Below are positions 1 to 64,000 of a DNA stretch of 64,000 bases, piece by piece. The notes beneath the pieces were generated by a model. The model was not told the origin of the DNA. It made no database searches and worked only from the letters and a program-made list of their open reading frames with translations. Position numbers and translations under genes: made by a program. Where the stretch lies: positions 403,232 through 467,231 of the forward strand of contig DASSDB010000002.1 in assembly GCA_035697325.1 (NCBI GenBank), read 5' to 3'. Source of the DNA: Candidatus Saccharimonadales bacterium. GTDB lineage: Bacteria > Patescibacteriota > Saccharimonadia > Saccharimonadales > Saccharimonadaceae. The stretch's first letter is position 1. Each line of letters starts with the position of its first letter.

Positions 1-339
1 AATTTCCACGGCATAAGGGGCGAATTACATAGTTTTACCGACTCAATGGCGCATTTGGAGGAGGGGTTGAAACGAGGCCTGTACATAGGTGTCAACGGAA
101 TCAGTACGTTTACGAAAGACACAAAGCAAAAAGAGATGCTTGCCAGCATTCCGCTTGATAAAATGCTTCTAGAAACAGATGCCCCCTTCTTGACGCCAGC
201 GCCACTCCGTGGTAAAGTAAATGAGCCAGCGTTTGTACGGCACGTAGCGGAATTTCATGCTCATGCTCGCGGTATTTCACTCGATGAAATAGCCACCGTG
301 ACAACGGCAAACGCTCGTGTAGTATTTACACTATCTTAA
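1..339 (+). CDS. tatD: TatD family metal-dependent hydrolase (3' part)
   Basis: The frame is open from the first base of the window, so only the C-terminal part is present. It reads HSFTDS, then GLYIGVNGISTF, then LLETDAPFLTP, the last being the signature around a metal-binding Asp in TatD nucleases. TatD proteins are TIM-barrel metal-dependent DNases/hydrolases acting in the cytoplasm. The in-frame ATG at 46 is internal to the conserved domain and is not the start. It ends with a run of Ala, Asn and Val residues typical of the family's last helix. The upstream part lies outside the window. Confidence 0.9.
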   Translation, partial: NFHGIRGELHSFTDSMAHLEEGLKRGLYIGVNGISTFTKDTKQKEMLASIPLDKMLLETDAPFLTPAPLRGKVNEPAFVRHVAEFHAHARGISLDEIATVTTANARVVFTLS

Positions 340-388
340 AACAAACACCTCTTTAACTAACCGATCCCCGGAGGAAGCGGGTTTTATT

Positions 389-649
389 ATGTCTGAAACT
401 AACAACCACTTACCAGGCTACAAATTTGAGACAGGCGGCGAAGTTCGCGTTGATTTCCATATGGCAAGTGAAGATCTTTCCTCGTGGCAAGAAGGTCGGG
501 AAATTGCCGATGCACGAGTGCTTGTTGAGCAAGCCCAGGCAAAAGAGGTAAAACTGACAGAACGAGACATTGCGCTTGGTTTGGGTCAGCGTGTTCTGAC
601 AATCCGTCGCTGGAAAGCATCTGATGTCGAGGAATTCTCTAAGAACTAG
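389..649 (+). CDS. Small conserved-looking protein, unknown function
   Basis: The protein has 86 residues and is not recognised. A GGAGG Shine-Dalgarno lies about 15 nt before the ATG, which is far but usable. The product is charged, with no membrane segment or signal peptide; the second half looks helical (VEQAQAKEVKLTERDIAL). It lies 50 bp after tatD and 11 bp before the next gene, on the same strand, so all three could be co-transcribed. Function cannot be assigned. Confidence 0.6.
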   Translation: MSETNNHLPGYKFETGGEVRVDFHMASEDLSSWQEGREIADARVLVEQAQAKEVKLTERDIALGLGQRVLTIRRWKASDVEEFSKN

Positions 650-660
650 TAGGATAGATT

Positions 661-1095
661 GTGAGTGTTTTTTCTAAAGTACTGAAACTAATAACCGGTG
701 ATCCCATGTCACCTTCGCTAAAAGTTCCCAAAAACCGTCCTCTTAAAAAACTTACCGAGCGTGAGCTTCTCCAAATGGAGAGCGAAATCGGTGCTAAGTT
801 ATTTGGTGATGTGCCTGCTGGACACCGTCGTGAGTTCTTTTGTTTCGATGAAAAGACCTGGATTTGGTATGAAGAATGGAAAGATGCAAAGACCGGAAAA
901 CTCCACAATACGACTACTCGTTATGAAGTCCACGAAAAAGGCATTCTCAAAGTTCAGGAAGGAGCGCGCTACTCATTTATTGAAGGCGACGAGCTCAAAA
1001 ACCTGATTGCTGCTATGACAATGTACTACGAGCAAGTTGCGCGTCACGTATACGGATTCGATCCAAAAACCGGGCTGCCTCTCCAGGTGGCGTAA
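661..1095 (+). CDS. Conserved hypothetical protein, 144 aa
   Basis: A GTG start is preceded by AGGAT at suitable spacing. The soluble protein is rich in aromatic residues in its middle (FFCFDEKTWIWYEEW, about residues 58-72), followed by a beta-rich stretch and a C-terminal helix with YYEQVARHVYG. The central pattern (enzyme-like WxWYEEW plus TTRYEVHEKGILKVQEG) is repeatedly seen in CPR hypothetical proteins to my recollection, but I cannot name a family. It is probably co-transcribed with the preceding small gene. No function is assigned. Confidence 0.65.
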   Translation: MSVFSKVLKLITGDPMSPSLKVPKNRPLKKLTERELLQMESEIGAKLFGDVPAGHRREFFCFDEKTWIWYEEWKDAKTGKLHNTTTRYEVHEKGILKVQEGARYSFIEGDELKNLIAAMTMYYEQVARHVYGFDPKTGLPLQVA

Positions 1096-1120
1096 GCTCG
1101 TTCGCGAAAGGGATAAATGC

Positions 1121-1126
1121 TATACT
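1121..1126 (+). promoter_or_regulatory. -10 box of the iscS operon (leaderless type)
   Basis: TATACT ends 7 nt before position 1133 and the ATG is at 1134, so the transcript should start at the start codon or one base before it. No Shine-Dalgarno is present. Confidence 0.6.
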
Positions 1127-1133
1127 AAATACA

Positions 1134-2288
1134 ATGATGGACGAGCCTATCTATCTTGATCATGCCGCTGCAACCCCGCTTGATCAGCGGGTATTTTTAG
1201 CGATGGAGCCCTATTTTTCACAGTTGTTTTACAATCCTTCCAGCCCGTACGCGCCCGCGATTTCTGTCCGCCGGGACTACAATGAGGCAAAGGCTGTGAT
1301 TGCAAAAACTATCGGTGCAAAGTCCGATGAATTGGTAATGACAGCAGGCGCGACAGAATCGATTAATTTAGCATTCGGAAGCATTGGCGGCCATATAGTT
1401 ACGGCAGCGATTGAACACCATGCGGTGCTTGAAGCGGCTAAGCGATATGACCACACGATCGTACCGGCTGATAAAAGGGGCATTATTTCTGCCGATGTTA
1501 TTAAAAAAGCAATCACGCCCAAAACGCGGCTGGTCAGTGTTGCACTTGCTAATAATGAGATTGGAACCGTACAGCCACTTCGTGATATCGCTCAAATTAT
1601 AAAAGGAGAGCGCGAAAGGCGTCTTAAGGAAGGTGATACGACACCTCTCTATCTTCATAGCGATGCGTCCCAAGGAGCTGGCTTGCTTGATATTCATGTT
1701 GCTCGGCTGGGTATTGACCTGCTGACGTTGAACGCGGGAAAAATCTATGGACCAAAACAAGTCGGGCTTCTGTTTGCCGCATCACACGTTCGTCTTGCGC
1801 CGCAGATTGTGGGTGGCGGTCAGGAGCGAGGACTTCGTAGCGGTACAGAAAATGTTGCTGGTGTTATTGGTTTTGCCCGGGCTATACAACTTGCCGAGGC
1901 AGGACGAAAAACAGAAGTCGAGCGGCTTCATCAGCTGCGAAATAATCTGGAGCAGCGGCTCATAACGGCGTTTCCCGATGCGGTCATTTCGGGTCATTCT
2001 AAACGCCGGTTACCTGGTCATCTTCACATTTCGTTTCCTGGAATTGATGCTGAACGTCTCGTTTTTGCGCTTGAAATGCGTGGAATTTTGGTTGCAACCG
2101 GGAGTGCATGTGCCGCAAACAACGGGACGCGTTCGCATGTACTCACAGCTATAGGGCTTCCGGACGAAGTGGCCGACGGGAGCCTTCGCCTCACGTTAGG
2201 TCATCTTTCGAATAAAGAAAATACAGTGCGAGCGGCCGATGGAATCATAGAAGAAATTCAGCGCGAGAAAGAGCGGGTTGCACGATGA
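1134..2288 (+). CDS. iscS: Cysteine desulfurase (NifS/IscS family)
   Basis: This is a PLP enzyme that removes sulfur from L-cysteine and hands it on as a persulfide. At 384 aa it has family-typical length. The N-terminus reads YLDHAAATPLD; the PLP-binding region includes HSDASQGAG and the Schiff-base lysine lies in NAGKIYGPK (about residue 204). The catalytic cysteine is in TGSACAANNG (about residue 328), on the loop that donates the persulfide. The stop overlaps the next ATG (ATGA), and mnmA follows two genes on, so the likely sulfur acceptor is MnmA for tRNA 2-thiouridine. The first of two adjacent ATGs is used here. Confidence 0.95.
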   Translation: MMDEPIYLDHAAATPLDQRVFLAMEPYFSQLFYNPSSPYAPAISVRRDYNEAKAVIAKTIGAKSDELVMTAGATESINLAFGSIGGHIVTAAIEHHAVLEAAKRYDHTIVPADKRGIISADVIKKAITPKTRLVSVALANNEIGTVQPLRDIAQIIKGERERRLKEGDTTPLYLHSDASQGAGLLDIHVARLGIDLLTLNAGKIYGPKQVGLLFAASHVRLAPQIVGGGQERGLRSGTENVAGVIGFARAIQLAEAGRKTEVERLHQLRNNLEQRLITAFPDAVISGHSKRRLPGHLHISFPGIDAERLVFALEMRGILVATGSACAANNGTRSHVLTAIGLPDEVADGSLRLTLGHLSNKENTVRAADGIIEEIQREKERVAR

Positions 2289-2887
2289 AAACGATCATCG
2301 GAATCATTCTCGTCTTTGTCGGTATCGTTATCGGACTAAGTATATATTTGACACCAAATGATCTCGCCGGGTGTGGCTCTGAACCAAGTACGACAAAGCC
2401 ATGCCAAGCTGCGGATGCAATCGTGGCAGTAAGCGGTGGCGACACGCTTGCGCGGACACGCGAAGCGATCGCACTATATAAGAGCGGATGGGCGCCGAAG
2501 CTCATTTTTTCTGGAGCAGCTCAAGATAAATCTGGCCCAAGTAACGCCGAAGTGATGCGTCGTGAGGCGAGAAGTGCTGGAGTGCCGGATAGTGACATTA
2601 TCACCGAAGAACTTAGCGCAACCACAAAAGAAAACGCAGAAAATACCCAAACCATCTTCACGCGCAACGAAATTTCTTCAGTTATTTTGGTAACGTCCGC
2701 GTATCATCAGCGCCGGGCTGGGCTCGAATTTGCAGCCCGTGCGAAAGGGGCGGTGAATGTGCGAAATCATCCTGTCGCGCAAGATAATCAATGGTCATCA
2801 TTGTGGTGGCTGACGCCTACTGGTTGGTATCTTGCTATCGGCGAGCTTATTAAAATCATCGCTTTCTATGTGGGAGGTTCCAGATGA
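2285..2887 (+). CDS. YdcF/SanA-like DUF218 membrane-anchored protein
   Basis: The protein has 200 aa with one N-terminal membrane segment (about residues 4-23). It then carries the DUF218 fold: DAIVAVSGGDTLARTREAIALYKSGWAPKLIFSG, an acidic-rich middle and the VTSAYHQRRAG motif near residue 140. DUF218 proteins (YdcF, SanA, ElyC) bind nucleotides or act in envelope biology, but the reaction is not established. It overlaps iscS and mnmA by 4 nt each (ATGA), so it is translationally coupled to the thiolation genes, although no functional link to them is known. Confidence 0.85.
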   Translation: MKTIIGIILVFVGIVIGLSIYLTPNDLAGCGSEPSTTKPCQAADAIVAVSGGDTLARTREAIALYKSGWAPKLIFSGAAQDKSGPSNAEVMRREARSAGVPDSDIITEELSATTKENAENTQTIFTRNEISSVILVTSAYHQRRAGLEFAARAKGAVNVRNHPVAQDNQWSSLWWLTPTGWYLAIGELIKIIAFYVGGSR

Positions 2888-3927
2888 CAAAAGTGTATGT
2901 TGGTATGAGCGGCGGTGTCGATAGCAGCCTTACGGCCGCACTCCTAAAGGAGGAAGGCTATGATGTTACTGGTGTCTACATGAAGAACTGGACGCAAGAT
3001 CTGCCTGGGATGAAGTGCCCGTGGGCAGATGATTTGGCGGATGCAAAACGCGTGGCTGTACAACTTGGTATTGATTTTAAAGTATTTGATTTTGAGAATG
3101 AGTACAGGCACAAAGTGGTCGATTACATGATTGAAGAATATAAGCGCGGCCGAACACCCAACCCCGATATCATGTGCAACCAAGAGGTAAAGTTCAAGCT
3201 TTTTTTGGAGGCGGCGCTTGAGGACGGAGCGGACCTGATTGCAACCGGACACTATGCCCAAACTGAAAACGGCATATTAAAACGAGCGATTGATGACAAT
3301 AAAGATCAGACATACTTCTTGTACCGAGTGACCGGCGAAGCACTCAAAAAAACACTCTTTCCACTCGGAAAATTTACAAAACCTGAAGTCCGTGAAATGG
3401 CAAAAGTGCGTGGCCTATTTACGGCAAGTAAAAAAGATAGTCAGGGGATTTGTTTTGTCGGCAAAATTGGTATCAGGGAATTCTTAAGCCAATACGTTGA
3501 AAAAAAACCGGGCGCGATCATCGATAAGCAGACCGGTAAAATACTGGGCATGCACGACGGGGCAATATTCTATACCTTGGGGCAGCGCCATGGTCTGGAA
3601 GTTGGTGGTGGTTTACCATATTACGTCGTAGGCAAAGACATGAAGAAGAATGAAGTCTATGTCACTACGGACTTGAATGACTCCACGTTGTGGAAGCGAA
3701 CGGTTTTACTCAGCTCAGTCCATTGGATCAACGAAAAGCCCGAGGAAGGATCGTACCAAATCCGTATTCGGCATCGCGCGTCACTAGAAAAAGCGAAGCT
3801 CCAATTTATTGATAACGATGTTATGCTAGAGCTTGCCGATGAGCAGCGGGCAGTCGCTCCCGGCCAGTCCGTCGTTATTTACGACAGCAATAAAGTGCTC
3901 GGCGGCGGTATTATCTCTGCCAATTAA
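2884..3927 (+). CDS. mnmA: tRNA-specific 2-thiouridylase MnmA
   Basis: MnmA adenylates U34 of Lys, Glu and Gln tRNAs and replaces O2 with sulfur to give s2U34. The N-terminal PP-loop GMSGGVDSS binds ATP. The two catalytic cysteines are visible in NPDIMCNQEVKF (about residue 98) and SQGICFVG (about residue 197). The length of 347 aa is normal. It is the last gene of a coupled operon that begins with the cysteine desulfurase, which fits direct sulfur relay without Tus-type intermediaries. A second U34-modifying enzyme, TrhO, lies at 26921. Confidence 0.97.
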   Translation: MTKVYVGMSGGVDSSLTAALLKEEGYDVTGVYMKNWTQDLPGMKCPWADDLADAKRVAVQLGIDFKVFDFENEYRHKVVDYMIEEYKRGRTPNPDIMCNQEVKFKLFLEAALEDGADLIATGHYAQTENGILKRAIDDNKDQTYFLYRVTGEALKKTLFPLGKFTKPEVREMAKVRGLFTASKKDSQGICFVGKIGIREFLSQYVEKKPGAIIDKQTGKILGMHDGAIFYTLGQRHGLEVGGGLPYYVVGKDMKKNEVYVTTDLNDSTLWKRTVLLSSVHWINEKPEEGSYQIRIRHRASLEKAKLQFIDNDVMLELADEQRAVAPGQSVVIYDSNKVLGGGIISAN

Positions 3928-3982
3928 GTTTTTTATCAGAAAAAGTCGCTATACTGTAATCCTTAAGTAAAGGAGCACAATA

Positions 3983-4141
3983 ATGAGTTTTTTTGATGAC
4001 ATCAAAGCCAAAGCAGAGGAGCTACTCGGCAATTCAGGAGAAGATGTACGCACTACCATCGAGGATATGACAGGGAACGTTACAGATATCACGGGTCAAG
4101 TCCAGGATTCGCTTTCGGGCGAAAAGAATGAGAATGAATAA
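3983..4141 (+). CDS. Small acidic protein, 52 aa
   Basis: This ORF is too short for usual cutoffs but has a good AAGGAG Shine-Dalgarno 7 nt before its ATG, and a TATACT -10 box at 3950-3955. The protein is highly charged and looks like an amphipathic helix (SFFDDIKAKAEELLGN, then repeated TxxxTDITGQVQD). The pattern resembles small CsbD/YtxH-type stress-helix proteins, but no family can be claimed. It stands alone between mnmA and a convergent accessory gene. Confidence 0.6.
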   Translation: MSFFDDIKAKAEELLGNSGEDVRTTIEDMTGNVTDITGQVQDSLSGEKNENE

Positions 4142-4142
4142 A

Positions 4143-4212
4143 GGCCGCAGGCTACAACGATAGGCGATAAGGATTTTGCCCCCTCTTCACCTCTCGTTGT
4201 AGCCACACGGCC
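4143..4212 (-). terminator. Long hairpin terminator, minus-strand gene 4247-4489
   Basis: The arms GGCTACAACGA (4150-4160) and TCGTTGTAGCC (4194-4204) are perfect, extended by GGCCG/CGGCC outside. Read on the minus strand the hairpin is followed by TTTATT. Confidence 0.6.
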
Positions 4213-4246
4213 TCTTCCGACTTCCTTTTAGAGTCGGGCGTCAGTA

Positions 4247-4489
4247 CTACAGCGACTTGAGAAATGGCATCGCGAACATGACGAATGCAGCGTAGAGAAC
4301 GGCGAAAACCAGCATCGCGATCGCGCCGTTCCGTGCCCACTCCGACTTTCCCTTGCTCACCACTGCCATGATGACGAAAAAGGCGAACAAAAGGATGGAG
4401 TACCAGCCCCAGTCGATGACACCGAAGTCGATCGTCACCTTACCGGGCTCCGGCGGAGCGGCTACCGCCAAACTGAGAATGAGATTCAT
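4247..4489 (-). CDS. Small membrane protein, 80 aa (accessory cassette)
   Basis: Not recognised. The N-terminus is hydrophobic (MNLILSLAVAA), and two strong membrane spans follow (WYSILLFAFFVIMAVVS and AMLVFAVLYAAFVMFAMPF) separated by a short charged loop KGKSEWARNG. A GGGA-type Shine-Dalgarno precedes the ATG. The gene is more GC-rich than its neighbours, has its own -35/-10 promoter (4531-4560) and its own terminator, and is transcribed against the flanking core genes. This makes it a stand-alone cassette. Confidence 0.65.
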   Translation of the reverse strand: MNLILSLAVAAPPEPGKVTIDFGVIDWGWYSILLFAFFVIMAVVSKGKSEWARNGAIAMLVFAVLYAAFVMFAMPFLKSL

Positions 4490-4530
4490 CTCTCATCTCC
4501 CTTCATCTCGTCGGTACTAACGATTATTTC

Positions 4531-4560
4531 ATTATGTCACATAAATTCTGCCTTTGTCAA
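4531..4560 (-). promoter_or_regulatory. Sigma70-type promoter of 4247-4489 gene
   Basis: On the minus strand TTGACA (4560-4555), 18 bp spacer, CATAAT (4536-4531). It gives a leader of about 35 nt that contains a Shine-Dalgarno, unlike the core-gene promoters. Confidence 0.65.
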
Positions 4561-4575
4561 AGCGTACACCTCTGT

Positions 4576-4581
4576 TATAAT
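4576..4581 (+). promoter_or_regulatory. -10 box of alaS (leaderless type)
   Basis: TATAAT; predicted transcription start about 4588, ATG at 4590. No Shine-Dalgarno. Confidence 0.6.
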
Positions 4582-4589
4582 AGGGAAAC

Positions 4590-6479
4590 ATGAATGCACA
4601 ACAAATCCGCACCGAATACTTAAAATTCTTTAATGACCGAAATCATACGGTTATTCCGCGGGCCAAACTTGTGCCATATAATGACCCAACTACACTTTTT
4701 ACCGGTAGTGGTATGCAGCCACTCATTCCTTTCTTGCTGGGTGAAGAGCACCCAGGCGGCGTACGTCTTGTTGATAGCCAAACGTGTATTCGGGCTCAGG
4801 ATATTGAGGAGGTGGGTGATCGCACGCATACGACATTTTTTGAAATGTTGGGTAACTGGAGCCTTGGTGATTACTTTAAAGAGCAGCAGATTCGCTGGTT
4901 TTTTGAATTCCTGACAGAAAAAGTCGGTCTGGACCCAAACAAGCTCTACGTTACGTGTTTTATCGGTGATGAGGCAAACAACATTCCACGCGATACAGAA
5001 GCTGCGGAAATCTGGCAGCAAGTATTTAAAGAAAAAGGTATTGATGCGAAAATCGCTGAAATTGGTTCTGGGAAAGATGGTGACGCGCGTGGCATCAAGC
5101 CTGGGGAGCGTATCTTTTACTACGACGACAGCGAAAATTGGTGGAGCCGCAATGGGGGTATTGCTACGACACCTATTGGCGATCCGTGCGGTCCTGACAG
5201 TGAAGTATTTTATGACTTTGGAGAGCAAAACCACAACCCCGAATTTGGCCTTGCTCATCCTGCGAGTGACGGCGGTCGGTTTATGGAAATCGGCAACCAG
5301 GTTTTCATGCAGTATCGTCGCAATGATGACGGCAGCTTCTCGCCGCTTGAAAAGCAGAATGTTGACTACGGCGGAGGCTTGGAGCGTATCGCAGCGGCTG
5401 CTATCGACAGCCCTGATGTTTATAAAATCAGCTTGCTGTGGCCAATAATTGAAAAGCTTCAAAAACTCTCTGGCAAGCAATACGAATCTCACACGAACGC
5501 GATGCGCGTGATTGCTGATCACCTGCGGGGTGCAACCTTCCTGGCTGTTGACGGCGTAAAACCAAGCAATAAAGAACAGGGCTATGTTATGCGACGGCTG
5601 CTTCGTCGTGCGATCCGCTTTGCTTTTGATCTTGGCATCGAACAGAATTTCCTAGAAGAAATTGTTCCGGTCATTGCCGACCTTTACACTGAAGATTACC
5701 CCGAGGTAAAACAAGCCCGCGATGAGATCATTGCCACGCTTGTAAAAGAAGAAAAAGCTTTCCGTCAGACGCTCCGAAAAGGACTAAAACAGATGGAAAA
5801 GTATGCGACTGAAGGACTTACTGGTGCTGAGCTATTTACCCTGTATGATACCTTTGGTTTTCCTGTAGAGCTCTCTACAGAAGAAGCTTTTAAGCGCAAT
5901 ATTACGCTGAGTCTTACGTGGCAAGAAGAATTCAAAGCTAAGATGCAAGAGCAGCGCGAACGTTCACAAACCGCCGCCAAAGGTACCTTCAAAGGTGGCC
6001 TCGGCGGTCAGACGCTCCAGCACAAAAAGTATCATACGGCTACTCACTTAATGTACCAAGCGCTTCGCGATGTCTTGGGTGATCATGTCGTGCAGCGAGG
6101 TTCAAACATCACCGAAGAACGTCTCCGGTTTGATTTTTCTCACCCAGAAAAAGTAACTCCAGAACAGCTCAAGCAGGTTGAGGATATCGTGAATGCGCAA
6201 ATCGCAAAAGACCTCAAAATTTCGTTTGCCGAATATCCAACCAAAGTAGCAATTGAGGAAAAGGGCGCTCTGGGCCAGTTTGGTGACCGCTATGGAGACA
6301 CGGTTAAAGTATACAAGATGATTGCTGATGACGAAGAAAAGCCATTCAGCTTTGAAGTCTGCGGCGGGCCTCACGTTGACCATACCCTTCAGCTGTTCGA
6401 GGATGGCAAAAAGTTCAAGATTATCAAAGAAGAAGCAAGTTCAGCCGGCGTTCGGCGCATTAAAGCCGTATTAGCGTAG
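4590..6479 (+). CDS. alaS: Alanyl-tRNA synthetase, C-terminally shortened
   Basis: This charges tRNA-Ala. The class II catalytic core is complete (NAQQIRTEYLKFF start, TTLFTGSGMQPL, TTFFEMLGNWSLGDYF, GGGLERIA). The tRNA-recognition helices follow, then the editing domain with the zinc ligands HTATH (about residue 480) and CGGPHVDH (about residue 590). At 629 aa it stops right after the editing domain (SAGVRRIKAVLA). Full-length bacterial AlaRS is usually about 870 aa with a DHHA1/C-Ala region that is absent here. No second ORF downstream supplies it. Confidence 0.97.
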   Translation: MNAQQIRTEYLKFFNDRNHTVIPRAKLVPYNDPTTLFTGSGMQPLIPFLLGEEHPGGVRLVDSQTCIRAQDIEEVGDRTHTTFFEMLGNWSLGDYFKEQQIRWFFEFLTEKVGLDPNKLYVTCFIGDEANNIPRDTEAAEIWQQVFKEKGIDAKIAEIGSGKDGDARGIKPGERIFYYDDSENWWSRNGGIATTPIGDPCGPDSEVFYDFGEQNHNPEFGLAHPASDGGRFMEIGNQVFMQYRRNDDGSFSPLEKQNVDYGGGLERIAAAAIDSPDVYKISLLWPIIEKLQKLSGKQYESHTNAMRVIADHLRGATFLAVDGVKPSNKEQGYVMRRLLRRAIRFAFDLGIEQNFLEEIVPVIADLYTEDYPEVKQARDEIIATLVKEEKAFRQTLRKGLKQMEKYATEGLTGAELFTLYDTFGFPVELSTEEAFKRNITLSLTWQEEFKAKMQEQRERSQTAAKGTFKGGLGGQTLQHKKYHTATHLMYQALRDVLGDHVVQRGSNITEERLRFDFSHPEKVTPEQLKQVEDIVNAQIAKDLKISFAEYPTKVAIEEKGALGQFGDRYGDTVKVYKMIADDEEKPFSFEVCGGPHVDHTLQLFEDGKKFKIIKEEASSAGVRRIKAVLA

Positions 6480-6485
6480 TATGCA

Positions 6486-6514
6486 AAAAGCCGGGAGATA
6501 GTATCTACCGGCTC
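6486..6514 (-). terminator. Terminator of minus gene 6565-6915
   Basis: AGCCGG / CCGGCT arms around a 12-13 nt loop; on the minus strand the hairpin runs into TTTTT. Confidence 0.6.
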
Positions 6515-6521
6515 GTCTTCC

Positions 6522-6559
6522 GCTTGCCCGTCATCGTTGTCGGGCAAGCCCTCTTTTTT
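6522..6559 (+). terminator. Terminator of alaS
   Basis: GCTTGCCCG (6522-6530) pairs with CGGGCAAGC (6541-6549), followed by CCTCTTTTTT. Confidence 0.7.
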
Positions 6560-6564
6560 GGATG

Positions 6565-6915
6565 TCACCACGCGAGCGAGCGATTCCTGGCGCGTGCCTG
6601 GTGCGGCTCCATTCTCTTGACGACCTTCCCTGTCACGGCGATCGAATTGATGACGATACCCGCCACGCACAACAGCCAGCCGATCTCGTTCACGTAGATC
6701 CAAAGCTGCCATCCGATGGATAACGTCGTGAAACGCTCATCGAATACGAGTTTGGCGAGCGGACTGATCTGGTCGAGCGACCAGAAGCAGACGATCAGAC
6801 AGAGGACCGATCCAACTTCTCGGCTCAGCACCGTGAGAATACTCGGCGGCACCGGCCGCCGGATACCCAGGGTGCGCGTGGGGATGGTAAGAGGTGCGAT
6901 GTTCTTCCTGTTCAT
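6565..6915 (-). CDS. Small membrane protein, 116 aa (accessory cassette)
   Basis: Not recognised. Two membrane segments are visible: about residues 32-46 (REVGSVLCLIVCFWSL) and 74-93 (NEIGWLLCVAGIVINSIAVTG), with a basic C-terminus. The ATG follows GTGAGG. It is more GC-rich than alaS next to it, faces the opposite direction, and has its own AT-rich promoter (6948-6976) and terminator, like the cassette at 4247. The promoter block resembles that of the gene at 58900. Confidence 0.65.
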   Translation of the reverse strand: MNRKNIAPLTIPTRTLGIRRPVPPSILTVLSREVGSVLCLIVCFWSLDQISPLAKLVFDERFTTLSIGWQLWIYVNEIGWLLCVAGIVINSIAVTGKVVKRMEPHQARARNRSLAW

Positions 6916-6947
6916 GAAAGCCTCACTCTCGATGGAAGATTAATTTA

Positions 6948-6976
6948 ATTATAACATAAATTATAAAAAAAGTAAA
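6948..6976 (-). promoter_or_regulatory. Promoter of 6565-6915 gene
   Basis: Minus strand: TTTACT, 17 bp, TATAAT. The spacer end and -10 flank (ATTTATGT-TATAATT) are nearly the same as in the promoter at 59314-59342. Confidence 0.65.
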
Positions 6977-7046
6977 CATCAAGAAAGTGAGATATTTCAT
7001 ATGCACAAAGAACTTATAAGGGGTATTGGTATTTTGAAGCCGGTGG

Positions 7047-7052
7047 TATAAT
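7047..7052 (+). promoter_or_regulatory. Extended -10 (TGG-TATAAT) of FtsA-like gene
   Basis: TG at 7045 region, then TATAAT; predicted start about 7059, ATG at 7064. Confidence 0.6.
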
Positions 7053-7063
7053 TGATACCAGTT

Positions 7064-8329
7064 ATGGTTTTCGATAAATTGCGAAATAAAGTTCAGGATA
7101 AAACTATTGATAATTACGTAGTTGGTCTTGATATTGGAACAGAATATGTAAAGGCGCTTATTGCTAAGATTAACAATGACAACCTCGAAATCGTAGGGGT
7201 GGGCAGAGCACACCAAGCGATCAGTGATATGCATAGTGGCGCTATTGCCGATATTTCGGGGGTAGTAAAAAACTGCGAAGAAGCACTTGCAGATGCCGAA
7301 GATCAAGCGGGGTTACAGGCAAAGCGAGCGGTTATTGGTATCGCCGGAGAGCTGGTAAAAGGTGTCACAAATACTATCCGTTACCGTCGGCCGCAGCCCG
7401 ATAAGCCGCTTGACGTTGCCGAAATGGAATTTATCATCGAAAAGGTACAAGAGCGCGCTCAGGGTAAGGCTCAGGCCCAGATCGCTCTTGAAACCGGTAA
7501 CGAAGAAGTTGAGGTAAAGCTGGTTAACAGCGCGCTCGTGAGCATTCATATCGATGGCTACAAAGTATCCAACCCCATAGGGTTTCAAGGTCGGGACGTT
7601 GCCGTTCAAATCTATACGGCATTTGCTCCGATGGTGCATATTGGGGCACTAGAGCGAGTGGCAGACGAATTAGCGCTGGAGTTGGTTGCGGTTGCCGCCG
7701 AACCCTTTGCGGTGAGTCGAAGTGTGCTTGGTAACGATGCAAGTAGTAATTTCACCGCAATCTTAGTCGATATAGGAGGTGGAACGACAGACATTGCCGT
7801 CGTAAACGACGGCGGAGTTGAGGGAACGCGTATGTTTGGTATTGGTGGCCGAAGCTTTACGCGTACTATTGCAAGCGAAATGGAGCTTGGCTATCCCGAA
7901 GCTGAAAAACTCAAAGTTAATATTGAAAACTCTCAGATTAAACCAAGCGTCAAAAAGGAGGTCGAAGCGGCGGTCGATAAAACCCTCGATGTATGGCTTG
8001 CGGGTGTAGAGCTGGCGCTCAGTGAATTCGACTCGGTAGATCATTTACCAAACCGGATTCTATTATGTGGAGGTGGGGCAAGCTTGAAGCAGCTCACCGA
8101 AGCTCTCTCCGAGCGGGATTGGTGGAAAGAGCTGCCATTCACCAAGCGCCCAACGGTTCATCATATTTCCCCTGATGAAGTGATCGGTATCACAGACAAC
8201 ACTGGTGCCGCCAGCGACCATACTTTCATCACAGCCATGGGTCTTTTAAGAGTTGGCTATGATACAATGGTAGGCAGCACGGAAAGTGATACCATAAAAG
8301 AGAAACTTAACCGAATCCTTCGAATCTAA
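7064..8329 (+). CDS. FtsA/PilM-like actin-fold ATPase
   Basis: The protein has 421 aa. The phosphate-1 motif GLDIGTEYVKALIA is at the N-terminus, the phosphate-2 motif VDIGGGTTDIAVV is near residue 235, and the adenosine motif LCGGGASLKQL is near residue 335; a 1C-like subdomain lies between. This is the layout of FtsA, which tethers FtsZ to the membrane, and of PilM, which docks type IV pilus proteins. No clear C-terminal amphipathic anchor is visible. I chose ATG 7064 because a TTG at 7052 would overlap the -10 box. A single-span protein gene follows after 1 nt, so the two may form a PilM/PilN-like pair. Confidence 0.8.
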   Translation: MVFDKLRNKVQDKTIDNYVVGLDIGTEYVKALIAKINNDNLEIVGVGRAHQAISDMHSGAIADISGVVKNCEEALADAEDQAGLQAKRAVIGIAGELVKGVTNTIRYRRPQPDKPLDVAEMEFIIEKVQERAQGKAQAQIALETGNEEVEVKLVNSALVSIHIDGYKVSNPIGFQGRDVAVQIYTAFAPMVHIGALERVADELALELVAVAAEPFAVSRSVLGNDASSNFTAILVDIGGGTTDIAVVNDGGVEGTRMFGIGGRSFTRTIASEMELGYPEAEKLKVNIENSQIKPSVKKEVEAAVDKTLDVWLAGVELALSEFDSVDHLPNRILLCGGGASLKQLTEALSERDWWKELPFTKRPTVHHISPDEVIGITDNTGAASDHTFITAMGLLRVGYDTMVGSTESDTIKEKLNRILRI

Positions 8330-8330
8330 C

Positions 8331-9977
8331 ATGAATAAAGACGTCATATATATCGATGTAGAAGACGACATCACCGCGATTATCGGCAAGGTAAAAGACG
8401 CGAAAGAAAAAATTGTCGCACTTGTACCACCGAAAAGAGTGGGCGTTTTGCAAAGTGCGGTGAACCTTCGCCTGCTTTCGCGGGCTGCCGAGCAAGCAGA
8501 TAAGAGACTTGTCGTCATTACGAATAACTCCGCCCTAACGGCGCTCGCCGCCGCGGCTAAAATTCCAATTGCTAAAAATCTTCAAAGCAAGCCGGAAGTG
8601 CCTGAAATTACGGCACTCGATGTTGATAACGAAGAAGATGTTATTGATGGTGCATCACTTCCTATAGGGGATCATGCCAGAACGGCTGGAGGCGCGCTTG
8701 GTAGTGCCGCTGTAAATGAAGCTATTCGAGAAAATGCGGCCGAAGACTCACCAAGAGCTGCGCCACCTACTCCGGGGAGTACTCCAGCTAAACCTCGCGT
8801 AAAGAGCGGTATTCGTGTACCTAATTTTAATAGTTTCCGTAAAAAGCTTATTTTTGGCATTGGCGGCGGCGTGTTGTTGGTTGCTTTCCTTATCTGGGCG
8901 ATCTTTATTGCTCCGCGTGCTACAGTCATCATTACTGCTCGCACGACCGATTCGTCGGCGAATGCAAAAGTGGCGCTCGATCCAGCTGTCACGACGAGTT
9001 TTACAGCAAACAGCCTCAAGACGACCGTCCAACAGCAAAAGAAGGATGCCTCGGTAGAATTTGAAGCTACCGGATCAAAAGAGACAGGTGAAAAGGCAAA
9101 GGGCCAGATGACGCTTAATCGTACGTCCGTATCGAGCAATCCTATCTCGGTACCTGCCGGAACAAGTTTTAGCTATGGCAACTATACCTTTGTAAGCACT
9201 CAAAGCGCAACGTTGAATGGTACAACTATCGGTCCCGGCGGAATCGTCCAAGACTCTGCGACGGTTGGTGTTGTTGCCACGGCAATCGGTGACGACTATA
9301 ACCTTTCGGCGCGAACATATCAATCAAGCGTCAGTGGGCTCAGCGCTCAAGGAAGCGATATGTCGGGTGGTAGTAAGCGACAAATCAAGGTGGTGAGTAA
9401 CGATGACGTCCAAAAGGCGGCCGACCAAATTGCCCAACAAAGCAGTGATGACATAAAAAAGCAGCTCATGAAGCAGTTCGATGACACGTTTGTTGTGCTA
9501 GACCAATCGTTTAAGACGGATCGCGCTAACCCACAGGCTACGCCGGCTGTTGATCAGGAAGTGACCGCAGGAACCAAGCCCAAGCTGACTGTCAGTGTGA
9601 CATACTCGCTATCTGGGGTAACCAAGGCAGATGTGAGTAAATATCTGGACGATTACTTCAAAAAACAGCTAGAGGGGACGAGTGACCAGCGAGTATACGA
9701 CAACGGTAGTAGCAAGGCGACATTTAACGACCTTAATGCAAATGGCGCGGGCTTTACGGCTAATTTGGTTGCTACGGCCAAAATTGGACCAAAGATTGAT
9801 GATAATGCCATTAAAGAGTCTGCCAAAGGAAAGCGCTACGGTGATATCCAGTCCTCGATAGAATCTATTCAGGGTGTTGATAATGTTGATGTGAAGTTCT
9901 TCCCTTTCTGGGTAAATGCTGCGCCAAACGATACAAATCGAATAAGCATAGAATTTAACCTGAATGGCGCTAAGTAA
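8331..9977 (+). CDS. Single-span membrane protein with large exported domain
   Basis: The protein has 548 aa. A cytoplasmic N-terminal domain (about 1-110, VIYIDVEDDITAIIGKV and VVITNNSALTALA) is followed by a low-complexity linker (SPRAAPPTPGSTPAKP). One membrane span lies near residues 181-200 (FGIGGGVLLVAFLIWAIF), and the exported part is beta-rich with repeated Thr/Ser/Val strands. Proteins of this shape are often labelled baseplate-J-like in CPR genomes; I recall this rather than having tested it. It starts 1 nt after the actin-like ATPase stop and overlaps ruvX by 14 nt, so a shared envelope role is likely. Confidence 0.7.
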   Translation: MNKDVIYIDVEDDITAIIGKVKDAKEKIVALVPPKRVGVLQSAVNLRLLSRAAEQADKRLVVITNNSALTALAAAAKIPIAKNLQSKPEVPEITALDVDNEEDVIDGASLPIGDHARTAGGALGSAAVNEAIRENAAEDSPRAAPPTPGSTPAKPRVKSGIRVPNFNSFRKKLIFGIGGGVLLVAFLIWAIFIAPRATVIITARTTDSSANAKVALDPAVTTSFTANSLKTTVQQQKKDASVEFEATGSKETGEKAKGQMTLNRTSVSSNPISVPAGTSFSYGNYTFVSTQSATLNGTTIGPGGIVQDSATVGVVATAIGDDYNLSARTYQSSVSGLSAQGSDMSGGSKRQIKVVSNDDVQKAADQIAQQSSDDIKKQLMKQFDDTFVVLDQSFKTDRANPQATPAVDQEVTAGTKPKLTVSVTYSLSGVTKADVSKYLDDYFKKQLEGTSDQRVYDNGSSKATFNDLNANGAGFTANLVATAKIGPKIDDNAIKESAKGKRYGDIQSSIESIQGVDNVDVKFFPFWVNAAPNDTNRISIEFNLNGAK

Positions 9978-10371
9978 GACATACCTGGCGCTTGATGTGG
10001 GAGAGAAGCGTATCGGTGTCGCGGTGGGTGATACCATGGTGAAGATATCAGTTCCACTTGATACGGTTGAAGTAGATGGCAACGAAGTTGAAAAAATCGC
10101 CCGGCATATTGTACGGGAAAACCCGAACGCTGTTGTTGTAGGGTACCCTCGCAACCAGTCAGGTGAACCAACCGCTCAAACGACGTTTGTCGAAGCGTTT
10201 GCGGCCAAAATAAAAGATATTGCGCCCGAAATCATATTTCAAGATGAGTCATTAACCAGCGTATTGGCCGAAAACCGCCTTAAATCATATGGAAAACCGT
10301 ACACGAAGGCTGATATTGATGCTCAGGCGGCGGCTCTCATTTTACAGGATTATTTGGAGCAGCATGCATGA
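9964..10371 (+). CDS. ruvX: Holliday junction resolvase-like RuvX/YqgF
   Basis: The protein has 135 aa and begins LALDVGEKRIGVAVGD, the first acidic motif of the YqgF RNase H fold. The second motif is in IIFQDESLTS, and the last acidic cluster is in KADIDAQAAALILQDYL. YqgF is implicated in pre-16S rRNA 5'-end processing and may resolve junctions. It overlaps the upstream gene by 14 nt and mltG downstream by 4 nt; ruvX-mltG adjacency is common in bacteria. Confidence 0.92.
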   Translation: MALSKTYLALDVGEKRIGVAVGDTMVKISVPLDTVEVDGNEVEKIARHIVRENPNAVVVGYPRNQSGEPTAQTTFVEAFAAKIKDIAPEIIFQDESLTSVLAENRLKSYGKPYTKADIDAQAAALILQDYLEQHA

Positions 10372-11579
10372 ATGACATTCTCCCTCCCAAGAGGCCGTTA
10401 AGTAGACCGGGTGGCGATGTTACACGTCGGCCTCGAACAGCACAAACCCCTGTGGCGAGCCTTCCTCCTCAACCACAGCTACCGCCCAAGCCTAATACCC
10501 CAGTTACTTCGACTCCAACGCAACAAGTGGCTCCAGCAGATTTAAAACCACCAAGAAAAGGTAAGAAAAAAGTAGTCATTTGGGTCATCGCTTCTATATT
10601 GTTTTGCATCGTAGCAATGGTCATCGCAGCATATATCTGGTATACCCAAGCGCTTCTTCCTGTTAATGCGAGCGACCAAAGCAAAGTGCGGGTAGAGATC
10701 GCCTCTGGGAGCTCACCGGATATAATTGGTAAAACACTTGAAGCTAAAAAACTTATAAAAAGCCAGGCTGCGTTTGATATCTATACACGAATTTCTGGGA
10801 CGCGCTCTAAACTTCAGGCGGGTACGTATAATCTTTCGCCATCGGAGACGACAGAAGCTATCGTTTCTCACCTTGTCTCAGGGAAGGTTGATCAATACAC
10901 TCTGACGTTCCTCCCTGGTGCAACTCTTCAGGAAAACAAAAAAGTCTTATTGAGTGCTGGCTTTAAGGGAGAAGATATCGATGCAGCATTTGTTAAAACG
11001 TACGACCACCCGCTTTTTACGGACAAACCCGAAGGTACGGACCTAGAAGGATATATATATGGAGAAACGTATGCTTTCAACAGTAGTGCGACACTTGAGT
11101 CTATTCTGATAACCACGTTCGATCACTATTATAAGGTAGTTAAGGAGGATAACCTTATTGATGGATTTAAACATCAAGGGTTAAATCTTTATCAAGGAAT
11201 TACGCTTGCCTCTATCGTTCAGCGCGAAGTACCGACTTCTACTGACCAAAAGCAAGTGGCGCAGGTATTCTTTAAGCGGTTAAACACCGAGATGCAGTTA
11301 GGGTCCGATGTAACATACCAGTATGCGGCTAAAAAACTGGGAGTTGCGCCGACACCTAGCCTCGACTCGCCATATAACACCCGTAAGTATACCGGTTTGC
11401 CGCCCGGACCGATTGCTACACCGGGGCGATCGGCGCTCGATGCGGTAGCTAACCCGGCCAGCGGTGATTTCCTCTACTTCCTCAGTGGTGATGATGATAA
11501 GACATACTTCTCACATACCTCAGATGAGCATGAGGCGAATATTAGGGATCATTGTCAGGTGAAGTGCTCGATCTTGTAA
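10368..11579 (+). CDS. mltG: Endolytic murein transglycosylase MltG
   Basis: The protein has 403 aa. A proline-rich cytoplasmic N-terminus (about 1-65) precedes one membrane span (about 69-91, VVIWVIASILFCIVAMVIAA). A LysM-like module follows (VEIASGSSPDIIGKTLEAK), then the YceG catalytic domain with the Glu in LASIVQREVP and the C-terminal YTGLPPGPIATPG signature. MltG cleaves nascent glycan strands at the inner membrane and sets their length. It overlaps ruvX by ATGA. The last residues (QVKCSIL) are slightly unusual but the domain is complete. Confidence 0.95.
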   Translation: MNDILPPKRPLSRPGGDVTRRPRTAQTPVASLPPQPQLPPKPNTPVTSTPTQQVAPADLKPPRKGKKKVVIWVIASILFCIVAMVIAAYIWYTQALLPVNASDQSKVRVEIASGSSPDIIGKTLEAKKLIKSQAAFDIYTRISGTRSKLQAGTYNLSPSETTEAIVSHLVSGKVDQYTLTFLPGATLQENKKVLLSAGFKGEDIDAAFVKTYDHPLFTDKPEGTDLEGYIYGETYAFNSSATLESILITTFDHYYKVVKEDNLIDGFKHQGLNLYQGITLASIVQREVPTSTDQKQVAQVFFKRLNTEMQLGSDVTYQYAAKKLGVAPTPSLDSPYNTRKYTGLPPGPIATPGRSALDAVANPASGDFLYFLSGDDDKTYFSHTSDEHEANIRDHCQVKCSIL

Positions 11580-11682
11580 TTCTGGCTAATTCGCAAGCTC
11601 GGGTGATACTCGGCGGGGCAGCGCCCAGGGATCGGCTAATACAGTGAGGGTATTTGACAGAAAACACATTCTATAAAATAAA
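11580..11682. other. Intergenic stretch after mltG
   Basis: About 100 bp with no ORF or clear terminator; the only signal is the promoter that follows at 11683. Confidence 0.5.
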
Positions 11683-11711
11683 TTGACATGTTTAGCAATA
11701 GTTGATAAAAT
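11683..11711 (+). promoter_or_regulatory. Sigma70-type promoter of LysM-CHAP gene
   Basis: TTGACA (11683-11688), exact 17 bp spacer, TAAAAT (11706-11711). Predicted start about 11718, giving an unusually long leader of some 230-250 nt. Confidence 0.75.
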
Positions 11712-11717
11712 AGGGGG

Positions 11718-11967
11718 TAGCACATTTGTGTGCTCGTCTACTCAGTATAGCTTTAGGGCTCTACCTGCGAGTGGGGAGTACGGGACATAAGTGAGCCTAC
11801 CAGAATTGTCGTACGGATACTTGCTTTAAAGCATCTTCCCCTAATATCAGCTAATAAAAGGTCGATATGTATCCCGTTCTTTTGCGAGAAGAAAGACTCA
11901 GTACGGTAGACGCCTTTACAGTAATGTAAACGGCAGGAGAACGATTATTCGTGCATCAGATAATATC
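11718..11967 (+). promoter_or_regulatory. Long structured 5' leader, candidate riboswitch or RNA regulator
   Basis: No ORF fills this leader. It begins with a perfect hairpin AGCACA-TTTG-TGTGCT (11719-11734). A long-range pairing joins ACGGGA-CATA (near 11780) and TATG-TA-TCCCGT (near 11866), and a TTTACA/TGTAAA hairpin sits just before AGGAG at 11935-11939. A peptidoglycan hydrolase follows; such genes are controlled by c-di-AMP riboswitches in other bacteria, but I do not find the conserved ydaO blocks here. The pairings were found by eye only. Confidence 0.45.
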
Positions 11968-13113
11968 TTGGACTCATCCAAGGTTACCACTGCTGAGCTA
12001 AAACGTCAGATTTTTTCTCGACAGTTGGGCCACAAAAAGGCAAAATTATCACCGAAATCAACAACAATTGCGGCATATGCTGGAGTTTTCCTGCTTATCG
12101 TTTCTATGGTAGCGATCGGTTACCAACCACCTCAAAAAATGGATGTTGTCGCTAACGCGACGACAACCGACACGCAATCTGCCCTTACGACTCCTGAACA
12201 ACCCTCGGTTGATCAGCTTGTTGCAACTAATGTTGCGGCCGGTATTGCTGAGCGTGCGGAGCTTCCAATTGCTTCAAACGTCGCCAACTTGTCCGTTTCG
12301 CTCTCTGCGGAAAGTGAACTTGCTCAGAGTAGCAATATCGTAAGTAAACCCCAGATTGTACAGCCGACCGCCGACGGTCGCGAGATGAAAAAATACACCT
12401 CAAAGGCTGGCGACACCGTTCAATCAGTTGCTCAGACTTTCGGGGTCTCTGCTGATACGGTTAAATGGGCTAATAACCTTGCCTCAGATGCTCTTGAGGC
12501 AGGTAAGCAACTGACCATTCCTCCAATAGATGGTATCGTGTATACCGTCAAAGAAGGTGACACAGTTGATAGTATTGCGGCTAAGTATCAAGCAGATAAG
12601 TCTCGTCTTGTGTCGTTTAACGACCTTGAGCTAGGAGGTTTGACCCCAGGTAAGTCGATTCTTATCCCTGGTGGTGTTCTACCTACTAACGAACGACCCG
12701 GTTACGTTAACCCACGGAGTGCAGCAAGCCAAGGTTCATACTATGGCGGCTACTCAACCGTTAACGCACAAATTGCACGTGCGTCTGCCGGTAACCGCTA
12801 TGCGTTCGGTAACTGTACGTGGTACGCATACGAGCGTCGTCTTCAGCTTGGTCGACCAGTAGGCAGCTTCTGGGGTAACGCGGCAACATGGTCTATGTAT
12901 GCTCGTGCTGCTGGCTACCGTGTGGATAATACCCCCGAGGTTGGAGCAGTAATGCAAAACGGCGGCGGCTATGGTCACGTGGCAATCGTTGAAAGTGTTA
13001 ACTCCGATGGAAGCATTACTATTAGTGAGATGAACTATGCGGGTAACTTTAACCGCGTAACAAGTCGTACGGTAAGTGCCGGTACCGTTGGCGGATTCAA
13101 CTACATTCACTAA
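11968..13113 (+). CDS. LysM-CHAP peptidoglycan hydrolase
   Basis: The protein has 381 aa with a basic cytoplasmic N-terminus and one membrane span (about 33-51), then a Thr/Gln-rich linker. Two LysM repeats follow (about 141-186 with SKAGDTVQSVAQ, and 190-235 with VKEGDTVDSIAAKY), then a CHAP amidase domain (about 270-378) with catalytic Cys in GNCTWYA (residue 283) and His in YGHVAIVE (residue 337). It should cut cell-wall peptides outside the membrane. The start is doubtful: TTG 11968 is the only usual start in frame, but the only good Shine-Dalgarno (AGGAG, 11935) points to an ATT at 11944 or 11947, or to GTG 11951 in another frame. The in-frame translation stays open back to 11845. Confidence 0.88.
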   Translation: MDSSKVTTAELKRQIFSRQLGHKKAKLSPKSTTIAAYAGVFLLIVSMVAIGYQPPQKMDVVANATTTDTQSALTTPEQPSVDQLVATNVAAGIAERAELPIASNVANLSVSLSAESELAQSSNIVSKPQIVQPTADGREMKKYTSKAGDTVQSVAQTFGVSADTVKWANNLASDALEAGKQLTIPPIDGIVYTVKEGDTVDSIAAKYQADKSRLVSFNDLELGGLTPGKSILIPGGVLPTNERPGYVNPRSAASQGSYYGGYSTVNAQIARASAGNRYAFGNCTWYAYERRLQLGRPVGSFWGNAATWSMYARAAGYRVDNTPEVGAVMQNGGGYGHVAIVESVNSDGSITISEMNYAGNFNRVTSRTVSAGTVGGFNYIH

Positions 13114-13128
13114 AACTATGAGCGATAG

Positions 13129-14463
<1,335 letters not shown>

Positions 14464-14478
14464 TACACATAATATGTG

Positions 14479-14507
14479 TTGATTTATTAATTCCGGCGAT
14501 ATAGTAT
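14479..14507 (+). promoter_or_regulatory. Promoter of JmjC/cupin gene
   Basis: TTGATT, 17 bp, TAGTAT; leader about 30 nt with GAGGAGG-type Shine-Dalgarno before ATG 14543. Confidence 0.6.
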
Positions 14508-14542
14508 AGTTTCTGGACTATTACTACGGACGAGGAGGCGAC

Positions 14543-15226
14543 ATGAATTCGCTGATCGACTACATCGTGGAATGTGCGCAGGCGACCGAACGGACGCCAT
14601 GGGAGGTAGAGCCGAAGGTTCAAAGGGGACTGGTACAGAATACGGGGTATTTTTTGCCTCGTAAGGTGTTGGCGCAGGTCTTCGAGTTTCCGGACATGTT
14701 TGGGCACAACGCAATCCTCTCGTATAAAGGGGGTGAATTCCCGGCGAGCATGTTAACCAGCGAGACCGCACTTCGTAGCTTTATGGACGAAAACGGTGCT
14801 TCGCTAGTAATTCCCGGATTGCAAAAGCTGAGCGAGCCGCTCCGAATGGTGTGCGAACGTGCATGCAACCAGACAGGCCTGGAAATGTTCGCAACAGGAT
14901 TCGGTACGCCTGCCGGAAAAGAAGGGCTCGAGGTACACTGGGACATGGGCACGGTAGTCGTAGCCCAACTCGATGGTGTGAAGCATTGGCGGCTATGGCC
15001 GCCGGTTGTAAGAACACTCGAGGAGCTTCGTCAGCCGCGGCATATCACGCCGGAAGAAAAAACCGCCCAGCCCTTTCTCGAACTACAGCTTCAGCCGGGG
15101 GACGTACTGTTCCTCCCCCGAGGCTGGCTCCATACCGCCGCGTGTCGGGAAGTTTCGTCTTTTCATGTAAGTATTGGTGTTGTCCATGGAGACATGCGAC
15201 GCCTAAAACTGCGCAGCATGTCGTAA
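14543..15226 (+). CDS. JmjC/cupin-4 2-oxoglutarate oxygenase-like protein
   Basis: The 227 aa protein carries a JmjC-type double-stranded beta-helix. The iron triad is visible: His132 and Asp134 in VHWDMG, and His197 in LPRGWLHTA. KHWRLWPP (about 147-154) matches the usual substrate/2-oxoglutarate strand. The order and spacing fit the ribosomal-oxygenase group (YcfD/RoxA, MINA53, NO66), which hydroxylate ribosomal proteins. The C-terminal winged-helix part of those enzymes is missing, so the substrate is open. The gene is GC-rich, with its own promoter, GAGGAGG Shine-Dalgarno and perfect 13 bp terminator. Confidence 0.82.
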   Translation: MNSLIDYIVECAQATERTPWEVEPKVQRGLVQNTGYFLPRKVLAQVFEFPDMFGHNAILSYKGGEFPASMLTSETALRSFMDENGASLVIPGLQKLSEPLRMVCERACNQTGLEMFATGFGTPAGKEGLEVHWDMGTVVVAQLDGVKHWRLWPPVVRTLEELRQPRHITPEEKTAQPFLELQLQPGDVLFLPRGWLHTAACREVSSFHVSIGVVHGDMRRLKLRSMS

Positions 15227-15232
15227 GAGTCT

Positions 15233-15270
15233 GTGATTTCGGGGGTAAGTAAAAATGCCCCCGAAATCAC
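15233..15270 (+). terminator. Terminator of JmjC/cupin gene
   Basis: GTGATTTCGGGGG (15233-15245) pairs perfectly with CCCCCGAAATCAC (15258-15270). No long T run follows, but the next promoter begins 9 nt later. Confidence 0.65.
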
Positions 15271-15279
15271 TCAAAACTA

Positions 15280-15308
15280 TTGACTTATTTTTATTAAAGT
15301 TATATAAT
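15280..15308 (+). promoter_or_regulatory. Strong promoter of the large RNA
   Basis: TTGACT (15280-15285), exact 17 bp spacer, perfect TATAAT (15303-15308). It lies just after the upstream terminator, so it serves only the RNA. Start about 15315. Confidence 0.8.
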
Positions 15309-15314
15309 TGAAGT

Positions 15315-15934
15315 ATATTCAGTGAAACAAGTATTTCATCTGAGTTTTTAACAAGTTGAATATATGCAACGTGTGAGTGTAGATTTTTGGAATACAATAT
15401 ATATGCCAAAAACCTGCACTCACCGCAAAGGGCCCTTGCGGTCGGGAAGTGCAGCAACAAGCAGACGATTCTAAAGGATTGGATGGTTGCATGCGCGACC
15501 CGCCGTAGCGACTTTTGTTTTTGTCCGTGCGGTAACTCATGGCGCACTACCCCCCCTCGACAAAGCCGGCCTGTGATGGGCCAAAAGGGAGATCTAATGG
15601 AGATGCACCTGTGGCCTTAGGGTGTCTTTGGCTTTAGGTGTCCGGACACCTTTGGCTGAAGAGACCCGCCCCAACCCCAAAGCGATTGGCTGGCGGAAAA
15701 CCAGCTAGTCACCGGCATAAGGCTTGCCGAGCTCGGATGTGATTTGACCAGACCTGTCCATGCGGTCGGCAAAGAGCAAGCTAGTACTGGGAGATCGGTA
15801 GAGCGCTTGTGACCCTTGTGGCTCTAAGTCGGGGAGAGGCGGCGACATATAATGCCGCTGCCTCTCCCCGCGCCTCGCATATATTCAACTTGCGCTTCCT
15901 TGCTCTGTGATGCTCGCCCTGGCGAGTTCTTTTT
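15315..15934 (+). ncRNA. Large structured non-coding RNA, about 620 nt, unidentified
   Basis: There is no convincing ORF in 740 bp, but structure is dense. A perfect 16 bp stem joins the ends (15352-15367 with 15877-15892). Inside, by eye: GTGAGTG/CACTCAC (15373-15423) enclosing TTTTTGG/CCAAAAA; CCGCAA/TTGCGG (15423-15441); the palindrome AGGTGTCCGGACACCT (near 15636); GGCTGG/CCAGCT (15687-15706); TTGCCGA/TCGGCAA (15724-15772); TAGAGC/GCTCTA (15798-15825); and a very strong GGGGAGAGGC/GCCTCTCCCC hairpin (15831-15870). A terminator (CTCGCC-CT-GGCGAG plus TTCTTTTT, 15913-15934) ends it. RNase P, tmRNA, 6S and SRP signatures are not found. It resembles large ornate RNAs (OLE, ROOL, GOLLD) only in architecture. 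Confidence 0.75.
15913..15934 (+). terminator. Intrinsic terminator of the large RNA
   Basis: CTCGCC, loop CT, GGCGAG, then TTCTTTTT: a classic intrinsic terminator 21 nt after the closing stem. Confidence 0.85.
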
Positions 15935-15955
15935 GTCCCAAAACAGATTTGCCTG

Positions 15956-15961
15956 TATGAT
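15956..15961 (+). promoter_or_regulatory. -10 box of exonuclease I gene (leaderless)
   Basis: TATGAT ends exactly 7 nt before ATG 15968, so +1 should be the A of the start codon. Confidence 0.55.
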
Positions 15962-15967
15962 AAAGAA

Positions 15968-17401
15968 ATGGCACAGAGTTTTTTCTTTTATGACCTTGAA
16001 ACAAGCGGACTCGATCCTCGCTCATCTCGAATTATGCAATTCGCTGGTCAGCGGACCGATATGAATTTGGAGCCGATCGGATACCCATATAATGTTTTGG
16101 TAAAGCTAAATGACGATACCTTGCCAAGCCCTGAAGCATTGATGGTAACTGGTATAACTCCGCAGGCGACTCAAGCTGATGGCTACACGGAAGCCGAATT
16201 TACGAAGATGTTGATGGGTGAAGTGTGTCAGCCGGGCACTATAATGGTAGGTTTTAATAATATTCGATTTGATGACGAGTTCGTGAGGGCGCTTTTGTGG
16301 CGGAATTTTTACGATGCTTACGAATGGGCCTGGAAAGAGTCGCGCTCGCGCTGGGATTTACTTGATGTTGTTCGTATGACGAGAGCGCTGCGCCCCGAGG
16401 GAATTAATTGGCCGGTCGTAGACGGTAAAGCAACGAACAGGCTTGAGCTTATTACGAAAGAAAATGGCATTGATCACTTTAAAGCGCACGATGCATTGAG
16501 CGATGTCGAAGCGCTTATCGCTGTGACAAAACTTATCAAAGAGAAGCAGCCGCGCTTGTACGAATATCTTCTTTCTATGCGCGACAAAAACAAAATCAAG
16601 GAGCTCGTTAATCTCGATAATAAAGAACCGTTCGTTTATTCAAGCGGTCGTTATAGTAGCGATTTTCACAAAACCACGGTAGCATTTCCGCTAACGTCGG
16701 GCAAAAATGGAAACGTCGTTGTTTATGATCTGCGTCATGATCCGAACTTATTTGTTAATTTAAATCCCGAGGACCTACGAAAAAAGTTTTATGCAACCTG
16801 GGAAGAACGAAAGGCAGAAGACTTTTTGCCGCTGCCCGTAAAAGAACTCCAGTATAACCGGGCCCCTGCCGTGGCTCCGCTTGGCGTATTGCAGCAGAAC
16901 GATGGCTGGGTCAAGTTGGGTCTGAGCCCTGAAATTATAGAAGCACACAAAATGGCGCTGCTTCACGCGCCCCATTTTGCTGAAAATATTCGTTCGTTAT
17001 ACGAAAATCGGCCAGAATACAAAAAAGCGACGGATCCAGAAGCGCAACTGTATGATGGTTTTTTGAACGATCGTGACAAGTTAAAAAGTGAGACGATACG
17101 TAATGCTTCGGAGCGTGAACTTGCCGATTATCATCCAGAGTTTACAGACGAGCGCCTAGCGCCCCTACTCTTACATTATAAGGCGCGTAATTTTCCAAAG
17201 AGTTTAAGTGAAGATGAAGCATATGCCTGGGAAGCATGGCGCTCCGCGCATATTACGGCTCAGCTTCCACAATTCATGAAATCGTTGCAACGTCTCAGCG
17301 CAACCGAGACGTCTGATGAAAAACAATTCATTCTCCAGGAACTTCAACTGTGGGCCGAGAGTGTCATGCCGGCGGATATTGAGCGAGTTCCCGAAGATTA
17401 A
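15968..17401 (+). CDS. sbcB: Exodeoxyribonuclease I (SbcB-like)
   Basis: The 477 aa protein matches the ExoI length. DEDDh exonuclease motifs: FYDLETSGLDP (Asp, Glu), FNNIRFDDEF (Asp) and HDALSDVEAL (His, Asp). The SH3-like and C-terminal ExoI domains follow (RSLYENRPEYKKATDPEAQLYDGFLNDRD is family-like). It degrades single-stranded DNA 3' to 5' and acts in mismatch repair and recombination. Its near-leaderless promoter lies just after the large RNA's terminator, so the two are separate units. Confidence 0.95.
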   Translation: MAQSFFFYDLETSGLDPRSSRIMQFAGQRTDMNLEPIGYPYNVLVKLNDDTLPSPEALMVTGITPQATQADGYTEAEFTKMLMGEVCQPGTIMVGFNNIRFDDEFVRALLWRNFYDAYEWAWKESRSRWDLLDVVRMTRALRPEGINWPVVDGKATNRLELITKENGIDHFKAHDALSDVEALIAVTKLIKEKQPRLYEYLLSMRDKNKIKELVNLDNKEPFVYSSGRYSSDFHKTTVAFPLTSGKNGNVVVYDLRHDPNLFVNLNPEDLRKKFYATWEERKAEDFLPLPVKELQYNRAPAVAPLGVLQQNDGWVKLGLSPEIIEAHKMALLHAPHFAENIRSLYENRPEYKKATDPEAQLYDGFLNDRDKLKSETIRNASERELADYHPEFTDERLAPLLLHYKARNFPKSLSEDEAYAWEAWRSAHITAQLPQFMKSLQRLSATETSDEKQFILQELQLWAESVMPADIERVPED

Positions 17402-17694
17402 ATTTGGCTATATCGTCGCTTGGGAAGTTTTTTGCGAGTTGTTTTAACTTTTGCCAAAGCTTTTTCATTGAGGTTAAAGAAAAATTCAAGGACCGCGGCG
17501 CCTACAAACCATACGATAATGAGTGAGATAATGCCGAGGATCGCAAGATACATGGCATGCGACGGAATGGAATAGTTTGTGCCTGGCACAGCACCGGCAA
17601 GAAGAAGCATCATGAAACCTTCAAAAAAGCCAAATTGACCTAAAATAATAATTGCTGAACCGACCAGACAGGCCGTTATGATGACTTTTTGCAT
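17398..17694 (-). CDS. Two-span membrane protein, 98 aa
   Basis: Not recognised. Membrane spans at about 5-35 (IITACLVGSAIIILGQFGF, FMMLLLAGAV) and 49-70 (YLAILGIISLIIVWFVGAAV), then a basic cytoplasmic tail (KTTRKKLPKRRY). A GAGGTAGGG Shine-Dalgarno precedes the ATG. It converges with exonuclease I and overlaps its stop by 4 nt. Function unknown. Confidence 0.6.
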   Translation of the reverse strand: MQKVIITACLVGSAIIILGQFGFFEGFMMLLLAGAVPGTNYSIPSHAMYLAILGIISLIIVWFVGAAVLEFFFNLNEKALAKVKTTRKKLPKRRYSQI

Positions 17695-17798
17695 GTCCCT
17701 ACCTCTTTTTTGTACTAAACTTTCCTAAAATATAGCAGCCCTGTCAAGATCATGCAAAGATAAGCAGTATAGTTTGCCTAAAGTATGCCAGGTGAGCC

Positions 17799-17826
17799 TT
17801 GACATACAACTTTATGGGTATACTAT
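17799..17826 (+). promoter_or_regulatory. Promoter of IMPase-like gene
   Basis: TTGACA (17799-17804) with TATACT (17819) or TACTAT (17821, spacer 16) downstream; the exact -10 is uncertain. Confidence 0.5.
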
Positions 17827-17865
17827 AAAGTAGTCCTTTTAGATTCTCATCTTATGGAGACCTTG

Positions 17866-18654
17866 ATGGAACGGGAATTAGCGTTTGCAACCCATTTCGC
17901 CACTGGTGCGGGAAGATACATGTTTGCCACTCGAGACAGGGCGCTTGAGTCGCGGAAGCTAGATCGAACGGTGGTAACAAACATCGATCGTGAGCTCAAC
18001 CCAGCATTCATTCGTGAAGTTCGGGCGGCGTTTGGCCGACACACGGTCGTGGTTGGCGAGGAAGAGTCGGCTGGCCATTTTGACAGCGGAAAAGCGTGGG
18101 TAATCGATCCCATTGACGGGACGGGTGAGTACGTCAACAGGTCCATCGCCGATGAGGCTCGCACGACATGTGTGGGGATTGCGCTGCTGGATGCTGGCGT
18201 CGCTCAGCTTTCGGTGGTATACAACCCCTGGCGCCAAGAAATGTGGGTAGCGGACCGAGCGTCGGGTAAGGCTAGCTGAAATGGCTGGACACTCGACTTG
18301 CGGTCCAAGCAGCGTGACCAATTGTCACCGCTCATGACCTATGACTTTTGTCATTGGGACAATGTGGCACCCGACACTCGGCTGCTGGAGGGCTACATGC
18401 ACAATCCGCCGCTGGGCTACTACTCGGCCATCAGCCAGGTGTGTGCAGTCGCGGCGGGGGAGTCTGACCTTGCGGTTTTTCCGGGCGACACGCTTCATGA
18501 CATCGCTCCGGGCGCATTGCTTGTCGAACTGGCAGGTGGTGTCATCTGTGACATCGCAGGTCGGCCGCGTGTTGATTTCTACGATCTGAGCGGTGGAACC
18601 ATCTACGCTACCAACCAGAATGTCTGTGAAGGCGTGGCGCGTATTTTCGCATGA
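17866..18654 (+). pseudogene. Inositol-monophosphatase-like gene with an in-frame UGA
   Basis: Two parts lie in the same frame, separated only by TGA at 18277-18279. The first (to 18276) has the IMPase metal motifs VVGEEES and WVIDPIDGTGEYVN; the second has GDTLHDIAPGALLVELAGG, the third metal motif. The intact protein would remove phosphate from an inositol- or nucleotide-type substrate using magnesium. The stop falls at the position before NG in the family's GAxxNG-like turn, where Trp (TGG) would fit by one base change. The first ATG is 17854, but TGGAG sits well before ATG 17866. The gene is GC-rich, with its own promoter and terminator. Alternatives are a sequence error, UGA readthrough or a split protein. 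Confidence 0.75.
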
Positions 18655-18678
18655 TCCGACGTTCTCTATAAAGGATTA

Positions 18679-18718
18679 AGTTGTGGAGGCTTCGTTCACT
18701 AAAGAGGCCTCCACAACT
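18679..18718 (+). terminator. Terminator of IMPase-like gene
   Basis: AGTTGTGGAGGC and GCCTCCACAACT, perfect 12 bp stem, 16 nt loop; no T run. Confidence 0.6.
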
Positions 18719-18758
18719 ACGCTACATTGCCGACTGGAAATAATGAGGTAAAACGTGA

Positions 18759-18764
18759 TATAAT
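18759..18764 (+). promoter_or_regulatory. Extended -10 (TGA-TATAAT) of uvrA
   Basis: Predicted start about 18771; ATG at 18773. Confidence 0.6.
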
Positions 18765-18772
18765 AAGGCGTT

Positions 18773-21592
18773 ATGCCAGAGGTTATTCGTGTTACTGGTG
18801 CTCGTGAGCACAATCTAAAAGATGTGAGCGTAGAAATTCCGCGTGACAAACTCGTAGTGATTACGGGACTTTCAGGGTCGGGTAAGTCTTCTCTTGCTTT
18901 TGATACAATTTATGCAGAAGGACAGCGCCGATATGTAGAGAGTCTTTCAAGCTATGCCCGGCAATTTCTTGGAATTATGGATAAGCCGGATGTCGATTCG
19001 ATTGATGGTTTAAGCCCTGCTATTTCGATCGACCAAAAGTCAACGAGTCGGAACCCTCGTTCAACTGTAGCAACGGTAACTGAGATTTATGATTATCTTC
19101 GTCTTCTCTATGCGCGTATAGGTGTGCCGCACTGTCCAGTTTGCGGAAAGCCTGTCTCCCGCCGAACGCCACAGGCGATCATTGATGAAATTATGAAAAT
19201 TGAGGCCGGTACACGGCTGATGATTCTGGCGCCGATTATTAAAGAAAAGAAGGGCGAATTTGCCCATATTCCTGAACAATATTCACGTCTTGGGTTTGCC
19301 AGAGCACGCGTTGATGGCGTGGTGTACGCATTGGATGAATTTCCTGAACTTCAAAAAAGTTACAAACACACAATTGAAATCGTTGTTGATCGTATTGCGA
19401 TGGCCCCAGAGGTTATTAGCCGTGTAACACAATCTGTCGAACAAGCGCTTGAGATCGCTGATGGTGTCGTTGAGCTTTTAAACGCAGATACGAATGAAGT
19501 CATGACATATAGCCAACGCTATGCTTGCGTCGATCACCCTAATGAAGAGATTCCCGAGCTCGAGCCCCGCCTTTTCAGCTTTAATGCGCCGCAAGGAGCC
19601 TGTCCTGTATGTACGGGTCTTGGAAGTCGCCTTGAAGTTGATCCTGAGCTTGTTTTCAATCCCAACCTCACTATCGCAGAAGGCGCTATTCGTCCGTACA
19701 ATCGGGTAAACAGCGATGCGTGGTATATGAAGCGACTAGCTAAGGTGGCTCAAGCTCATGGGTTCGATTTGCATGTCCCCGTGCGCGATCTTCGGGCTGA
19801 TGATCTTGAAAAGGTACTGTATGGAACAGGCAACCAAAAGTATACGGTAGATATTGGCAGTGGGCGTTCGTATGAGTCTACGTACGAAGGAGTGATTCCC
19901 AACCTTGAACGTCGTCATAAAGAGACCGATAGCGAATTTATGCGAAAAGATATCGAGCGATTCATGCGTGAACGTAAATGTCATACTTGTGGCGGTGCTC
20001 GACTTAAACCGGTTGTATTGGCAGTGACTGTGCATGGCCTGAGTATTATGGATATTTGTAGCCTGGATGTTGATTCGGCCCTTGATCTTTTCAAGAATAA
20101 TCTAAAACTTGATGAGAACGAGCAGTTTATCGCTCGCCAGATTATGAAGGAGATCACGGAACGTCTTGGCTTTATGAGCAATGTCGGTCTTAATTATCTT
20201 GAACTTGCACGTGCGGCAAACACACTTTCTGGCGGCGAAGCGCAGCGTATTCGGCTTGCTACGCAAATTGGCTCTGGTCTTCAGGGGGTGCTCTATGTTC
20301 TTGACGAACCGTCTATTGGATTGCATCAACGCGACAACGATCGTTTGATCGCGACCTTGAAACGCCTTCGTGATCTTGGCAATACGGTACTCGTTGTGGA
20401 ACACGATGAAGATACGATTCGTCAAGCAGACTATCTGCTTGATATTGGACCTGGTGCGGGTGTTAATGGTGGTGAAGTAATTGCTGCGGGTACGCCTGGC
20501 GAAGTGGCAGCAAATGAACACAGTGTGACGGGTCGGTATCTTTCAGGCAATGAGCAGATTGAACTTCCTAAGAAACGACGCAAACTGGAAAAAGATCGAA
20601 AACTCATCGTGAAAGGTGCGCGCGAGAATAATCTTAAAAACGTTGATGTTGAATTTCCATTAGGAGTTATGACAGTCGTGAGTGGGGTGAGCGGAAGTGG
20701 CAAATCGACGCTAGTCAACGACATCTTAGCCAAAGAACTCTCGGCACAATTGCATCGTGCACAGACTGTACCAGGTGCTCATGATAATATCGAAGGCATT
20801 AAGCAGCTCGACAAGGCCATTGTGATCGATCAGTCGGCAATCGGCCGGACGCCGCGCTCCAATCCGGCAACGTACACGGGTGTTTTTACACCGATTCGTG
20901 AACTTTTTGCCGGCACGCCGGAAGCGAACATTCGTGGCTATAAGGCCGGACGTTTTAGTTTCAACGTTAAAGGCGGACGCTGTGAAAACTGCCAGGGCGA
21001 TGGTGTCATTAAGATTGAAATGCACTTCTTGCCCGATGTATATGTAACTTGTGATGTTTGTCATGGTAAGCGTTATAATCGTGAAGCTCTTGAAATTAAA
21101 TACAAGGAAAAGACAATCAGCGATGTTTTGGAGATGACCGTTGAACAGGCGGCAACTTTCTTTGAAAATGTACCGTCAATCGGTCGTAAGCTCGAAACGT
21201 TGGTTGAGGTGGGGCTTGGCTATATTAGGCTCGGACAACCGGCCACAACGTTTAGTGGCGGTGAAGCGCAGCGCATAAAGCTGGCAACTGAACTTTCTCG
21301 TCGTAGTACGGGGCGAACAATGTATATTTTGGATGAGCCGACAACTGGACTCCATAGTGCTGACGTAAAGCGACTGCTCGGTATTCTCCATAAGCTCATT
21401 GAAGGCGGCAATACGATGATTATTATCGAGCACAACCTGGATGTTATCAAATCGGCCGACCACGTTATTGATATGGGTCCCGAAGGCGGTGTCGGTGGTG
21501 GCACCGTGGTTGCAACCGGTACGCCGGAAGAAATCGTAAAAGTCTCGGCCTCATTTACCGGTAAATATCTCGAAGATCTTCTTACAAAGTAA
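18773..21592 (+). CDS. uvrA: Excinuclease ABC subunit A
   Basis: The 939 aa damage-recognition ATPase of nucleotide excision repair. Two ABC modules each have Walker A ([13 protein letters not shown] near residue 30, [13 protein letters not shown] near 643), signature ([24 protein letters not shown]) and Walker B ([24 protein letters not shown]). Zinc-finger cysteine pairs are present ([27 protein letters not shown] with [10 protein letters not shown]). uvrC lies 6.6 kb downstream; uvrB is not in the window. Confidence 0.98.
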
Positions 21593-21656
21593 TATGCAAA
21601 ACAATGTGTGTAATCGGCGTTTTGTTATATTAGGTTTTGAAAAGATAAAGCAAAAG

Positions 21657-22367
21657 CTATCGTCGCTTAAATAAACCGGCAAGTTCTCGCTTGGTAGCAT
21701 CCCAAAACGTTGCGCGTTGCTCTTTATCTTTGAGCAAATGAATAAGGGCTGGTGCAATTGAAATGAGGATGATGAGCGCCACTACAGGTAAGATTACTTG
21801 ATCGATATCAAGACCCAAGCTTGTAAACCAGCTCCCGAGGAAGTAGCCGAGATAGGTAATGCCTCCCGCCCAAAGAATACCTCCGATGAGGTTGTAGGCG
21901 AGGAAGGTAGTGTAGTTCATTTTTCCAACACCCGCGACAATCGGTGCGAAAGTGCGGACTACCGGGATAAAACGAGCGATGATGATTGTTTTTCCACCGT
22001 ACTTTTCGTAAAACGCCTCGGCTCTTTGGATATTTTCTTGTTTGAAGAGGCGAGAATTTGGGCGGGTAAAAAGTCGACGCCCAATTCGTCGACCAAAAGT
22101 ATATCCAACGCTATCACCCAGAACAGCGGCTACAAAAAGCAGCGCGACCAGGGCATGAATGTTAAAGTGCAGGATGCCAACGTTAACCAAGAAGCCTGCT
22201 GTAAAAAGAAGGCTATCCCCCGGAAGGAAGAAGCCGATAAGAAGACCCGACTCGGCAAAAATAACAAGGAGTACTCCCAGGACGCCCATACTTGATAAGA
22301 TAGACTGAACGTCGATTCCAAGTAGTGCGCTAAAGAGAGTTGAGGTAGAAAGTAAATGGGAAAACAT
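21657..22367 (-). CDS. DedA family membrane protein
   Basis: The 236 aa protein has about five hydrophobic segments. The DedA/SNARE-associated core is clear: FAESGLLIGFFLPGDSLL near residue 38, GDSVGYTFGRRIGRRLF, and ARFIPVVRTFAPIVAGVGKM near residue 140, with the paired Arg residues of the family. DedA proteins recycle undecaprenyl phosphate or other lipid carriers in the cytoplasmic membrane and affect drug tolerance. Its TGC-TAAAAT promoter predicts transcription from the A of the ATG. Confidence 0.92.
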   Translation of the reverse strand: MFSHLLSTSTLFSALLGIDVQSILSSMGVLGVLLVIFAESGLLIGFFLPGDSLLFTAGFLVNVGILHFNIHALVALLFVAAVLGDSVGYTFGRRIGRRLFTRPNSRLFKQENIQRAEAFYEKYGGKTIIIARFIPVVRTFAPIVAGVGKMNYTTFLAYNLIGGILWAGGITYLGYFLGSWFTSLGLDIDQVILPVVALIILISIAPALIHLLKDKEQRATFWDATKRELAGLFKRR

Positions 22368-22373
22368 AGCCTT

Positions 22374-22379
22374 ATTTTA
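22374..22379 (-). promoter_or_regulatory. Extended -10 (TGC-TAAAAT) of dedA (leaderless)
   Basis: On the minus strand TAAAAT ends 7 nt before ATG 22367. Confidence 0.6.
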
Positions 22380-22398
22380 GCATGCGAAAGGGGAATGG

Positions 22399-22404
22399 TA
22401 TAAT
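22399..22404 (+). promoter_or_regulatory. Extended -10 (TGG-TATAAT) of rplY
   Basis: Predicted start about 22411, giving a 21 nt leader with AGGAGG before the GTG at 22432: a core gene that does use a Shine-Dalgarno. Confidence 0.6.
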
Positions 22405-22431
22405 AAGAACGTACCGAATAGGAGGACCAAA

Positions 22432-23163
22432 GTGAACGACATTTCATTGAAATTATCAGAGCGGACGGTAACGGGTAAAAAAGTAGACAAAATACGCCAC
22501 GAGGGCCTTGTGCCTAGTGTTGTATACGGAGGAAAGTCGACGCCACTTGCAACGCAATCTCAGTTTGTTGATACGACAAAGGTTGTGCGGTCGGCGGGCA
22601 AGCATTCTCCAGTCCATCTTGTTATAGACGGCAAGAAAAAACTTGCAATTATTAAATCCATTGATCGCGATCCGGTAAGGCATACGGTGCGTCATGTGGC
22701 ATTTCACACGATCAAGCAAAACGAAGTTATTACGACCGAAGTGCCGATTATACTCATAGGAACAGGTGAAAGCGAAGCGGAAAAAGCTGGATTGGTTGTG
22801 CTTCAGGCTCTAGAAAAGGTAGAGATTAAGGCAAAGCCTGCCGATCTCCCGGAGAGTATAGAGCTGTCCATTACAGGTTTGGCTTCAACTGATGACAAGC
22901 TGACGCTTGCCGACATTACGCTTTCAGATGGGGTCGAGTTCGCAGATGCCGAACAAGACACTGAGCTTGTAGTCGCGAATGTTTACGAACCCTCTGCCCT
23001 TCAAGCGGCCAACGAAGCAGCTGGCGGTGACGCAGATGAAGAGACGGTTGTCGATGCTGAAAATGGTGAAGATACAGACCAAAACACTCAGGCTGAGGAA
23101 ACCCGCCCGGGTGGCAAAGGACAAGACGAACCTAAGCAATCAAATGTTGACGCGAATAAATAG
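22432..23163 (+). CDS. rplY: Ribosomal protein bL25, long CTC form
   Basis: The 243 aa protein has an N-terminal L25 5S-rRNA-binding domain (SLKLSERTVTGKKVDKIRHEG, then VVYGG and VRHVAFHTI) and a second TL5/CTC beta domain (about 95-185). A very acidic, Asn/Gln-rich tail follows (about 195-243, GGDADEETVVDAENGEDTD). A GTG start is set by AGGAGG 7 nt upstream. It binds 5S rRNA in the 50S subunit. The acidic tail is longer than usual. Confidence 0.95.
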   Translation: MNDISLKLSERTVTGKKVDKIRHEGLVPSVVYGGKSTPLATQSQFVDTTKVVRSAGKHSPVHLVIDGKKKLAIIKSIDRDPVRHTVRHVAFHTIKQNEVITTEVPIILIGTGESEAEKAGLVVLQALEKVEIKAKPADLPESIELSITGLASTDDKLTLADITLSDGVEFADAEQDTELVVANVYEPSALQAANEAAGGDADEETVVDAENGEDTDQNTQAEETRPGGKGQDEPKQSNVDANK

Positions 23164-23167
23164 TAAG

Positions 23168-23198
23168 AATACTCCGCACCTGCGGAGTATTTTATTCT
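23168..23198. terminator. Hairpin terminator between rplY and ABC genes
   Basis: AATACTCCGC and GCGGAGTATT around a 4 nt loop, followed by TTATTCTT on the plus strand; it also lies at the end of the convergent ABC operon. Confidence 0.75.
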
Positions 23199-24964
23199 TC
23201 GATAAAGCCGCCGCTCTGGTGTTTCCAGAGTTTCGCGTACAATCCCCGGCTTTTTAGCAGTTCGTCGTGAGTTCCGTCTTCGACGACCTTACCCTCATTT
23301 AAAACGAGGATCCGATCCATTTTTTGGATGGTAGAGAGCCGGTGAGCGATCACGATCGTTGTTCTGTTTTTCATGAGTGAAGACAAAGCTTTTTGAATAT
23401 AGACTTCGCTTTCGCTATCCAGTGCCGACGTTGCTTCATCGAGGACAAGGATCGGTGCGTCTTTTAAAATAGCTCGGGCTATTGCAATTCGTTGTCGCTG
23501 GCCACCGCTTAGTTTTACCCCGCGTTCGCCCACGATAGTTTCGTATTTAAGGGGTAGTTTTTCAATGAAGGTGTCGGCATATGCCAATTTTGCGGCCTTC
23601 TTTACGTCTTTGAGTGATGCATTCAAATTTCCGTAAGCTATATTTTCAAAGATGCTTCGATGAAACAGCAACGGTTCTTGAGGGACATAGGATATTGAAT
23701 GACGAAGGCTTGTTTGAGTGATGGTGCGAATATCTTGGTCATCTATAGAAATACTTCCGCCCGTAACGTCGTCGAACCTGAGCAATAATCTGGTGAGGGT
23801 TGATTTTCCGCCTCCGCTTGGACCTACGAGCCCTACCTTCTGCCCGGCGGGGATCAAAATATCAAGTGAATCGAACACCTTCTCGTGAGTCTGATTATCC
23901 TGATAGGCAAAGCTGGCATTCTTCAGGTGGATTGACCCGTTTGTGACTCGGAGATCTTTTGCATTCGGTGCATCCCTTATCTCAACCTGCTCCAAGATAA
24001 TGTTAGTCATCGTGCTAGCAGAGAGGAAAGCTTCTTCGACGTTACGAAGCATCGTAGCGACTTCAAAGAGCTTGTTTGTGAGAGATAAGGTATAAGCGAA
24101 TGAGAAAATTCCTACACCAAGGACCAAAGGATTTTCGTGAACGAGATGAGCGATGAATGCGATAAAACATATCTGAAGTCCAAGTAGTATGGCCATCCGT
24201 CCGCTACCGGCAACACCCACACTTGTCCAGTCCTTAAGGCGAAGCATCCGCAAATTATCATTTAGTTTGAAATGGGCGGCAAGCTCATCTTTTTCCCTGG
24301 CAAAGGTTTTGACTGGCTGTGCGTTGACGACTGTATCGGATAAATTGGCGATTGTGCGGTCTTGTGCTCGCTTTCGCTCTGCCCGAAGACCAGAGCGGCG
24401 ATGGCTATCGATGAAAATAAGCGTAATCGTTACTGCTGACACAGCAAATAGGGCAGCTCCCATTGCTGGTGAGTAGAATAACACAATACAAATGCCGATA
24501 ATTAAGGTAAGGCTAAAGGGAATAATATTGATGTAAAAAGCATCAATAAGTTTGCCGAAGGCCTGACCGTATTCAAGGGCGTTATTAACGAGCTTACCAC
24601 CGATATTATTAGTATGAAAGCCAACGCTACGCTTCAAGAGGGTTTCAAGAGCAAGGTCGACGGTATCGGCCTGCCCGTGAGCATTAAGCCTGATCGTGCT
24701 AATGAATCCTATCAAGTTACCTAGAACGCCCAGCGTGGCGGCGATGATAAGAGGAACAAAACTTCCGGAAATATCGCCGTGATTGGTAACGATATTCGCG
24801 AGTGTCTGGCTAATGAAAAGCGGAACCAGCACGACGATATTAACCGAGCCAATGAAAAAGACGAGCGAGAGCAGAAATAGCCTTCGATGCTTACTCCAAA
24901 CGAGCTGCCAGAATATCCTCAGCGTTTCTTTTTCGTTAGCCGGTTTACGGGTTGTTTTTTTCAC
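23192..24964 (-). CDS. ABC exporter, permease-ATPase fusion (subunit 2)
   Basis: The 590 aa protein has an N-terminal six-span exporter domain (about 20-320) and a C-terminal ATPase with Walker A GPSGGGKSTL, Q-loop SYVPQEPLLF, signature LSGGQRQRIAIARA and Walker B LVLDEATSALDSE. I chose GTG 24964 rather than an ATG at 25003, because GAGG precedes it and the ATG would overlap the upstream gene by 37 nt. It starts 2 nt after the first subunit's stop, so the two half-transporters form a heterodimer. Substrate unknown (drug, lipid or peptide). Confidence 0.93.
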   Translation of the reverse strand: MKKTTRKPANEKETLRIFWQLVWSKHRRLFLLSLVFFIGSVNIVVLVPLFISQTLANIVTNHGDISGSFVPLIIAATLGVLGNLIGFISTIRLNAHGQADTVDLALETLLKRSVGFHTNNIGGKLVNNALEYGQAFGKLIDAFYINIIPFSLTLIIGICIVLFYSPAMGAALFAVSAVTITLIFIDSHRRSGLRAERKRAQDRTIANLSDTVVNAQPVKTFAREKDELAAHFKLNDNLRMLRLKDWTSVGVAGSGRMAILLGLQICFIAFIAHLVHENPLVLGVGIFSFAYTLSLTNKLFEVATMLRNVEEAFLSASTMTNIILEQVEIRDAPNAKDLRVTNGSIHLKNASFAYQDNQTHEKVFDSLDILIPAGQKVGLVGPSGGGKSTLTRLLLRFDDVTGGSISIDDQDIRTITQTSLRHSISYVPQEPLLFHRSIFENIAYGNLNASLKDVKKAAKLAYADTFIEKLPLKYETIVGERGVKLSGGQRQRIAIARAILKDAPILVLDEATSALDSESEVYIQKALSSLMKNRTTIVIAHRLSTIQKMDRILVLNEGKVVEDGTHDELLKSRGLYAKLWKHQSGGFIEE

Positions 24965-24966
24965 GA

Positions 24967-26715
24967 TTATTCCTCTATGAATCCGCCGCTCTGATGTGAC
25001 CACAACTTAGCGTATGTACCTTTTTGTTTCAAAAGCTCGCTGTGCGATCCATCCTCAACAATCTTACCGTTTTCTAAAACGAGAATCCTATCAAGTTTGG
25101 CTATGGTAGAGAGCCGGTGTGCAACGACGATGCTCGTTCTGTTCTTCATCAGCTTTGCGAGGGCTTCTTGAATGAGTTTTTCGCTCTCGCTATCCAATGC
25201 CGACGTTGCTTCATCCAGCACGAGGATCGGCGCATTTTTTAATATGGCACGAGCAATCACAATACGCTGTCGCTGGCCGCCGCTGAGCTTGACGCCACGC
25301 TCACCAACCATTGTATCGAGGCCGTCGGGAAGTTTATCAATGAACTCCTCGGCGTTCGCCTGCTTGGCGGCATTACGTATCTCTTCGTCTGTTGCATCTG
25401 GTTTGCCATACGCGATGTTTTCGCGCAAAGAACGATGGAAGAGCAGCGGCTCTTGCGGTACGTAGGCAATGCTTTTTCTCAGCGAGCTCTGGGTGATCTT
25501 GGCGATATCTTGACCGTCGATAGTTATGGCGCCACTGTCCAAATTTGAAAATCGTAGGAGCAGGCGAGTAAGAGTGGTTTTACCTGATCCTGAATGACCA
25601 ACAAGTCCGACGCGTTGACCGGGCTTGATCCTCATGTTGAAGTTATCAAAGAGAGTGTCTTGTGCGCCTCCATGGGTGAAGGTGACCCTGTCAAAAACAA
25701 TCTCACCCTTAGTGACAGAAAGCGTGGTATCGGAAGTGTCTGTAACATCGGGAACAAGTTGCAAGATTTCGGTCATGTCGTGAGCATCCCCCATAAGACG
25801 GTTGTAGTTACGCATGATGCTGTTCATTTCCCAAAGCTGGCGCGCAACTGTAAAGGTATAGGTGACTGCCAAATACACGGTGCCAATTGAAATGATATGG
25901 TGCTCTGACGCCCAAATTGCGGCCACAAGTGCAGTAATATTGAGCAGCGTATTTATAGAGGAATATATACTACTCGTTTTTAGAAAAGCACTCATCATGG
26001 CGAGCGATTTTTCGCGCCACGTTTCAGCTCGTTCTGTCAGCTTTTCAAGTTCTTCAGTTTCATAGCCATGGGATTTTATGGTCATGACGTTTGTGACAGC
26101 ATCGGCAACATAAGCGTTGGTTGCGGTGCTGGCCTGTGCCTCGGCTTTAGTGCGAGCAAACATATAGCGTGAGCCGATTATCACGGCGATGACGAAAATA
26201 ATCGCCAGCCCGGCCAAGAAGAGTGCGTACTGCCAAAAGATGAAACTTAGGATGATGGTGGCCGACAAGACACTTGTAAGCGACGGCATTATCTGGAAGA
26301 AGATAGTATCCCAGAATCGTTCGAATGCTCCGACGAGTTTTGTCGTCTGCGAAACAAGTGCGCCACCAAAACGATCCGCATGAAAAGTGAGACTTTGCTG
26401 AGTGAGTGCCGTGAATATTTTTCGGTAAAGGTCACGCTGTGCCGCGGTTTCCATGGTCCACGTAAAGAAAAGATTAATACGCCAACCAAGAAGCTGTCCA
26501 TAGATTTCTACGATGGTGTAAAGGAGGATGAGCGGCCAAGCTGCTTCAAGTGTGAGTGTTCCTGTTTGAAGTTGCTCGAGTAAGCGGGAAATGATGTAGG
26601 GACCGACAAACGACCCCACGAATGGGGTGAGGACCGTGCCGAGGAGTGCAAAGCAGGTACGAAAAGGATACCGCATTGCCCCGCGCCAAAATAGGGCGAT
26701 GATCTGTTTTTGCAT
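24967..26715 (-). CDS. ABC exporter, permease-ATPase fusion (subunit 1)
   Basis: The 582 aa protein has the same layout as its partner: six spans (about 15-310), then an ATPase with GHSGSGKTTL, LSGGQRQRIVIARA and LVLDEATSALDSE. The two proteins share C-terminal residues almost exactly (LWSHQSGGFIEE and LWKHQSGGFIEE), pointing to tandem duplication. An AGAGG site precedes the ATG. The ATP sites look complete in both, so the heterodimer does not show an obvious degenerate site in these motifs. Confidence 0.93.
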   Translation of the reverse strand: MQKQIIALFWRGAMRYPFRTCFALLGTVLTPFVGSFVGPYIISRLLEQLQTGTLTLEAAWPLILLYTIVEIYGQLLGWRINLFFTWTMETAAQRDLYRKIFTALTQQSLTFHADRFGGALVSQTTKLVGAFERFWDTIFFQIMPSLTSVLSATIILSFIFWQYALFLAGLAIIFVIAVIIGSRYMFARTKAEAQASTATNAYVADAVTNVMTIKSHGYETEELEKLTERAETWREKSLAMMSAFLKTSSIYSSINTLLNITALVAAIWASEHHIISIGTVYLAVTYTFTVARQLWEMNSIMRNYNRLMGDAHDMTEILQLVPDVTDTSDTTLSVTKGEIVFDRVTFTHGGAQDTLFDNFNMRIKPGQRVGLVGHSGSGKTTLTRLLLRFSNLDSGAITIDGQDIAKITQSSLRKSIAYVPQEPLLFHRSLRENIAYGKPDATDEEIRNAAKQANAEEFIDKLPDGLDTMVGERGVKLSGGQRQRIVIARAILKNAPILVLDEATSALDSESEKLIQEALAKLMKNRTSIVVAHRLSTIAKLDRILVLENGKIVEDGSHSELLKQKGTYAKLWSHQSGGFIEE

Positions 26716-26903
26716 AAATAACCTCTAGTTAGATGAAATTTTGTTTGAATTTAGATAATTGGTAGCGGATCGGCTCGTCCGATCGTTTCCTAATTGAGAG
26801 GATTCGTGCCGCGAATCATACGATATTTTTAGTATACGGCGACTCTTTTGAAATGTAAATGCCAAGTGTCTTGGATAAGCTCGGAAAATGACAAAAAAAG
26901 TGG
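26716..26903. other. Divergent intergenic region
   Basis: About 190 AT-rich bp between the ABC operon (minus) and trhO (plus). A weak palindromic stretch (GATCGGCTCGTCCGATC region, about 26768-26786) could be an operator or hairpin; nothing else is supported. Confidence 0.35.
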
Positions 26904-26909
26904 TATACT
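26904..26909 (+). promoter_or_regulatory. Extended -10 (TGG-TATACT) of trhO
   Basis: Predicted start about 26916; ATG at 26921. The box lies inside the longer ORF that begins at 26888, which argues for the shorter protein. Confidence 0.6.
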
Positions 26910-26920
26910 ATAGTACGTTT

Positions 26921-27826
26921 ATGGCTCAAAAAATACTTTTGTATTATAAATTTACTCCCATTGCTGATACTGAAATAATGCGGTTATGGCAAAAAACGCT
27001 GTGCGACAGCCTTAATCTTCGCGGCCGTATTTTGATTTCGCCCCATGGTTTGAACGGTACGGTGGGTGGTGATATTGAGGATCTTAAAAAATACATCAAG
27101 GCGACAAAAGAGTTCGCCGGCTTTAAGGGCACGGTCTTTAAATGGAGCGAAGGTAGCCGGGAGGATTTCCCGCGCATGAGCGTGAAGTCTAAAAAAGAGA
27201 TCGTCGCATTTGATGCTGCTGATGAGCTGGAAGTCGATGAGAATGGTGTGGTGAATGGAGGTGTTCACTTAAAGCCTAAAGATGTTCATAAACTTGTGGA
27301 CGAACGGGGGGATAATGTCGTCTTTTTCGACGGACGTAACCAATACGAAGCCAGTATAGGCAAGTTTAAAAATGCGGTTGTACCCGATACACGAACAAGC
27401 CGCGATTTCATAAAGGAACTTGAAAGTGGTAAGTATGACGATCTGAAAGATAAGCCCATTGTGACGTATTGTACTGGCGGGATCCGCTGCGAAATTCTCT
27501 CCGCGCTTATGAAGAACCGTGGATTTAAAGAAGTCTACCAGATTGATGGTGGTATCGTGAAGTACGGCGAAACTTATGGTGACGATGGCCTCTGGGAGGG
27601 GAGCCTTCATGTATTTGACGATCGTATGAAAGTTGATTTTTCTGATCATGCAAAGACGATCGGTGAGTGTACGCATTGTGGCGGACCCACCAATAATTAC
27701 GAAAACTGCGCATTTGCGAATTGCAATAGTCTTGTGTTGATCTGTTTATTCTGTAAACAAAATCCTGACCTCCTTTTTCATACGGAAGAATGTAGAGCCC
27801 GGTCGGCAGAAGTCATAGCTCCCTGA
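26921..27826 (+). CDS. trhO: tRNA uridine(34) hydroxylase TrhO (YceA family)
   Basis: The 301 aa protein has an N-terminal acylphosphatase-like UPF0176 domain ([28 protein letters not shown]), then a rhodanese domain with catalytic Cys in [13 protein letters not shown]-terminal cysteine-rich zinc-like region follows ([20 protein letters not shown], later CLFCKQ and a final CRAR). TrhO makes 5-hydroxyuridine at tRNA position 34 using oxygen. The ATG 26921 fits the promoter; an ATG at 26888 is upstream of the -10 box. Confidence 0.95.
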
Positions 27827-27898
27827 GTTAACTACCGGCGTGATATTGGTCTGGTTGACCGGCTTCAGCGTAAATTTAAGTAACTCATTTAACTAAGG

Positions 27899-28147
27899 TT
27901 ACTCTTCACGCCGTTCAACCACGATAGTACATTTCGTCACCAATGCCGCGATTGCTCCAACGGCGGCAAGTACAGGTGCAAAGAGTGCTCCGACAACACC
28001 GATGGTAAGAGGGAACTCAACCAATACTTTGCCTGACTCATCTTTAATAATAAGGCGACGAATATTGCCCTCGTTAATAAGCGATTTTACCTTTGCGATT
28101 AATTCTTCTCCGTTGACTGTAAATTCTTCGGTGTTTTTACTTGGCAT
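27899..28147 (-). CDS. DUF4342-type small protein
   Basis: The 82 aa protein begins with a helical part (TEEFTVNGEELIAKVKSLINEGNIRRLIIKD), then a beta pair and one hydrophobic segment (about 46-70, FPLTIGVVGALFAPVLAAVGAIAALV). This arrangement is that of DUF4342 proteins, whose function is unknown. AAGGAG lies 6 nt before the ATG. It overlaps the untranslated region of uvrC on the other strand. Confidence 0.75.
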   Translation of the reverse strand: MPSKNTEEFTVNGEELIAKVKSLINEGNIRRLIIKDESGKVLVEFPLTIGVVGALFAPVLAAVGAIAALVTKCTIVVERREE

Positions 28148-28212
28148 GTTTATTCTCCTTATTCATTTGTTATATTGTTTCAGCTTTCCTATCTTACGGC
28201 AAGCCCTGCTGG

Positions 28213-28218
28213 TATACT
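28213..28218 (+). promoter_or_regulatory. Extended -10 (TGG-TATACT) of uvrC (leaderless)
   Basis: TATACT ends 7 nt before the GTG at 28225, so translation should begin at the 5' end of the RNA. Confidence 0.6.
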
Positions 28219-28224
28219 AATGAG

Positions 28225-29718
28225 GTGAATAAACAGCTTGAGGCAAAACTAAAAACACTCCCACGAAATCCTGGGGTGTATTTTCATAAGGCAAAAACAG
28301 GCGAAATTATTTATGTTGGTAAGGCTGCCATTTTGAAAAATCGTGTGAAGCAGTATTTTCAAAAAACACGTGACATGGACCTCAAAACCCAGGCGCTGGT
28401 TGCTGAAATTGATATGACCGATTGGATAGAAACGGAAAGTGAGATTGATGCACTGTTTTTGGAAAGCGAGATGGTCAAGCGGTATATGCCGCGCTATAAT
28501 ATCTTGCTCCGCGACGACAAATCGCAGATGTTTGTGCGAATTGATATGAAGAGCGAGTGGCCTTTCGTGAGTTTTACACGTAACCCGGCAGATGATGGAG
28601 CGGATTATTTTGGCCCATACTATAACGGTTTTGCCGTGCGAAAGGCATTACGGTATTTACGTAAAAGTTTTCCGTACTTTACACGTCCACCAAAGTTGGG
28701 CCGACCTGATCTTGATGTACATCTTGGCTTGAGCCCTTCGGCTGATACAACCTCTACCGAATACAAAGCTACTCTAAAAAAACTGATCCGTTACCTGAAA
28801 GGCGAGCGCAAAACGTTAATACAAGAGCTTGAGCGTGACATGAAAACGGCCGCAAAGCTCCATGATTTTGAACAAGCGGCCATTTACCGCAACCGGCTTA
28901 ATAATCTTAAAGAACTACAACGTCGTATTATGTTTGGCGATAAGGAGTTTCTTAATATTAGTAAGGACCAAGCTTTATCCGATCTGAAAGAATTACTTGG
29001 GCTGAAGGTTCTTCCCGCCCGCATAGAAGGATACGATATATCGCACATGAGCGGTACGAATGTGGTGGCGAGTATGGTGGTATTTACCAATGGAGTGAGT
29101 GATCGCGCGAATTACCGCAAGTTTAAAACCCGAATCGAACACAATAATGACTTCTACAATATGAACGAAACGATTCTTCGGCGTCTAAGTGAGAAGAACC
29201 TAAAGGCATGGGGCGTGCCCAATCTCGTGCTTATAGACGGTGGAAAAGGTCAGCTTTATGCGGCACTTCAGGCTCGCGATGTGCGTGATCAGCAGGCAAT
29301 TCCTTTTATAGGAATCGCAAAAAAACAGGAACAGATCGTTATTCACCATACAAAATCAGGCGTGACGCTTAATAAAGAGAAGCTTGAGGAGCTCGAAGGA
29401 TATGTGACAGTGACGGATGAATTTACTCTGGTTAACCTGCCTCACGCAAGTCATATTGTTAAACTTTTGCAGCGTATCCGCGACGAGTCGCACCGATTTG
29501 CGGTGAGCTATCACACGGTGCTCAAACGTGCCAAGCAGACGGCAAGTGATTTGGAAGAGATTCCCGGTATTGGGCCGGCAACTAGGCGCAAACTTATTCG
29601 TACGTTTGGGAGCCTTCGTGCCGTAAAAATGGCAGGCGATGAAGAGCTGTCTGCGGCAATTGGTGCCGCTAAAGCACAGACGCTTCGCCGCTATTTGCCA
29701 CGTGACGAACGCGCATGA
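28225..29718 (+). CDS. uvrC: Excinuclease ABC subunit C (compact)
   Basis: The 497 aa protein has a GIY-YIG nuclease (PGVYFHKAKTGEIIYVGKA, 3' incision) and a UVR motif that binds UvrB (ERDMKTAAKLHDFEQAAIYR). An RNase H-like nuclease follows (EGYDISHMSG, VLIDGGKGQL; 5' incision), then a helix-hairpin-helix (LEEIPGIGPATRRKLI). It is about 100 aa shorter than E. coli UvrC, mainly between the first two domains. An ATG at 28141 is upstream of the -10 box, so the leaderless GTG at 28225 is preferred. Confidence 0.95.
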   Translation: MNKQLEAKLKTLPRNPGVYFHKAKTGEIIYVGKAAILKNRVKQYFQKTRDMDLKTQALVAEIDMTDWIETESEIDALFLESEMVKRYMPRYNILLRDDKSQMFVRIDMKSEWPFVSFTRNPADDGADYFGPYYNGFAVRKALRYLRKSFPYFTRPPKLGRPDLDVHLGLSPSADTTSTEYKATLKKLIRYLKGERKTLIQELERDMKTAAKLHDFEQAAIYRNRLNNLKELQRRIMFGDKEFLNISKDQALSDLKELLGLKVLPARIEGYDISHMSGTNVVASMVVFTNGVSDRANYRKFKTRIEHNNDFYNMNETILRRLSEKNLKAWGVPNLVLIDGGKGQLYAALQARDVRDQQAIPFIGIAKKQEQIVIHHTKSGVTLNKEKLEELEGYVTVTDEFTLVNLPHASHIVKLLQRIRDESHRFAVSYHTVLKRAKQTASDLEEIPGIGPATRRKLIRTFGSLRAVKMAGDEELSAAIGAAKAQTLRRYLPRDERA

Positions 29719-29755
29719 TATAGTGACAGCAATAAACTATAAGCGGATCGGATAG

Positions 29756-30370
29756 ATGGGCATATTCGGAAACAAACGCGCTCCCTCAAAAGGTTTTACG
29801 GTTGTCGAAATTATTACGGTGCTCGCCGTGATTGGTATTTTAGTGTCAATCGTGATCCTTCTTTATCCTGGATACCAAAAACGATCAAGAGATAATGAGC
29901 GCAAGAGCGATATGAGCCAATTGGCGGCAGCCATGGGCGCGTACGCTGTCCAGAAAAATAACTATATGAGCACAGGAAGCGGCTGCGGATTGTTTGGCGA
30001 CGGTAGCGGTTGGATCAGTCTTGGCCCACCAGATGGCGGTGGTTGGTATCCAAAAGCAGTTACGACGTGTTTACAAGAGGCAGGCGTGATTTCGAATGCC
30101 AGTGATTTCATGGATCCTTTAGGGTGCAAGTCAGACTCGGGAGGTGTGTGCGGCTCATGGCAGTCTACACCGGCTCAGGCCTACATGAAGGCCACTTGCA
30201 CGAAAAACGGCGCCCCGATCACCTACTTTATGACGCACCTTGAAACAGAACCGCTCAACAATTCAGCTATCGATGCGCTTTGCGACGTAGGGAGCCTCCC
30301 GTGGTTTGATGCCAACGGACAAAAATGGGGCACCAACTACGGTATGAACTACTATGTCGTGGCAAAGTAA
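29756..30370 (+). CDS. Type IV pilin-like prepilin
   Basis: The 204 aa protein has a class III signal: a short basic leader ending SKG, cut before FTVVEIITVLAVIGILVSIV, with Glu at position 5 of the mature form. The long N-terminal helix continues (RDNERKSDMSQLAAAM), and the globular part has cysteines likely to form disulfides (CGLFGDG, CLQEAG, LGCKSDSGGVCGS, CTKNG). It is processed by a prepilin peptidase and assembled into pili or a pseudopilus. No assembly genes adjoin it. Confidence 0.85.
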   Translation: MGIFGNKRAPSKGFTVVEIITVLAVIGILVSIVILLYPGYQKRSRDNERKSDMSQLAAAMGAYAVQKNNYMSTGSGCGLFGDGSGWISLGPPDGGGWYPKAVTTCLQEAGVISNASDFMDPLGCKSDSGGVCGSWQSTPAQAYMKATCTKNGAPITYFMTHLETEPLNNSAIDALCDVGSLPWFDANGQKWGTNYGMNYYVVAK

Positions 30371-30412
30371 ACTCGACACGAGAGCCTTGCTACGCTATAG
30401 TAGGGGAAGCGT

Positions 30413-30802
30413 ATGAAAAAACAATTTATTGTCTTTGTCCTCCGTTGGATATTGAACTCGTTTGGTTTGTGGGTGGCTGTTCGTATATTTGGAACAGGAT
30501 ATAGTGATGCCGAGCTTACAGCCAGTGTATGGGTATTTCTTTTTGCCGGACTTATCTTTTCGGTGATAAACGCAGTATTACGGCCGGTTATAATCATTTT
30601 GTCGCTTCCTGCGATTCTCGTGACACTTGGCCTGTTTACCATTATCGTGAACGGCTTCATGGTTTATGTGTCTCTTATCTTGGCTCCTGGGCTTCATATG
30701 ACATTCTGGAATTCAGTACTTACCGGGCTCGTACTCAGTTTGGTAAACTATATAGTAAGCAGTGCGCTTGAACTTCACTATTCTCGGGTACAGGGGAGAT
30801 AA
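30413..30802 (+). CDS. Phage-holin superfamily IV-like membrane protein (PF04020)
   Basis: The 129 aa protein has four membrane segments. Family marks: RWILNSFGLWVAVRIFG, then FSVINAVLRPVIIILSLPAILVTLGLFTIIVNGFMV, then NSVLTGLVLSLVNYIVS. Despite the holin name these are chromosomal proteins of unknown role. A GGGGAAG site precedes the ATG. It lies 4 nt before secG, so the two are probably co-transcribed. Confidence 0.85.
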   Translation: MKKQFIVFVLRWILNSFGLWVAVRIFGTGYSDAELTASVWVFLFAGLIFSVINAVLRPVIIILSLPAILVTLGLFTIIVNGFMVYVSLILAPGLHMTFWNSVLTGLVLSLVNYIVSSALELHYSRVQGR

Positions 30803-30805
30803 AAT

Positions 30806-31039
30806 ATGAATATTGATAGTATTTTGCAAATTATTACCGTCGCTTCCGCGCTTCTAATGGTTGTTTCCGTTTTGTTGCAGCAGCGCGGCGCAACGTTGGG
30901 AGCAGGGTTTGGCAGTTCCGGAGAACTTTACACGACTCGCCGTGGTCTCGACAAGAATCTGTTTGAAGTAACGATTATTTTTGCAGTTATTTTCGTCTTG
31001 TCTATTTTAACAGGCCTGCTGCTACCGGCATTTCGATAG
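30806..31039 (+). CDS. secG: Preprotein translocase subunit SecG
   Basis: The 77 aa protein has two membrane spans (about 4-22 and 54-74) flanking the SecG loop VLLQQRGATLGAGFGSSGELY. It is part of the SecYEG channel and helps SecA-driven export. It follows the holin-like gene by 3 nt and precedes the solute-binding protein gene by 11 nt. Confidence 0.93.
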   Translation: MNIDSILQIITVASALLMVVSVLLQQRGATLGAGFGSSGELYTTRRGLDKNLFEVTIIFAVIFVLSILTGLLLPAFR

Positions 31040-31050
31040 GAGTTATAGGC

Positions 31051-32844
31051 GTGGGCAACGACGAAGATAAAAAAGGATGGAAGCAATTTCAAAAGCTTTC
31101 ATTTGATAGCCGTCGTTTTTCAAAACGAGTTAAAAAGGCCGAAGGTGCGACGATGCGTCATGCCAAGCGGTTTATTACAACCCGTCTGGATAATATCCGT
31201 AATGTCCGTCGCCAGGTTATCAGCTGGCTTTTATTGATTGGGGTTATGTTGTTTGCAGTTGGCGCCCAATTTATGTGGTTTAGAGATAGCTATCAAACCG
31301 TGGCAGCGGCTCCGGGCGGAACATACGCTGAGGGGTCACTAGGGCCTATCGAAACGCTCAATCCGTTGTATGCATCGTCGAGTGCCGAAATTTCCGCAAG
31401 CCGGCTTTTGTTTTCTTCCCTTTATACCTATGATTCAACGGGACATCTTCATGGTGATCTTGCTACGTCGCTTCAGGCGGAAGCAGGTGGTACGGCGTAC
31501 ATAGTAAAACTACGCTCCGACGCGAAATGGCAAGATGGTACCGCACTTACGGCTAAAGATGTTGCGTTTACGGTAAATCTTATTAAAAATCCCGAAACTC
31601 GATCACCACTCCGCATTAACTGGCGAGATATCAACGTCACAGCAAAGGATGATTCTACGCTTGAATTTAAACTGCCCGCAACCTATGCAGCTTTTCCGTT
31701 TGCACTGACATTTCCCATCTTGCCTCAGCACATTTTAAGCGATGTGGCGCCTGCGGCAATTCGTGAAAATACGTTCAGTCGCTCCCCTACGGGTAGTGGT
31801 CCTTTTTCGTTCCGCTTACTTCAGTCTGCGGGAGACTCACACAAAGTAGTACACATGGTAGCGAACGATCACTACTACGATGGTGCACCGCTATTAAGCC
31901 GCTTTGAGGTGCATGCGTACGGTACGCAAGAGGCGATCGTAGGTGCTCTAAGAAGTGGTGAGGTCGGTGCGGCGACGGATATTACTGGTGTTGATACGTC
32001 CCAGATTGATACGCAAAATTACGACATTATAAATAAGCCGATCAATAGCGGTGTGTATGCGCTGCTTAATACCGCAAGTCCACTCCTAAAAGATAAAGAA
32101 CTCCGAAAAGCACTCCAGATAGGAACCGATACCAAAGCAGTGCGAGAAAGCCTTGGCGTGAAAGTACCCGCGCTCGATCTGCCGTTTGTGAATGGGCAAG
32201 TAACCGGCATTGATGTGCAAGCTCCCTCATATGATCCGACTAAAGCGGCGGCTATGCTTGATGCCAGCGGGTGGGTCGTAAAGGATGGTATTCGCCAAAA
32301 GGGAGAGCAGAAACTTGCCCTTAATGTAATTACGACAAAAAACCGACAATATGAAAAGGCCCTGGAAACGTTGGCGGGACAATGGCGCAAGCTAAATATA
32401 GGGGTGAGTACAAAAGTTGTCGACCCTAATGACCCTTCTATAAACTTCGTACAGGGGATTTTGCAAACCCGCGATTATGATGTACTCCTCTATGAATTGT
32501 TTATTGGTGCAGATCCAGATGTGTACGCATACTGGCACTCTTCGCAAACGGTCGCAAACGGCTATAATTTTGCGAACTATACCAACAGGGCGGCAGATGA
32601 CGCTTTGGCGAGCGCTCGCTCACGATTGGAGCCAACACTTCGTGCGGTGAAGTATGTCGTATTTGCACACCAGTGGATTGATGATGCCCCTGCCATTGGA
32701 CTTTACCAGGCGACTTCCGAGTATGCTTTCAATAAACATACTCATTCGCTAGATACGAATACCCAGCTCGTTTCTTCATATGATCGCTATGCGGACGTGC
32801 TCGACTGGAGTGTTAATCAGCGATCTGTTTACAAAACACCGTAG
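31051..32844 (+). CDS. Peptide-type solute-binding protein (SBP family 5), membrane-anchored
   Basis: The 597 aa protein starts at GTG after AGGAG. A basic N-terminus (about 1-55) precedes one span (about 56-75, SWLLLIGVMLFAVGAQFMW) instead of a lipobox, so it is a membrane-anchored binding protein. The SBP_bac_5 domain follows (IETLNPLYASSSAEISASRLLF, AKWQDGTALTAKDVAFTV, ending YDVLLYELFIGADPDVYAYWHSSQ). It would capture peptides outside the cell. No DppBCDF-type permease adjoins it. Confidence 0.9.
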   Translation: MGNDEDKKGWKQFQKLSFDSRRFSKRVKKAEGATMRHAKRFITTRLDNIRNVRRQVISWLLLIGVMLFAVGAQFMWFRDSYQTVAAAPGGTYAEGSLGPIETLNPLYASSSAEISASRLLFSSLYTYDSTGHLHGDLATSLQAEAGGTAYIVKLRSDAKWQDGTALTAKDVAFTVNLIKNPETRSPLRINWRDINVTAKDDSTLEFKLPATYAAFPFALTFPILPQHILSDVAPAAIRENTFSRSPTGSGPFSFRLLQSAGDSHKVVHMVANDHYYDGAPLLSRFEVHAYGTQEAIVGALRSGEVGAATDITGVDTSQIDTQNYDIINKPINSGVYALLNTASPLLKDKELRKALQIGTDTKAVRESLGVKVPALDLPFVNGQVTGIDVQAPSYDPTKAAAMLDASGWVVKDGIRQKGEQKLALNVITTKNRQYEKALETLAGQWRKLNIGVSTKVVDPNDPSINFVQGILQTRDYDVLLYELFIGADPDVYAYWHSSQTVANGYNFANYTNRAADDALASARSRLEPTLRAVKYVVFAHQWIDDAPAIGLYQATSEYAFNKHTHSLDTNTQLVSSYDRYADVLDWSVNQRSVYKTP

Positions 32845-32850
32845 CTAAGC

Positions 32851-32856
32851 TATAAT
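32851..32856 (+). promoter_or_regulatory. -10 box of tRNA-Leu(GAG)
   Basis: TATAAT; predicted start about 32863, 12 nt before the mature tRNA. Confidence 0.6.
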
Positions 32857-32874
32857 CGTACGAGATTAGCTCAT

Positions 32875-32963
32875 GCGCGAGTGGCGGAATTGGTAGACGC
32901 GTCAGCTTGAGGGGCTGGTGGCCGCTTTAGGCCGTGGAGGTTCAAGTCCTCTCTCGCGCACCA
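32875..32963 (+). tRNA. tRNA-Leu (anticodon GAG)
   Basis: Acceptor arms GCGCGAG and CTCGCGC, D-arm with GGTAGACGC, anticodon loop TTGAGGG, long variable arm as in class II tRNAs, T-arm GTTCAAGTC and an encoded ACCA end. Confidence 0.95.
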
Positions 32964-33004
32964 AAGCAAAACCCGGTCAATGACCGGGTTTTGCTTTGGT
33001 GCGC
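32956..33004. terminator. Perfect 23 bp inverted repeat: tRNA-Leu 3' end plus terminator
   Basis: Left arm 32956-32978 and right arm 32982-33004 are perfect complements with a 3 nt loop. The inner part (AAAACCCGGTC / GACCGGGTTTT) acts as a normal terminator, but the arms extend outward to include the last four acceptor bases and ACCA of the tRNA, mirrored at 32997-33004. Confidence 0.8.
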
Positions 33005-33094
33005 AACCATTGGGTATGTTAATTTATTATGTTTGACAGTTTGTCTACTATATAATACCATTGTCGCGGCTCTATCCTAATGAAAGGGACCTTT

Positions 33095-33703
33095 ATGTTT
33101 AGTGAAGTTGAGGCAGTTATTTTCGACCAGGGCGGGGTCTTGTCTCGGGGAGGTGAGAAGGGAGCGAACGAGAATGCTGCTGCGCGGGCCATGGGTCTGG
33201 GCGGTACTATCGATGTTCCTGATCTCATCGAGGATCTGAAGCGAGGCAGGATCGACAACACTCAATATGTGGAAGGAGTTAATCTTCGCTATCCCAACGC
33301 GCCGGTCAGGCTCACGGATGCGATGTGGGACGATGTTTACGCATCGCTGAAGCCAGAGCCGCTGGCATACGACCTCGTTCGCCGGTGCCGGGAATCCGGG
33401 CGACGAGTGGGCTTACTTTCGAACATCAATCCGGCCATGGCCAAGCGTTTGCGGTCGGACGGTTCATACCAGATGTTCGACCCGCTCGTGCTCTCCTGCT
33501 ATGTCGGCTATGCCAAGCCGGATCCGGAGATCTACGCCGCCGTCGAAGCCGGCCTGCCGGGTATCGAGCGTGGGAAGATTCTTCTGCTCGATGATCAGGA
33601 AAAGTGTGTCGCCGGCGCGCGTAGCCGTGGTTGGCAGGCGCTGAAAGTGACGAGTCCGGAGCGAATGGTCGATGAAGTGAATACGCTTCTCGGCCTGCGT
33701 TAA
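33095..33703 (+). CDS. HAD-superfamily hydrolase (accessory cassette)
   Basis: The 202 aa protein has HAD motif I as FDQGGVLSRGG, motif II in VGLLSNIN, motif III Lys in YVGYAKPDPEIYA and motif IV in LLLDDQEKCV. This is the haloacid-dehalogenase class with a small cap (YihX-like). The second motif I Asp is replaced by Gly, as in that group. AAAGGG precedes ATG 33095; an ATG at 33080 lacks a site. The gene is GC-rich and has a strong hairpin after it. Substrate unknown. Confidence 0.85.
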   Translation: MFSEVEAVIFDQGGVLSRGGEKGANENAAARAMGLGGTIDVPDLIEDLKRGRIDNTQYVEGVNLRYPNAPVRLTDAMWDDVYASLKPEPLAYDLVRRCRESGRRVGLLSNINPAMAKRLRSDGSYQMFDPLVLSCYVGYAKPDPEIYAAVEAGLPGIERGKILLLDDQEKCVAGARSRGWQALKVTSPERMVDEVNTLLGLR

Positions 33704-33721
33704 GCAACACCCCAGGGGGTC

Positions 33722-33751
33722 GGCCTGGCTGTAGTATTGTGCAGCCAGGCC
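33722..33751 (+). terminator. Hairpin after HAD gene
   Basis: GGCCTGGCTG and CAGCCAGGCC, perfect 10 bp stem, followed by ATTTAAATT. Confidence 0.65.
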
Positions 33752-33800
33752 ATTTAAATTCCTCAAGATATCGTTGTTTTATCGTCGGATTAGTCGTACT

Positions 33801-34421
33801 ATGAATGTAATTATGAGGTTAGCAGTTTTACGGCAAAAGCAATTTCACGAACCTGTATGGCATGTCGTTATCGCATTGTTGGCTATAATGCTTTTGCAAT
33901 TATTTCTTGTTGATTATCTTAACGCCGAAATTCGCTATGTACTTATAGGGCTTGAGGGGCTCCTACTTATTTGTATAGGCACGAAGCTTGTAAGGCAAAA
34001 CACGCAGCGGATATTGGCGATTATATTTCTTGCACTGCTTTCAATCGTAAATGTAGTTTCACTTGCGGTGGTTATTTACGACTTAACCCACGATGCTCAT
34101 ACCGATGGCCATCAACTATTGCTTTCGAGCGTAGGTATTTATCTTACGAATATCATCGTGTTTGGTATATGGTTTTGGGAGCTCGATAATACGAGGAAAT
34201 CACAGACAGATTTTCAATTTCCTCAGTCAACACTAAAGCCGAATTGGCGCCCGACCTTCTTTGACTATATCTACGTGTCGGTAACGAATGCGACGGCATT
34301 CAGCCCTACGGATACGCTGCCGCTGTCTCACCGGGCCAAACTTTTAATGACGATTCAGTCGGTTGTTTCACTGGTCATAGTTGTGCTTGTCACGGCTCGG
34401 GCGGTGAATATTCTTACCTAA
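33801..34421 (+). CDS. Membrane protein, DUF1345-like
   Basis: The 206 aa protein has about five spans (VVIALLAIMLLQLFLV, YVLIGLEGLLLICIG, IIFLALLSIVNVVSL, LTNIIVFGIWFWEL and a last one near 180-200). The C-terminal part FDYIYVSVTNATAFSPTDT followed by RAKLLMTIQSVVSLVIVVLV resembles DUF1345 and the pore helix region of small ion channels. A TTG at 33774 extends it; a TACTAT box at 33796 would instead favour the ATG at 33813. Function unknown. Confidence 0.7.
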   Translation: MNVIMRLAVLRQKQFHEPVWHVVIALLAIMLLQLFLVDYLNAEIRYVLIGLEGLLLICIGTKLVRQNTQRILAIIFLALLSIVNVVSLAVVIYDLTHDAHTDGHQLLLSSVGIYLTNIIVFGIWFWELDNTRKSQTDFQFPQSTLKPNWRPTFFDYIYVSVTNATAFSPTDTLPLSHRAKLLMTIQSVVSLVIVVLVTARAVNILT

Positions 34422-34422
34422 A

Positions 34423-34450
34423 AAAGCAAAGAGCCGCAAGATGACGCGGC
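34423..34450 (-). terminator. Terminator of NlpC/P60 gene
   Basis: GCCGC / GCGGC arms; on the minus strand followed by TCTTTGCTTTTTT. Confidence 0.65.
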
Positions 34451-34485
34451 CCGATGCTTCGGTATACCACGCGCTTTCTGGCGGC

Positions 34486-35079
34486 TTATTTTGTGAAACG
34501 AAGCGCGGCGTCGAATTCGCCGTAATTAACGTTGTCGCGCTGACGAACCTGTAACTTGACAGGTCCTTTGCTCGTCGCGGCTTCGAAGATGGTTAACTTA
34601 CCATCTCCTCCGTTGCTTACTACGATAACGACATGGTCGACATCGTTCTTCCGTTTCTTCAGCCGATACATAATGTCACCGGCTTTTGCTTCTGTGAATG
34701 GGATTTGGGTCCAGTGTTTGCTGTTTCGAAAACTTGCCGCCGTATTGTTCTCATTGACCTGTGTGGCCTCAAAAACGGCACGATCTACCAACCCGCTACA
34801 GTCGAGCCCACTTCCGGGTTTGAAGCTTGCGGGAGGATGCCCGCCGCCCCAGACATAACGCTCGCCATCGTACTTTTGCGCGGCCGCTAGGATGGCGCTT
34901 CCATCAGCACTGACTTCGGTTTCTGAAGCAGCGAAATGCCACTCGTTTGGGGAAACGCTGGAAACCCAATCGGAGACTCCCCACCACTCATGTGACTGGC
35001 CAATGGCAATGCCAAGGACGACAAGACAAACGACAACACCCGCGCCTCCGCTTCCAGTGTCTTTAGGGGGCTTGGTCAA
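34486..35079 (-). CDS. NlpC/P60 peptidoglycan endopeptidase, membrane-anchored
   Basis: The protein has about 197 aa. One span near the N-terminus (GAGVVVCLVVLGIAIG) is followed by the NlpC/P60 domain with RYVWGGGHPP, catalytic Cys in GSGLDCSGLV and His in VDHVVIVVS; the third polar residue is not obvious. It would cut peptide stems outside the membrane. Start uncertain: TTG 35079 has GAGGTG at good spacing, GTG 35088 and TTG 35106 are alternatives. It is a GC-rich cassette with its own promoter and terminator, and one of three different wall hydrolases in this window. Confidence 0.87.
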   Translation of the reverse strand: MTKPPKDTGSGGAGVVVCLVVLGIAIGQSHEWWGVSDWVSSVSPNEWHFAASETEVSADGSAILAAAQKYDGERYVWGGGHPPASFKPGSGLDCSGLVDRAVFEATQVNENNTAASFRNSKHWTQIPFTEAKAGDIMYRLKKRKNDVDHVVIVVSNGGDGKLTIFEAATSKGPVKLQVRQRDNVNYGEFDAALRFTK

Positions 35080-35118
35080 CAGAATCACCTCGTCTTTTTG
35101 GTACAAGAAGCTGTCTAT

Positions 35119-35147
35119 TTTATATCATATAAGAATAATTACGTAAA
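35119..35147 (-). promoter_or_regulatory. Promoter of NlpC/P60 gene
   Basis: Minus strand: TTTACG, 17 bp, TATAAA; same style as the other accessory promoters. Confidence 0.6.
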
Positions 35148-35175
35148 ATATATACGCTCCTTCCTCTAGGTTTGG

Positions 35176-35181
35176 TATAAT
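35176..35181 (+). promoter_or_regulatory. Extended -10 (TGG-TATAAT) of tRNA-Cys/tRNA-Leu
   Basis: Predicted start about 35188, 3 nt before the mature tRNA-Cys 5' end. Confidence 0.65.
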
Positions 35182-35190
35182 GACCTAGAT

Positions 35191-35264
35191 GGCGCGTTGG
35201 CGGAGCGGTGACGCAGAGGTCTGCAAAACCTTTTAGACGGGTTCGACTCCCGTACGTGCCTCCA
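35191..35264 (+). tRNA. tRNA-Cys (anticodon GCA)
   Basis: Acceptor GGCGCGT/ACGTGCC, anticodon loop CTGCAAA on AGGT/ACCT stem, T-arm GTTCGACTC, discriminator U and encoded CCA. Confidence 0.93.
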
Positions 35265-35269
35265 TATAT

Positions 35270-35355
35270 GCGCGGATGGCGGAATTGGTAGACGCGAGGG
35301 ACTTAAAATCCCTTGTCCAAAAGACGTGCGGGTTCGATTCCCGCTCTGCGCACCA
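35270..35355 (+). tRNA. tRNA-Leu (anticodon TAA)
   Basis: Acceptor GCGCGGA/TCTGCGC, D-loop TTGGTAGACGC, anticodon loop CTTAAAA, long variable arm, T-arm GTTCGATTC, encoded ACCA. It lies 5 nt after tRNA-Cys and is probably on the same transcript. Confidence 0.95.
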
Positions 35356-35502
35356 GAATTTATTTGAAAAACTCTTTGGATTTTCCTGAGAGTTTTTCTA
35401 TGTTTTTAGGTGTCATTACTCCGATAATCTATGTCTTTAGGCCTTGAAGATGATATAATAATGTCACTAATCAATGTAGCTACAGCAAAGGGGATAACGA
35501 AA

Positions 35503-36060
35503 ATGATGGCAGTATGGATTATTTTAGGGGTGGTCGTGCTCTTGGGTTTGTTCTTATGGATGACCTACAACGGGCTCGTTACGCTCAAGATTCGTGTCGA
35601 TGAAGCGTGGAGCGATATCACTATTCAGCTGAAGCGCCGTCTTGATCTTATTCCAAACCTTATCAACAGTGTAAAGGGGTATGCCGCTCACGAATCAGGT
35701 GTTTTTGAAAAAGTAACCGAAGCCCGTGCCAATACTCTTAATGCAAAAGGTGTGAAAGAAACAGCAGTGGCCGAAAATGAGTTCGAAGGTGCTCTAAAAA
35801 GCCTGTTCGCTGTGGCAGAAAGCTACCCCGATCTTAAAGCCAACCAGAATTTCCTCCAACTACAGCAAGAGCTGGTTGATACGGAAGATAAAATCCAGGC
35901 GTCACGTCGGTTCTATAACAGTGGCGTTCGGGATTTAAATACTAAAATTCAGGTATTTCCAAATAACCTCTTCGCTGGTATGCTCGGTTTTAAGCAGCGA
36001 GAATTCTTTGAAGTTGAAGATATGGCCAGTGTTGAAAAACCTGTTGAAGTTAAATTTTAA
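35503..36060 (+). CDS. lemA: LemA family protein
   Basis: The 185 aa protein has an N-terminal span (WIILGVVVLLGLFLWMTYNG) then the LemA helical bundle: VDEAWSDITIQLKRRLDLIPNLINSVK, FAVAESYPDLKANQNFLQLQ and SRRFYNSGVRDLNTKIQVFPNN. AAAGGGG precedes ATG 35503, and a TATAAT box (35454-35459) lies upstream, so the longer in-frame start at 35431 is unlikely. LemA-HtpX pairing is widespread and linked to membrane protein quality control. Confidence 0.95.
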   Translation: MMAVWIILGVVVLLGLFLWMTYNGLVTLKIRVDEAWSDITIQLKRRLDLIPNLINSVKGYAAHESGVFEKVTEARANTLNAKGVKETAVAENEFEGALKSLFAVAESYPDLKANQNFLQLQQELVDTEDKIQASRRFYNSGVRDLNTKIQVFPNNLFAGMLGFKQREFFEVEDMASVEKPVEVKF

Positions 36061-36085
36061 TACGGTTCTTTAGACTTTTATTTAT

Positions 36086-36966
36086 ATGTACAGTGCAATA
36101 GCAGCCAACAAGCGAAACACGATAATCATCATGGCACTTTTTATAGGGCTTGTTGGTGCTGTGGGCTGGACAATCAGCTACTTCTACGGTAATCATTCTA
36201 TCGCCTATTGGGTTATTGGTGTGGCTGCAATATATGCACTAATTCAATACTTTTTGGCGGCAAAATTAGCAACACTTGTAACGGGTGCAAAAGAAATAGA
36301 AAAAAGGGACAATCCACGGCTATACCGAATTGTAGAGAATCTTACGATTACGACAGGTATGCCGATGCCGAAAGTATACGTTATTGACGACCCTGCTCCG
36401 AATGCATTTGCAACTGGGCGCGATCCAAAGCATGCGATTGTAGCGGCGACAACAGGTATTCTTGAAGTTATGAATGATCGGGAATTAGAAGCAGTGATGG
36501 CGCATGAAATTAGCCATGTCCGTAACTATGATATTCGGGTAAGTATGATCGCCTTCGGGTTGGTAAGCGCGATCGGTATTCTTTCGGATATCGCACTCCG
36601 TATGATGTTTTTTGGGGACCACCGTGATAATAACAATAGCAGTAACCCGATAGTTTTAGTCATAGGCATTGTGTTGATTATACTCGCCCCCATTATCGCT
36701 ACCCTTATCCAACTTGCGATCAGTCGTCAACGAGAATATTTAGCTGATGCAAGCGGTGTCATGACAACACGCGATTCAGAAGGGCTCGCACAAGCCCTAG
36801 AGAAGTTAAAAGAGTATGGACGTCCTATGAAACAGCAGAGCTCAACTACTGCGCATTTATTTTTAAACGATCCACTAAAACCAGGCTTCTTTAGTAAGTT
36901 ATTCAGCACACACCCACCGCTTGACGAACGTATCGTGCGACTTCGTAACAATGCCGAGAAATTTTG

Positions 36967-36967
<1 letters not shown>
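36086..36967 (+). CDS. htpX: M48 membrane metalloprotease HtpX
   Basis: The 293 aa protein has two N-terminal spans (about 11-55), the zinc motif AVMAHEISHVRNYD with Glu/His residues near 140, two further spans (about 158-215), and the third ligand region SRQREYLADASGV. It degrades misfolded membrane proteins and cuts on the cytoplasmic side. It follows lemA by 25 nt. Confidence 0.96.
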
Positions 36968-40045
<3,078 letters not shown>

Positions 40046-40639
40046 CTATAGTTTTGGTTTGTGCATATTACCGCGCTCTTCAAGCCATACAATAATTTGG
40101 TCGTAATACGGCGCAACGTAGTCGGAAACGAGAATAGTCACTTTGTTTTTTCGTTCCATATCAAGGGTAATTTTGTGCCGATTCCAAAAGTCGCTACCTT
40201 CGCCTTGCTCAATAATAATGAGCGGAAGAATTTTATCGACTGCTTTTACAAATTTTGCCTCTTCATCTATCTTTTCTTTGTAACCTTTTGCGTAATCGAC
40301 CATTTCGGAAAAATCCGGCCATTCTTCGTAAAGTGTCTCAATTGCGGCATCCTCCCGTTCGGATTTGCTGGCAACTTCTGCTGTGTCGGCAAAAACGAAT
40401 GTGTCGCCAGCATGAAGCTCCACAATATCGTGAGACAACGCATATTTGAAGATCTTTTCCAGGTTGAGATCGGGTGCTATCTTTGGCGCTAGGTACCAGC
40501 AGGTGAGCGCTAGCCCGTAGCTATGATCCACGTCATTCTCAAGCCGATTGGTGTCACTAAGCAGGGGTACTCGTGTTACCTTACTAAAGTCTGCGACAAA
40601 CTGCTGTAGATCGGCGATGCGTTCAATCGAGGGTTCCAT
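40046..40639 (-). CDS. HD-domain hydrolase (YfbR/HDDC2-like)
   Basis: The 197 aa protein has HD motifs: the first His in NDVDHSYGLAL, HD pair in YALSHDIVELHAGD, and a later Asp in FVKAVDKILPL. The pattern matches YfbR/HDDC2 5'-deoxynucleotidases, which remove phosphate from dNMPs. It ends 1 nt from ligA on the opposite strand. Transcription and translation should start at the same base (TGA-TATAGT box at 40646-40651). The neighbour gene is a divergent house-cleaning pyrophosphatase. Confidence 0.88.
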   Translation of the reverse strand: MEPSIERIADLQQFVADFSKVTRVPLLSDTNRLENDVDHSYGLALTCWYLAPKIAPDLNLEKIFKYALSHDIVELHAGDTFVFADTAEVASKSEREDAAIETLYEEWPDFSEMVDYAKGYKEKIDEEAKFVKAVDKILPLIIIEQGEGSDFWNRHKITLDMERKNKVTILVSDYVAPYYDQIIVWLEERGNMHKPKL

Positions 40640-40645
40640 AGGAGT

Positions 40646-40651
40646 ACTATA
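40646..40651 (-). promoter_or_regulatory. Extended -10 (TGA-TATAGT) of HD gene (leaderless)
   Basis: On the minus strand the box ends 7 nt before ATG 40639. Confidence 0.6.
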
Positions 40652-40656
40652 TCACG

Positions 40657-40662
40657 TATGCT
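40657..40662 (+). promoter_or_regulatory. -10 box (TATGCT) of Ham1-like gene
   Basis: Predicted start about 40669, ATG 40674; back to back with the HD-gene promoter. Confidence 0.5.
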
Positions 40663-40673
40663 ACAGTAAAAGC

Positions 40674-41258
40674 ATGACCGAGACGAAGGAGAGCGTAATG
40701 GATGACCTCCCTGTATTTATTACTGGCAATCAAGATAAAGCAAATTATCTGGCGAGTATGCTGGGCATTTCGCTTGAGCATCAAAAAGTGTCGCTTGATG
40801 AATTACAGTCAACACATTTGGAAGAAATTGTTGAGCACAAAGTCAAGCAAGCATACAGCATACTTCAGAAGCCCGTATTGGTCGAAGATGTCTCGCTTGG
40901 TTTTACGGCACTCGGTGGCCTCCCGGGGCCTTTCATTAAATTTTTTGTAGAAACTCCTGATGGACTCGAAAACGTATGTCGTATGCTGGATGGCTTTTCT
41001 GACCGCTCGGCTGTTGCCGAATGCGTTTTCGGGTACTATGATGGCCAGCGTATAGAAACGTTTCGAGGGAGCTTAAAGGGAACTATTGCAAAGCACCCAC
41101 GAGGTCAAAATGGATATGGTTGGGATACCATTTTTGAACCGTTAGGTTACGGAGGTAAAACTCGTGCCGAGTTAGGCCCAGAAGATGATAAGCATACGTA
41201 CGAAATGATAAAACCGTTTCAAGCGTTGAGGGATTTTCTTGGAAAGGAAGCCAGCTGA
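40674..41258 (+). CDS. Non-canonical purine NTP pyrophosphatase (Ham1/RdgB-like)
   Basis: The 194 aa protein: FITGNQDKANYLASMLG is the Ham1 N-terminal motif (TxNxxK form), VEDVSLGFTALGGLPGPFIKFF carries the catalytic Asp region, and GYGWDTIFEPLGY the C-terminal signature. It would hydrolyse ITP, dITP or XTP. The longer ORF from 40548 runs antisense into the HD gene and past the -10 box, so 40674 is chosen. Confidence 0.92.
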   Translation: MTETKESVMDDLPVFITGNQDKANYLASMLGISLEHQKVSLDELQSTHLEEIVEHKVKQAYSILQKPVLVEDVSLGFTALGGLPGPFIKFFVETPDGLENVCRMLDGFSDRSAVAECVFGYYDGQRIETFRGSLKGTIAKHPRGQNGYGWDTIFEPLGYGGKTRAELGPEDDKHTYEMIKPFQALRDFLGKEAS

Positions 41259-41260
41259 CG

Positions 41261-41962
41261 ATGCGTTTTATAAAGACAGATAGGCTGTACTGCTTTTCGC
41301 CGCCTATTATGATACTGACATTTCTTCTTGAAATAGGTTTTGCCGCCTATATACTATTTCGGCACAAGTTAACATCCATATCTCGCTTGGCAATAGCCAT
41401 CCTTGTGGGTTTGGCCGTTTTTCAGCTTGCGGAGTTTAATGTCTGTGAAGGAGCATGGGGCGTCGATAGTCTTATGTGGGCACGGATAGGATACGTCGCA
41501 ATTACACTACTGCCTCCTCTTGGACTTCACCTTGCAACGAAGCTTGCCGGTAAGAAGCAGCCAATTCTTGTTGGTATTAGCTATTTGAGCGCCGCAGCGT
41601 TTGCCATACTATTCCTTTTTGTTGGTCATGGCATGACCGCACAGCAATGTCTTGGCAACTATGTTATATTTTCTATCGCTTCATGGTCGGTTATTCCATA
41701 TACGATTTATTACTATGGCTGGCTGGTGGTGGCGGTTGCCTACTCAATATATTGGGCGCTGCGTCGAAAAGGAGCGGTACGATCAGCGCTCTTAGCGCTC
41801 GCAGTCGGATATCTTGCGTTTATTATTCCGACTACAGCAGTTAATATTATCGATCCTTCTACTATTGCAGGTATTCCTTCGATCATGTGTGGATTTGCTA
41901 TTATCTTGGCCTTGATTCTAACATTAAAAGTTGTGCCTTTGGCGGTAGGCAAGAAACCCTAA
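41261..41962 (+). CDS. Seven-span membrane protein
   Basis: The 233 aa protein consists of about seven spans with short loops (ILTFLLEIGFAAYILF, LAIAILVGLAVFQLAEF, IGYVAITLLPPLGLHLATKL and so on). This fits the 7TM sensing module found at the N-terminus of some histidine kinases, but no kinase follows. It begins 3 nt after the Ham1-like stop. Function unknown. Confidence 0.75.
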   Translation: MRFIKTDRLYCFSPPIMILTFLLEIGFAAYILFRHKLTSISRLAIAILVGLAVFQLAEFNVCEGAWGVDSLMWARIGYVAITLLPPLGLHLATKLAGKKQPILVGISYLSAAAFAILFLFVGHGMTAQQCLGNYVIFSIASWSVIPYTIYYYGWLVVAVAYSIYWALRRKGAVRSALLALAVGYLAFIIPTTAVNIIDPSTIAGIPSIMCGFAIILALILTLKVVPLAVGKKP

Positions 41963-41963
41963 C

Positions 41964-43739
41964 ATGGCACGACAAGACAAAAAGAAGCTGACTAAAAAGC
42001 AGTATATTGTCGCTATTGCACAGGTGGGAAAGATCACCTACCAGGCGCACCACTCATGGTGGTCCTTCAGGTAGTAGGGGCGATTATTAGCGCGCTATTA
42101 CCACTTATCACCACGTACTATGCGGCACTAACGACCACCGCGTTGGCGGGGGCGTATGCGGGTGATCACGCGGCAGGCCAGCAGGCGATTTTATATGTAA
42201 TAATAACGTCTATTCTCGGTATATTAATGACCGTATGGCGGAGTATCGAGCAGTTTACTACCCAGCTGATGAGATACAAAATCGAGGCAGGGATCAGCGA
42301 TCGTATGTACGAGCATTTTTTATCGCTTGATTTTTGGCGCTACGACGACAAAGACACGGCCGATATGTACGATAAAGCAAAACAGTTTTCACAATTTTTT
42401 GCCTATGTTTTTGACCGACTCGCTGGTATCGTTGCGCTTGTTTTGGTTAACTGGATACTCGGTATTATCCTTGTACTGGCTATAATTCCGGGCATCATCA
42501 TTCAGTTCAAATTGTCGAGAGCACAAACGAAACACTGGAACGAAAATGTTGAGGTCCGTCGTGCCAAAAGCCAGATCGAATGGAATCTTTTTGAGCCGCA
42601 GTACATTGCAGAATTACGACTCTATTCTCTTGTTCGTCATCTGCTCGACCTTCGCACAAAGCTTCGTGACAAAGATGAAAAACAAAGGATAGAGTTTGAG
42701 CGTAAATATATCTTTAAGCGCCTCGGTGCAGATGCTTTAGAGGCGGGCGCCGAAGTAATCACACTGCTTTTCACAGTTGTACAAATAATAGGTCGTGCGC
42801 AACCTGTGGGTCAATTTCTGTATGTTCAGCAAGTTGTGAGTCGGGCACTTGGCGGAGCGAGCAGCTTTGTCGGCCAAATAAATATGGTTGACGAAGATAT
42901 TGCAAATCTATTTGACTATCAAAAGTTTATGTCCTTACCCGAACATCGTTCGGGTCATCATATGGTTCGTGAAGCTCCGAATATAATTGAGCTAAGAAAC
43001 GTTTCGTTTCGCTACCCTAACGCCAAAGCGGATGTTCTTCAAGGCATTTCTCTCACTATTAAAAAGCATCAGCATGTAGCGATTGTGGGCGAAAATGGTG
43101 CAGGTAAATCCACTCTCATTAAAATTCTTACAGGCCTTTACATACCATCGTCAGGAAATGTTGAGGTGGACGGGAAAGACCTCCGCGATATAAATACGGA
43201 AAGCTGGCATCGCTTACTTGGTGTTTTGCGCCAAGACTATCTAGCTTTTAGTTTTGCGACGGCACGCGAAAATATTTATTTTGGCGACGTTACCCGGCCT
43301 ATGGATAGTGAACGTTTCAACAAAGCTGTCGATAAGGCAGAGGCACGGAAGTTCCTGAGAAACTCCCGAAACAATACGACAGCTATGTTCATCCATGGAT
43401 GGAAGACTCTGAAGGTAATGTAGGAACCGACCTTTCTGGCGGCCAGTGGCAACGGCTGGCGTTAGCGCGCAACTTTTATCGCGACAGCCCGATACTCGTC
43501 TGGATGAGCCGACATCGGCAATTGATGCACTCGCCGAAGAGCGTATTTTCCGTCATATATTTGCCGATGCAAAACGGACGATCGTGACAATTTCTCACCG
43601 TCTCACAACCATCGAAAAAGCAGATGTAATTTATATGCTTAAAGATGGAAAAGTTGTTGAGCAGGGGACGCACAAAGAACTCGTTGCGAAGCATGGTGCG
43701 TACTATACTATGTTTGCCTCTCAGCTTCATGAGAAGTAA
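41964..43739 (+). pseudogene. ABC exporter half-transporter broken by three -1 frameshifts
   Basis: The coding sequence changes frame three times: from ATG 41964 to frame 2 near 42045-42055, again near 43353 (KF then EKLPKQYDSYVHPW) and again near 43499 (SPILV then LDEPTSAIDAL). Each is repaired by adding one base. Restored, it is a permease-ATPase with Walker A GENGAGKSTL, signature TDLSGGQWQRLALAR and Walker B LDEPTSAID, ending intact at FASQLHEK. Neighbouring genes have no such errors. It may be a young pseudogene or a local sequencing problem; as read no full protein is made. Confidence 0.85.
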
Positions 43740-43769
43740 CCGTAGCCATTGTCGCTTTCTGTAAAATCT

Positions 43770-43775
43770 TATACT
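43770..43775 (+). promoter_or_regulatory. -10 box (TATACT) of ABC-2 operon
   Basis: Predicted start about 43782; ATG at 43784. Confidence 0.6.
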
Positions 43776-43783
43776 ATTACAGC

Positions 43784-44503
43784 ATGAAGCAAGAGCCTGC
43801 CATTGTCTCGAAAAACCTGGTGGTAAAAAAAGAGCGCGACACTATTCTTGACGATCTCTCCTTTGAAGTAACAAGAGGAACGGTGACTGGACTAATCGGC
43901 CCAAGCGGCTCAGGCAAGACGACACTTATGAGGGCCATTGTTGGTGTTCAAAAATATAAAGGCTCGCTGACAGTACTGGGTGAGGCCGCTGGAAGTAAAG
44001 AGCTGCGAAAAAAAATCGGATATGTCACGCAGGCGCCCGCCATCTATCAGGACCTTACTATTTTAGAAAACATTCGTTATTTCGGAACACTCACGGGAGC
44101 ATCAAAGTCTCAAGTAAAAGCTATTATCGACAAGGTGCATTTAACTGAGCAGCGCCATCAACTGGTTGAGCGGCTTTCGGGAGGGCAGAAGGCGCGTGTT
44201 TCGCTTGCCGTTGCTCTGCTTGGTGATCCTGATATGCTGGTGCTTGATGAGCCAACCGTAGGACTTGATCCACTGCTTCGCCAAGATTTGTGGCGGCTTT
44301 TTAAGGATATGGCACTGGCTGGCAAAACGCTTCTTGTTTCAAGTCATGTAATGGATGAAGCAGAACAGTGCGATAATCTCCTTCTTCTTCGCGAAGGAAA
44401 GCTATTGTGGCAAGATACAAAAGACGAATTGTTGGCTGCTACAAAAACAAATTCCGTACAGGATGCGTTTATGGTTGCGATCAAAAAAGAGGGAAAAGCA
44501 TGA
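43784..44503 (+). CDS. ABC-2 exporter ATP-binding protein
   Basis: The 239 aa protein has Walker A GPSGSGKTTL, Q-loop region GYVTQAPAIYQDLT, signature RLSGGQKARVSLAVAL, Walker B MLVLDEPTVGLDP and H-loop SSHVMDEAEQC. It pairs with the permease that starts inside its stop (ATGA). Together they resemble drug or polymer exporters of the DrrAB/NodIJ group. Its promoter is leaderless type. Confidence 0.95.
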   Translation: MKQEPAIVSKNLVVKKERDTILDDLSFEVTRGTVTGLIGPSGSGKTTLMRAIVGVQKYKGSLTVLGEAAGSKELRKKIGYVTQAPAIYQDLTILENIRYFGTLTGASKSQVKAIIDKVHLTEQRHQLVERLSGGQKARVSLAVALLGDPDMLVLDEPTVGLDPLLRQDLWRLFKDMALAGKTLLVSSHVMDEAEQCDNLLLLREGKLLWQDTKDELLAATKTNSVQDAFMVAIKKEGKA

Positions 44504-45243
44504 TGTATCATATTAGGGCTACATTCGCTACAACGCGTCGCATATTCGGTCAGCTCTCGCACGATCCACGCACGGTGGCTCTTATCTTTGTTGTCCCGTG
44601 TCTACTCATGACACTTTTTAGGTGGTTATTCAGCGACAACCTGGCAGTATTTGATAGAGTTGCTCCTGCGCTACTTGGCGTATTTCCGTTTGTTATTATG
44701 TTCATAATTACGTCTATCACAACGCTCCGTGAGCGTACAGGCGGTACGATGGAGCGTCTTATGGCGCTTCCTATCGGCAAATTCGACCTGATAATGGGAT
44801 ATATGATGGCATTCGGTCTGTTGGCTATTATCCAAGCTTTGCTTGTAAGCGTTCTTATTTTATACGGATTCAATCTGGACGTTACGGGCCCTCATTGGTT
44901 CTTGGTGGCCATGGCGCTTGCCGATGCACTTCTTGGAGCCGCACTGGGCCTTTTTGTAAGTGCGTTTGCAAAGACAGAGTTTCAAGCTGTTCAATTTATG
45001 CCTGCGCTCGTATTCCCCCAAATCCTTATCGGTGGCTTATTTATTCCGCTAAGTCAGATGCCCAGTGCACTTGAGTCGATCGCGTACTATTTGCCGCTGA
45101 CCTATGCCATCGATGCCCTTAATGAAGTCGTGAGCCACATGGATGTTACGGATAATGCCTGGCGGGATATGTCGGTAGTCGGCGCATTTGTAGTCGGTGC
45201 ACTTCTTTTAGCTGCCATTACACTTCGTCGTCGCAACAAATAA
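44500..45243 (+). CDS. ABC-2 type exporter permease
   Basis: The 247 aa protein has six spans (VALIFVVPCLLMTLFRWLF, LGVFPFVIMFIITSITTL, YMMAFGLLAIIQALLVSVL and three more). The ABC-2 signature RERTGGTMERLMALPIGKFDLIMGY and FMPALVFPQILIGGLFIPLSQMP are present. ATG 44500 overlaps the ATPase stop, so the two are coupled; longer starts run back into the ATPase gene. Confidence 0.95.
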   Translation: MMYHIRATFATTRRIFGQLSHDPRTVALIFVVPCLLMTLFRWLFSDNLAVFDRVAPALLGVFPFVIMFIITSITTLRERTGGTMERLMALPIGKFDLIMGYMMAFGLLAIIQALLVSVLILYGFNLDVTGPHWFLVAMALADALLGAALGLFVSAFAKTEFQAVQFMPALVFPQILIGGLFIPLSQMPSALESIAYYLPLTYAIDALNEVVSHMDVTDNAWRDMSVVGAFVVGALLLAAITLRRRNK

Positions 45244-45244
45244 A

Positions 45245-45267
45245 ACACCCCGTATAAAACGAGGTGT
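45245..45267. terminator. Hairpin between ABC-2 permease and RRM gene
   Basis: ACACC-C-CG and CG-A-GGTGT around a 7 nt loop, followed by CCTATTT; lies between converging genes. Confidence 0.5.
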
Positions 45268-45289
45268 CCTATTTGCGTTAGGTAGTAAA

Positions 45290-45625
45290 CTACCAGCTGC
45301 GCTGACGGAATGAACCACCGCCATTGTTGTCGCGGTTGCCGCCGCCATTGAAATCGCGTCGTGGACGGTCTTCCTTAGGGCGGGCAAGGCTCACACTAAT
45401 AGTGCGGCCATCAAGCTCAGTATTGTCGAGCTTGTCGATAGCTTTTTGGTTGTCATCGTCGTTGACGAAGCTAACAAAACCGAAGCCTTTGCTGCGGTTG
45501 TTGTTGTCACGATCAGTGATGATACGTGCACTTTCAACTTCACCAATTTGCTCAAAGTAAGCTTTGAGACCATCATCGGTAGTAGCGAAAGCTAGCTTAC
45601 CAATGAATAGATTTTGTTGTGCCAT
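45290..45625 (-). CDS. RRM-domain RNA-binding protein
   Basis: The 111 aa protein has one RNA recognition motif: RNP2 NLFIGKLAF at the N-terminus and RNP1 SKGFGFVSF near residue 47. A short Gly/Asn/Arg-rich tail follows (about 90-111), as in cyanobacterial Rbp and plant/animal cold-inducible glycine-rich proteins. It binds single-stranded RNA and may act as an RNA chaperone. The leader upstream is about 75-90 nt long from a possible TATAAG box near 45702-45707, which is long for this genome. Confidence 0.93.
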   Translation of the reverse strand: MAQQNLFIGKLAFATTDDGLKAYFEQIGEVESARIITDRDNNNRSKGFGFVSFVNDDDNQKAIDKLDNTELDGRTISVSLARPKEDRPRRDFNGGGNRDNNGGGSFRQRSW

Positions 45626-45787
45626 AAAACGTAGGTAACTCTTTCTTGTTTAAATCGTTGTCAGATCGACCATGCTGCGAACGTTTACAGAAAGAGTAGC
45701 CCCTTATAGAGAGATACACTTGCTTATCGCGTGTGCTTCTGAACAAGCCTATTTAAGCATATTTCTACATATCGAGCTAGCATAAGC
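45626..45787. other. Upstream region of RRM gene
   Basis: Holds the RRM gene leader and probable promoter on the minus strand; nothing else is supported. Confidence 0.4.
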
Positions 45788-45816
45788 TTGAAAAAGTTAA
45801 TAAATAAGAGCATACT
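45788..45816 (+). promoter_or_regulatory. Promoter of candidate small RNA
   Basis: TTGAAA, exact 17 bp, CATACT. Predicted start about 45823, with no ORF downstream. Confidence 0.5.
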
Positions 45817-45822
45817 AACGTC

Positions 45823-45954
45823 AAGCTGGTACGCTTGCAGGGGTACCCTCTGGCGTATAAAAACAAACAGTTGAAAACAAAAGAAAGTGCCCCAGGGTGG
45901 GCGCGTAGCAGCTTATAAAAAACCTCGCCTCTATGGAAATAGGGGTGAGGTTTT
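45823..45954 (+). ncRNA. Candidate small RNA, about 130 nt
   Basis: Between a promoter-like site and a strong terminator (AAAACCTC...GAGGTTTT, 45919-45954) there is no ORF. The 5' part can fold (GGTAC...GTACC), followed by an A-rich unpaired stretch (near 45858-45890) and a GCCC/GGGC hairpin. This is the shape of a trans-acting or protein-binding sRNA. It was found by eye; no known family is recognised. Confidence 0.45.
45919..45954 (+). terminator. Terminator before tRNA-Ala
   Basis: AAAACCTC-G-CC..CTAT pairs with ATAG..GG-T-GAGGTTTT; the right arm ends in TTTT. Confidence 0.7.
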
Positions 45955-45975
45955 GCTATAGTAATTAAGAACTTC

Positions 45976-46052
45976 GGGGCATTGGCGCAGTTGGCTAGCG
46001 CGCTTCCATGGCATGGAAGAGGTCATCGGTTCGAATCCGATATGCTCCACCA
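45976..46052 (+). tRNA. tRNA-Ala (anticodon GGC)
   Basis: Acceptor GGGGCAT/ATGCTCC with G3-U70 type pair, anticodon loop ATGGCAT on CTTCC/GGAAG, T-arm GTTCGAATC, encoded ACCA. A TATAGT box lies about 20 nt upstream. The G-U wobble at the third acceptor pair is the AlaRS identity element. Confidence 0.95.
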
Positions 46053-46069
46053 GCGCGGTCTTACTTGAA

Positions 46070-46091
46070 CCGTGGTCCGAAAGGACCACGG
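46070..46091 (+). other. Perfect GNRA-capped hairpin after tRNA-Ala
   Basis: CCGTGGTCC-GAAA-GGACCACGG, a 9 bp stem with a GAAA tetraloop, 18 nt after the tRNA. It may belong to the tRNA trailer or a small RNA ending at the next terminator. Confidence 0.6.
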
Positions 46092-46119
46092 AGAGTGGGG
46101 CCACGTCGGTAGCAAGATC

Positions 46120-46158
46120 AAAACCGCCTCCACCCTCATCGAGGGTGGAGGCGGTTTT
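46120..46158. terminator. Perfect 18 bp bidirectional terminator
   Basis: Arms 46120-46137 and 46141-46158 are perfect complements with AAAA and TTTT ends and a 3 nt loop, so it can stop transcription from either side. Confidence 0.85.
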
Positions 46159-46159
46159 G

Positions 46160-46721
46160 TTATCTCCATCACTCGCACCCTGTTCACCCGATCGGGTGTC
46201 ATCTAGTTGTGTCCCATGGGTGCGCACCTCCCATTCTGACTTCTTCTTCGATGGCATGCATTGGTCCTCCTAGTATTTTTTCAGCGGCTTTCATCTGTGC
46301 CAAGAAAGGTGAGCCTGCCCTGATCGAGGAAAGGCAGTCCTATCTCTGTTGTCGCGGTGCTGTGTTTTTTGCAGCCCCAGCTTTCAGTCGGGTGATTGTG
46401 TGGCGACGGGTAGCACTTCAAGTGCTACCCGTCGCCCTTCGAGGTGGAGTGCTGCTCAGGCGGTGCTACTCGCTGGCTCCGGCCTTACGGGCGCGGGTGC
46501 CAGTGGGCTTGGCCGGCGGCGTCGTGATCTCGCCTCCGCCGAACAGTCCTTCGATAGCGCCTCGCCTGGCTGCTGCCTCGCGTTCGATCGCCGCCGACAG
46601 CGACGTGCACTGGTGATCACATGAACGCCATAAACCATAATCACCATGTTTTCGCCTCGACGGACGAGGTGCGAAACTGCTGGGATGGCATGGTAGGACT
46701 TATTAAGGTGATGTTGAAGCC
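46160..46721. other. Accessory stretch with gene remnants, no confident CDS
   Basis: No clean gene is seen. A minus-strand ATG at 46257 has a perfect AGGAGG, but its frame runs through the terminator and antisense to tRNA-Ala. Another minus frame gives a 31-codon ORF at 46199-46294. A minus reading frame at 46480-46640 (SAAIEREAAARRGAIEGLF) looks protein-like but lacks a start. A perfect 15 bp hairpin lies at 46402-46436 (GGCGACGGGTAGCAC arm). Probably decayed cassettes. Confidence 0.4.
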
Positions 46722-47199
46722 GTGACCAGTGCGTATGTCGACAAGAGCAAACTGCGGCGGGTAACAATCTCGCCGTTGCGCTACCCTGGCGGCAAGGGGG
46801 CGTTGTATTCCAGGCTAAAATCGTTCATTCGCGCGAATGGTCTGACGGCGGGAACCTACGTCGAGCCATACGCGGGCGGTGCCGGTGCCGCTCTGGCGCT
46901 GCTAGTGACTGGCCAGGTGCAACGGATCGTAATTAACGACCTTGATCCGGCAGTCTTTGCCTTCTGGTCGGCAGTTGTTGCTGAACCGGTCAGGTTTAGC
47001 GAACGACTTACGAAGGCTGAGCTCACGGTGAAAGAGTGGAGTCGGCAAAAGGAACTCTATCTCGATCCCTCGGCTGATCCGTTCGAGCTCGGATTTGCTA
47101 CTTTCTATCTTAATAGAACTAACCGGTCTGGGGTCCTCAATGGCGGTCCAATCGGAGGGATGGACCAGACTGGCAACTATAAGATCGACGCTCGCTTTA
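46722..47199 (+). pseudogene. D12-class DNA adenine methylase, truncated
   Basis: GTG start. The N-terminal part of a Dam-type N6-adenine methyltransferase is well preserved: SPLRYPGGKG (AdoMet motif), TYVEPYAGGAGAALAL, INDLDPAVFAFW, and NRTNRSGVLNGGPIGG followed by GNYKIDARF. Homology stops at about 47197, exactly where the terminator of the minus-strand regulator begins; the frame then reads antisense sequence to 47312. The catalytic DPPY motif is therefore missing and no methylation can occur. Confidence 0.8.
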
Positions 47200-47231
47200 T
47201 TGAAACACCTCGCCGTTTAAGCGAAGTGTTT
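47200..47231 (-). terminator. Terminator of TetR-like gene
   Basis: GAAACACTTCGC-type arms with one G-U, 12 bp stem, 30 nt after the gene's stop on the minus strand. It marks the junction with the dam remnant. Confidence 0.6.
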
Positions 47232-47261
47232 CAAACTGCGCGCGGCGAGGTAACGTTCGGG

Positions 47262-47717
47262 CTATGCGGCGAGCAGGCGCTCGTATGCTTCGACGATGAT
47301 GTGACTGGTTGATGCGAAGTGGTTGTAGAGAGTTGCTGGGCTGATGTTTGCCAGGTTTGCCAGCTTGTCTCTGTTCCATGGTTCGCCTCGTTGGATCAGC
47401 GTTTCTGCCACATCGAGAATGGCGTTGTGGGTGTGCCCAGCTCGTCCGCTCCTCTGTTGCCCGGAGGGCTGTGTGCCCGTGGTACGCTCCGATTCGGATG
47501 ATTCCAGCGCAACGGCGTCCAGTGCCGCACTGTACTCGGCGTACATCCACATCATGCGCAGCTCGGGGCGAGCGGCACAGAACCGGATGAGTGCCGCCAG
47601 CTTCTCCTGCTTGGCGAACATGTGTGCGGCAAGCGCATCGATCTGAGGTGCTGACTGAGGGAACTCTTCTCCGAGCTCCGAGAGCCAATTGCTGTGAATC
47701 CTGACGCGTGAGGTCAT
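47262..47717 (-). CDS. TetR-like regulator with C-terminal helix-turn-helix
   Basis: The 151 aa protein starts at ATG after AAGGGAGAG. The DNA-binding part is at the C-terminus (about 98-151): AILDVAETLIQRGEPWNRDKLANLANISPATLYNHF matches the TetR N-terminal HTH, in particular ISPATLYNHF. In ordinary TetR proteins this unit is at the N-terminus. The first 70 residues are helical (FAKQEKLAALIRFCAARPEL) and a Ser/Thr/Gly/Gln linker lies between. It has its own promoter and terminator. Probably a repressor; target unknown, perhaps the divergent gene at 47901. Confidence 0.8.
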   Translation of the reverse strand: MTSRVRIHSNWLSELGEEFPQSAPQIDALAAHMFAKQEKLAALIRFCAARPELRMMWMYAEYSAALDAVALESSESERTTGTQPSGQQRSGRAGHTHNAILDVAETLIQRGEPWNRDKLANLANISPATLYNHFASTSHIIVEAYERLLAA

Positions 47718-47764
47718 CGCACTCTCCCTTGAACGGGTCAGGTTGGAAAAACCTGAGTAGAATA

Positions 47765-47793
47765 TTTATAGCATAAAAGCTAGTTTGGTTCAA
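47765..47793 (-). promoter_or_regulatory. Promoter of TetR-like gene
   Basis: Minus strand: TTGAAC, exact 17 bp, TATAAA. Confidence 0.6.
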
Positions 47794-47900
47794 GTCCCCT
47801 GAAGCTAGTAGTTGACCAATAAAACATGAGAGAGATAGTATATAAAAGCACTCCATTCTGGCGTGTTGTTGCAGTTCGTGCTGAGTGAGGAGATAGCATA

Positions 47901-48221
47901 ATGCTCTTGTGTGCGGAGCACGACGACCCTCTTCGGGTCGACGAACCGCTGTACAACCTGAAGGCTGCCGGGAGACCATACGACTTCACGGTATGCGAGG
48001 GCGCGATGTCTCAGGTCCCTGCCGAGGTGCGCGTTGCTGGACCGGCCAGGGTTGATGTGTACGAGATAACGTCAACTCCTAGTCATCGCGAGTCGGACGA
48101 CGCGAGCATTGCTGGTCAGCAGTGGCATGGTCGGTTGTTCGGACTCTCCGAGGAGACCGCTCGGTATTACCTGCCGAATGCGTCGCTCCGTCTTCTGGGG
48201 CGTCCGGCTCTGGAGAGCTGA
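47901..48221 (+). CDS. Unknown cassette protein, 106 aa
   Basis: Not recognised. ATG follows AGGAGA at good spacing; a TTGACC/TAGTAT promoter (about 47814-47843, spacer 18) lies upstream, back to back with the TetR-like gene's promoter. The protein is soluble, GC-rich in codon use, with a likely beta-rich centre (EVRVAGPARVDVYEITS) and ending LPNASLRLLGRPALES. A strong terminator follows. Confidence 0.65.
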   Translation: MLLCAEHDDPLRVDEPLYNLKAAGRPYDFTVCEGAMSQVPAEVRVAGPARVDVYEITSTPSHRESDDASIAGQQWHGRLFGLSEETARYYLPNASLRLLGRPALES

Positions 48222-48281
48222 AAATGCCTTGTCTTTCGCGGTATCCGTGAGAGGCAAGGCTATAAAATAAGATTGTGATGC

Positions 48282-48327
48282 AAGCCCCTGTGCGACGCGA
48301 GAAACGCGAATCGCACAGGGGCTTTTT
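48282..48327 (+). terminator. Terminator after 47901 gene
   Basis: AGCCCCTGTGCGA and TCGCACAGGGGCT, perfect 13 bp, followed by TTTT. A second, weaker GCCTTG/CAAGGC hairpin lies at about 48226-48260. Confidence 0.8.
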
Positions 48328-48335
48328 GAGATGAA

Positions 48336-48797
48336 CTACTTTTCGAGAATCACGCGTAATGGCTTTTTGCCAAATGGCCGAACCCATAGATCTCCGTGAA
48401 GGCAGAGGATGAGAAGGAACGTTGCGTGCATGATCGCGGCTGCCTCCGCTACAGCACGCCCCTGTGTGTAAGCGCGAAGTGAGTTGTACGCCTTTTCGTC
48501 TACCTGGACAGGGATTTTTCGCGGCTTGCTATTGATGCTCTGACCGACCTTTTCCAGGTGGATCTCCTGGCCATAAATAGTCTGAAACGCTTCTACCTCG
48601 GATTGAGCAGTGTAGCCAGGAACGTGAACAACTTCTTCGCCAGCTTGCTTGGCAACATCTACGCCGCCAAGAACTTTCAAAGCATGACTCAGTGCCACGT
48701 TGAATGAGCATCCCTTGCGTCTCATGTACGAAATCAGAGACGTCTCGACTTCAGGAAAGATCTCCATTTCTCTCTCGATAAAACCCGGAACGGACAT
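48336..48797 (-). CDS. Unknown cassette protein, 153 aa
   Basis: Not recognised. AGAGAGGA precedes the ATG. The N-terminal half is helical (FIEREMEIFPEVETSLISYMRRKG), followed by a basic region (SINSKPRKIPVQVDEKAYNSLRAYTQ) and a hydrophobic stretch (AEAAAIMHATFLLILCLHG). The KIPVQVDEKAYNSLRAY segment recalls ribbon-helix-helix or sigma-factor-like DNA binders, but this is a guess. It converges on the preceding gene. Confidence 0.65.
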   Translation of the reverse strand: MSVPGFIEREMEIFPEVETSLISYMRRKGCSFNVALSHALKVLGGVDVAKQAGEEVVHVPGYTAQSEVEAFQTIYGQEIHLEKVGQSINSKPRKIPVQVDEKAYNSLRAYTQGRAVAEAAAIMHATFLLILCLHGDLWVRPFGKKPLRVILEK

Positions 48798-48861
48798 GGC
48801 AATCCTCTCTCTAGGCTCTAATCTCTCTTCATATATATCACACTGAGAGGAGAGTGGTAAA

Positions 48862-48890
48862 TTGTAAGTAGCTCATTTATATGATATAAG
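48862..48890 (+). promoter_or_regulatory. Promoter of lysozyme-like gene
   Basis: TTGTAA, exact 17 bp, TATAAG; leader about 50 nt with GGAGG before the GTG. Confidence 0.55.
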
Positions 48891-48949
48891 TAAGCCAGAG
48901 CCGCCTACGAGGGGGACTTGCAATCGTACACGCACTTTTTGGAGGTAGT

Positions 48950-49663
48950 GTGTCCGAAGAGGAAGAAACAAGCGGTGGTGGCGGCGTCGCATTTTTGTGC
49001 ACCGTTGTCGTCTTGGCTTTGGCCGGTGCCCTTTTCTGGGCAACGAATCACTTCGACGAAGGCAAAAACCTTCCGTGGAGGTTCGATCTCAGTAATCTAG
49101 CTGTTGCGACCGATGCCGGCCCCGCCGACATTCAGGAGGCCGACCCACCCGCACCGGCACATCCCGCGCAAAACGCGACCGAAAGAGAGAAGGTGAAGAA
49201 CGAGGTCTGGAAGTTTCTCCGGGCCAATGGCCTATCTCGTGAGCAAGCTGCTGGCGTGATGGGCAATATCCAGGCCGAGTCTCACTTCGACCCGAAGATC
49301 GTGGAGTACGGCAGCGGTATCGGGTATGGCCTATGCCAATGGTCTCGCGGTCGTCGCACTGCGCTTGAGCAGTCCGTCCCCAAGGGGAAGAAAGTCAGCG
49401 ACCTGGATTATCAGCTTGACTATATGTACAGGGAAATGCATGTTCGAAAACCGCATCTGGCCGAATACAGTCGGTTTCCAAACGAGTGGGCCATGATGCT
49501 GAAACAGGGTTCTCTGGAGGATGCCGTGGTTGCATTTCACAATGAGTTCGAGCGATCGAATCTCATGAACCTCGGTAGCTCTCGGGCGATTCGACAGGCC
49601 GTCCTCAATCAACGGCTGGGGCTGGCCAGAGAATCGTACAACAATCCGTCGCGCTTTCCGTAG
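48950..49663 (+). CDS. Membrane-anchored phage-type lysozyme-like protein
   Basis: The 237 aa protein starts at GTG (GGAGG 4 nt before). One span (about 13-31, VAFLCTVVVLALAGALFWA) and an Ala/Pro/Asp linker are followed by a domain (about 80-230) reading VWKFLRANGLSREQAAGVMGNIQAESHFDP then GIGYGLCQWSRGRR. This matches the phage tail lysozyme fold (PF18013 type), with the likely catalytic Glu in QAESHF. It would cut glycan strands outside the membrane. GC-rich cassette with a strong terminator. Confidence 0.85.
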   Translation: MSEEEETSGGGGVAFLCTVVVLALAGALFWATNHFDEGKNLPWRFDLSNLAVATDAGPADIQEADPPAPAHPAQNATEREKVKNEVWKFLRANGLSREQAAGVMGNIQAESHFDPKIVEYGSGIGYGLCQWSRGRRTALEQSVPKGKKVSDLDYQLDYMYREMHVRKPHLAEYSRFPNEWAMMLKQGSLEDAVVAFHNEFERSNLMNLGSSRAIRQAVLNQRLGLARESYNNPSRFP

Positions 49664-49674
49664 GACTGCTCGTC

Positions 49675-49713
49675 GCTGCTCCCCCTGTGCTACGAAGGGC
49701 ACGGGGGAGCAGC
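49675..49713 (+). terminator. Terminator of lysozyme-like gene
   Basis: GCTGCTCCCCC..GTGC and GCAC..GGGGGAGCAGC form a 15 bp stem with one bulge. Confidence 0.75.
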
Positions 49714-49798
49714 AAACAACTTACGCTTGACTTTGCAGCTATTATTTTGTATTTGTAAGATGTTACTTTCGTCCAACCGACTACCCAAGGAGATTGGG

Positions 49799-50860
49799 AT
49801 GAGTACGAACAGTAAAAGTAAACCGGGGTGGCTCTTCACCGTAGGGATGGGCCTCGCGTCGGTGTTCATGGGCTTGGGAGCCTTCGCGCTTCCTGTGCTT
49901 TTCGTGGGAATCGATCTCTACTTGGGCCCACAGTTCATGACCAACTACATCGACAAAACGGGCATGTACTCGGGTTCACTCTCGACGATCATCTCGTGGG
50001 CATTCTCGGTCGCAACGACAGGGTTTCAGTACCTGTTGTTTGTGACAGTCCGGGGCATCAACTGGAAGAGCGCATTGTTCGAGGAGTGGCTGGTCATTCT
50101 CTTTGGTCTCTTCGTCGCGACTATGGATTCGGCCGTTGACTTGGCTGGGTTCACAAGTCTGGTGTACGGGCCGGAGCAGGGACTCAACATCACTCCCGAC
50201 GATCCCAGCGTGGGCTTCAAGATCATTGCCACGATCGTCGTCGCTATGTGCTTCCTCCAGGAAGTGATTCTGAAGCCGATGTATGACCGGGACAAGAATG
50301 CTAGGCCGCCGTTCGACTGGCCTGGGATCGGGATCTTCCTCTGGTTCTTCAAGAAGGCCGGGCTGCTGTACGAGCTTTTCTGCCAGTCCGCTCGCGGAAT
50401 CGCGATCCTTGGCGTTCTGGTGCTGGATGTGTTCCTGACGTATTTCTTCTTCAAGTCGTCGTTGGGAACCGACATGCAGCTTCCGGTGGCTCTCGACCTC
50501 ATCGCGCTCGCAATTGCAATCGGCCTGACGGTGGGACAGTTCATTTTGTACTACGTCGGGAGGGAGAGATCAGGCGAGGGCGGCGGTGGAAAGTTCAAAA
50601 TCAAGGAGAAGTTGAACACACTGACGGTCGTCGCGTTCCTTTTCAGTATCGTTGACACTGTGATCGACCTGTCGGCCCTGACCATCATGATGTATGGGCC
50701 GAATCAGTCCGGCGGGTTCTGGTTCCTTTACCTCCCGGACAGCGCGTCGATGGCGTACTTCCTCATCGGAGGCTCGATCGTGCTGATGTGTGCGCGGTAC
50801 GAGTCTCTCATGGTGGCGGCGTTCAAACACGGGTTCACGAAGACGGTCAAGGGCGTCTAA
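49799..50860 (+). CDS. Multi-span membrane protein with internal repeat
   Basis: Not recognised. The 353 aa protein begins after AAGGAG and has about seven to eight spans. Two copies of one motif are visible: ATMDSAVDLAGFTSLVYGP (about 107-125) and SIVDTVIDLSALTIMMYGP (about 288-306), both Asp-bearing helices ending in YGP, so the protein arose by internal duplication. The paired buried acids would suit a transporter or channel. A TTGACT/TATTTG-type promoter and a strong terminator flank it. Confidence 0.7.
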   Translation: MSTNSKSKPGWLFTVGMGLASVFMGLGAFALPVLFVGIDLYLGPQFMTNYIDKTGMYSGSLSTIISWAFSVATTGFQYLLFVTVRGINWKSALFEEWLVILFGLFVATMDSAVDLAGFTSLVYGPEQGLNITPDDPSVGFKIIATIVVAMCFLQEVILKPMYDRDKNARPPFDWPGIGIFLWFFKKAGLLYELFCQSARGIAILGVLVLDVFLTYFFFKSSLGTDMQLPVALDLIALAIAIGLTVGQFILYYVGRERSGEGGGGKFKIKEKLNTLTVVAFLFSIVDTVIDLSALTIMMYGPNQSGGFWFLYLPDSASMAYFLIGGSIVLMCARYESLMVAAFKHGFTKTVKGV

Positions 50861-50890
50861 GCGAATCAGGCCGTAGGACGAAAGTAGTAA

Positions 50891-50936
50891 GGGGGTGCGG
50901 CGACGAGTAAAACTGTCGCAGCATCCCCTGCTTTCT
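50891..50936 (+). terminator. Terminator of repeated membrane protein gene
   Basis: GGGGTGCGGCGAC and GTCGCAGCATCCCC pair with one bulge, followed by CTTTCTT. Confidence 0.7.
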
Positions 50937-50999
50937 TGGATTTATAAACAAAAATATGTTAAGATTTATTTAGAGAGGTGCCCCCAAGGGCTTATTTTT

Positions 51000-52823
51000 A
51001 TGTTAAAAACAGAATTTATACGAAATATCGCGATTATTGCTCACGTTGACCACGGTAAAACGACGCTTGTTGATGGTCTCTTGAAGCAAAGCAAAACCTT
51101 TCGTGATAACCAAGCAGAGATGAGCCAGGAGCTTATTATGGATAGTGGCGACCAAGAGCGTGCTCGTGGGATTACTATTACTGCTAAACAGACATCTATT
51201 TATCACGGTGATTACAAAATTAATATCATCGATACTCCTGGCCACGCTGACTTTAGTGGTGAAGTAGAGCGAACACTCAACATGGCCGATGGCGTACTCC
51301 TTATTGTAGATGCCCAGGAAGGTCCGATGCCACAGACCAAATTCGTGCTTTCTAAGGCGCTGGAGCTTGGTCTCAAGCCGGTCGTGATTATTAATAAGAT
51401 TGACAAGCCGTCGCGCCGCATCGACGAAGTTATCGATGAGATTTCGGATCTCTTTTTGGAACTCGCCATCGACGATAGCCAGCTTCATTATCCGGTGTAC
51501 TTTGCTATTGGCCGTGATGGAAAAGCCTGGACCGAGCTCCCCGACAACCCCTCCGAACACGCTGATCTCGAACCAATTTTCAGCGCTATCATTAACGATA
51601 TCCCCGCCCCGTCCGTTGAAGCAGATAAGCCATTGCAGCTACTTGTAACTTCACTCCAATACGACTCTTTCCTCGGTAAATATGCCATTGGCCGTATTAC
51701 TCGCGGAAGTGCGAAGCGCAACCAACAGATCACGCTCATTAAGCGTGACGGTACACAGGTAAGCGGTAAGATTGAAAAAATCTTTGGCTATCGTGGTCTG
51801 GCCCGCGAAGAAGTTGAGAGTGCTATTGCCGGCGACATCGTCGCACTTACTGGTATCGCGGATGCCCACATCGGTGAAACGATCGCTGATCGTGAAAATC
51901 CGGAAGCGCTTCCAGTTATTGACATTGAAGCCCCAACCCTTAGTATGTATCTCGGTCCCAATACCAGCCCAATGAAGGGTAAAGAGGGTGAGTTTAATAC
52001 TTCGCGCCAAATCGGTGATCGCCTTAAAAAAGAGCTCGAAACTAATGTTAGTCTCCGTGTGGCAGAAGATGGCATTGGCTTTATCGTTTCGGGCCGCGGC
52101 GAATTGCACCTTTCTGTGCTTATTGAAACGCTTCGCCGTGAAGGCTATGAGTTTGAAGTTGGTCGTCCGCAGGTAGTCACTATTGAGGAGGATGGTGTAA
52201 CAAAAGAACCTGTCGAAGAGCTCCTCATTGAGGTCGCTCCAGAATTCCTTGGTGCTGTCAGTCAAGAACTTGGCGTTCGTCGTGCTGAGCTTGTAAAGCA
52301 GGAGCAAACCAGTAGCGGCACGTCGCGTGCTACCTACATTTTGCCCACCCGCGCCATGATTGGACTTCGCAATCTTCTCCTTACTGCCACCAAAGGAACA
52401 GTTATTATGAACAGCCTCCCGCACGGATATCAGCCTCTCGGCCCTAAGCTTCAGCAAAGTCGAAATGGTGCGCTTGTTGCTTTTGAAGCAGGTGTTACCA
52501 CGCCGTATGCATTGCAAACCGCCGAATCACGTGGTGAATTGTTTGTTGGTCCTGGCGTGCAAGTATACCAGGGAATGATCGTTGGTCTTTACAACCGCCA
52601 TGATGATCTTGACATTAACGTGTGTAAGGCAAAACATCTTACCAACATGCGCAGTAGCAGCAGTGACGGTACGGTGCAATTGACGCCGTTTACCGAACTT
52701 TCGCTCGAGCAATGTATTGACTTTATTGAAGACGATGAATTGCTTGAAGTAACACCAAAGTCGCTTCGTCTTCGTAAACGCTATCTTGACCCCACGCAGC
52801 GTAAACGCGCCGCCAAGCAGTAG
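51000..52823 (+). CDS. typA: Translational GTPase TypA/BipA
   Basis: The 607 aa protein has a G domain ([43 protein letters not shown]), an EF-G-like beta barrel and domains III and V, and a BipA-specific C-terminal domain (about 480-590, [13 protein letters not shown]). It acts on 70S/50S ribosomes in assembly and stress. A longer frame from 50895 includes the upstream terminator, so ATG 51000 is used; a TAAGAT box (50960) gives a leader of about 28 nt with a weak AAGGG. Confidence 0.97.
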
Positions 52824-52835
52824 CATCATAGCGCC

Positions 52836-52861
52836 AAAAAGAGCTCGGGATGGCTCTTTTT
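52836..52861 (+). terminator. Terminator of typA
   Basis: AAAAAGAGC, 8 nt loop, GCTCTTTTT. Confidence 0.8.
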
Positions 52862-52878
52862 GGAAAGGAGATACTACT

Positions 52879-53310
52879 ATGACAATCCCTAAAGGTAATT
52901 ATCCGGAGGCATTTTATCGGGTGTCAATAAAGGCAATCATTCGCAATAAAAAGGGCGAAGTGCTGCTGGTCAAAGAAGACGGAGGAAGCTGGAGCTTGCC
53001 TGGCGGTGGCATGGACCACGGCGAGACAGCCGAGGAAGCGCTTGCACGGGAAATGTACGAGGAAGTACTTATCATCGAGAAATTTCAGGCCAGAATCATA
53101 GGGACCAATCCACGGTTCGTGAAAGCTAAGCAAGCGTGGATATTATGGGTGGTCTTTGAGCTCGGTATGCCTGAACAATTCGAATACGGTAAAGGTGCTG
53201 ATGCGGATGAAGTGGCATTCATCGATCCGGTGATATTTAAGGATAGCACTATCGTCTCGGAGAGGCTTGTTTATAAGTGGTGTGTTGATCAAAAAGTAGT
53301 CATCATTTAG
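52879..53310 (+). CDS. Nudix hydrolase
   Basis: The 143 aa protein starts at ATG after AAAGGAG. The Nudix box is complete: GGMDHGETAEEALAREMYEEV (first part GG, then Glu, then REMYEE; about residues 42-63). It would hydrolyse a nucleoside diphosphate linked to another group. It follows the typA terminator by 17 nt, so it is transcribed by readthrough or from an unseen promoter. Confidence 0.9.
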   Translation: MTIPKGNYPEAFYRVSIKAIIRNKKGEVLLVKEDGGSWSLPGGGMDHGETAEEALAREMYEEVLIIEKFQARIIGTNPRFVKAKQAWILWVVFELGMPEQFEYGKGADADEVAFIDPVIFKDSTIVSERLVYKWCVDQKVVII

Positions 53311-53337
53311 CGGTTGCATCAGGGGTAGGGTGTGGCC

Positions 53338-53343
53338 TATACT
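53338..53343 (+). promoter_or_regulatory. -10 box (TATACT) of trehalase gene
   Basis: Predicted start about 53350; ATG at 53354. The longer GTG start at 53330 is upstream of the box and is rejected. Confidence 0.6.
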
Positions 53344-53353
53344 AAGTGTAGAA

Positions 53354-54931
53354 ATGAAAAAAGTCCGTATCCCTATCCCTAGTATCGACAGTTTAAAAAG
53401 TACGTATGTAAAGACGGCAGGGGGGTTGTTGCCCGTGGCAAAAAGCCCCGACGAAGCGTTCGATGCGCTTTTTACGGATGTGCAGACAAAACGCGTTTTT
53501 GACGACACAAAAATCTTCATCGATCTCGTGCCGCGACAGAGCATGAAACAAATAAAAAAAGAATATATGCTTGCAAAAGACGATCCGCAGTTTGACCTGC
53601 GGGATTTTGTGATGCGTCATTTTTACGAATACAGTGAAAAGGGCAAAACGTATCAAACCGATACATCAATGACACCACGGGAGCATATCGCTACTCTATG
53701 GAATGTTTTGGAGCGACGCAACAGACTTTCGCGCGGATCTCTCTTTGCGTTGCCCTATGCATACGTGGTTCCAGGCGGGCGATATGTCGAACATTTTTAC
53801 TGGGATTCGTATTTCATTATGCTCGGTCTCGCTGTTGATGATCGCTGGGATATGATTGAAGGCATGATGAAAAACTACGCCTATATGCTTCGTAAATTCG
53901 GCTTTATCCCTACGGCAAACAGAACGTATTATTTGAGCCGCAGCCAACCGCCGTTTTTTTCGCATATGGTAAAGCTATTGGCGCAGCATAAGGGTAAATC
54001 CACGCTGGTTGAGTATTTGCCGTACATGCTTATAGAGCATCGCTTTTGGATGAAAGGTCGCAGACTTCTCAGTAAACAGGAGAATAAGGCATATGCGCGT
54101 GTGGCCGAAATGCCAAATGGCATGTTGCTTAATCGTTACTATGATAACAAAAAACGACCACGCCCAGAGTCGGTATTGGATGACCTTGAAACGGCTGGTG
54201 CCGCACCAGACCGCGAGTCGGACCGCCTTTATCTTCACCTTCGTGCCGCGGCAGAATCCGGCTGGGACTTCAGCTCGCGCTGGTTACTCGATTCTCAAGA
54301 TCTAAGTACTATTCATACCGCTGATATTATTCCGGTCGATCTTAATTGCCTCCTTTACGATCTCGAAATGACCATAGCCCAGAGCTACAGACTACTCTAC
54401 CAGCCACTGCTAGCAAATAGATTTGAAGCTATGGCAAACCAACGTGTGCGTGCCATCCAGGAATATTGCTGGAGCCACACCGAGAATTTCTTTATGGATT
54501 ATAACTTTCATCACCACGAACAAACCCCGCATGTTACGCTGGCGGGTGTATTTCCGCTCTATGTTCGCATTGCAACAACCAAACAGGCGAATCTCGTCGC
54601 TCGACGCATCGAAAAAGATTTCTTGAAAAAAGGCGGCGTGGTGACGACGCTTGTTGAGACTCCACAGCAATGGGATTCTCCAAATGGTTGGGCGCCGTTG
54701 CAATGGGTGGTTATCCAAGGACTCAGAAATTACGGCCACCATGGTTTAGCGGATGAAATCAAAAAACGCTGGACCGAAGAAAATATAAAGCTGTTCAAAG
54801 AAAAAGCCAAGCTTGTCGAAAAGTATAATGTTGTCGATCCCGGCCAGATGGGTGGCGGCGGGGAATATCCGTTGCAGGATGGGTTTGGCTGGACGAATGG
54901 TGTTCTTGCGGCGTTGCTTGACGAAGAATAG
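53354..54931 (+). CDS. treF: Trehalase, glycoside hydrolase family 37 (cytoplasmic)
   Basis: The 525 aa protein has both trehalase signatures: PGGRYVEHFYWDSYFIMLGL near residue 137 and QQWDSPNGWAPLQW near residue 437, plus DTKIFIDLVPR and a C-terminal GGGGEYPLQDGFGWTNGV. It splits trehalose into two glucose units. No signal peptide is present, so it acts in the cytoplasm on trehalose imported or scavenged from the host. A glycosyltransferase follows with its own promoter. Confidence 0.93.
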   Translation: MKKVRIPIPSIDSLKSTYVKTAGGLLPVAKSPDEAFDALFTDVQTKRVFDDTKIFIDLVPRQSMKQIKKEYMLAKDDPQFDLRDFVMRHFYEYSEKGKTYQTDTSMTPREHIATLWNVLERRNRLSRGSLFALPYAYVVPGGRYVEHFYWDSYFIMLGLAVDDRWDMIEGMMKNYAYMLRKFGFIPTANRTYYLSRSQPPFFSHMVKLLAQHKGKSTLVEYLPYMLIEHRFWMKGRRLLSKQENKAYARVAEMPNGMLLNRYYDNKKRPRPESVLDDLETAGAAPDRESDRLYLHLRAAAESGWDFSSRWLLDSQDLSTIHTADIIPVDLNCLLYDLEMTIAQSYRLLYQPLLANRFEAMANQRVRAIQEYCWSHTENFFMDYNFHHHEQTPHVTLAGVFPLYVRIATTKQANLVARRIEKDFLKKGGVVTTLVETPQQWDSPNGWAPLQWVVIQGLRNYGHHGLADEIKKRWTEENIKLFKEKAKLVEKYNVVDPGQMGGGGEYPLQDGFGWTNGVLAALLDEE

Positions 54932-54954
54932 TATCTCCGGGATCTTGTCTTTGC

Positions 54955-54960
54955 TATGAT
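54955..54960 (+). promoter_or_regulatory. -10 box (TATGAT) of GT4 gene (leaderless)
   Basis: Ends exactly 7 nt before ATG 54967. Confidence 0.55.
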
Positions 54961-54966
54961 AAAGAT

Positions 54967-55977
54967 ATGATTTCGTTTATATGGCCGCGGTCGGCAAACA
55001 ATTTCTTATCAGGTATTGGTGGATCAGAAAGTTATACTATCGGCCAAACAAGAGAACTGAATGCTCGTGGAATAGATGCGCAGGTTGTAACCTTGAAGAG
55101 CGATGATGATGGTGATCTGCCGCAAATTCCTCGTGTCCCTTTTCTGCCTCTCAGTAAAGAGGAAACTGCCAAGCTAGAAATACCCATTTTTGTGCTTGAA
55201 CCCCAATTGCTTAAAACGCGTCACCCCTCTTATGTTATTTTGCACTGTCCACCGCCACCACTAGAACGAGGTGAGCATGACTTTTATGTTAAAGGTGTGG
55301 AGGGCCGGAAAGTTATCGTTTCAAGTCAGTATGCAGCGCAGCTTTGGGCTGATGATTTGGGCATAAGGCGCTCTGAGATAGGCGTGGCTTATCCATTTGC
55401 TGACAGCGTGTTTGCAAAGCAGCCCCGGCAAAAAAAATCCTCGAAAAAAAAGCGGGTTCTGCTCGCAAGCCGACTCCATCCAGATAAAGGAATTTATACT
55501 TTTTTGGCGGCACTTCATTTTACGTACATTCTTCCCCCTGATGAATTTGAATTTGATGTAGTGATGGCAGCTACTGACACGCCGGAGGGAAAAATAATTG
55601 AGCCGATGCTAAAGGTTCATCCGTACCTAAACCTTCTCCCGCCCGCCGTTGGTCCTGGGGAGGTGGCAAAAATGATGGCACGCTATGATATTGTGCTGAT
55701 GCCATCGAATGCTCAATTTTATCATGAAACATTTGGAATGAACTCTGTTGAAGCTCAACATGCGGGATGTCGTGTCGTTGCCTCACGCGATGGAGGCTTA
55801 GTTGAAACGGATTGCGGCGGAGTGACATTCGTCGAGCCGGATAATCCGTATGAGCTCGCCAGGGGCATAGCTACAGCAGCCGGACTTCCTCCGCTCACCG
55901 ATGAGCAAAGGAGGCGGGCGTCCACTATGTATACAGTGAAGCAATCCGTGGACCAACTTCTCAATATATTAAAATAA
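54967..55977 (+). CDS. Glycosyltransferase, GT4 family
   Basis: The 336 aa protein has a GT-B fold. The N-terminal GIGGSESYTIGQTRELNARG binds the acceptor side. The C-terminal domain has RVLLASRLHPDKGIYTFLAA and the EX7E region ETFGMNSVEAQHAGCRVVASRDGG. It transfers a sugar from a nucleotide-sugar donor to a sugar or lipid acceptor. It lies between trehalase and a GT2 enzyme, suggesting a small carbohydrate region; substrate unknown. Confidence 0.9.
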   Translation: MISFIWPRSANNFLSGIGGSESYTIGQTRELNARGIDAQVVTLKSDDDGDLPQIPRVPFLPLSKEETAKLEIPIFVLEPQLLKTRHPSYVILHCPPPPLERGEHDFYVKGVEGRKVIVSSQYAAQLWADDLGIRRSEIGVAYPFADSVFAKQPRQKKSSKKKRVLLASRLHPDKGIYTFLAALHFTYILPPDEFEFDVVMAATDTPEGKIIEPMLKVHPYLNLLPPAVGPGEVAKMMARYDIVLMPSNAQFYHETFGMNSVEAQHAGCRVVASRDGGLVETDCGGVTFVEPDNPYELARGIATAAGLPPLTDEQRRRASTMYTVKQSVDQLLNILK

Positions 55978-56022
55978 AGTTCAATGGTATCGTTTGGTCT
56001 CAATCCTTCTTGGTAAAAGGAG

Positions 56023-56028
56023 TATAAT
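56023..56028 (+). promoter_or_regulatory. -10 box (TATAAT) of GT2 gene and its upstream ORF
   Basis: Predicted start about 56035, at the ATG (56034) of a 22-codon ORF rather than at the GT2 start. Confidence 0.5.
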
Positions 56029-56033
56029 AGATA

Positions 56034-56102
56034 ATGGTAGCTAGTAACATAAAGGCAAAGACTAGATTAGTGAGAGTCATGCGGTGCCGCGTGACATTTT
56101 GA
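56034..56102 (+). CDS. Leaderless upstream ORF, 22 aa, overlapping GT2 start
   Basis: The ATG lies at the predicted 5' end of the transcript. The peptide is basic (starts MVASNIKAKTRLVRV) and its stop lies 16 nt inside the GT2 gene, in another frame. It could couple translation of GT2. It may instead be a chance ORF. Confidence 0.35.
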   Translation: MVASNIKAKTRLVRVMRCRVTF

Positions 56103-57634
56103 TAGGCAACATTACAGTAGAAGACAAAGGTACTTCTAAGTTGTCCTTCTCGCAAGCTAGCTTTATGTTTGTGTCGCCAAAGAATATGGTTGATAAGACT
56201 AGAATAGGTATTATCCTGGTATTCTCTCTTCTCATCGGTGCAGTGATACCGCCGATCGTGACTTTTGTTGTTGTCGTTCTCCTTGCTCTTCTCGTTGTCA
56301 TTATCACACTTCTTAAGTTCAGCCATCCTTCCAATAAACGTCCGCCCGAGCCTGTTTTCGATTCTTCTTATACTCCCTATGTCGCTGTTATCATTGCATG
56401 TTCCAATGAGCCCGCCCATATCGTTAACCGTGTTTTGTCGGCGCTTTCCAAGCAAGCTTACGAGCACTATAAAGTGTACGTTATCGATAACAACAACACT
56501 TGGGAAGCAAATTGGAAAAAAATTGAGCAGAAATGTCAGGATCTAGGGGATAGATTCGTCTTTCATCACGCCGATAGCATAGCTGGATACAAAGCAGGCG
56601 CGCTCAATTATGTACAAAACTTACTCCCCGCTAGGGTTGAAATTGTTACGATCGTCGATGCTGACTATATTGTGACACCTACCTTCTTAGCAGAAACAGT
56701 AGGTTACTTTAAAGATGAGTCTGTAGCGATCGTGCAAACTCCTCAGGACTATTCAAACAAAAATGAAAACACAAGCCTTTATAACGATTATGAATTGTTT
56801 TTCTCTCGATTTATGAACCAGGCCCAGGCATTTAATGGCGTGACTTTTACCGGAACCATGGGGATGATTCGAAAGAAGCTCTTTGATTCTCAGCTAACAT
56901 GGAGCGAAAGCAGCATTACAGAAGATACCGAGCTAGGTATCTCCATTCACAAGCTTGGATATAGCGGGGTATACGTCGATAAGAGTTTTGGGCAGGGGGT
57001 GATGCCGTTTAATTACGATTCTCTTGCACGGCAGCGAACTCGCTGGGTGTACGGCAATATGCAGATCTTAAAGGCTCGACTATGGCAATTAATAGGCGAT
57101 TCCTCGTTGACACTTCGCCAGAAAATCAGTTTTGTAAATCAATTATTTGCCTGGATCCATTTTGAGTTACTTCTTGCGATCATTTTTGTAGCGAATGGCC
57201 TGAGCTGGTTTTTGTACGGAGATACGTTTCAATGTCTTATTGCAAAAATTATCGCAGTAACATTAATCGCTTCTATGGTTGGCCAGCTTGGGCTTTTCCT
57301 CTTTTATTCAAGATCCCACACGAGCATTACAGATAGAATCAAGGGTTTTTTGGCTCACTATAGTCTACTTCCTGCCATGACGTATCCTTGGATGTACTGT
57401 CTTCTGGGTGGAAGATTAGGGTTTGTCGTTACCAATAAGGAGCAAGAAGCGCGTCGTCGCTCAGGTAAGCGCATAGTAAAAGGTGCTTTTATCCCCGTCC
57501 TCCTTACGATCGGGCTTCTTCTTACGGGATGGGGGAAGATGTTTGGTGAAGGCTTATTCGTGTCGATCGGAGTTATTACACTGATAGAGATTGCTTCTCT
57601 TATCTATATGCTTGAAGAATTTAAAGAACTTTAG
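56084..57634 (+). CDS. Processive-type glycosyltransferase, GT2 family
   Basis: The 516 aa protein has two N-terminal spans (about 42-75), a GT2 domain with VAVIIACSNEP, VTIVDADYIVTP (DxD), the acceptor Asp in ITEDTELGISIH and QRTRWVYG (QxxRW), then about five C-terminal spans. This is the cellulose/hyaluronan synthase-like layout that makes and exports a polysaccharide, or a beta-glycosyltransferase for lipids. GTG 56084 is the longest start; ATG 56165 is possible. Confidence 0.88.
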   Translation: MPRDILIGNITVEDKGTSKLSFSQASFMFVSPKNMVDKTRIGIILVFSLLIGAVIPPIVTFVVVVLLALLVVIITLLKFSHPSNKRPPEPVFDSSYTPYVAVIIACSNEPAHIVNRVLSALSKQAYEHYKVYVIDNNNTWEANWKKIEQKCQDLGDRFVFHHADSIAGYKAGALNYVQNLLPARVEIVTIVDADYIVTPTFLAETVGYFKDESVAIVQTPQDYSNKNENTSLYNDYELFFSRFMNQAQAFNGVTFTGTMGMIRKKLFDSQLTWSESSITEDTELGISIHKLGYSGVYVDKSFGQGVMPFNYDSLARQRTRWVYGNMQILKARLWQLIGDSSLTLRQKISFVNQLFAWIHFELLLAIIFVANGLSWFLYGDTFQCLIAKIIAVTLIASMVGQLGLFLFYSRSHTSITDRIKGFLAHYSLLPAMTYPWMYCLLGGRLGFVVTNKEQEARRRSGKRIVKGAFIPVLLTIGLLLTGWGKMFGEGLFVSIGVITLIEIASLIYMLEEFKEL

Positions 57635-58807
57635 CTAAAAAATCTTCTCGTTTTTTAATTCGTCGGGTAGAAAACCTTTGTTGTGTTTAAAATCAGCTTC
57701 CCATTTGTAGCCCCCACCATAGCCGAGGTCTTTCATGAGTTTTGTCGGGGCGTTTCGAAGATGAAGCGGAACAGGCGCATCTGGATACTGCCGCGCTAGT
57801 GCCAGGGCCTGTGTCATGGCATCACTCGTTTGGCGCGACTTCTCGGCTTTAGCCAGTGCTGAAGCAACATGGAACAATACATAGTTACTCTCTGGCATGC
57901 CAATTCGTTCTACGGCCTGAAAAGCCGCTACCGCTAAGCCGAGTGCGCCGTTTCCTGCGAGACCAACATCTTCTGAGGCAAAAATAACCATGCGGCGTGC
58001 AATAAATTTAGGATCTTCGCCTGCTTCGATCATGCGGGCAAGGTAGTAAAGTGTCGCATTTACATTGCTTCCACGCATACTTTTAATAAACGCAGAAATG
58101 ACATTGTAGTGCATTTCGCCTTTTTTATCGTAACCAGGCACCCGTTTTTGGGCGGCAACCCGCACTACTTCGGGTGTTACTTTTTCCTTCATTGATAAAG
58201 CGAGCTCAAGATTGCCAAGAGCGACACGTGCATCGCCGCTAGACAATTGGGCTAGATAATCCAGGCCTTTTGGAGTGACTTGCTTCGTGGCCTTCAATTC
58301 CTTTAGTGCGCGCTTAAGAATGGCTATGATTTCATCTTTCGTGAGCGGCTCTAGTACGAGTACGCGAGTTCGCGAAAGAAGTGGGGTAATCACCTCAAAG
58401 CTTGGGTTTTCGGTTGTAGCGCCAATAAGTGTAATGAGTCCGCTTTCAACATGAGGCAAAAATGCATCTTGCTGAGCCTTATTAAAGCGGTGAATTTCAT
58501 CAACGAATAAGATCGTGCGAAGCTTTAAATTCCAGTTTTGCCTGGCATGCTCAATCACACGCTCCACATCTTTTTTGCCGCTTGTTACGGCAGAAAGTTC
58601 GATAAACTCGGCGTTTACCTCCTTGGCAATAATCCGTGCGAGCGTCGTCTTGCCGCTGCCCGGTGGTCCCCACAAAATAAGGCTTACCGGTTCTTTGTTT
58701 TTGACGATCCGACGCAAAATTTCCCCGCCGCCCAAAAGGTGGGTCTGGCCTATTACCTCATCGAGGGTCTGCGGTCGCATACGTTCGGCTAATGGTCGTC
58801 TCTCCAT
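57635..58807 (-). CDS. rarA: Replication-associated recombination protein A
   Basis: The 390 aa AAA+ ATPase: [22 protein letters not shown], Walker [13 protein letters not shown], Walker [18 protein letters not shown], sensor 1 [12 protein letters not shown], and the C-terminal tetramer domain ([27 protein letters not shown]). RarA/MgsA acts at stalled replication forks. It converges with the GT2 gene with no gap. Its -10 box predicts a fully leaderless mRNA. Confidence 0.96.
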
Positions 58808-58813
58808 ACTATT

Positions 58814-58819
58814 ATTATA
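58814..58819 (-). promoter_or_regulatory. -10 box (TATAAT) of rarA (leaderless)
   Basis: On the minus strand the box ends 7 nt before ATG 58807. Confidence 0.6.
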
Positions 58820-58842
58820 AAATATTATGGTAAATGAAGAAA

Positions 58843-58894
58843 CCCCGAGAGGGGAATCTTCAAGCCGTATTAAGGCGAGATTCTCCTCCCGGGG
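58843..58894 (-). terminator. Terminator of 58900 gene
   Basis: Two 17 nt arms (58843-58859 and 58878-58894) pair throughout with two G-U pairs; on the minus strand followed by TTTCTTC. Confidence 0.75.
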
Positions 58895-58899
58895 CGGGT

Positions 58900-59277
58900 T
58901 CAGGCGCTCACGGAGAGCGGGTGGTCGCAGACGTTGCAGGCGGGCGCGCTTTTACGCGTCTCCATGAAGCAATTTCCGCAGATGGTCATCTCGGCCTGGC
59001 GGGCCGTCGGCGACCCCGACAGCGGCTTGCGCCCTTTGTCGGTGTTGTTTTCCGGGTGGAACAGATCGGCTTCGTCGCACGGTCCGAGGTTGGTGACAAC
59101 CCAGGTGTGAACGATGTCGATCGTCCTGTAGTTGAATGTCCCCGTGAGGTCGTGCAGCACCTTGAAGCACGTCGACAGGGACAGTCCGGTGCCCTCCGCC
59201 AACTGGGCTGCCGACACGAGGCCGGAAAGGATGCTGGCGACAGGGTTGTTGCAGATGATAATCGCAACCACCTCCAA
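58900..59277 (-). CDS. Small protein with HTH-like region and zinc ribbon
   Basis: Not assigned to a family. The 125 aa protein has a TTG start after TAAGG; a GTG at 59271 is an alternative. The N-terminal half (SGLVSAAQLAEGTGLSLSTCFKVLHDLTG, about 18-46) reads like a winged-helix or HTH, with AAQLAEGTGLSLSTCFKVL the helix-turn-helix. The C-terminus has CGNC and CNVC (about 99-116), a likely zinc ribbon. Probably a DNA-binding regulator. Own promoter, leader hairpin and terminator. Confidence 0.65.
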   Translation of the reverse strand: MEVVAIIICNNPVASILSGLVSAAQLAEGTGLSLSTCFKVLHDLTGTFNYRTIDIVHTWVVTNLGPCDEADLFHPENNTDKGRKPLSGSPTARQAEMTICGNCFMETRKSAPACNVCDHPLSVSA

Positions 59278-59280
59278 ATT

Positions 59281-59309
59281 GTTAACCTTACCGACTTTCG
59301 GTAATTAAC
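59281..59309 (-). promoter_or_regulatory. Leader hairpin or operator of 58900 gene
   Basis: GTTAA-CC-TTACCGA-CTT-TCGGTAA-TTAAC is a near-perfect dyad between promoter and start codon. It could be an operator for the encoded HTH protein or an RNA hairpin. Confidence 0.5.
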
Positions 59310-59313
59310 TTAA

Positions 59314-59342
59314 ATTATAACATAAAAATTAATAAAAAGCAA
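59314..59342 (-). promoter_or_regulatory. Promoter of 58900 gene
   Basis: Minus strand: TTGCTT, exact 17 bp, TATAAT, with the ATTTTTATGT-TATAATTTAA context shared with the promoter at 6948-6976. Confidence 0.65.
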
Positions 59343-59374
59343 TAGTCTTATTGACTAAAGTATCGTGGGATAGT

Positions 59375-59762
59375 ATGAATATATGCATGACGGAAGCGCC
59401 GATTACATTCTGTAAAGGTTGTCCCAAAATCCCGGAAGGAGTGTGCGCGCAGTTAATCAGTGTCACTAATGTTACTGAAGCCGAAATGTGTCAGTATCGC
59501 ATCGGTCGGGATGCACCCGACTTGCTTCGTAACATAGGGGTTATCGATGGAGCCAGGATCACCGCCGTGGTCCTGTCATCGGAGAATCCGGCTGTGGAGG
59601 TGAGACGAAGCTCAGCCTATTGTTCTACGCGAGGGCAGGACGGATGAAGAAGTCGCCATGGCGGTCAAAGACTGCCCCGGGGTGAAACGAACGCGCACCG
59701 ACAAACTTCTGGGACGCCCGGGTGTGTGCGGTGCCCTAAGAGATCTCACCCAGAGACGCTAG
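59375..59762 (+). pseudogene. Cysteine-containing cassette gene with a frameshift
   Basis: The first frame runs to TGA at 59645 but loses protein character after about 59600 (ARITAVVLSSENPAVE). A second frame open from 59604 to TAG 59762 continues smoothly (DEAQPIVLREGRTDEEVAMA, then VKDCPGVKR and GRPGVCGALRDL). Skipping one base near 59600 joins them into about 128 aa with four to six Cys, including CKGCPKIPEGVC near the start. The start may be ATG 59375 or 59387. Not recognised. A TTGACT site and a terminator flank it. Confidence 0.55.
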
Positions 59763-59780
59763 TCCGCTTCGCGTAACGTC

Positions 59781-59814
59781 AACCCCGCCGATAGTGAATG
59801 TCGGCGGGGTTTTC
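59781..59814 (+). terminator. Terminator of 59375 gene
   Basis: AACCCCGCCGA and TCGGCGGGGTT, perfect 11 bp stem, then TTT. Confidence 0.8.
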
Positions 59815-59837
59815 AAAGTTCCTAAAATATCCCATGG

Positions 59838-59843
59838 TATAAT
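59838..59843 (+). promoter_or_regulatory. Extended -10 (TGG-TATAAT) of ddl
   Basis: Predicted start about 59850; ATG at 59855. Confidence 0.6.
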
Positions 59844-59854
59844 AAGACCACAAT

Positions 59855-60910
59855 ATGGATCGAACAACCGTTTTGCTATTATTCGGCGGTGAATCTTCCG
59901 AGCATGAGGTCTCGATCTCTTCGGCGCGCAATGTATATGCCGCCATTGATGACACAAAGTATACGGTGCTCCTTGGATATATTGATCGTCATGGTAAGTG
60001 GTGGCTTCTTGACAGTTTTGGTGAATCTATCGTTACCCATGGTGCGCCGCAACTTATGCCAGTTCTCGGTGCGGGAAGTTTTGTCACTATGCCCGAATCA
60101 AGAATCGTCAAACCCGACGTTATCTTGCCTGTTCTTCATGGAAAAAACGGCGAAGACGGCAGTGTGCAAGGTTTGGCTCAGCTTCTTCATATACCTATGG
60201 TGGGCTGTGATATGATAGCAAGCGCGCTCTGTATGGACAAAGTTGCGACAAAACAACTCCTTCGCGCCAATAATATTTCGGTTGTTCCGTACGAAAAGCA
60301 TTTCATTACCGATGAACTTCCTGATTTCAATAGGCTTAGTATGAGGCTGGGAAGTCCACTCTTCGTCAAGCCTGCTCGAGCTGGCAGCTCGGTAGGGGTG
60401 AGTAAAATATATAGTGAAGACGAGCTCGAGCAAGCGTTAAGCGAAGCACACAAGCACGACGATATGGTATTGATTGAGGCCGGTGTTGCTGGGTATGAAC
60501 TCGAAGTAGCGGTCTTAGGTAACCCGCCATATCATCAAGCCAGTGTTGTTGGTGAAATAGAACCAGACGGTGATTTTTATAGTTACGATGCAAAATACGC
60601 CCCCAGTAGCACTTCAAAAATCACCATTCCTGCTCAAATAGAGGCGGATACGAGCAAAACCATTCGTGATATCGCTTTAAAAGCATATGAGATCCTCGGT
60701 TGCAAAGGACTTTCTCGAGTTGATTTCTTCCTTCAAGATGACGGAACAATTTTTGTTAACGAAATCAATACATTGCCAGGTTTTACAAACATCAGTATGT
60801 ATCCTAAGCTCTGGCGCGAAGAAGGTATTTCGTATCCCGAACTTATAGAACGCTTTATTTCACTCGCGTTAGACGCTACAATAAAGCCAGCAGACAAAAC
60901 GGAGGAATAG
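59855..60910 (+). CDS. ddl: D-alanine--D-alanine ligase
   Basis: The 351 aa ATP-grasp enzyme joins two D-Ala for peptidoglycan. N-terminal FGGESSEHEVSISSA, mid PVLHGKNGEDGSVQGL, ATP-grasp KPARAGSSVGVSK and metal site VNEINTLPGFTNISMYPKL. A Tyr-containing or Phe-containing active loop decides D-Ala versus D-lactate specificity; I cannot settle it by eye. It implies that this organism builds its own wall precursors, at least in part. Confidence 0.96.
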   Translation: MDRTTVLLLFGGESSEHEVSISSARNVYAAIDDTKYTVLLGYIDRHGKWWLLDSFGESIVTHGAPQLMPVLGAGSFVTMPESRIVKPDVILPVLHGKNGEDGSVQGLAQLLHIPMVGCDMIASALCMDKVATKQLLRANNISVVPYEKHFITDELPDFNRLSMRLGSPLFVKPARAGSSVGVSKIYSEDELEQALSEAHKHDDMVLIEAGVAGYELEVAVLGNPPYHQASVVGEIEPDGDFYSYDAKYAPSSTSKITIPAQIEADTSKTIRDIALKAYEILGCKGLSRVDFFLQDDGTIFVNEINTLPGFTNISMYPKLWREEGISYPELIERFISLALDATIKPADKTEE

Positions 60911-60915
60911 CACGC

Positions 60916-61665
60916 GTGGATGGATTTATCATTTTTATCATAATCATTGTTGGTATTTATATTCTGAGTGGAATAAAAATCATTAACCAATACGAGCGTG
61001 GCGTCGTGCTCACACTCGGGCGTTTTACTGGCCTTCGAAATCCTGGTCTTCGAGTCGTCGTACCGGTTTTTCAGCGGATCATTCGAGTTGATGTGCGCTC
61101 AACGCCTATTGATGTTCCAAAACAAGAGGTGATTACTAAAGACAATGTAACCGTTGGCGTTGATGCGGTTGTGTATTTCAAAGTGATTGATGCGCCAAAG
61201 GCAGTACTTGAAACGACCAATTATATTTATGCAACTAGCCAGTTTGCACAGGCAGCTCTTCGCGATGTGACAGGTAATGTTGATCTCGACGACCTGCTTT
61301 CGAAGCGAGAGGAAATCAGCCAGCAGATTAAAGAAATCGTCGACCGTCAAACCGACCAATGGGGAATTGATGTTGAGAACGTAAAGGTGCAAAATATCGA
61401 ACTTCCTCAGGATATGAAGCGCGCAATGGCCAAGCAAGCTGAGGCTGAGCGTGAGCGCCGAGCGGTTATTATTACGGCAGATGGTGAAAAAGCGGCGGCG
61501 CAGGCTGTGGCGGATGCGGCAGCAATGCTTACAAAGATTCCTGGCGGTATTAATATTCGTACGCTTCAGACGCTCGAAAAAATCAGTGCCGAACCGAGTC
61601 AAAAAACCTTGTTTGTCCTTCCTGCCGAGCTAACTGAAGCTGTCGGTAAAATACTCCGTAAATAA
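60916..61665 (+). CDS. SPFH/stomatin-like membrane protein
   Basis: The 249 aa protein starts at GTG after GGAGG. One N-terminal span (FIIFIIIIVGIYILSG), then the SPFH domain: NQYERGVVLTLGRFTGLRNPGLRVVVP, VRSTPIDVPKQEVITKDNVTV, and a C-terminal coiled coil (KRAMAKQAEAERERRAVIITADGEK). Prokaryotic stomatins organise membrane proteases such as NfeD/htpX-type. It lies 5 nt after ddl and is probably co-transcribed. Confidence 0.94.
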   Translation: MDGFIIFIIIIVGIYILSGIKIINQYERGVVLTLGRFTGLRNPGLRVVVPVFQRIIRVDVRSTPIDVPKQEVITKDNVTVGVDAVVYFKVIDAPKAVLETTNYIYATSQFAQAALRDVTGNVDLDDLLSKREEISQQIKEIVDRQTDQWGIDVENVKVQNIELPQDMKRAMAKQAEAERERRAVIITADGEKAAAQAVADAAAMLTKIPGGINIRTLQTLEKISAEPSQKTLFVLPAELTEAVGKILRK

Positions 61666-61763
61666 ATATGTAACTCAGGAGGGCTCATGGCGTCTTAGAG
61701 CTATGAGCCCTTGAAAATCCTCAAGAAATACCTTATACTACCTCAAGTTACCATCTGTTTTCT

Positions 61764-61839
61764 GGCTCTTTAGCTCAGTTGGTAGAGCAGAGGCCTGAAG
61801 AGCCTTGTGTCCCCAGTTCGAGTCTGGGAGGAGCCACCA
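61764..61839 (+). tRNA. tRNA-Phe (anticodon GAA)
   Basis: Acceptor GGCTCTT/AGGAGCC, D-arm AGCTCAGTTGGTAGAGC, anticodon loop CTGAAGA, T-arm GTTCGAGTC, encoded ACCA. Confidence 0.95.
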
Positions 61840-61857
61840 AGATTATTTACAGATACG

Positions 61858-61893
61858 AAAAGTTCCAGATTTTATTTTCTGGAACTTTTTTGT
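61858..61893 (+). terminator. Terminator of tRNA-Phe
   Basis: AAAAGTTCCAGA and TCTGGAACTTTT around an 8 nt loop, then TT. Confidence 0.85.
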
Positions 61894-61917
61894 TTTGTCT
61901 GACCCCCTGTTATCTTT

Positions 61918-61930
61918 AGTTCGAGTCTGG
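61918..61930 (+). repeat. Second copy of the tRNA-Phe T-arm sequence
   Basis: AGTTCGAGTCTGG is an exact copy of tRNA-Phe 61816-61828, 102 bp downstream and after the terminator. It may be an attachment-site scar or a tRNA remnant. Confidence 0.55.
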
Positions 61931-62010
61931 CGGGGACGGATTACTACAATTTTTAAGGTAGAATATGAAATGTGAAGGTCAAATAAGTAAGAGATTACAG
62001 GTATTGTAAA

Positions 62011-62649
62011 ATGGCTCATGAAATTCCCAACCTAAACGAATTTGAAGGCACAGTCTTCCTTGATCAAGATGACACACTTGCTCCGACTGCCGGAGGCATT
62101 GAAGCTATTTTCGCAGAAGTCGGCGATCCTACTCGACTTGTAAGCGAGCGCCAGCGCCAGCGAATTCAAAGTCAAGAATTAGCGGCGGCTCAAGGCACTT
62201 TAGTTGTACCACCCTATGACATCCGTGACCATTTAGGGCCAAACCCTAGCTTTGAGCTTGAAGGCGAGCCATATAACCTGTCTGAAGAGGATATTATCGC
62301 AATTGCACGGCGACTACGAGAAAAAAATCCTGACCGGCTTTTTCCGGATGCGCGTCGGTCACTTGGCAGGCTGGCAACACGTAACCTAGTTCCAGTCATA
62401 CTTTCATATGGAGATGATTTCACTCAACGCCTGAAAGCATCTTTGAATGGACTTGACGAGTATCCCGTAGAAGTAGTTGACGAGCTAAAGGGCGACTATT
62501 TAAAAAAGCGGGCGATAGGCCCATACCTTCTCGTCGATGATCGCAGTAAACATCTTCCCAAACGAGGTGGTGTTTTGTATAACCCAAGCGGAAAGGCTAC
62601 AACGTATGATGGCCCGACTATACGGAGCCATGATGAGCTTTGGCGATAG
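62011..62649 (+). CDS. HAD-like hydrolase, divergent
   Basis: The 212 aa protein has motif I as FLDQDDTLAPT, a Ser in VILSYGDDF at motif II, Lys in GDYLKKRAIGPY and motif IV in YLLVDDRSKHL. These fit a HAD phosphatase; the cap region (about 35-100) is not typical of a named subgroup and contains VSERQRQRIQSQELAAA. The start ATG has a weak site. It lies between tRNA-Phe and the APC permease, alone. Substrate unknown. Confidence 0.75.
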   Translation: MAHEIPNLNEFEGTVFLDQDDTLAPTAGGIEAIFAEVGDPTRLVSERQRQRIQSQELAAAQGTLVVPPYDIRDHLGPNPSFELEGEPYNLSEEDIIAIARRLREKNPDRLFPDARRSLGRLATRNLVPVILSYGDDFTQRLKASLNGLDEYPVEVVDELKGDYLKKRAIGPYLLVDDRSKHLPKRGGVLYNPSGKATTYDGPTIRSHDELWR

Positions 62650-62759
62650 AGCCGCTGCGACTAGTCATTCCAGTAGTCTCAATAGCGAACCTTCCAGAAG
62701 TCCGAAAAAAATATCTCGGATTTTATTTTCTAGAAAAGGTCCACTGGTATCCGTGCTGA

Positions 62760-62765
62760 TATACT
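62760..62765 (+). promoter_or_regulatory. -10 box (TATACT) of APC permease gene (leaderless)
   Basis: Ends exactly 7 nt before ATG 62772. Confidence 0.6.
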
Positions 62766-62771
62766 AAAAAC

Positions 62772-64000
62772 ATGAGTACGGTTTCTCGGCTTCGACGGAC
62801 TGTTGGCACCACCATGCTTACTTTGTATGGTATTGGCAATATCGTGGGGGCCGGTGTATATGTGTTGGTGGGAAAGATTGCCGAACCGGCAGGGTATCTT
62901 GCGGTGCTCGCCTTTCTGCTGGCGGCGCTCGTGGCTTTTTGTGCCGCGTTGAGTTATGCAGAACTGGCGGCGCGGTTTCCTGTAAGCGCCGGCATCGCCG
63001 TATATTTACACGAGGCTTTCAAGGCCAAGCGGCTATCGACAGTTATTGGCCTGCTGCTGGTGTTGGCCGGAACTATTTCAACCGCCACACTTCTCAAAGG
63101 TTTTAGCGGTTATTTCACGCACTTCGTATCAGTTGACCCACGGCTAGTGATTGCATTGGCAGTGGTAGCACTGTTGGCTGTCATGCTGCGCGGGATTAAA
63201 GAATCGGTAGGTACGGCGGCGATTCTGACTATTATTGAGGTTGGTGGATTGCTGTTCTTGATGGCAGCGATTCTTATAGCTGAGCCCGGTGCGTTAGCTG
63301 CCTATGGCGGTAGTTTTTCGCATGCAATTGGTACGGTAGACGCAGCAGCGCTGGCTGGCATCCTGGCCGCGGCTCTCATTGCATTTTATGCATTTATTGG
63401 GTTCGAAGATATGGTCAATATTGCAGAAGAAGTGAAGAGACCGCAACATGCCTACCCGAAAGCCATCTTGGCAGCGATGGCCTGTGTTACCGTACTGTAC
63501 GTTGCGGTCGCCGCGGTGACATTGGGCGTACTAACTCCGCGGGCGTTAAGTGAAAGCTCTGCTCCGCTGGCCGATGCCTATGCTACAGCTACCGGCCAAT
63601 CACCGGCATTGATTATCGGAGTCAGCTTGGTGGCTACGTTGAATGGAGTGATTGTTAATGTGGTAATGGGGTCACGATTTTTGTACGGGCTGGCCAGCCG
63701 GGGATGGATTCCTTCGTGGTTTGGCGGAGTATCAAAACGGCACGTCCCGGCACGTGGGCTAGTGGTGGTTGGCGTCGGTGCGGCGCTGTGTGCCTTTCTG
63801 TTGCCGATTGAGCAACTTGCCCAAGCTACGAGTTTGCTCCTGCTGGTTGTTTTCCTGGCTGTCAACATATCGCTCATTGTTATTCGAAGGCGGCATTCTG
63901 TAACAAGTCGCGAGATACGGATTTCTCCGCATTTTGTTCCTTGGGTAGGTGCCGTAGCTAGCGGTTTACTGTTAGCGGGTCAGGTAGTCCTCTTTGTAAA
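62772..64000 (+). CDS. APC-family amino acid permease (5' part)
   Basis: The frame is open to the window end (409 codons so far). The N-terminus has the APC substrate motif MLTLYGIGNIVGAGVYVLVG in the first span, followed by about eleven more hydrophobic segments. Further marks are FYAFIGFEDMVNIAEEVKRP, the APC EE motif, and SRFLYGLASRGWIPSWFG. It imports amino acids by ion coupling, as expected for an organism that scavenges. The C-terminus lies beyond the window. Confidence 0.93.
   Translation, partial: MSTVSRLRRTVGTTMLTLYGIGNIVGAGVYVLVGKIAEPAGYLAVLAFLLAALVAFCAALSYAELAARFPVSAGIAVYLHEAFKAKRLSTVIGLLLVLAGTISTATLLKGFSGYFTHFVSVDPRLVIALAVVALLAVMLRGIKESVGTAAILTIIEVGGLLFLMAAILIAEPGALAAYGGSFSHAIGTVDAAALAGILAAALIAFYAFIGFEDMVNIAEEVKRPQHAYPKAILAAMACVTVLYVAVAAVTLGVLTPRALSESSAPLADAYATATGQSPALIIGVSLVATLNGVIVNVVMGSRFLYGLASRGWIPSWFGGVSKRHVPARGLVVVGVGAALCAFLLPIEQLAQATSLLLLVVFLAVNISLIVIRRRHSVTSREIRISPHFVPWVGAVASGLLLAGQVVLFV

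Follow-up and report, generated by a model that had tools for sequence, protein, structure and literature searches.

A predicted structured 620-nt transcript upstream of exonuclease I in a Saccharibacteria genome: a candidate end-sealed RNA with variable cargo

What is the large, strongly folding segment that lies between two ordinary genes of this Saccharibacteria genome, and is it a non-coding RNA? The window (the whole 64,000-nt stretch of DNA that we analyzed) contains at this place a predicted 620-nt transcript with its own promoter and terminator. A previous reading made from the letters alone (here, the sequence-only reading) had taken it for a free-standing, structured RNA, large and non-coding, of an unnamed class in Patescibacteria. 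We examined the window copy and then its counterparts in related genomes.

Fold and transcription signals of the window copy

The features of the locus are as follows.
15280 to 15308, + strand: sigma-70 type promoter (TTGACT-17-TATAAT; 11/12 matches), with promoters at the equivalent place in relatives.
15317 to 15345, + strand: 5' leader hairpin (TTCAGTGAAA...TTTCATCTGAG), found in the MFE and centroid structures; relatives have an equivalent hairpin.
15352 to 15367, + strand: closing stem, 5' strand (CAAGTTGAATATATGC), a perfect 16 bp, fitting the family consensus (ACAAGTTGRATAT) and covarying in relatives.
15370 to 15425, + strand: P2, a long hairpin just inside the closing stem in the fold of the window RNA, with a strong equivalent in relatives.
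15473 to 15478, + strand: Shine-Dalgarno (SD)-like AAAGGA (TTCTAAAGGAT; in relatives, CTGAAAGGA), seen in the sequence.
15483 to 15620, + strand: candidate ORF of 45 codons (MVACATRRSDFCFCPCGNSWRTTPPRQSRPVMGQKGDLMEMHLWP; GC3, 0.51; GC12, 0.64), without coding bias.
15597 to 15620, + strand: candidate 7-codon micro-ORF (MEMHLWP) behind AGGGAG, in frame with the 45-codon ORF and proposed by analogy with relatives.
15831 to 15870, + strand: GC-rich 3' hairpin in the fold; in relatives, too, a hairpin precedes the 3' closing strand.
15877 to 15892, + strand: closing stem, 3' strand, identified by exact pairing, fold, and covariation.
15912 to 15934, + strand: intrinsic terminator (stem at 15912 to 15927, then TCTTTTT).
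15968 to 17401, + strand: neighboring exonuclease I type gene, the marker of the conserved site, with the RNA directly upstream.

The promoter, the terminator, the internal hairpin at 15831 to 15870, and the perfect 16-bp end-to-end stem pointed out in the sequence-only reading were all recovered, the stem being exact in the sequence and present in both the MFE and centroid structures. The MFE of the window RNA was -264.9 kcal/mol, compared to -206.4 ± 6.8 kcal/mol in dinucleotide shuffles (z, -8.6), and 0 of 20 shuffles folded as low. When fold z-scores were scanned across the first 400 kb of the main contig and the window, the other outliers that we inspected were tRNAs, terminators, and the ends of coding genes. 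A pattern scan for a promoter, closing stem, and terminator over nearly all of the 1.03-Mb genome found a 16-bp stem at the window locus only; all remaining matches had 12-bp stems and were near the Markov background. The RNA is single-copy in its genome.

An Rfam search of the window locus returned nothing at threshold and, at an E value of ≤10, only chance-level matches of the miRNA hairpin type, indicating that the class is absent from Rfam. RNase P RNA had already been set aside in the sequence-only reading, correctly: the locus has no RF00010 match, and the true copy sits elsewhere in the genome (G000:C9, 264 bits). We also rejected tmRNA, as ARAGORN identified only 5 tRNAs in the window and Rfam gave no match, and OLE, GOLLD, and ROOL, for which the search of the locus gave no covariance-model match; the likeness to these three RNAs that had been suggested thus has no counterpart in sequence in the Rfam searches. 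The fold, the RNA's own signals, and the lack of an Rfam match support its assignment as a probable large, separately transcribed structured RNA of a new class.

Elsewhere in the window, a lysM-TM7 RNA (RF03005, 101.8 bits) is located at 11795 to 11939, directly 5' of a gene for a LysM-domain protein. A gene for a protein judged by eye to be cupin/JmjC-like (14543 to 15226) separates obgE from the RNA.

Units of the same plan at the exonuclease I site

Searching with the whole RNA by blastn in 295 genomes of the family identified no homologue, only chance-like pieces, and those weak matches that we inspected were ordinary coding DNA. An exact-motif scan of the genome contigs with GTGCGGTAACTCATGGCGCAC was likewise empty. 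The homologues envisaged in the sequence-only reading were missed by blastn, but units of the same plan were found by synteny, for which the DNA upstream of the exonuclease I gene was taken from many related genomes. Such units (large, strongly folding, and running from promoter to terminator) were present upstream of exonuclease I in about 38 genomes from at least 19 Saccharibacteria genera, a collection gathered at one site and partly for its structure. One genome (G100; locus L018) has three units in tandem, with a fold z-score of -13.4 for the region; in this genome the units directly follow obgE. A distant relative whose exonuclease is 47% identical also has a unit (L165).

A pattern search for closing strands in 394 genomes gave mostly chance matches, and the seven candidates inspected comprised six real units and one coding sequence; five of the six were directly upstream of exonuclease I, and the other (L197) was in that same region. 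Among viral contigs there were 14 exact matches to the 5' motif, nearly all within ORFs, and none had a promoter, a sealing partner, and a non-coding body.

The position of nearly all units found, directly upstream of the exonuclease I gene, would suit a regulatory leader of that gene. However, unit and gene are separated by a terminator and another promoter-like -10 box, the gene probably having its own promoter (TATGAT, six bases 5' of the ATG), and many other genomes, often congeneric with carriers, keep the gene with just 20 to 110 bp upstream. We consider a leader function barely plausible.

At the same site, four other loci (L125, L128, L133, and L139) have ordinary genes for membrane proteins of about 110 to 135 aa with similar promoters and 5' hairpins; in L128, a short closing stem appears to be present as well. 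Away from exonuclease I, CATTGACAATTTAGATA also occurs in another stretch (L186:1250-1900, reverse complement; G029), which is apparently non-coding and has no clear sealing partner.

The units share the order promoter, 5' hairpin, closing strand, P2, variable interior, GC-rich hairpin, 3' closing strand, and terminator, and the window copy has the whole of this plan, including the position upstream of exonuclease I. The closing strand lies 29 to 57 nt (median, 41) past the -10 box and forms a stem of 9 to 17 bp, and the closed span is 375 to 775 nt (543 in the window copy). The closing strand of the window copy, ACAAGTTGAATATAT, is a close match to the family consensus. Some relatives have the 5' hairpin core GAAAC-N-GTTTC. 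P2 is a strong hairpin (median z, -3.4; 32 units), and the GC-rich 3' hairpin of the relatives has a median z of -2.9; these inner helices were checked for presence at the equivalent place.

Between units, the closing stems have drifted fully in sequence (for example, AATTCGACAGTAC, CCAAGTCGTATCAGAG, and ACAAGGTAACGATAG), and each strand pairs with its own partner. Across 31 units, 351 of 403 closing-stem cells (87.1%) could pair, compared to a mean of 57.6% and a maximum of 65.8% in 2,000 re-deals of the 3' strands. Some of the registers were assigned manually, and a small number are misplaced, which lowers the score. Individual columns contained up to 6 pair types. This cell test replaced a self/cross duplex test on 60-nt segments, in which the signal was diluted. 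Thus, covariation in the stem, which the sequence-only reading had named as a check, is massive.

Variable interiors and their coding signals

Comparison in 60-nt blocks of two units from different genera (L019 and L033) showed 75 to 91% identity over the promoter, 5' hairpin, closing strands, P2, and terminator. Blocks lying between P2 and the 3' strand were mostly 15 to 48% identical, which is near random, and the ORFs there were unrelated. A second pair (L011 and L016) likewise had constant ends and a variable interior, with an additional conserved 3' part. Some interior elements recur, including the motif ACAACTSAAT and the module CTGAAAGGA, which was found in 12 units compared to 6 in shuffles.

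The interiors are enriched in ORFs. In 36 units, we counted 52 combinations of an SD, a start, and an ORF on the forward strand, compared to 19 on the reverse complement and 17.6 ± 4.3 in shuffles. SD-led micro-ORFs of 3 to 12 codons were enriched fourfold (37 forward and 5 reverse in 40 units; shuffles, 9.1 ± 2.8); a backward-SD control gave 21 micro-ORFs and is not clean, one cause being overlap between the reversed motifs and real SD strings. Under a strict rule, SD-ORFs were absent from several units (e.g., L023, L028, and L032). One micro-ORF ends in Gly-Phe-Thr/Ile-stop, or GF(T/I)*, and occurs in 11 copies in 10 of 41 units, all of them forward (reverse strand, 0); third-position changes in its codons are synonymous (GGY TTY AYY TAR), and examples are MHYSGFT, MVRSGFT, MDWPSGFT, MYTSGFI, and MGFT. 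A second, often basic micro-ORF lies downstream of CTGAAAGGA (MRRHM, MKKRHM, and MYKRRL).

Other units have a single ORF of 28 to 168 codons past P2. Most of these cargo ORFs, which are short, have a GC3 of about 0.7 to 0.97 with a GC12 near 0.55, compared to a GC3 of 0.40 to 0.52 for EF-Tu in their own genomes, where available. Two of the products (L187, 168 aa; L188, 115 aa) begin with stretches that by eye resemble signal peptides and so look secretion-like; neither had a significant match in Pfam or PHROG searches, and searches of plasmid, phage, and PDB sequences with the L187 protein gave no match. Three causes could account for the high GC3: repeated uptake from high-GC bacteria, translation inside the host, or constraints on the RNA.

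One reading of this codon usage is that cargo-bearing RNA enters the actinobacterial host and that translation takes place in its cells; both the protected ends and the high-GC third positions would then be explained. Actinobacteria are the hosts on which Saccharibacteria live (PMC10768705), and cargo GC3 is 0.72 to 0.97 across many genera against the lower EF-Tu values of the same genomes. Yet RNA export is an assumption, recent gene transfer accounts for GC3 equally, and the window copy lacks the bias, so that we regard this reading as highly unlikely.

The window copy itself was described earlier as having no ORF, which was too strong: an ATG at 15483 stands four bases 3' of AAAGGA and opens the 45-codon ORF, in which MEMHLWP is nested. 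Neither ORF has coding bias, the SD-ORFs are within chance expectation (one per two units), and the GF(T/I)* module was absent from the window copy. The cargo of this copy would be micro-ORFs at most, and it may thus act mainly as RNA.

These properties bear on whether the family is a genuine ornate RNA of a new class, large and non-coding. Its function would then reside in the fold (a scaffold, a cage, or an RNA that binds ribosomes), and the SD-led micro-ORFs would do no more than dock or trap ribosomes, with no role for their peptides. The very strong folding of the whole RNA, the many units without a biased ORF (the window copy included), and the recurring interior motifs all argue for this view, and there are reported precedents: ROOL matches 16S rRNA in abundance in one strain, with no known function, and GOLLD pulls down ribosomes (PMC12286853). 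However, codon-biased ORFs of up to 168 aa occupy the same end frame, GF(T/I)* is kept with synonymous changes, and the interior is unconserved even among near relatives, unlike in known ornate RNAs. We find this reading possible but doubtful. Of the earlier description, the large structured RNA class stands, and the term non-coding is doubtful for the family in view of the SD-led micro-ORFs and the longer, codon-biased ORFs in relatives.

Among type I toxins, hok mRNA has its 5' and 3' ends paired with each other, carries overlapping small ORFs, and is structured and long-lived. A transcript of this kind would be a long-lived, end-closed mRNA for a small peptide toxin, under the control of antisense RNA or refolding, and short ORFs and the gain or loss of the unit between species would be consistent with it. 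In contrast, no hydrophobic peptide is conserved among the unit ORFs, whose peptides are wholly different between species, and the window locus has no convincing antisense unit, only a weak reverse promoter-like site (15339 to 15312; 9/12 match). A hok-type mRNA is therefore very unlikely here.

Several short elements in the relatives deserve mention in their own right. Unit 2 of the tandem locus (L018:840-990) has strings (GGGGAATCGAACCCCCGTACT) similar to a tRNA T-arm in antisense, and L008 holds GGGGGTCGAACCTCC; both are possibly tRNA-derived or tRNA-pairing pieces. At L049:8730-8815 (minus strand; G000:C2, about 228730 to 228815), a long hairpin comes after a hammerhead-like core (CTGATGAGTCCAAAAGGACGAAA); Rfam made no call there at its gathering score.

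A proposed end-sealed expression scaffold and known systems

Judging from sequence comparisons, our preferred reading, to which we give about even odds (roughly 0.5), is that the window RNA belongs to a fast-evolving family of end-sealed transcripts in which swappable, ribosome-engaging cargo is carried on a long-lived RNA scaffold. Its units lie between obgE (or a neighbor) and the exonuclease I gene of Saccharibacteria. The promoter, 5' hairpin, closing stem, P2, GC-rich 3' hairpin, and terminator form a constant frame around a variable loop, and ribosomes would engage this loop. Exonucleases are slowed by double-stranded ends and terminator hairpins; with both ends closed, the RNA should therefore resist them and be long-lived. 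The cargo in relatives consists of SD-led micro-ORFs, the GF(T/I)* micro-ORF, or one longer ORF, twice secretion-like. On such a stable expression scaffold, cargo would diversify or be swapped, with selection acting where the cell meets its actinobacterial host, and the cargo products would probably be used against or in that host. A bolder proposal, which we offer tentatively, is a chromosomal cassette whose constant part is RNA: the sealed ends and P2 would be the scaffold, holding coding cargo of unrelated kinds that range from micro-peptides up to secretion-like proteins whose codon usage resembles the host's. In this episymbiont lineage, the cargo would be inserted and exchanged at a single site, perhaps so that products are delivered into the bacterial host.

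Patescibacteria have little non-coding DNA, yet many Saccharibacteria devote 400 to 900 bp to these RNAs, and one genome spends about 1.4 kb on three tandem units. For an obligate episymbiont, variation of this kind points toward the interface with its host, an area with few known effectors, and the GF(T/I)* micro-ORF is a short, testable candidate for stalling. Fixed, sealed ends around a hypervariable, apparently ribosome-engaging interior are absent from Rfam, and our search of open-access papers found no report of an end-sealed RNA family of this kind.

By the features tested, the family belongs neither to the ornate RNAs nor to the hok-type mRNAs. It resembles OLE, GOLLD, and ROOL in size, separate transcription, dense folding, long-range stems, and lack of a known job, but it differs in having no covariance-model match, a hypervariable interior, and SD-led ORFs in relatives; unlike the ornate RNAs in the tRNA islands of phages, it is tied to a single chromosomal site. 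With hok/sok it shares end-to-end pairing and small ORFs, whereas it has no conserved toxin, no antisense RNA was seen, and its interior is far larger and more variable. The SD-led ORFs of 3 to 9 codons with a fixed C terminus before the stop recall the minigene or micro-ORF of axe-txe (PMC8708949) and termination-stalling uORF peptides, but here several micro-ORFs occur per RNA within a closed scaffold, and stalling is only a candidate role. Constant ends, variable contents, and a fixed site are also typical of integrons and cassette loci; in this family, no integrase or attachment site was seen, and the constancy is that of an RNA stem. What appears to be new is that constant RNA ends are combined with contents that vary and are apparently translated.
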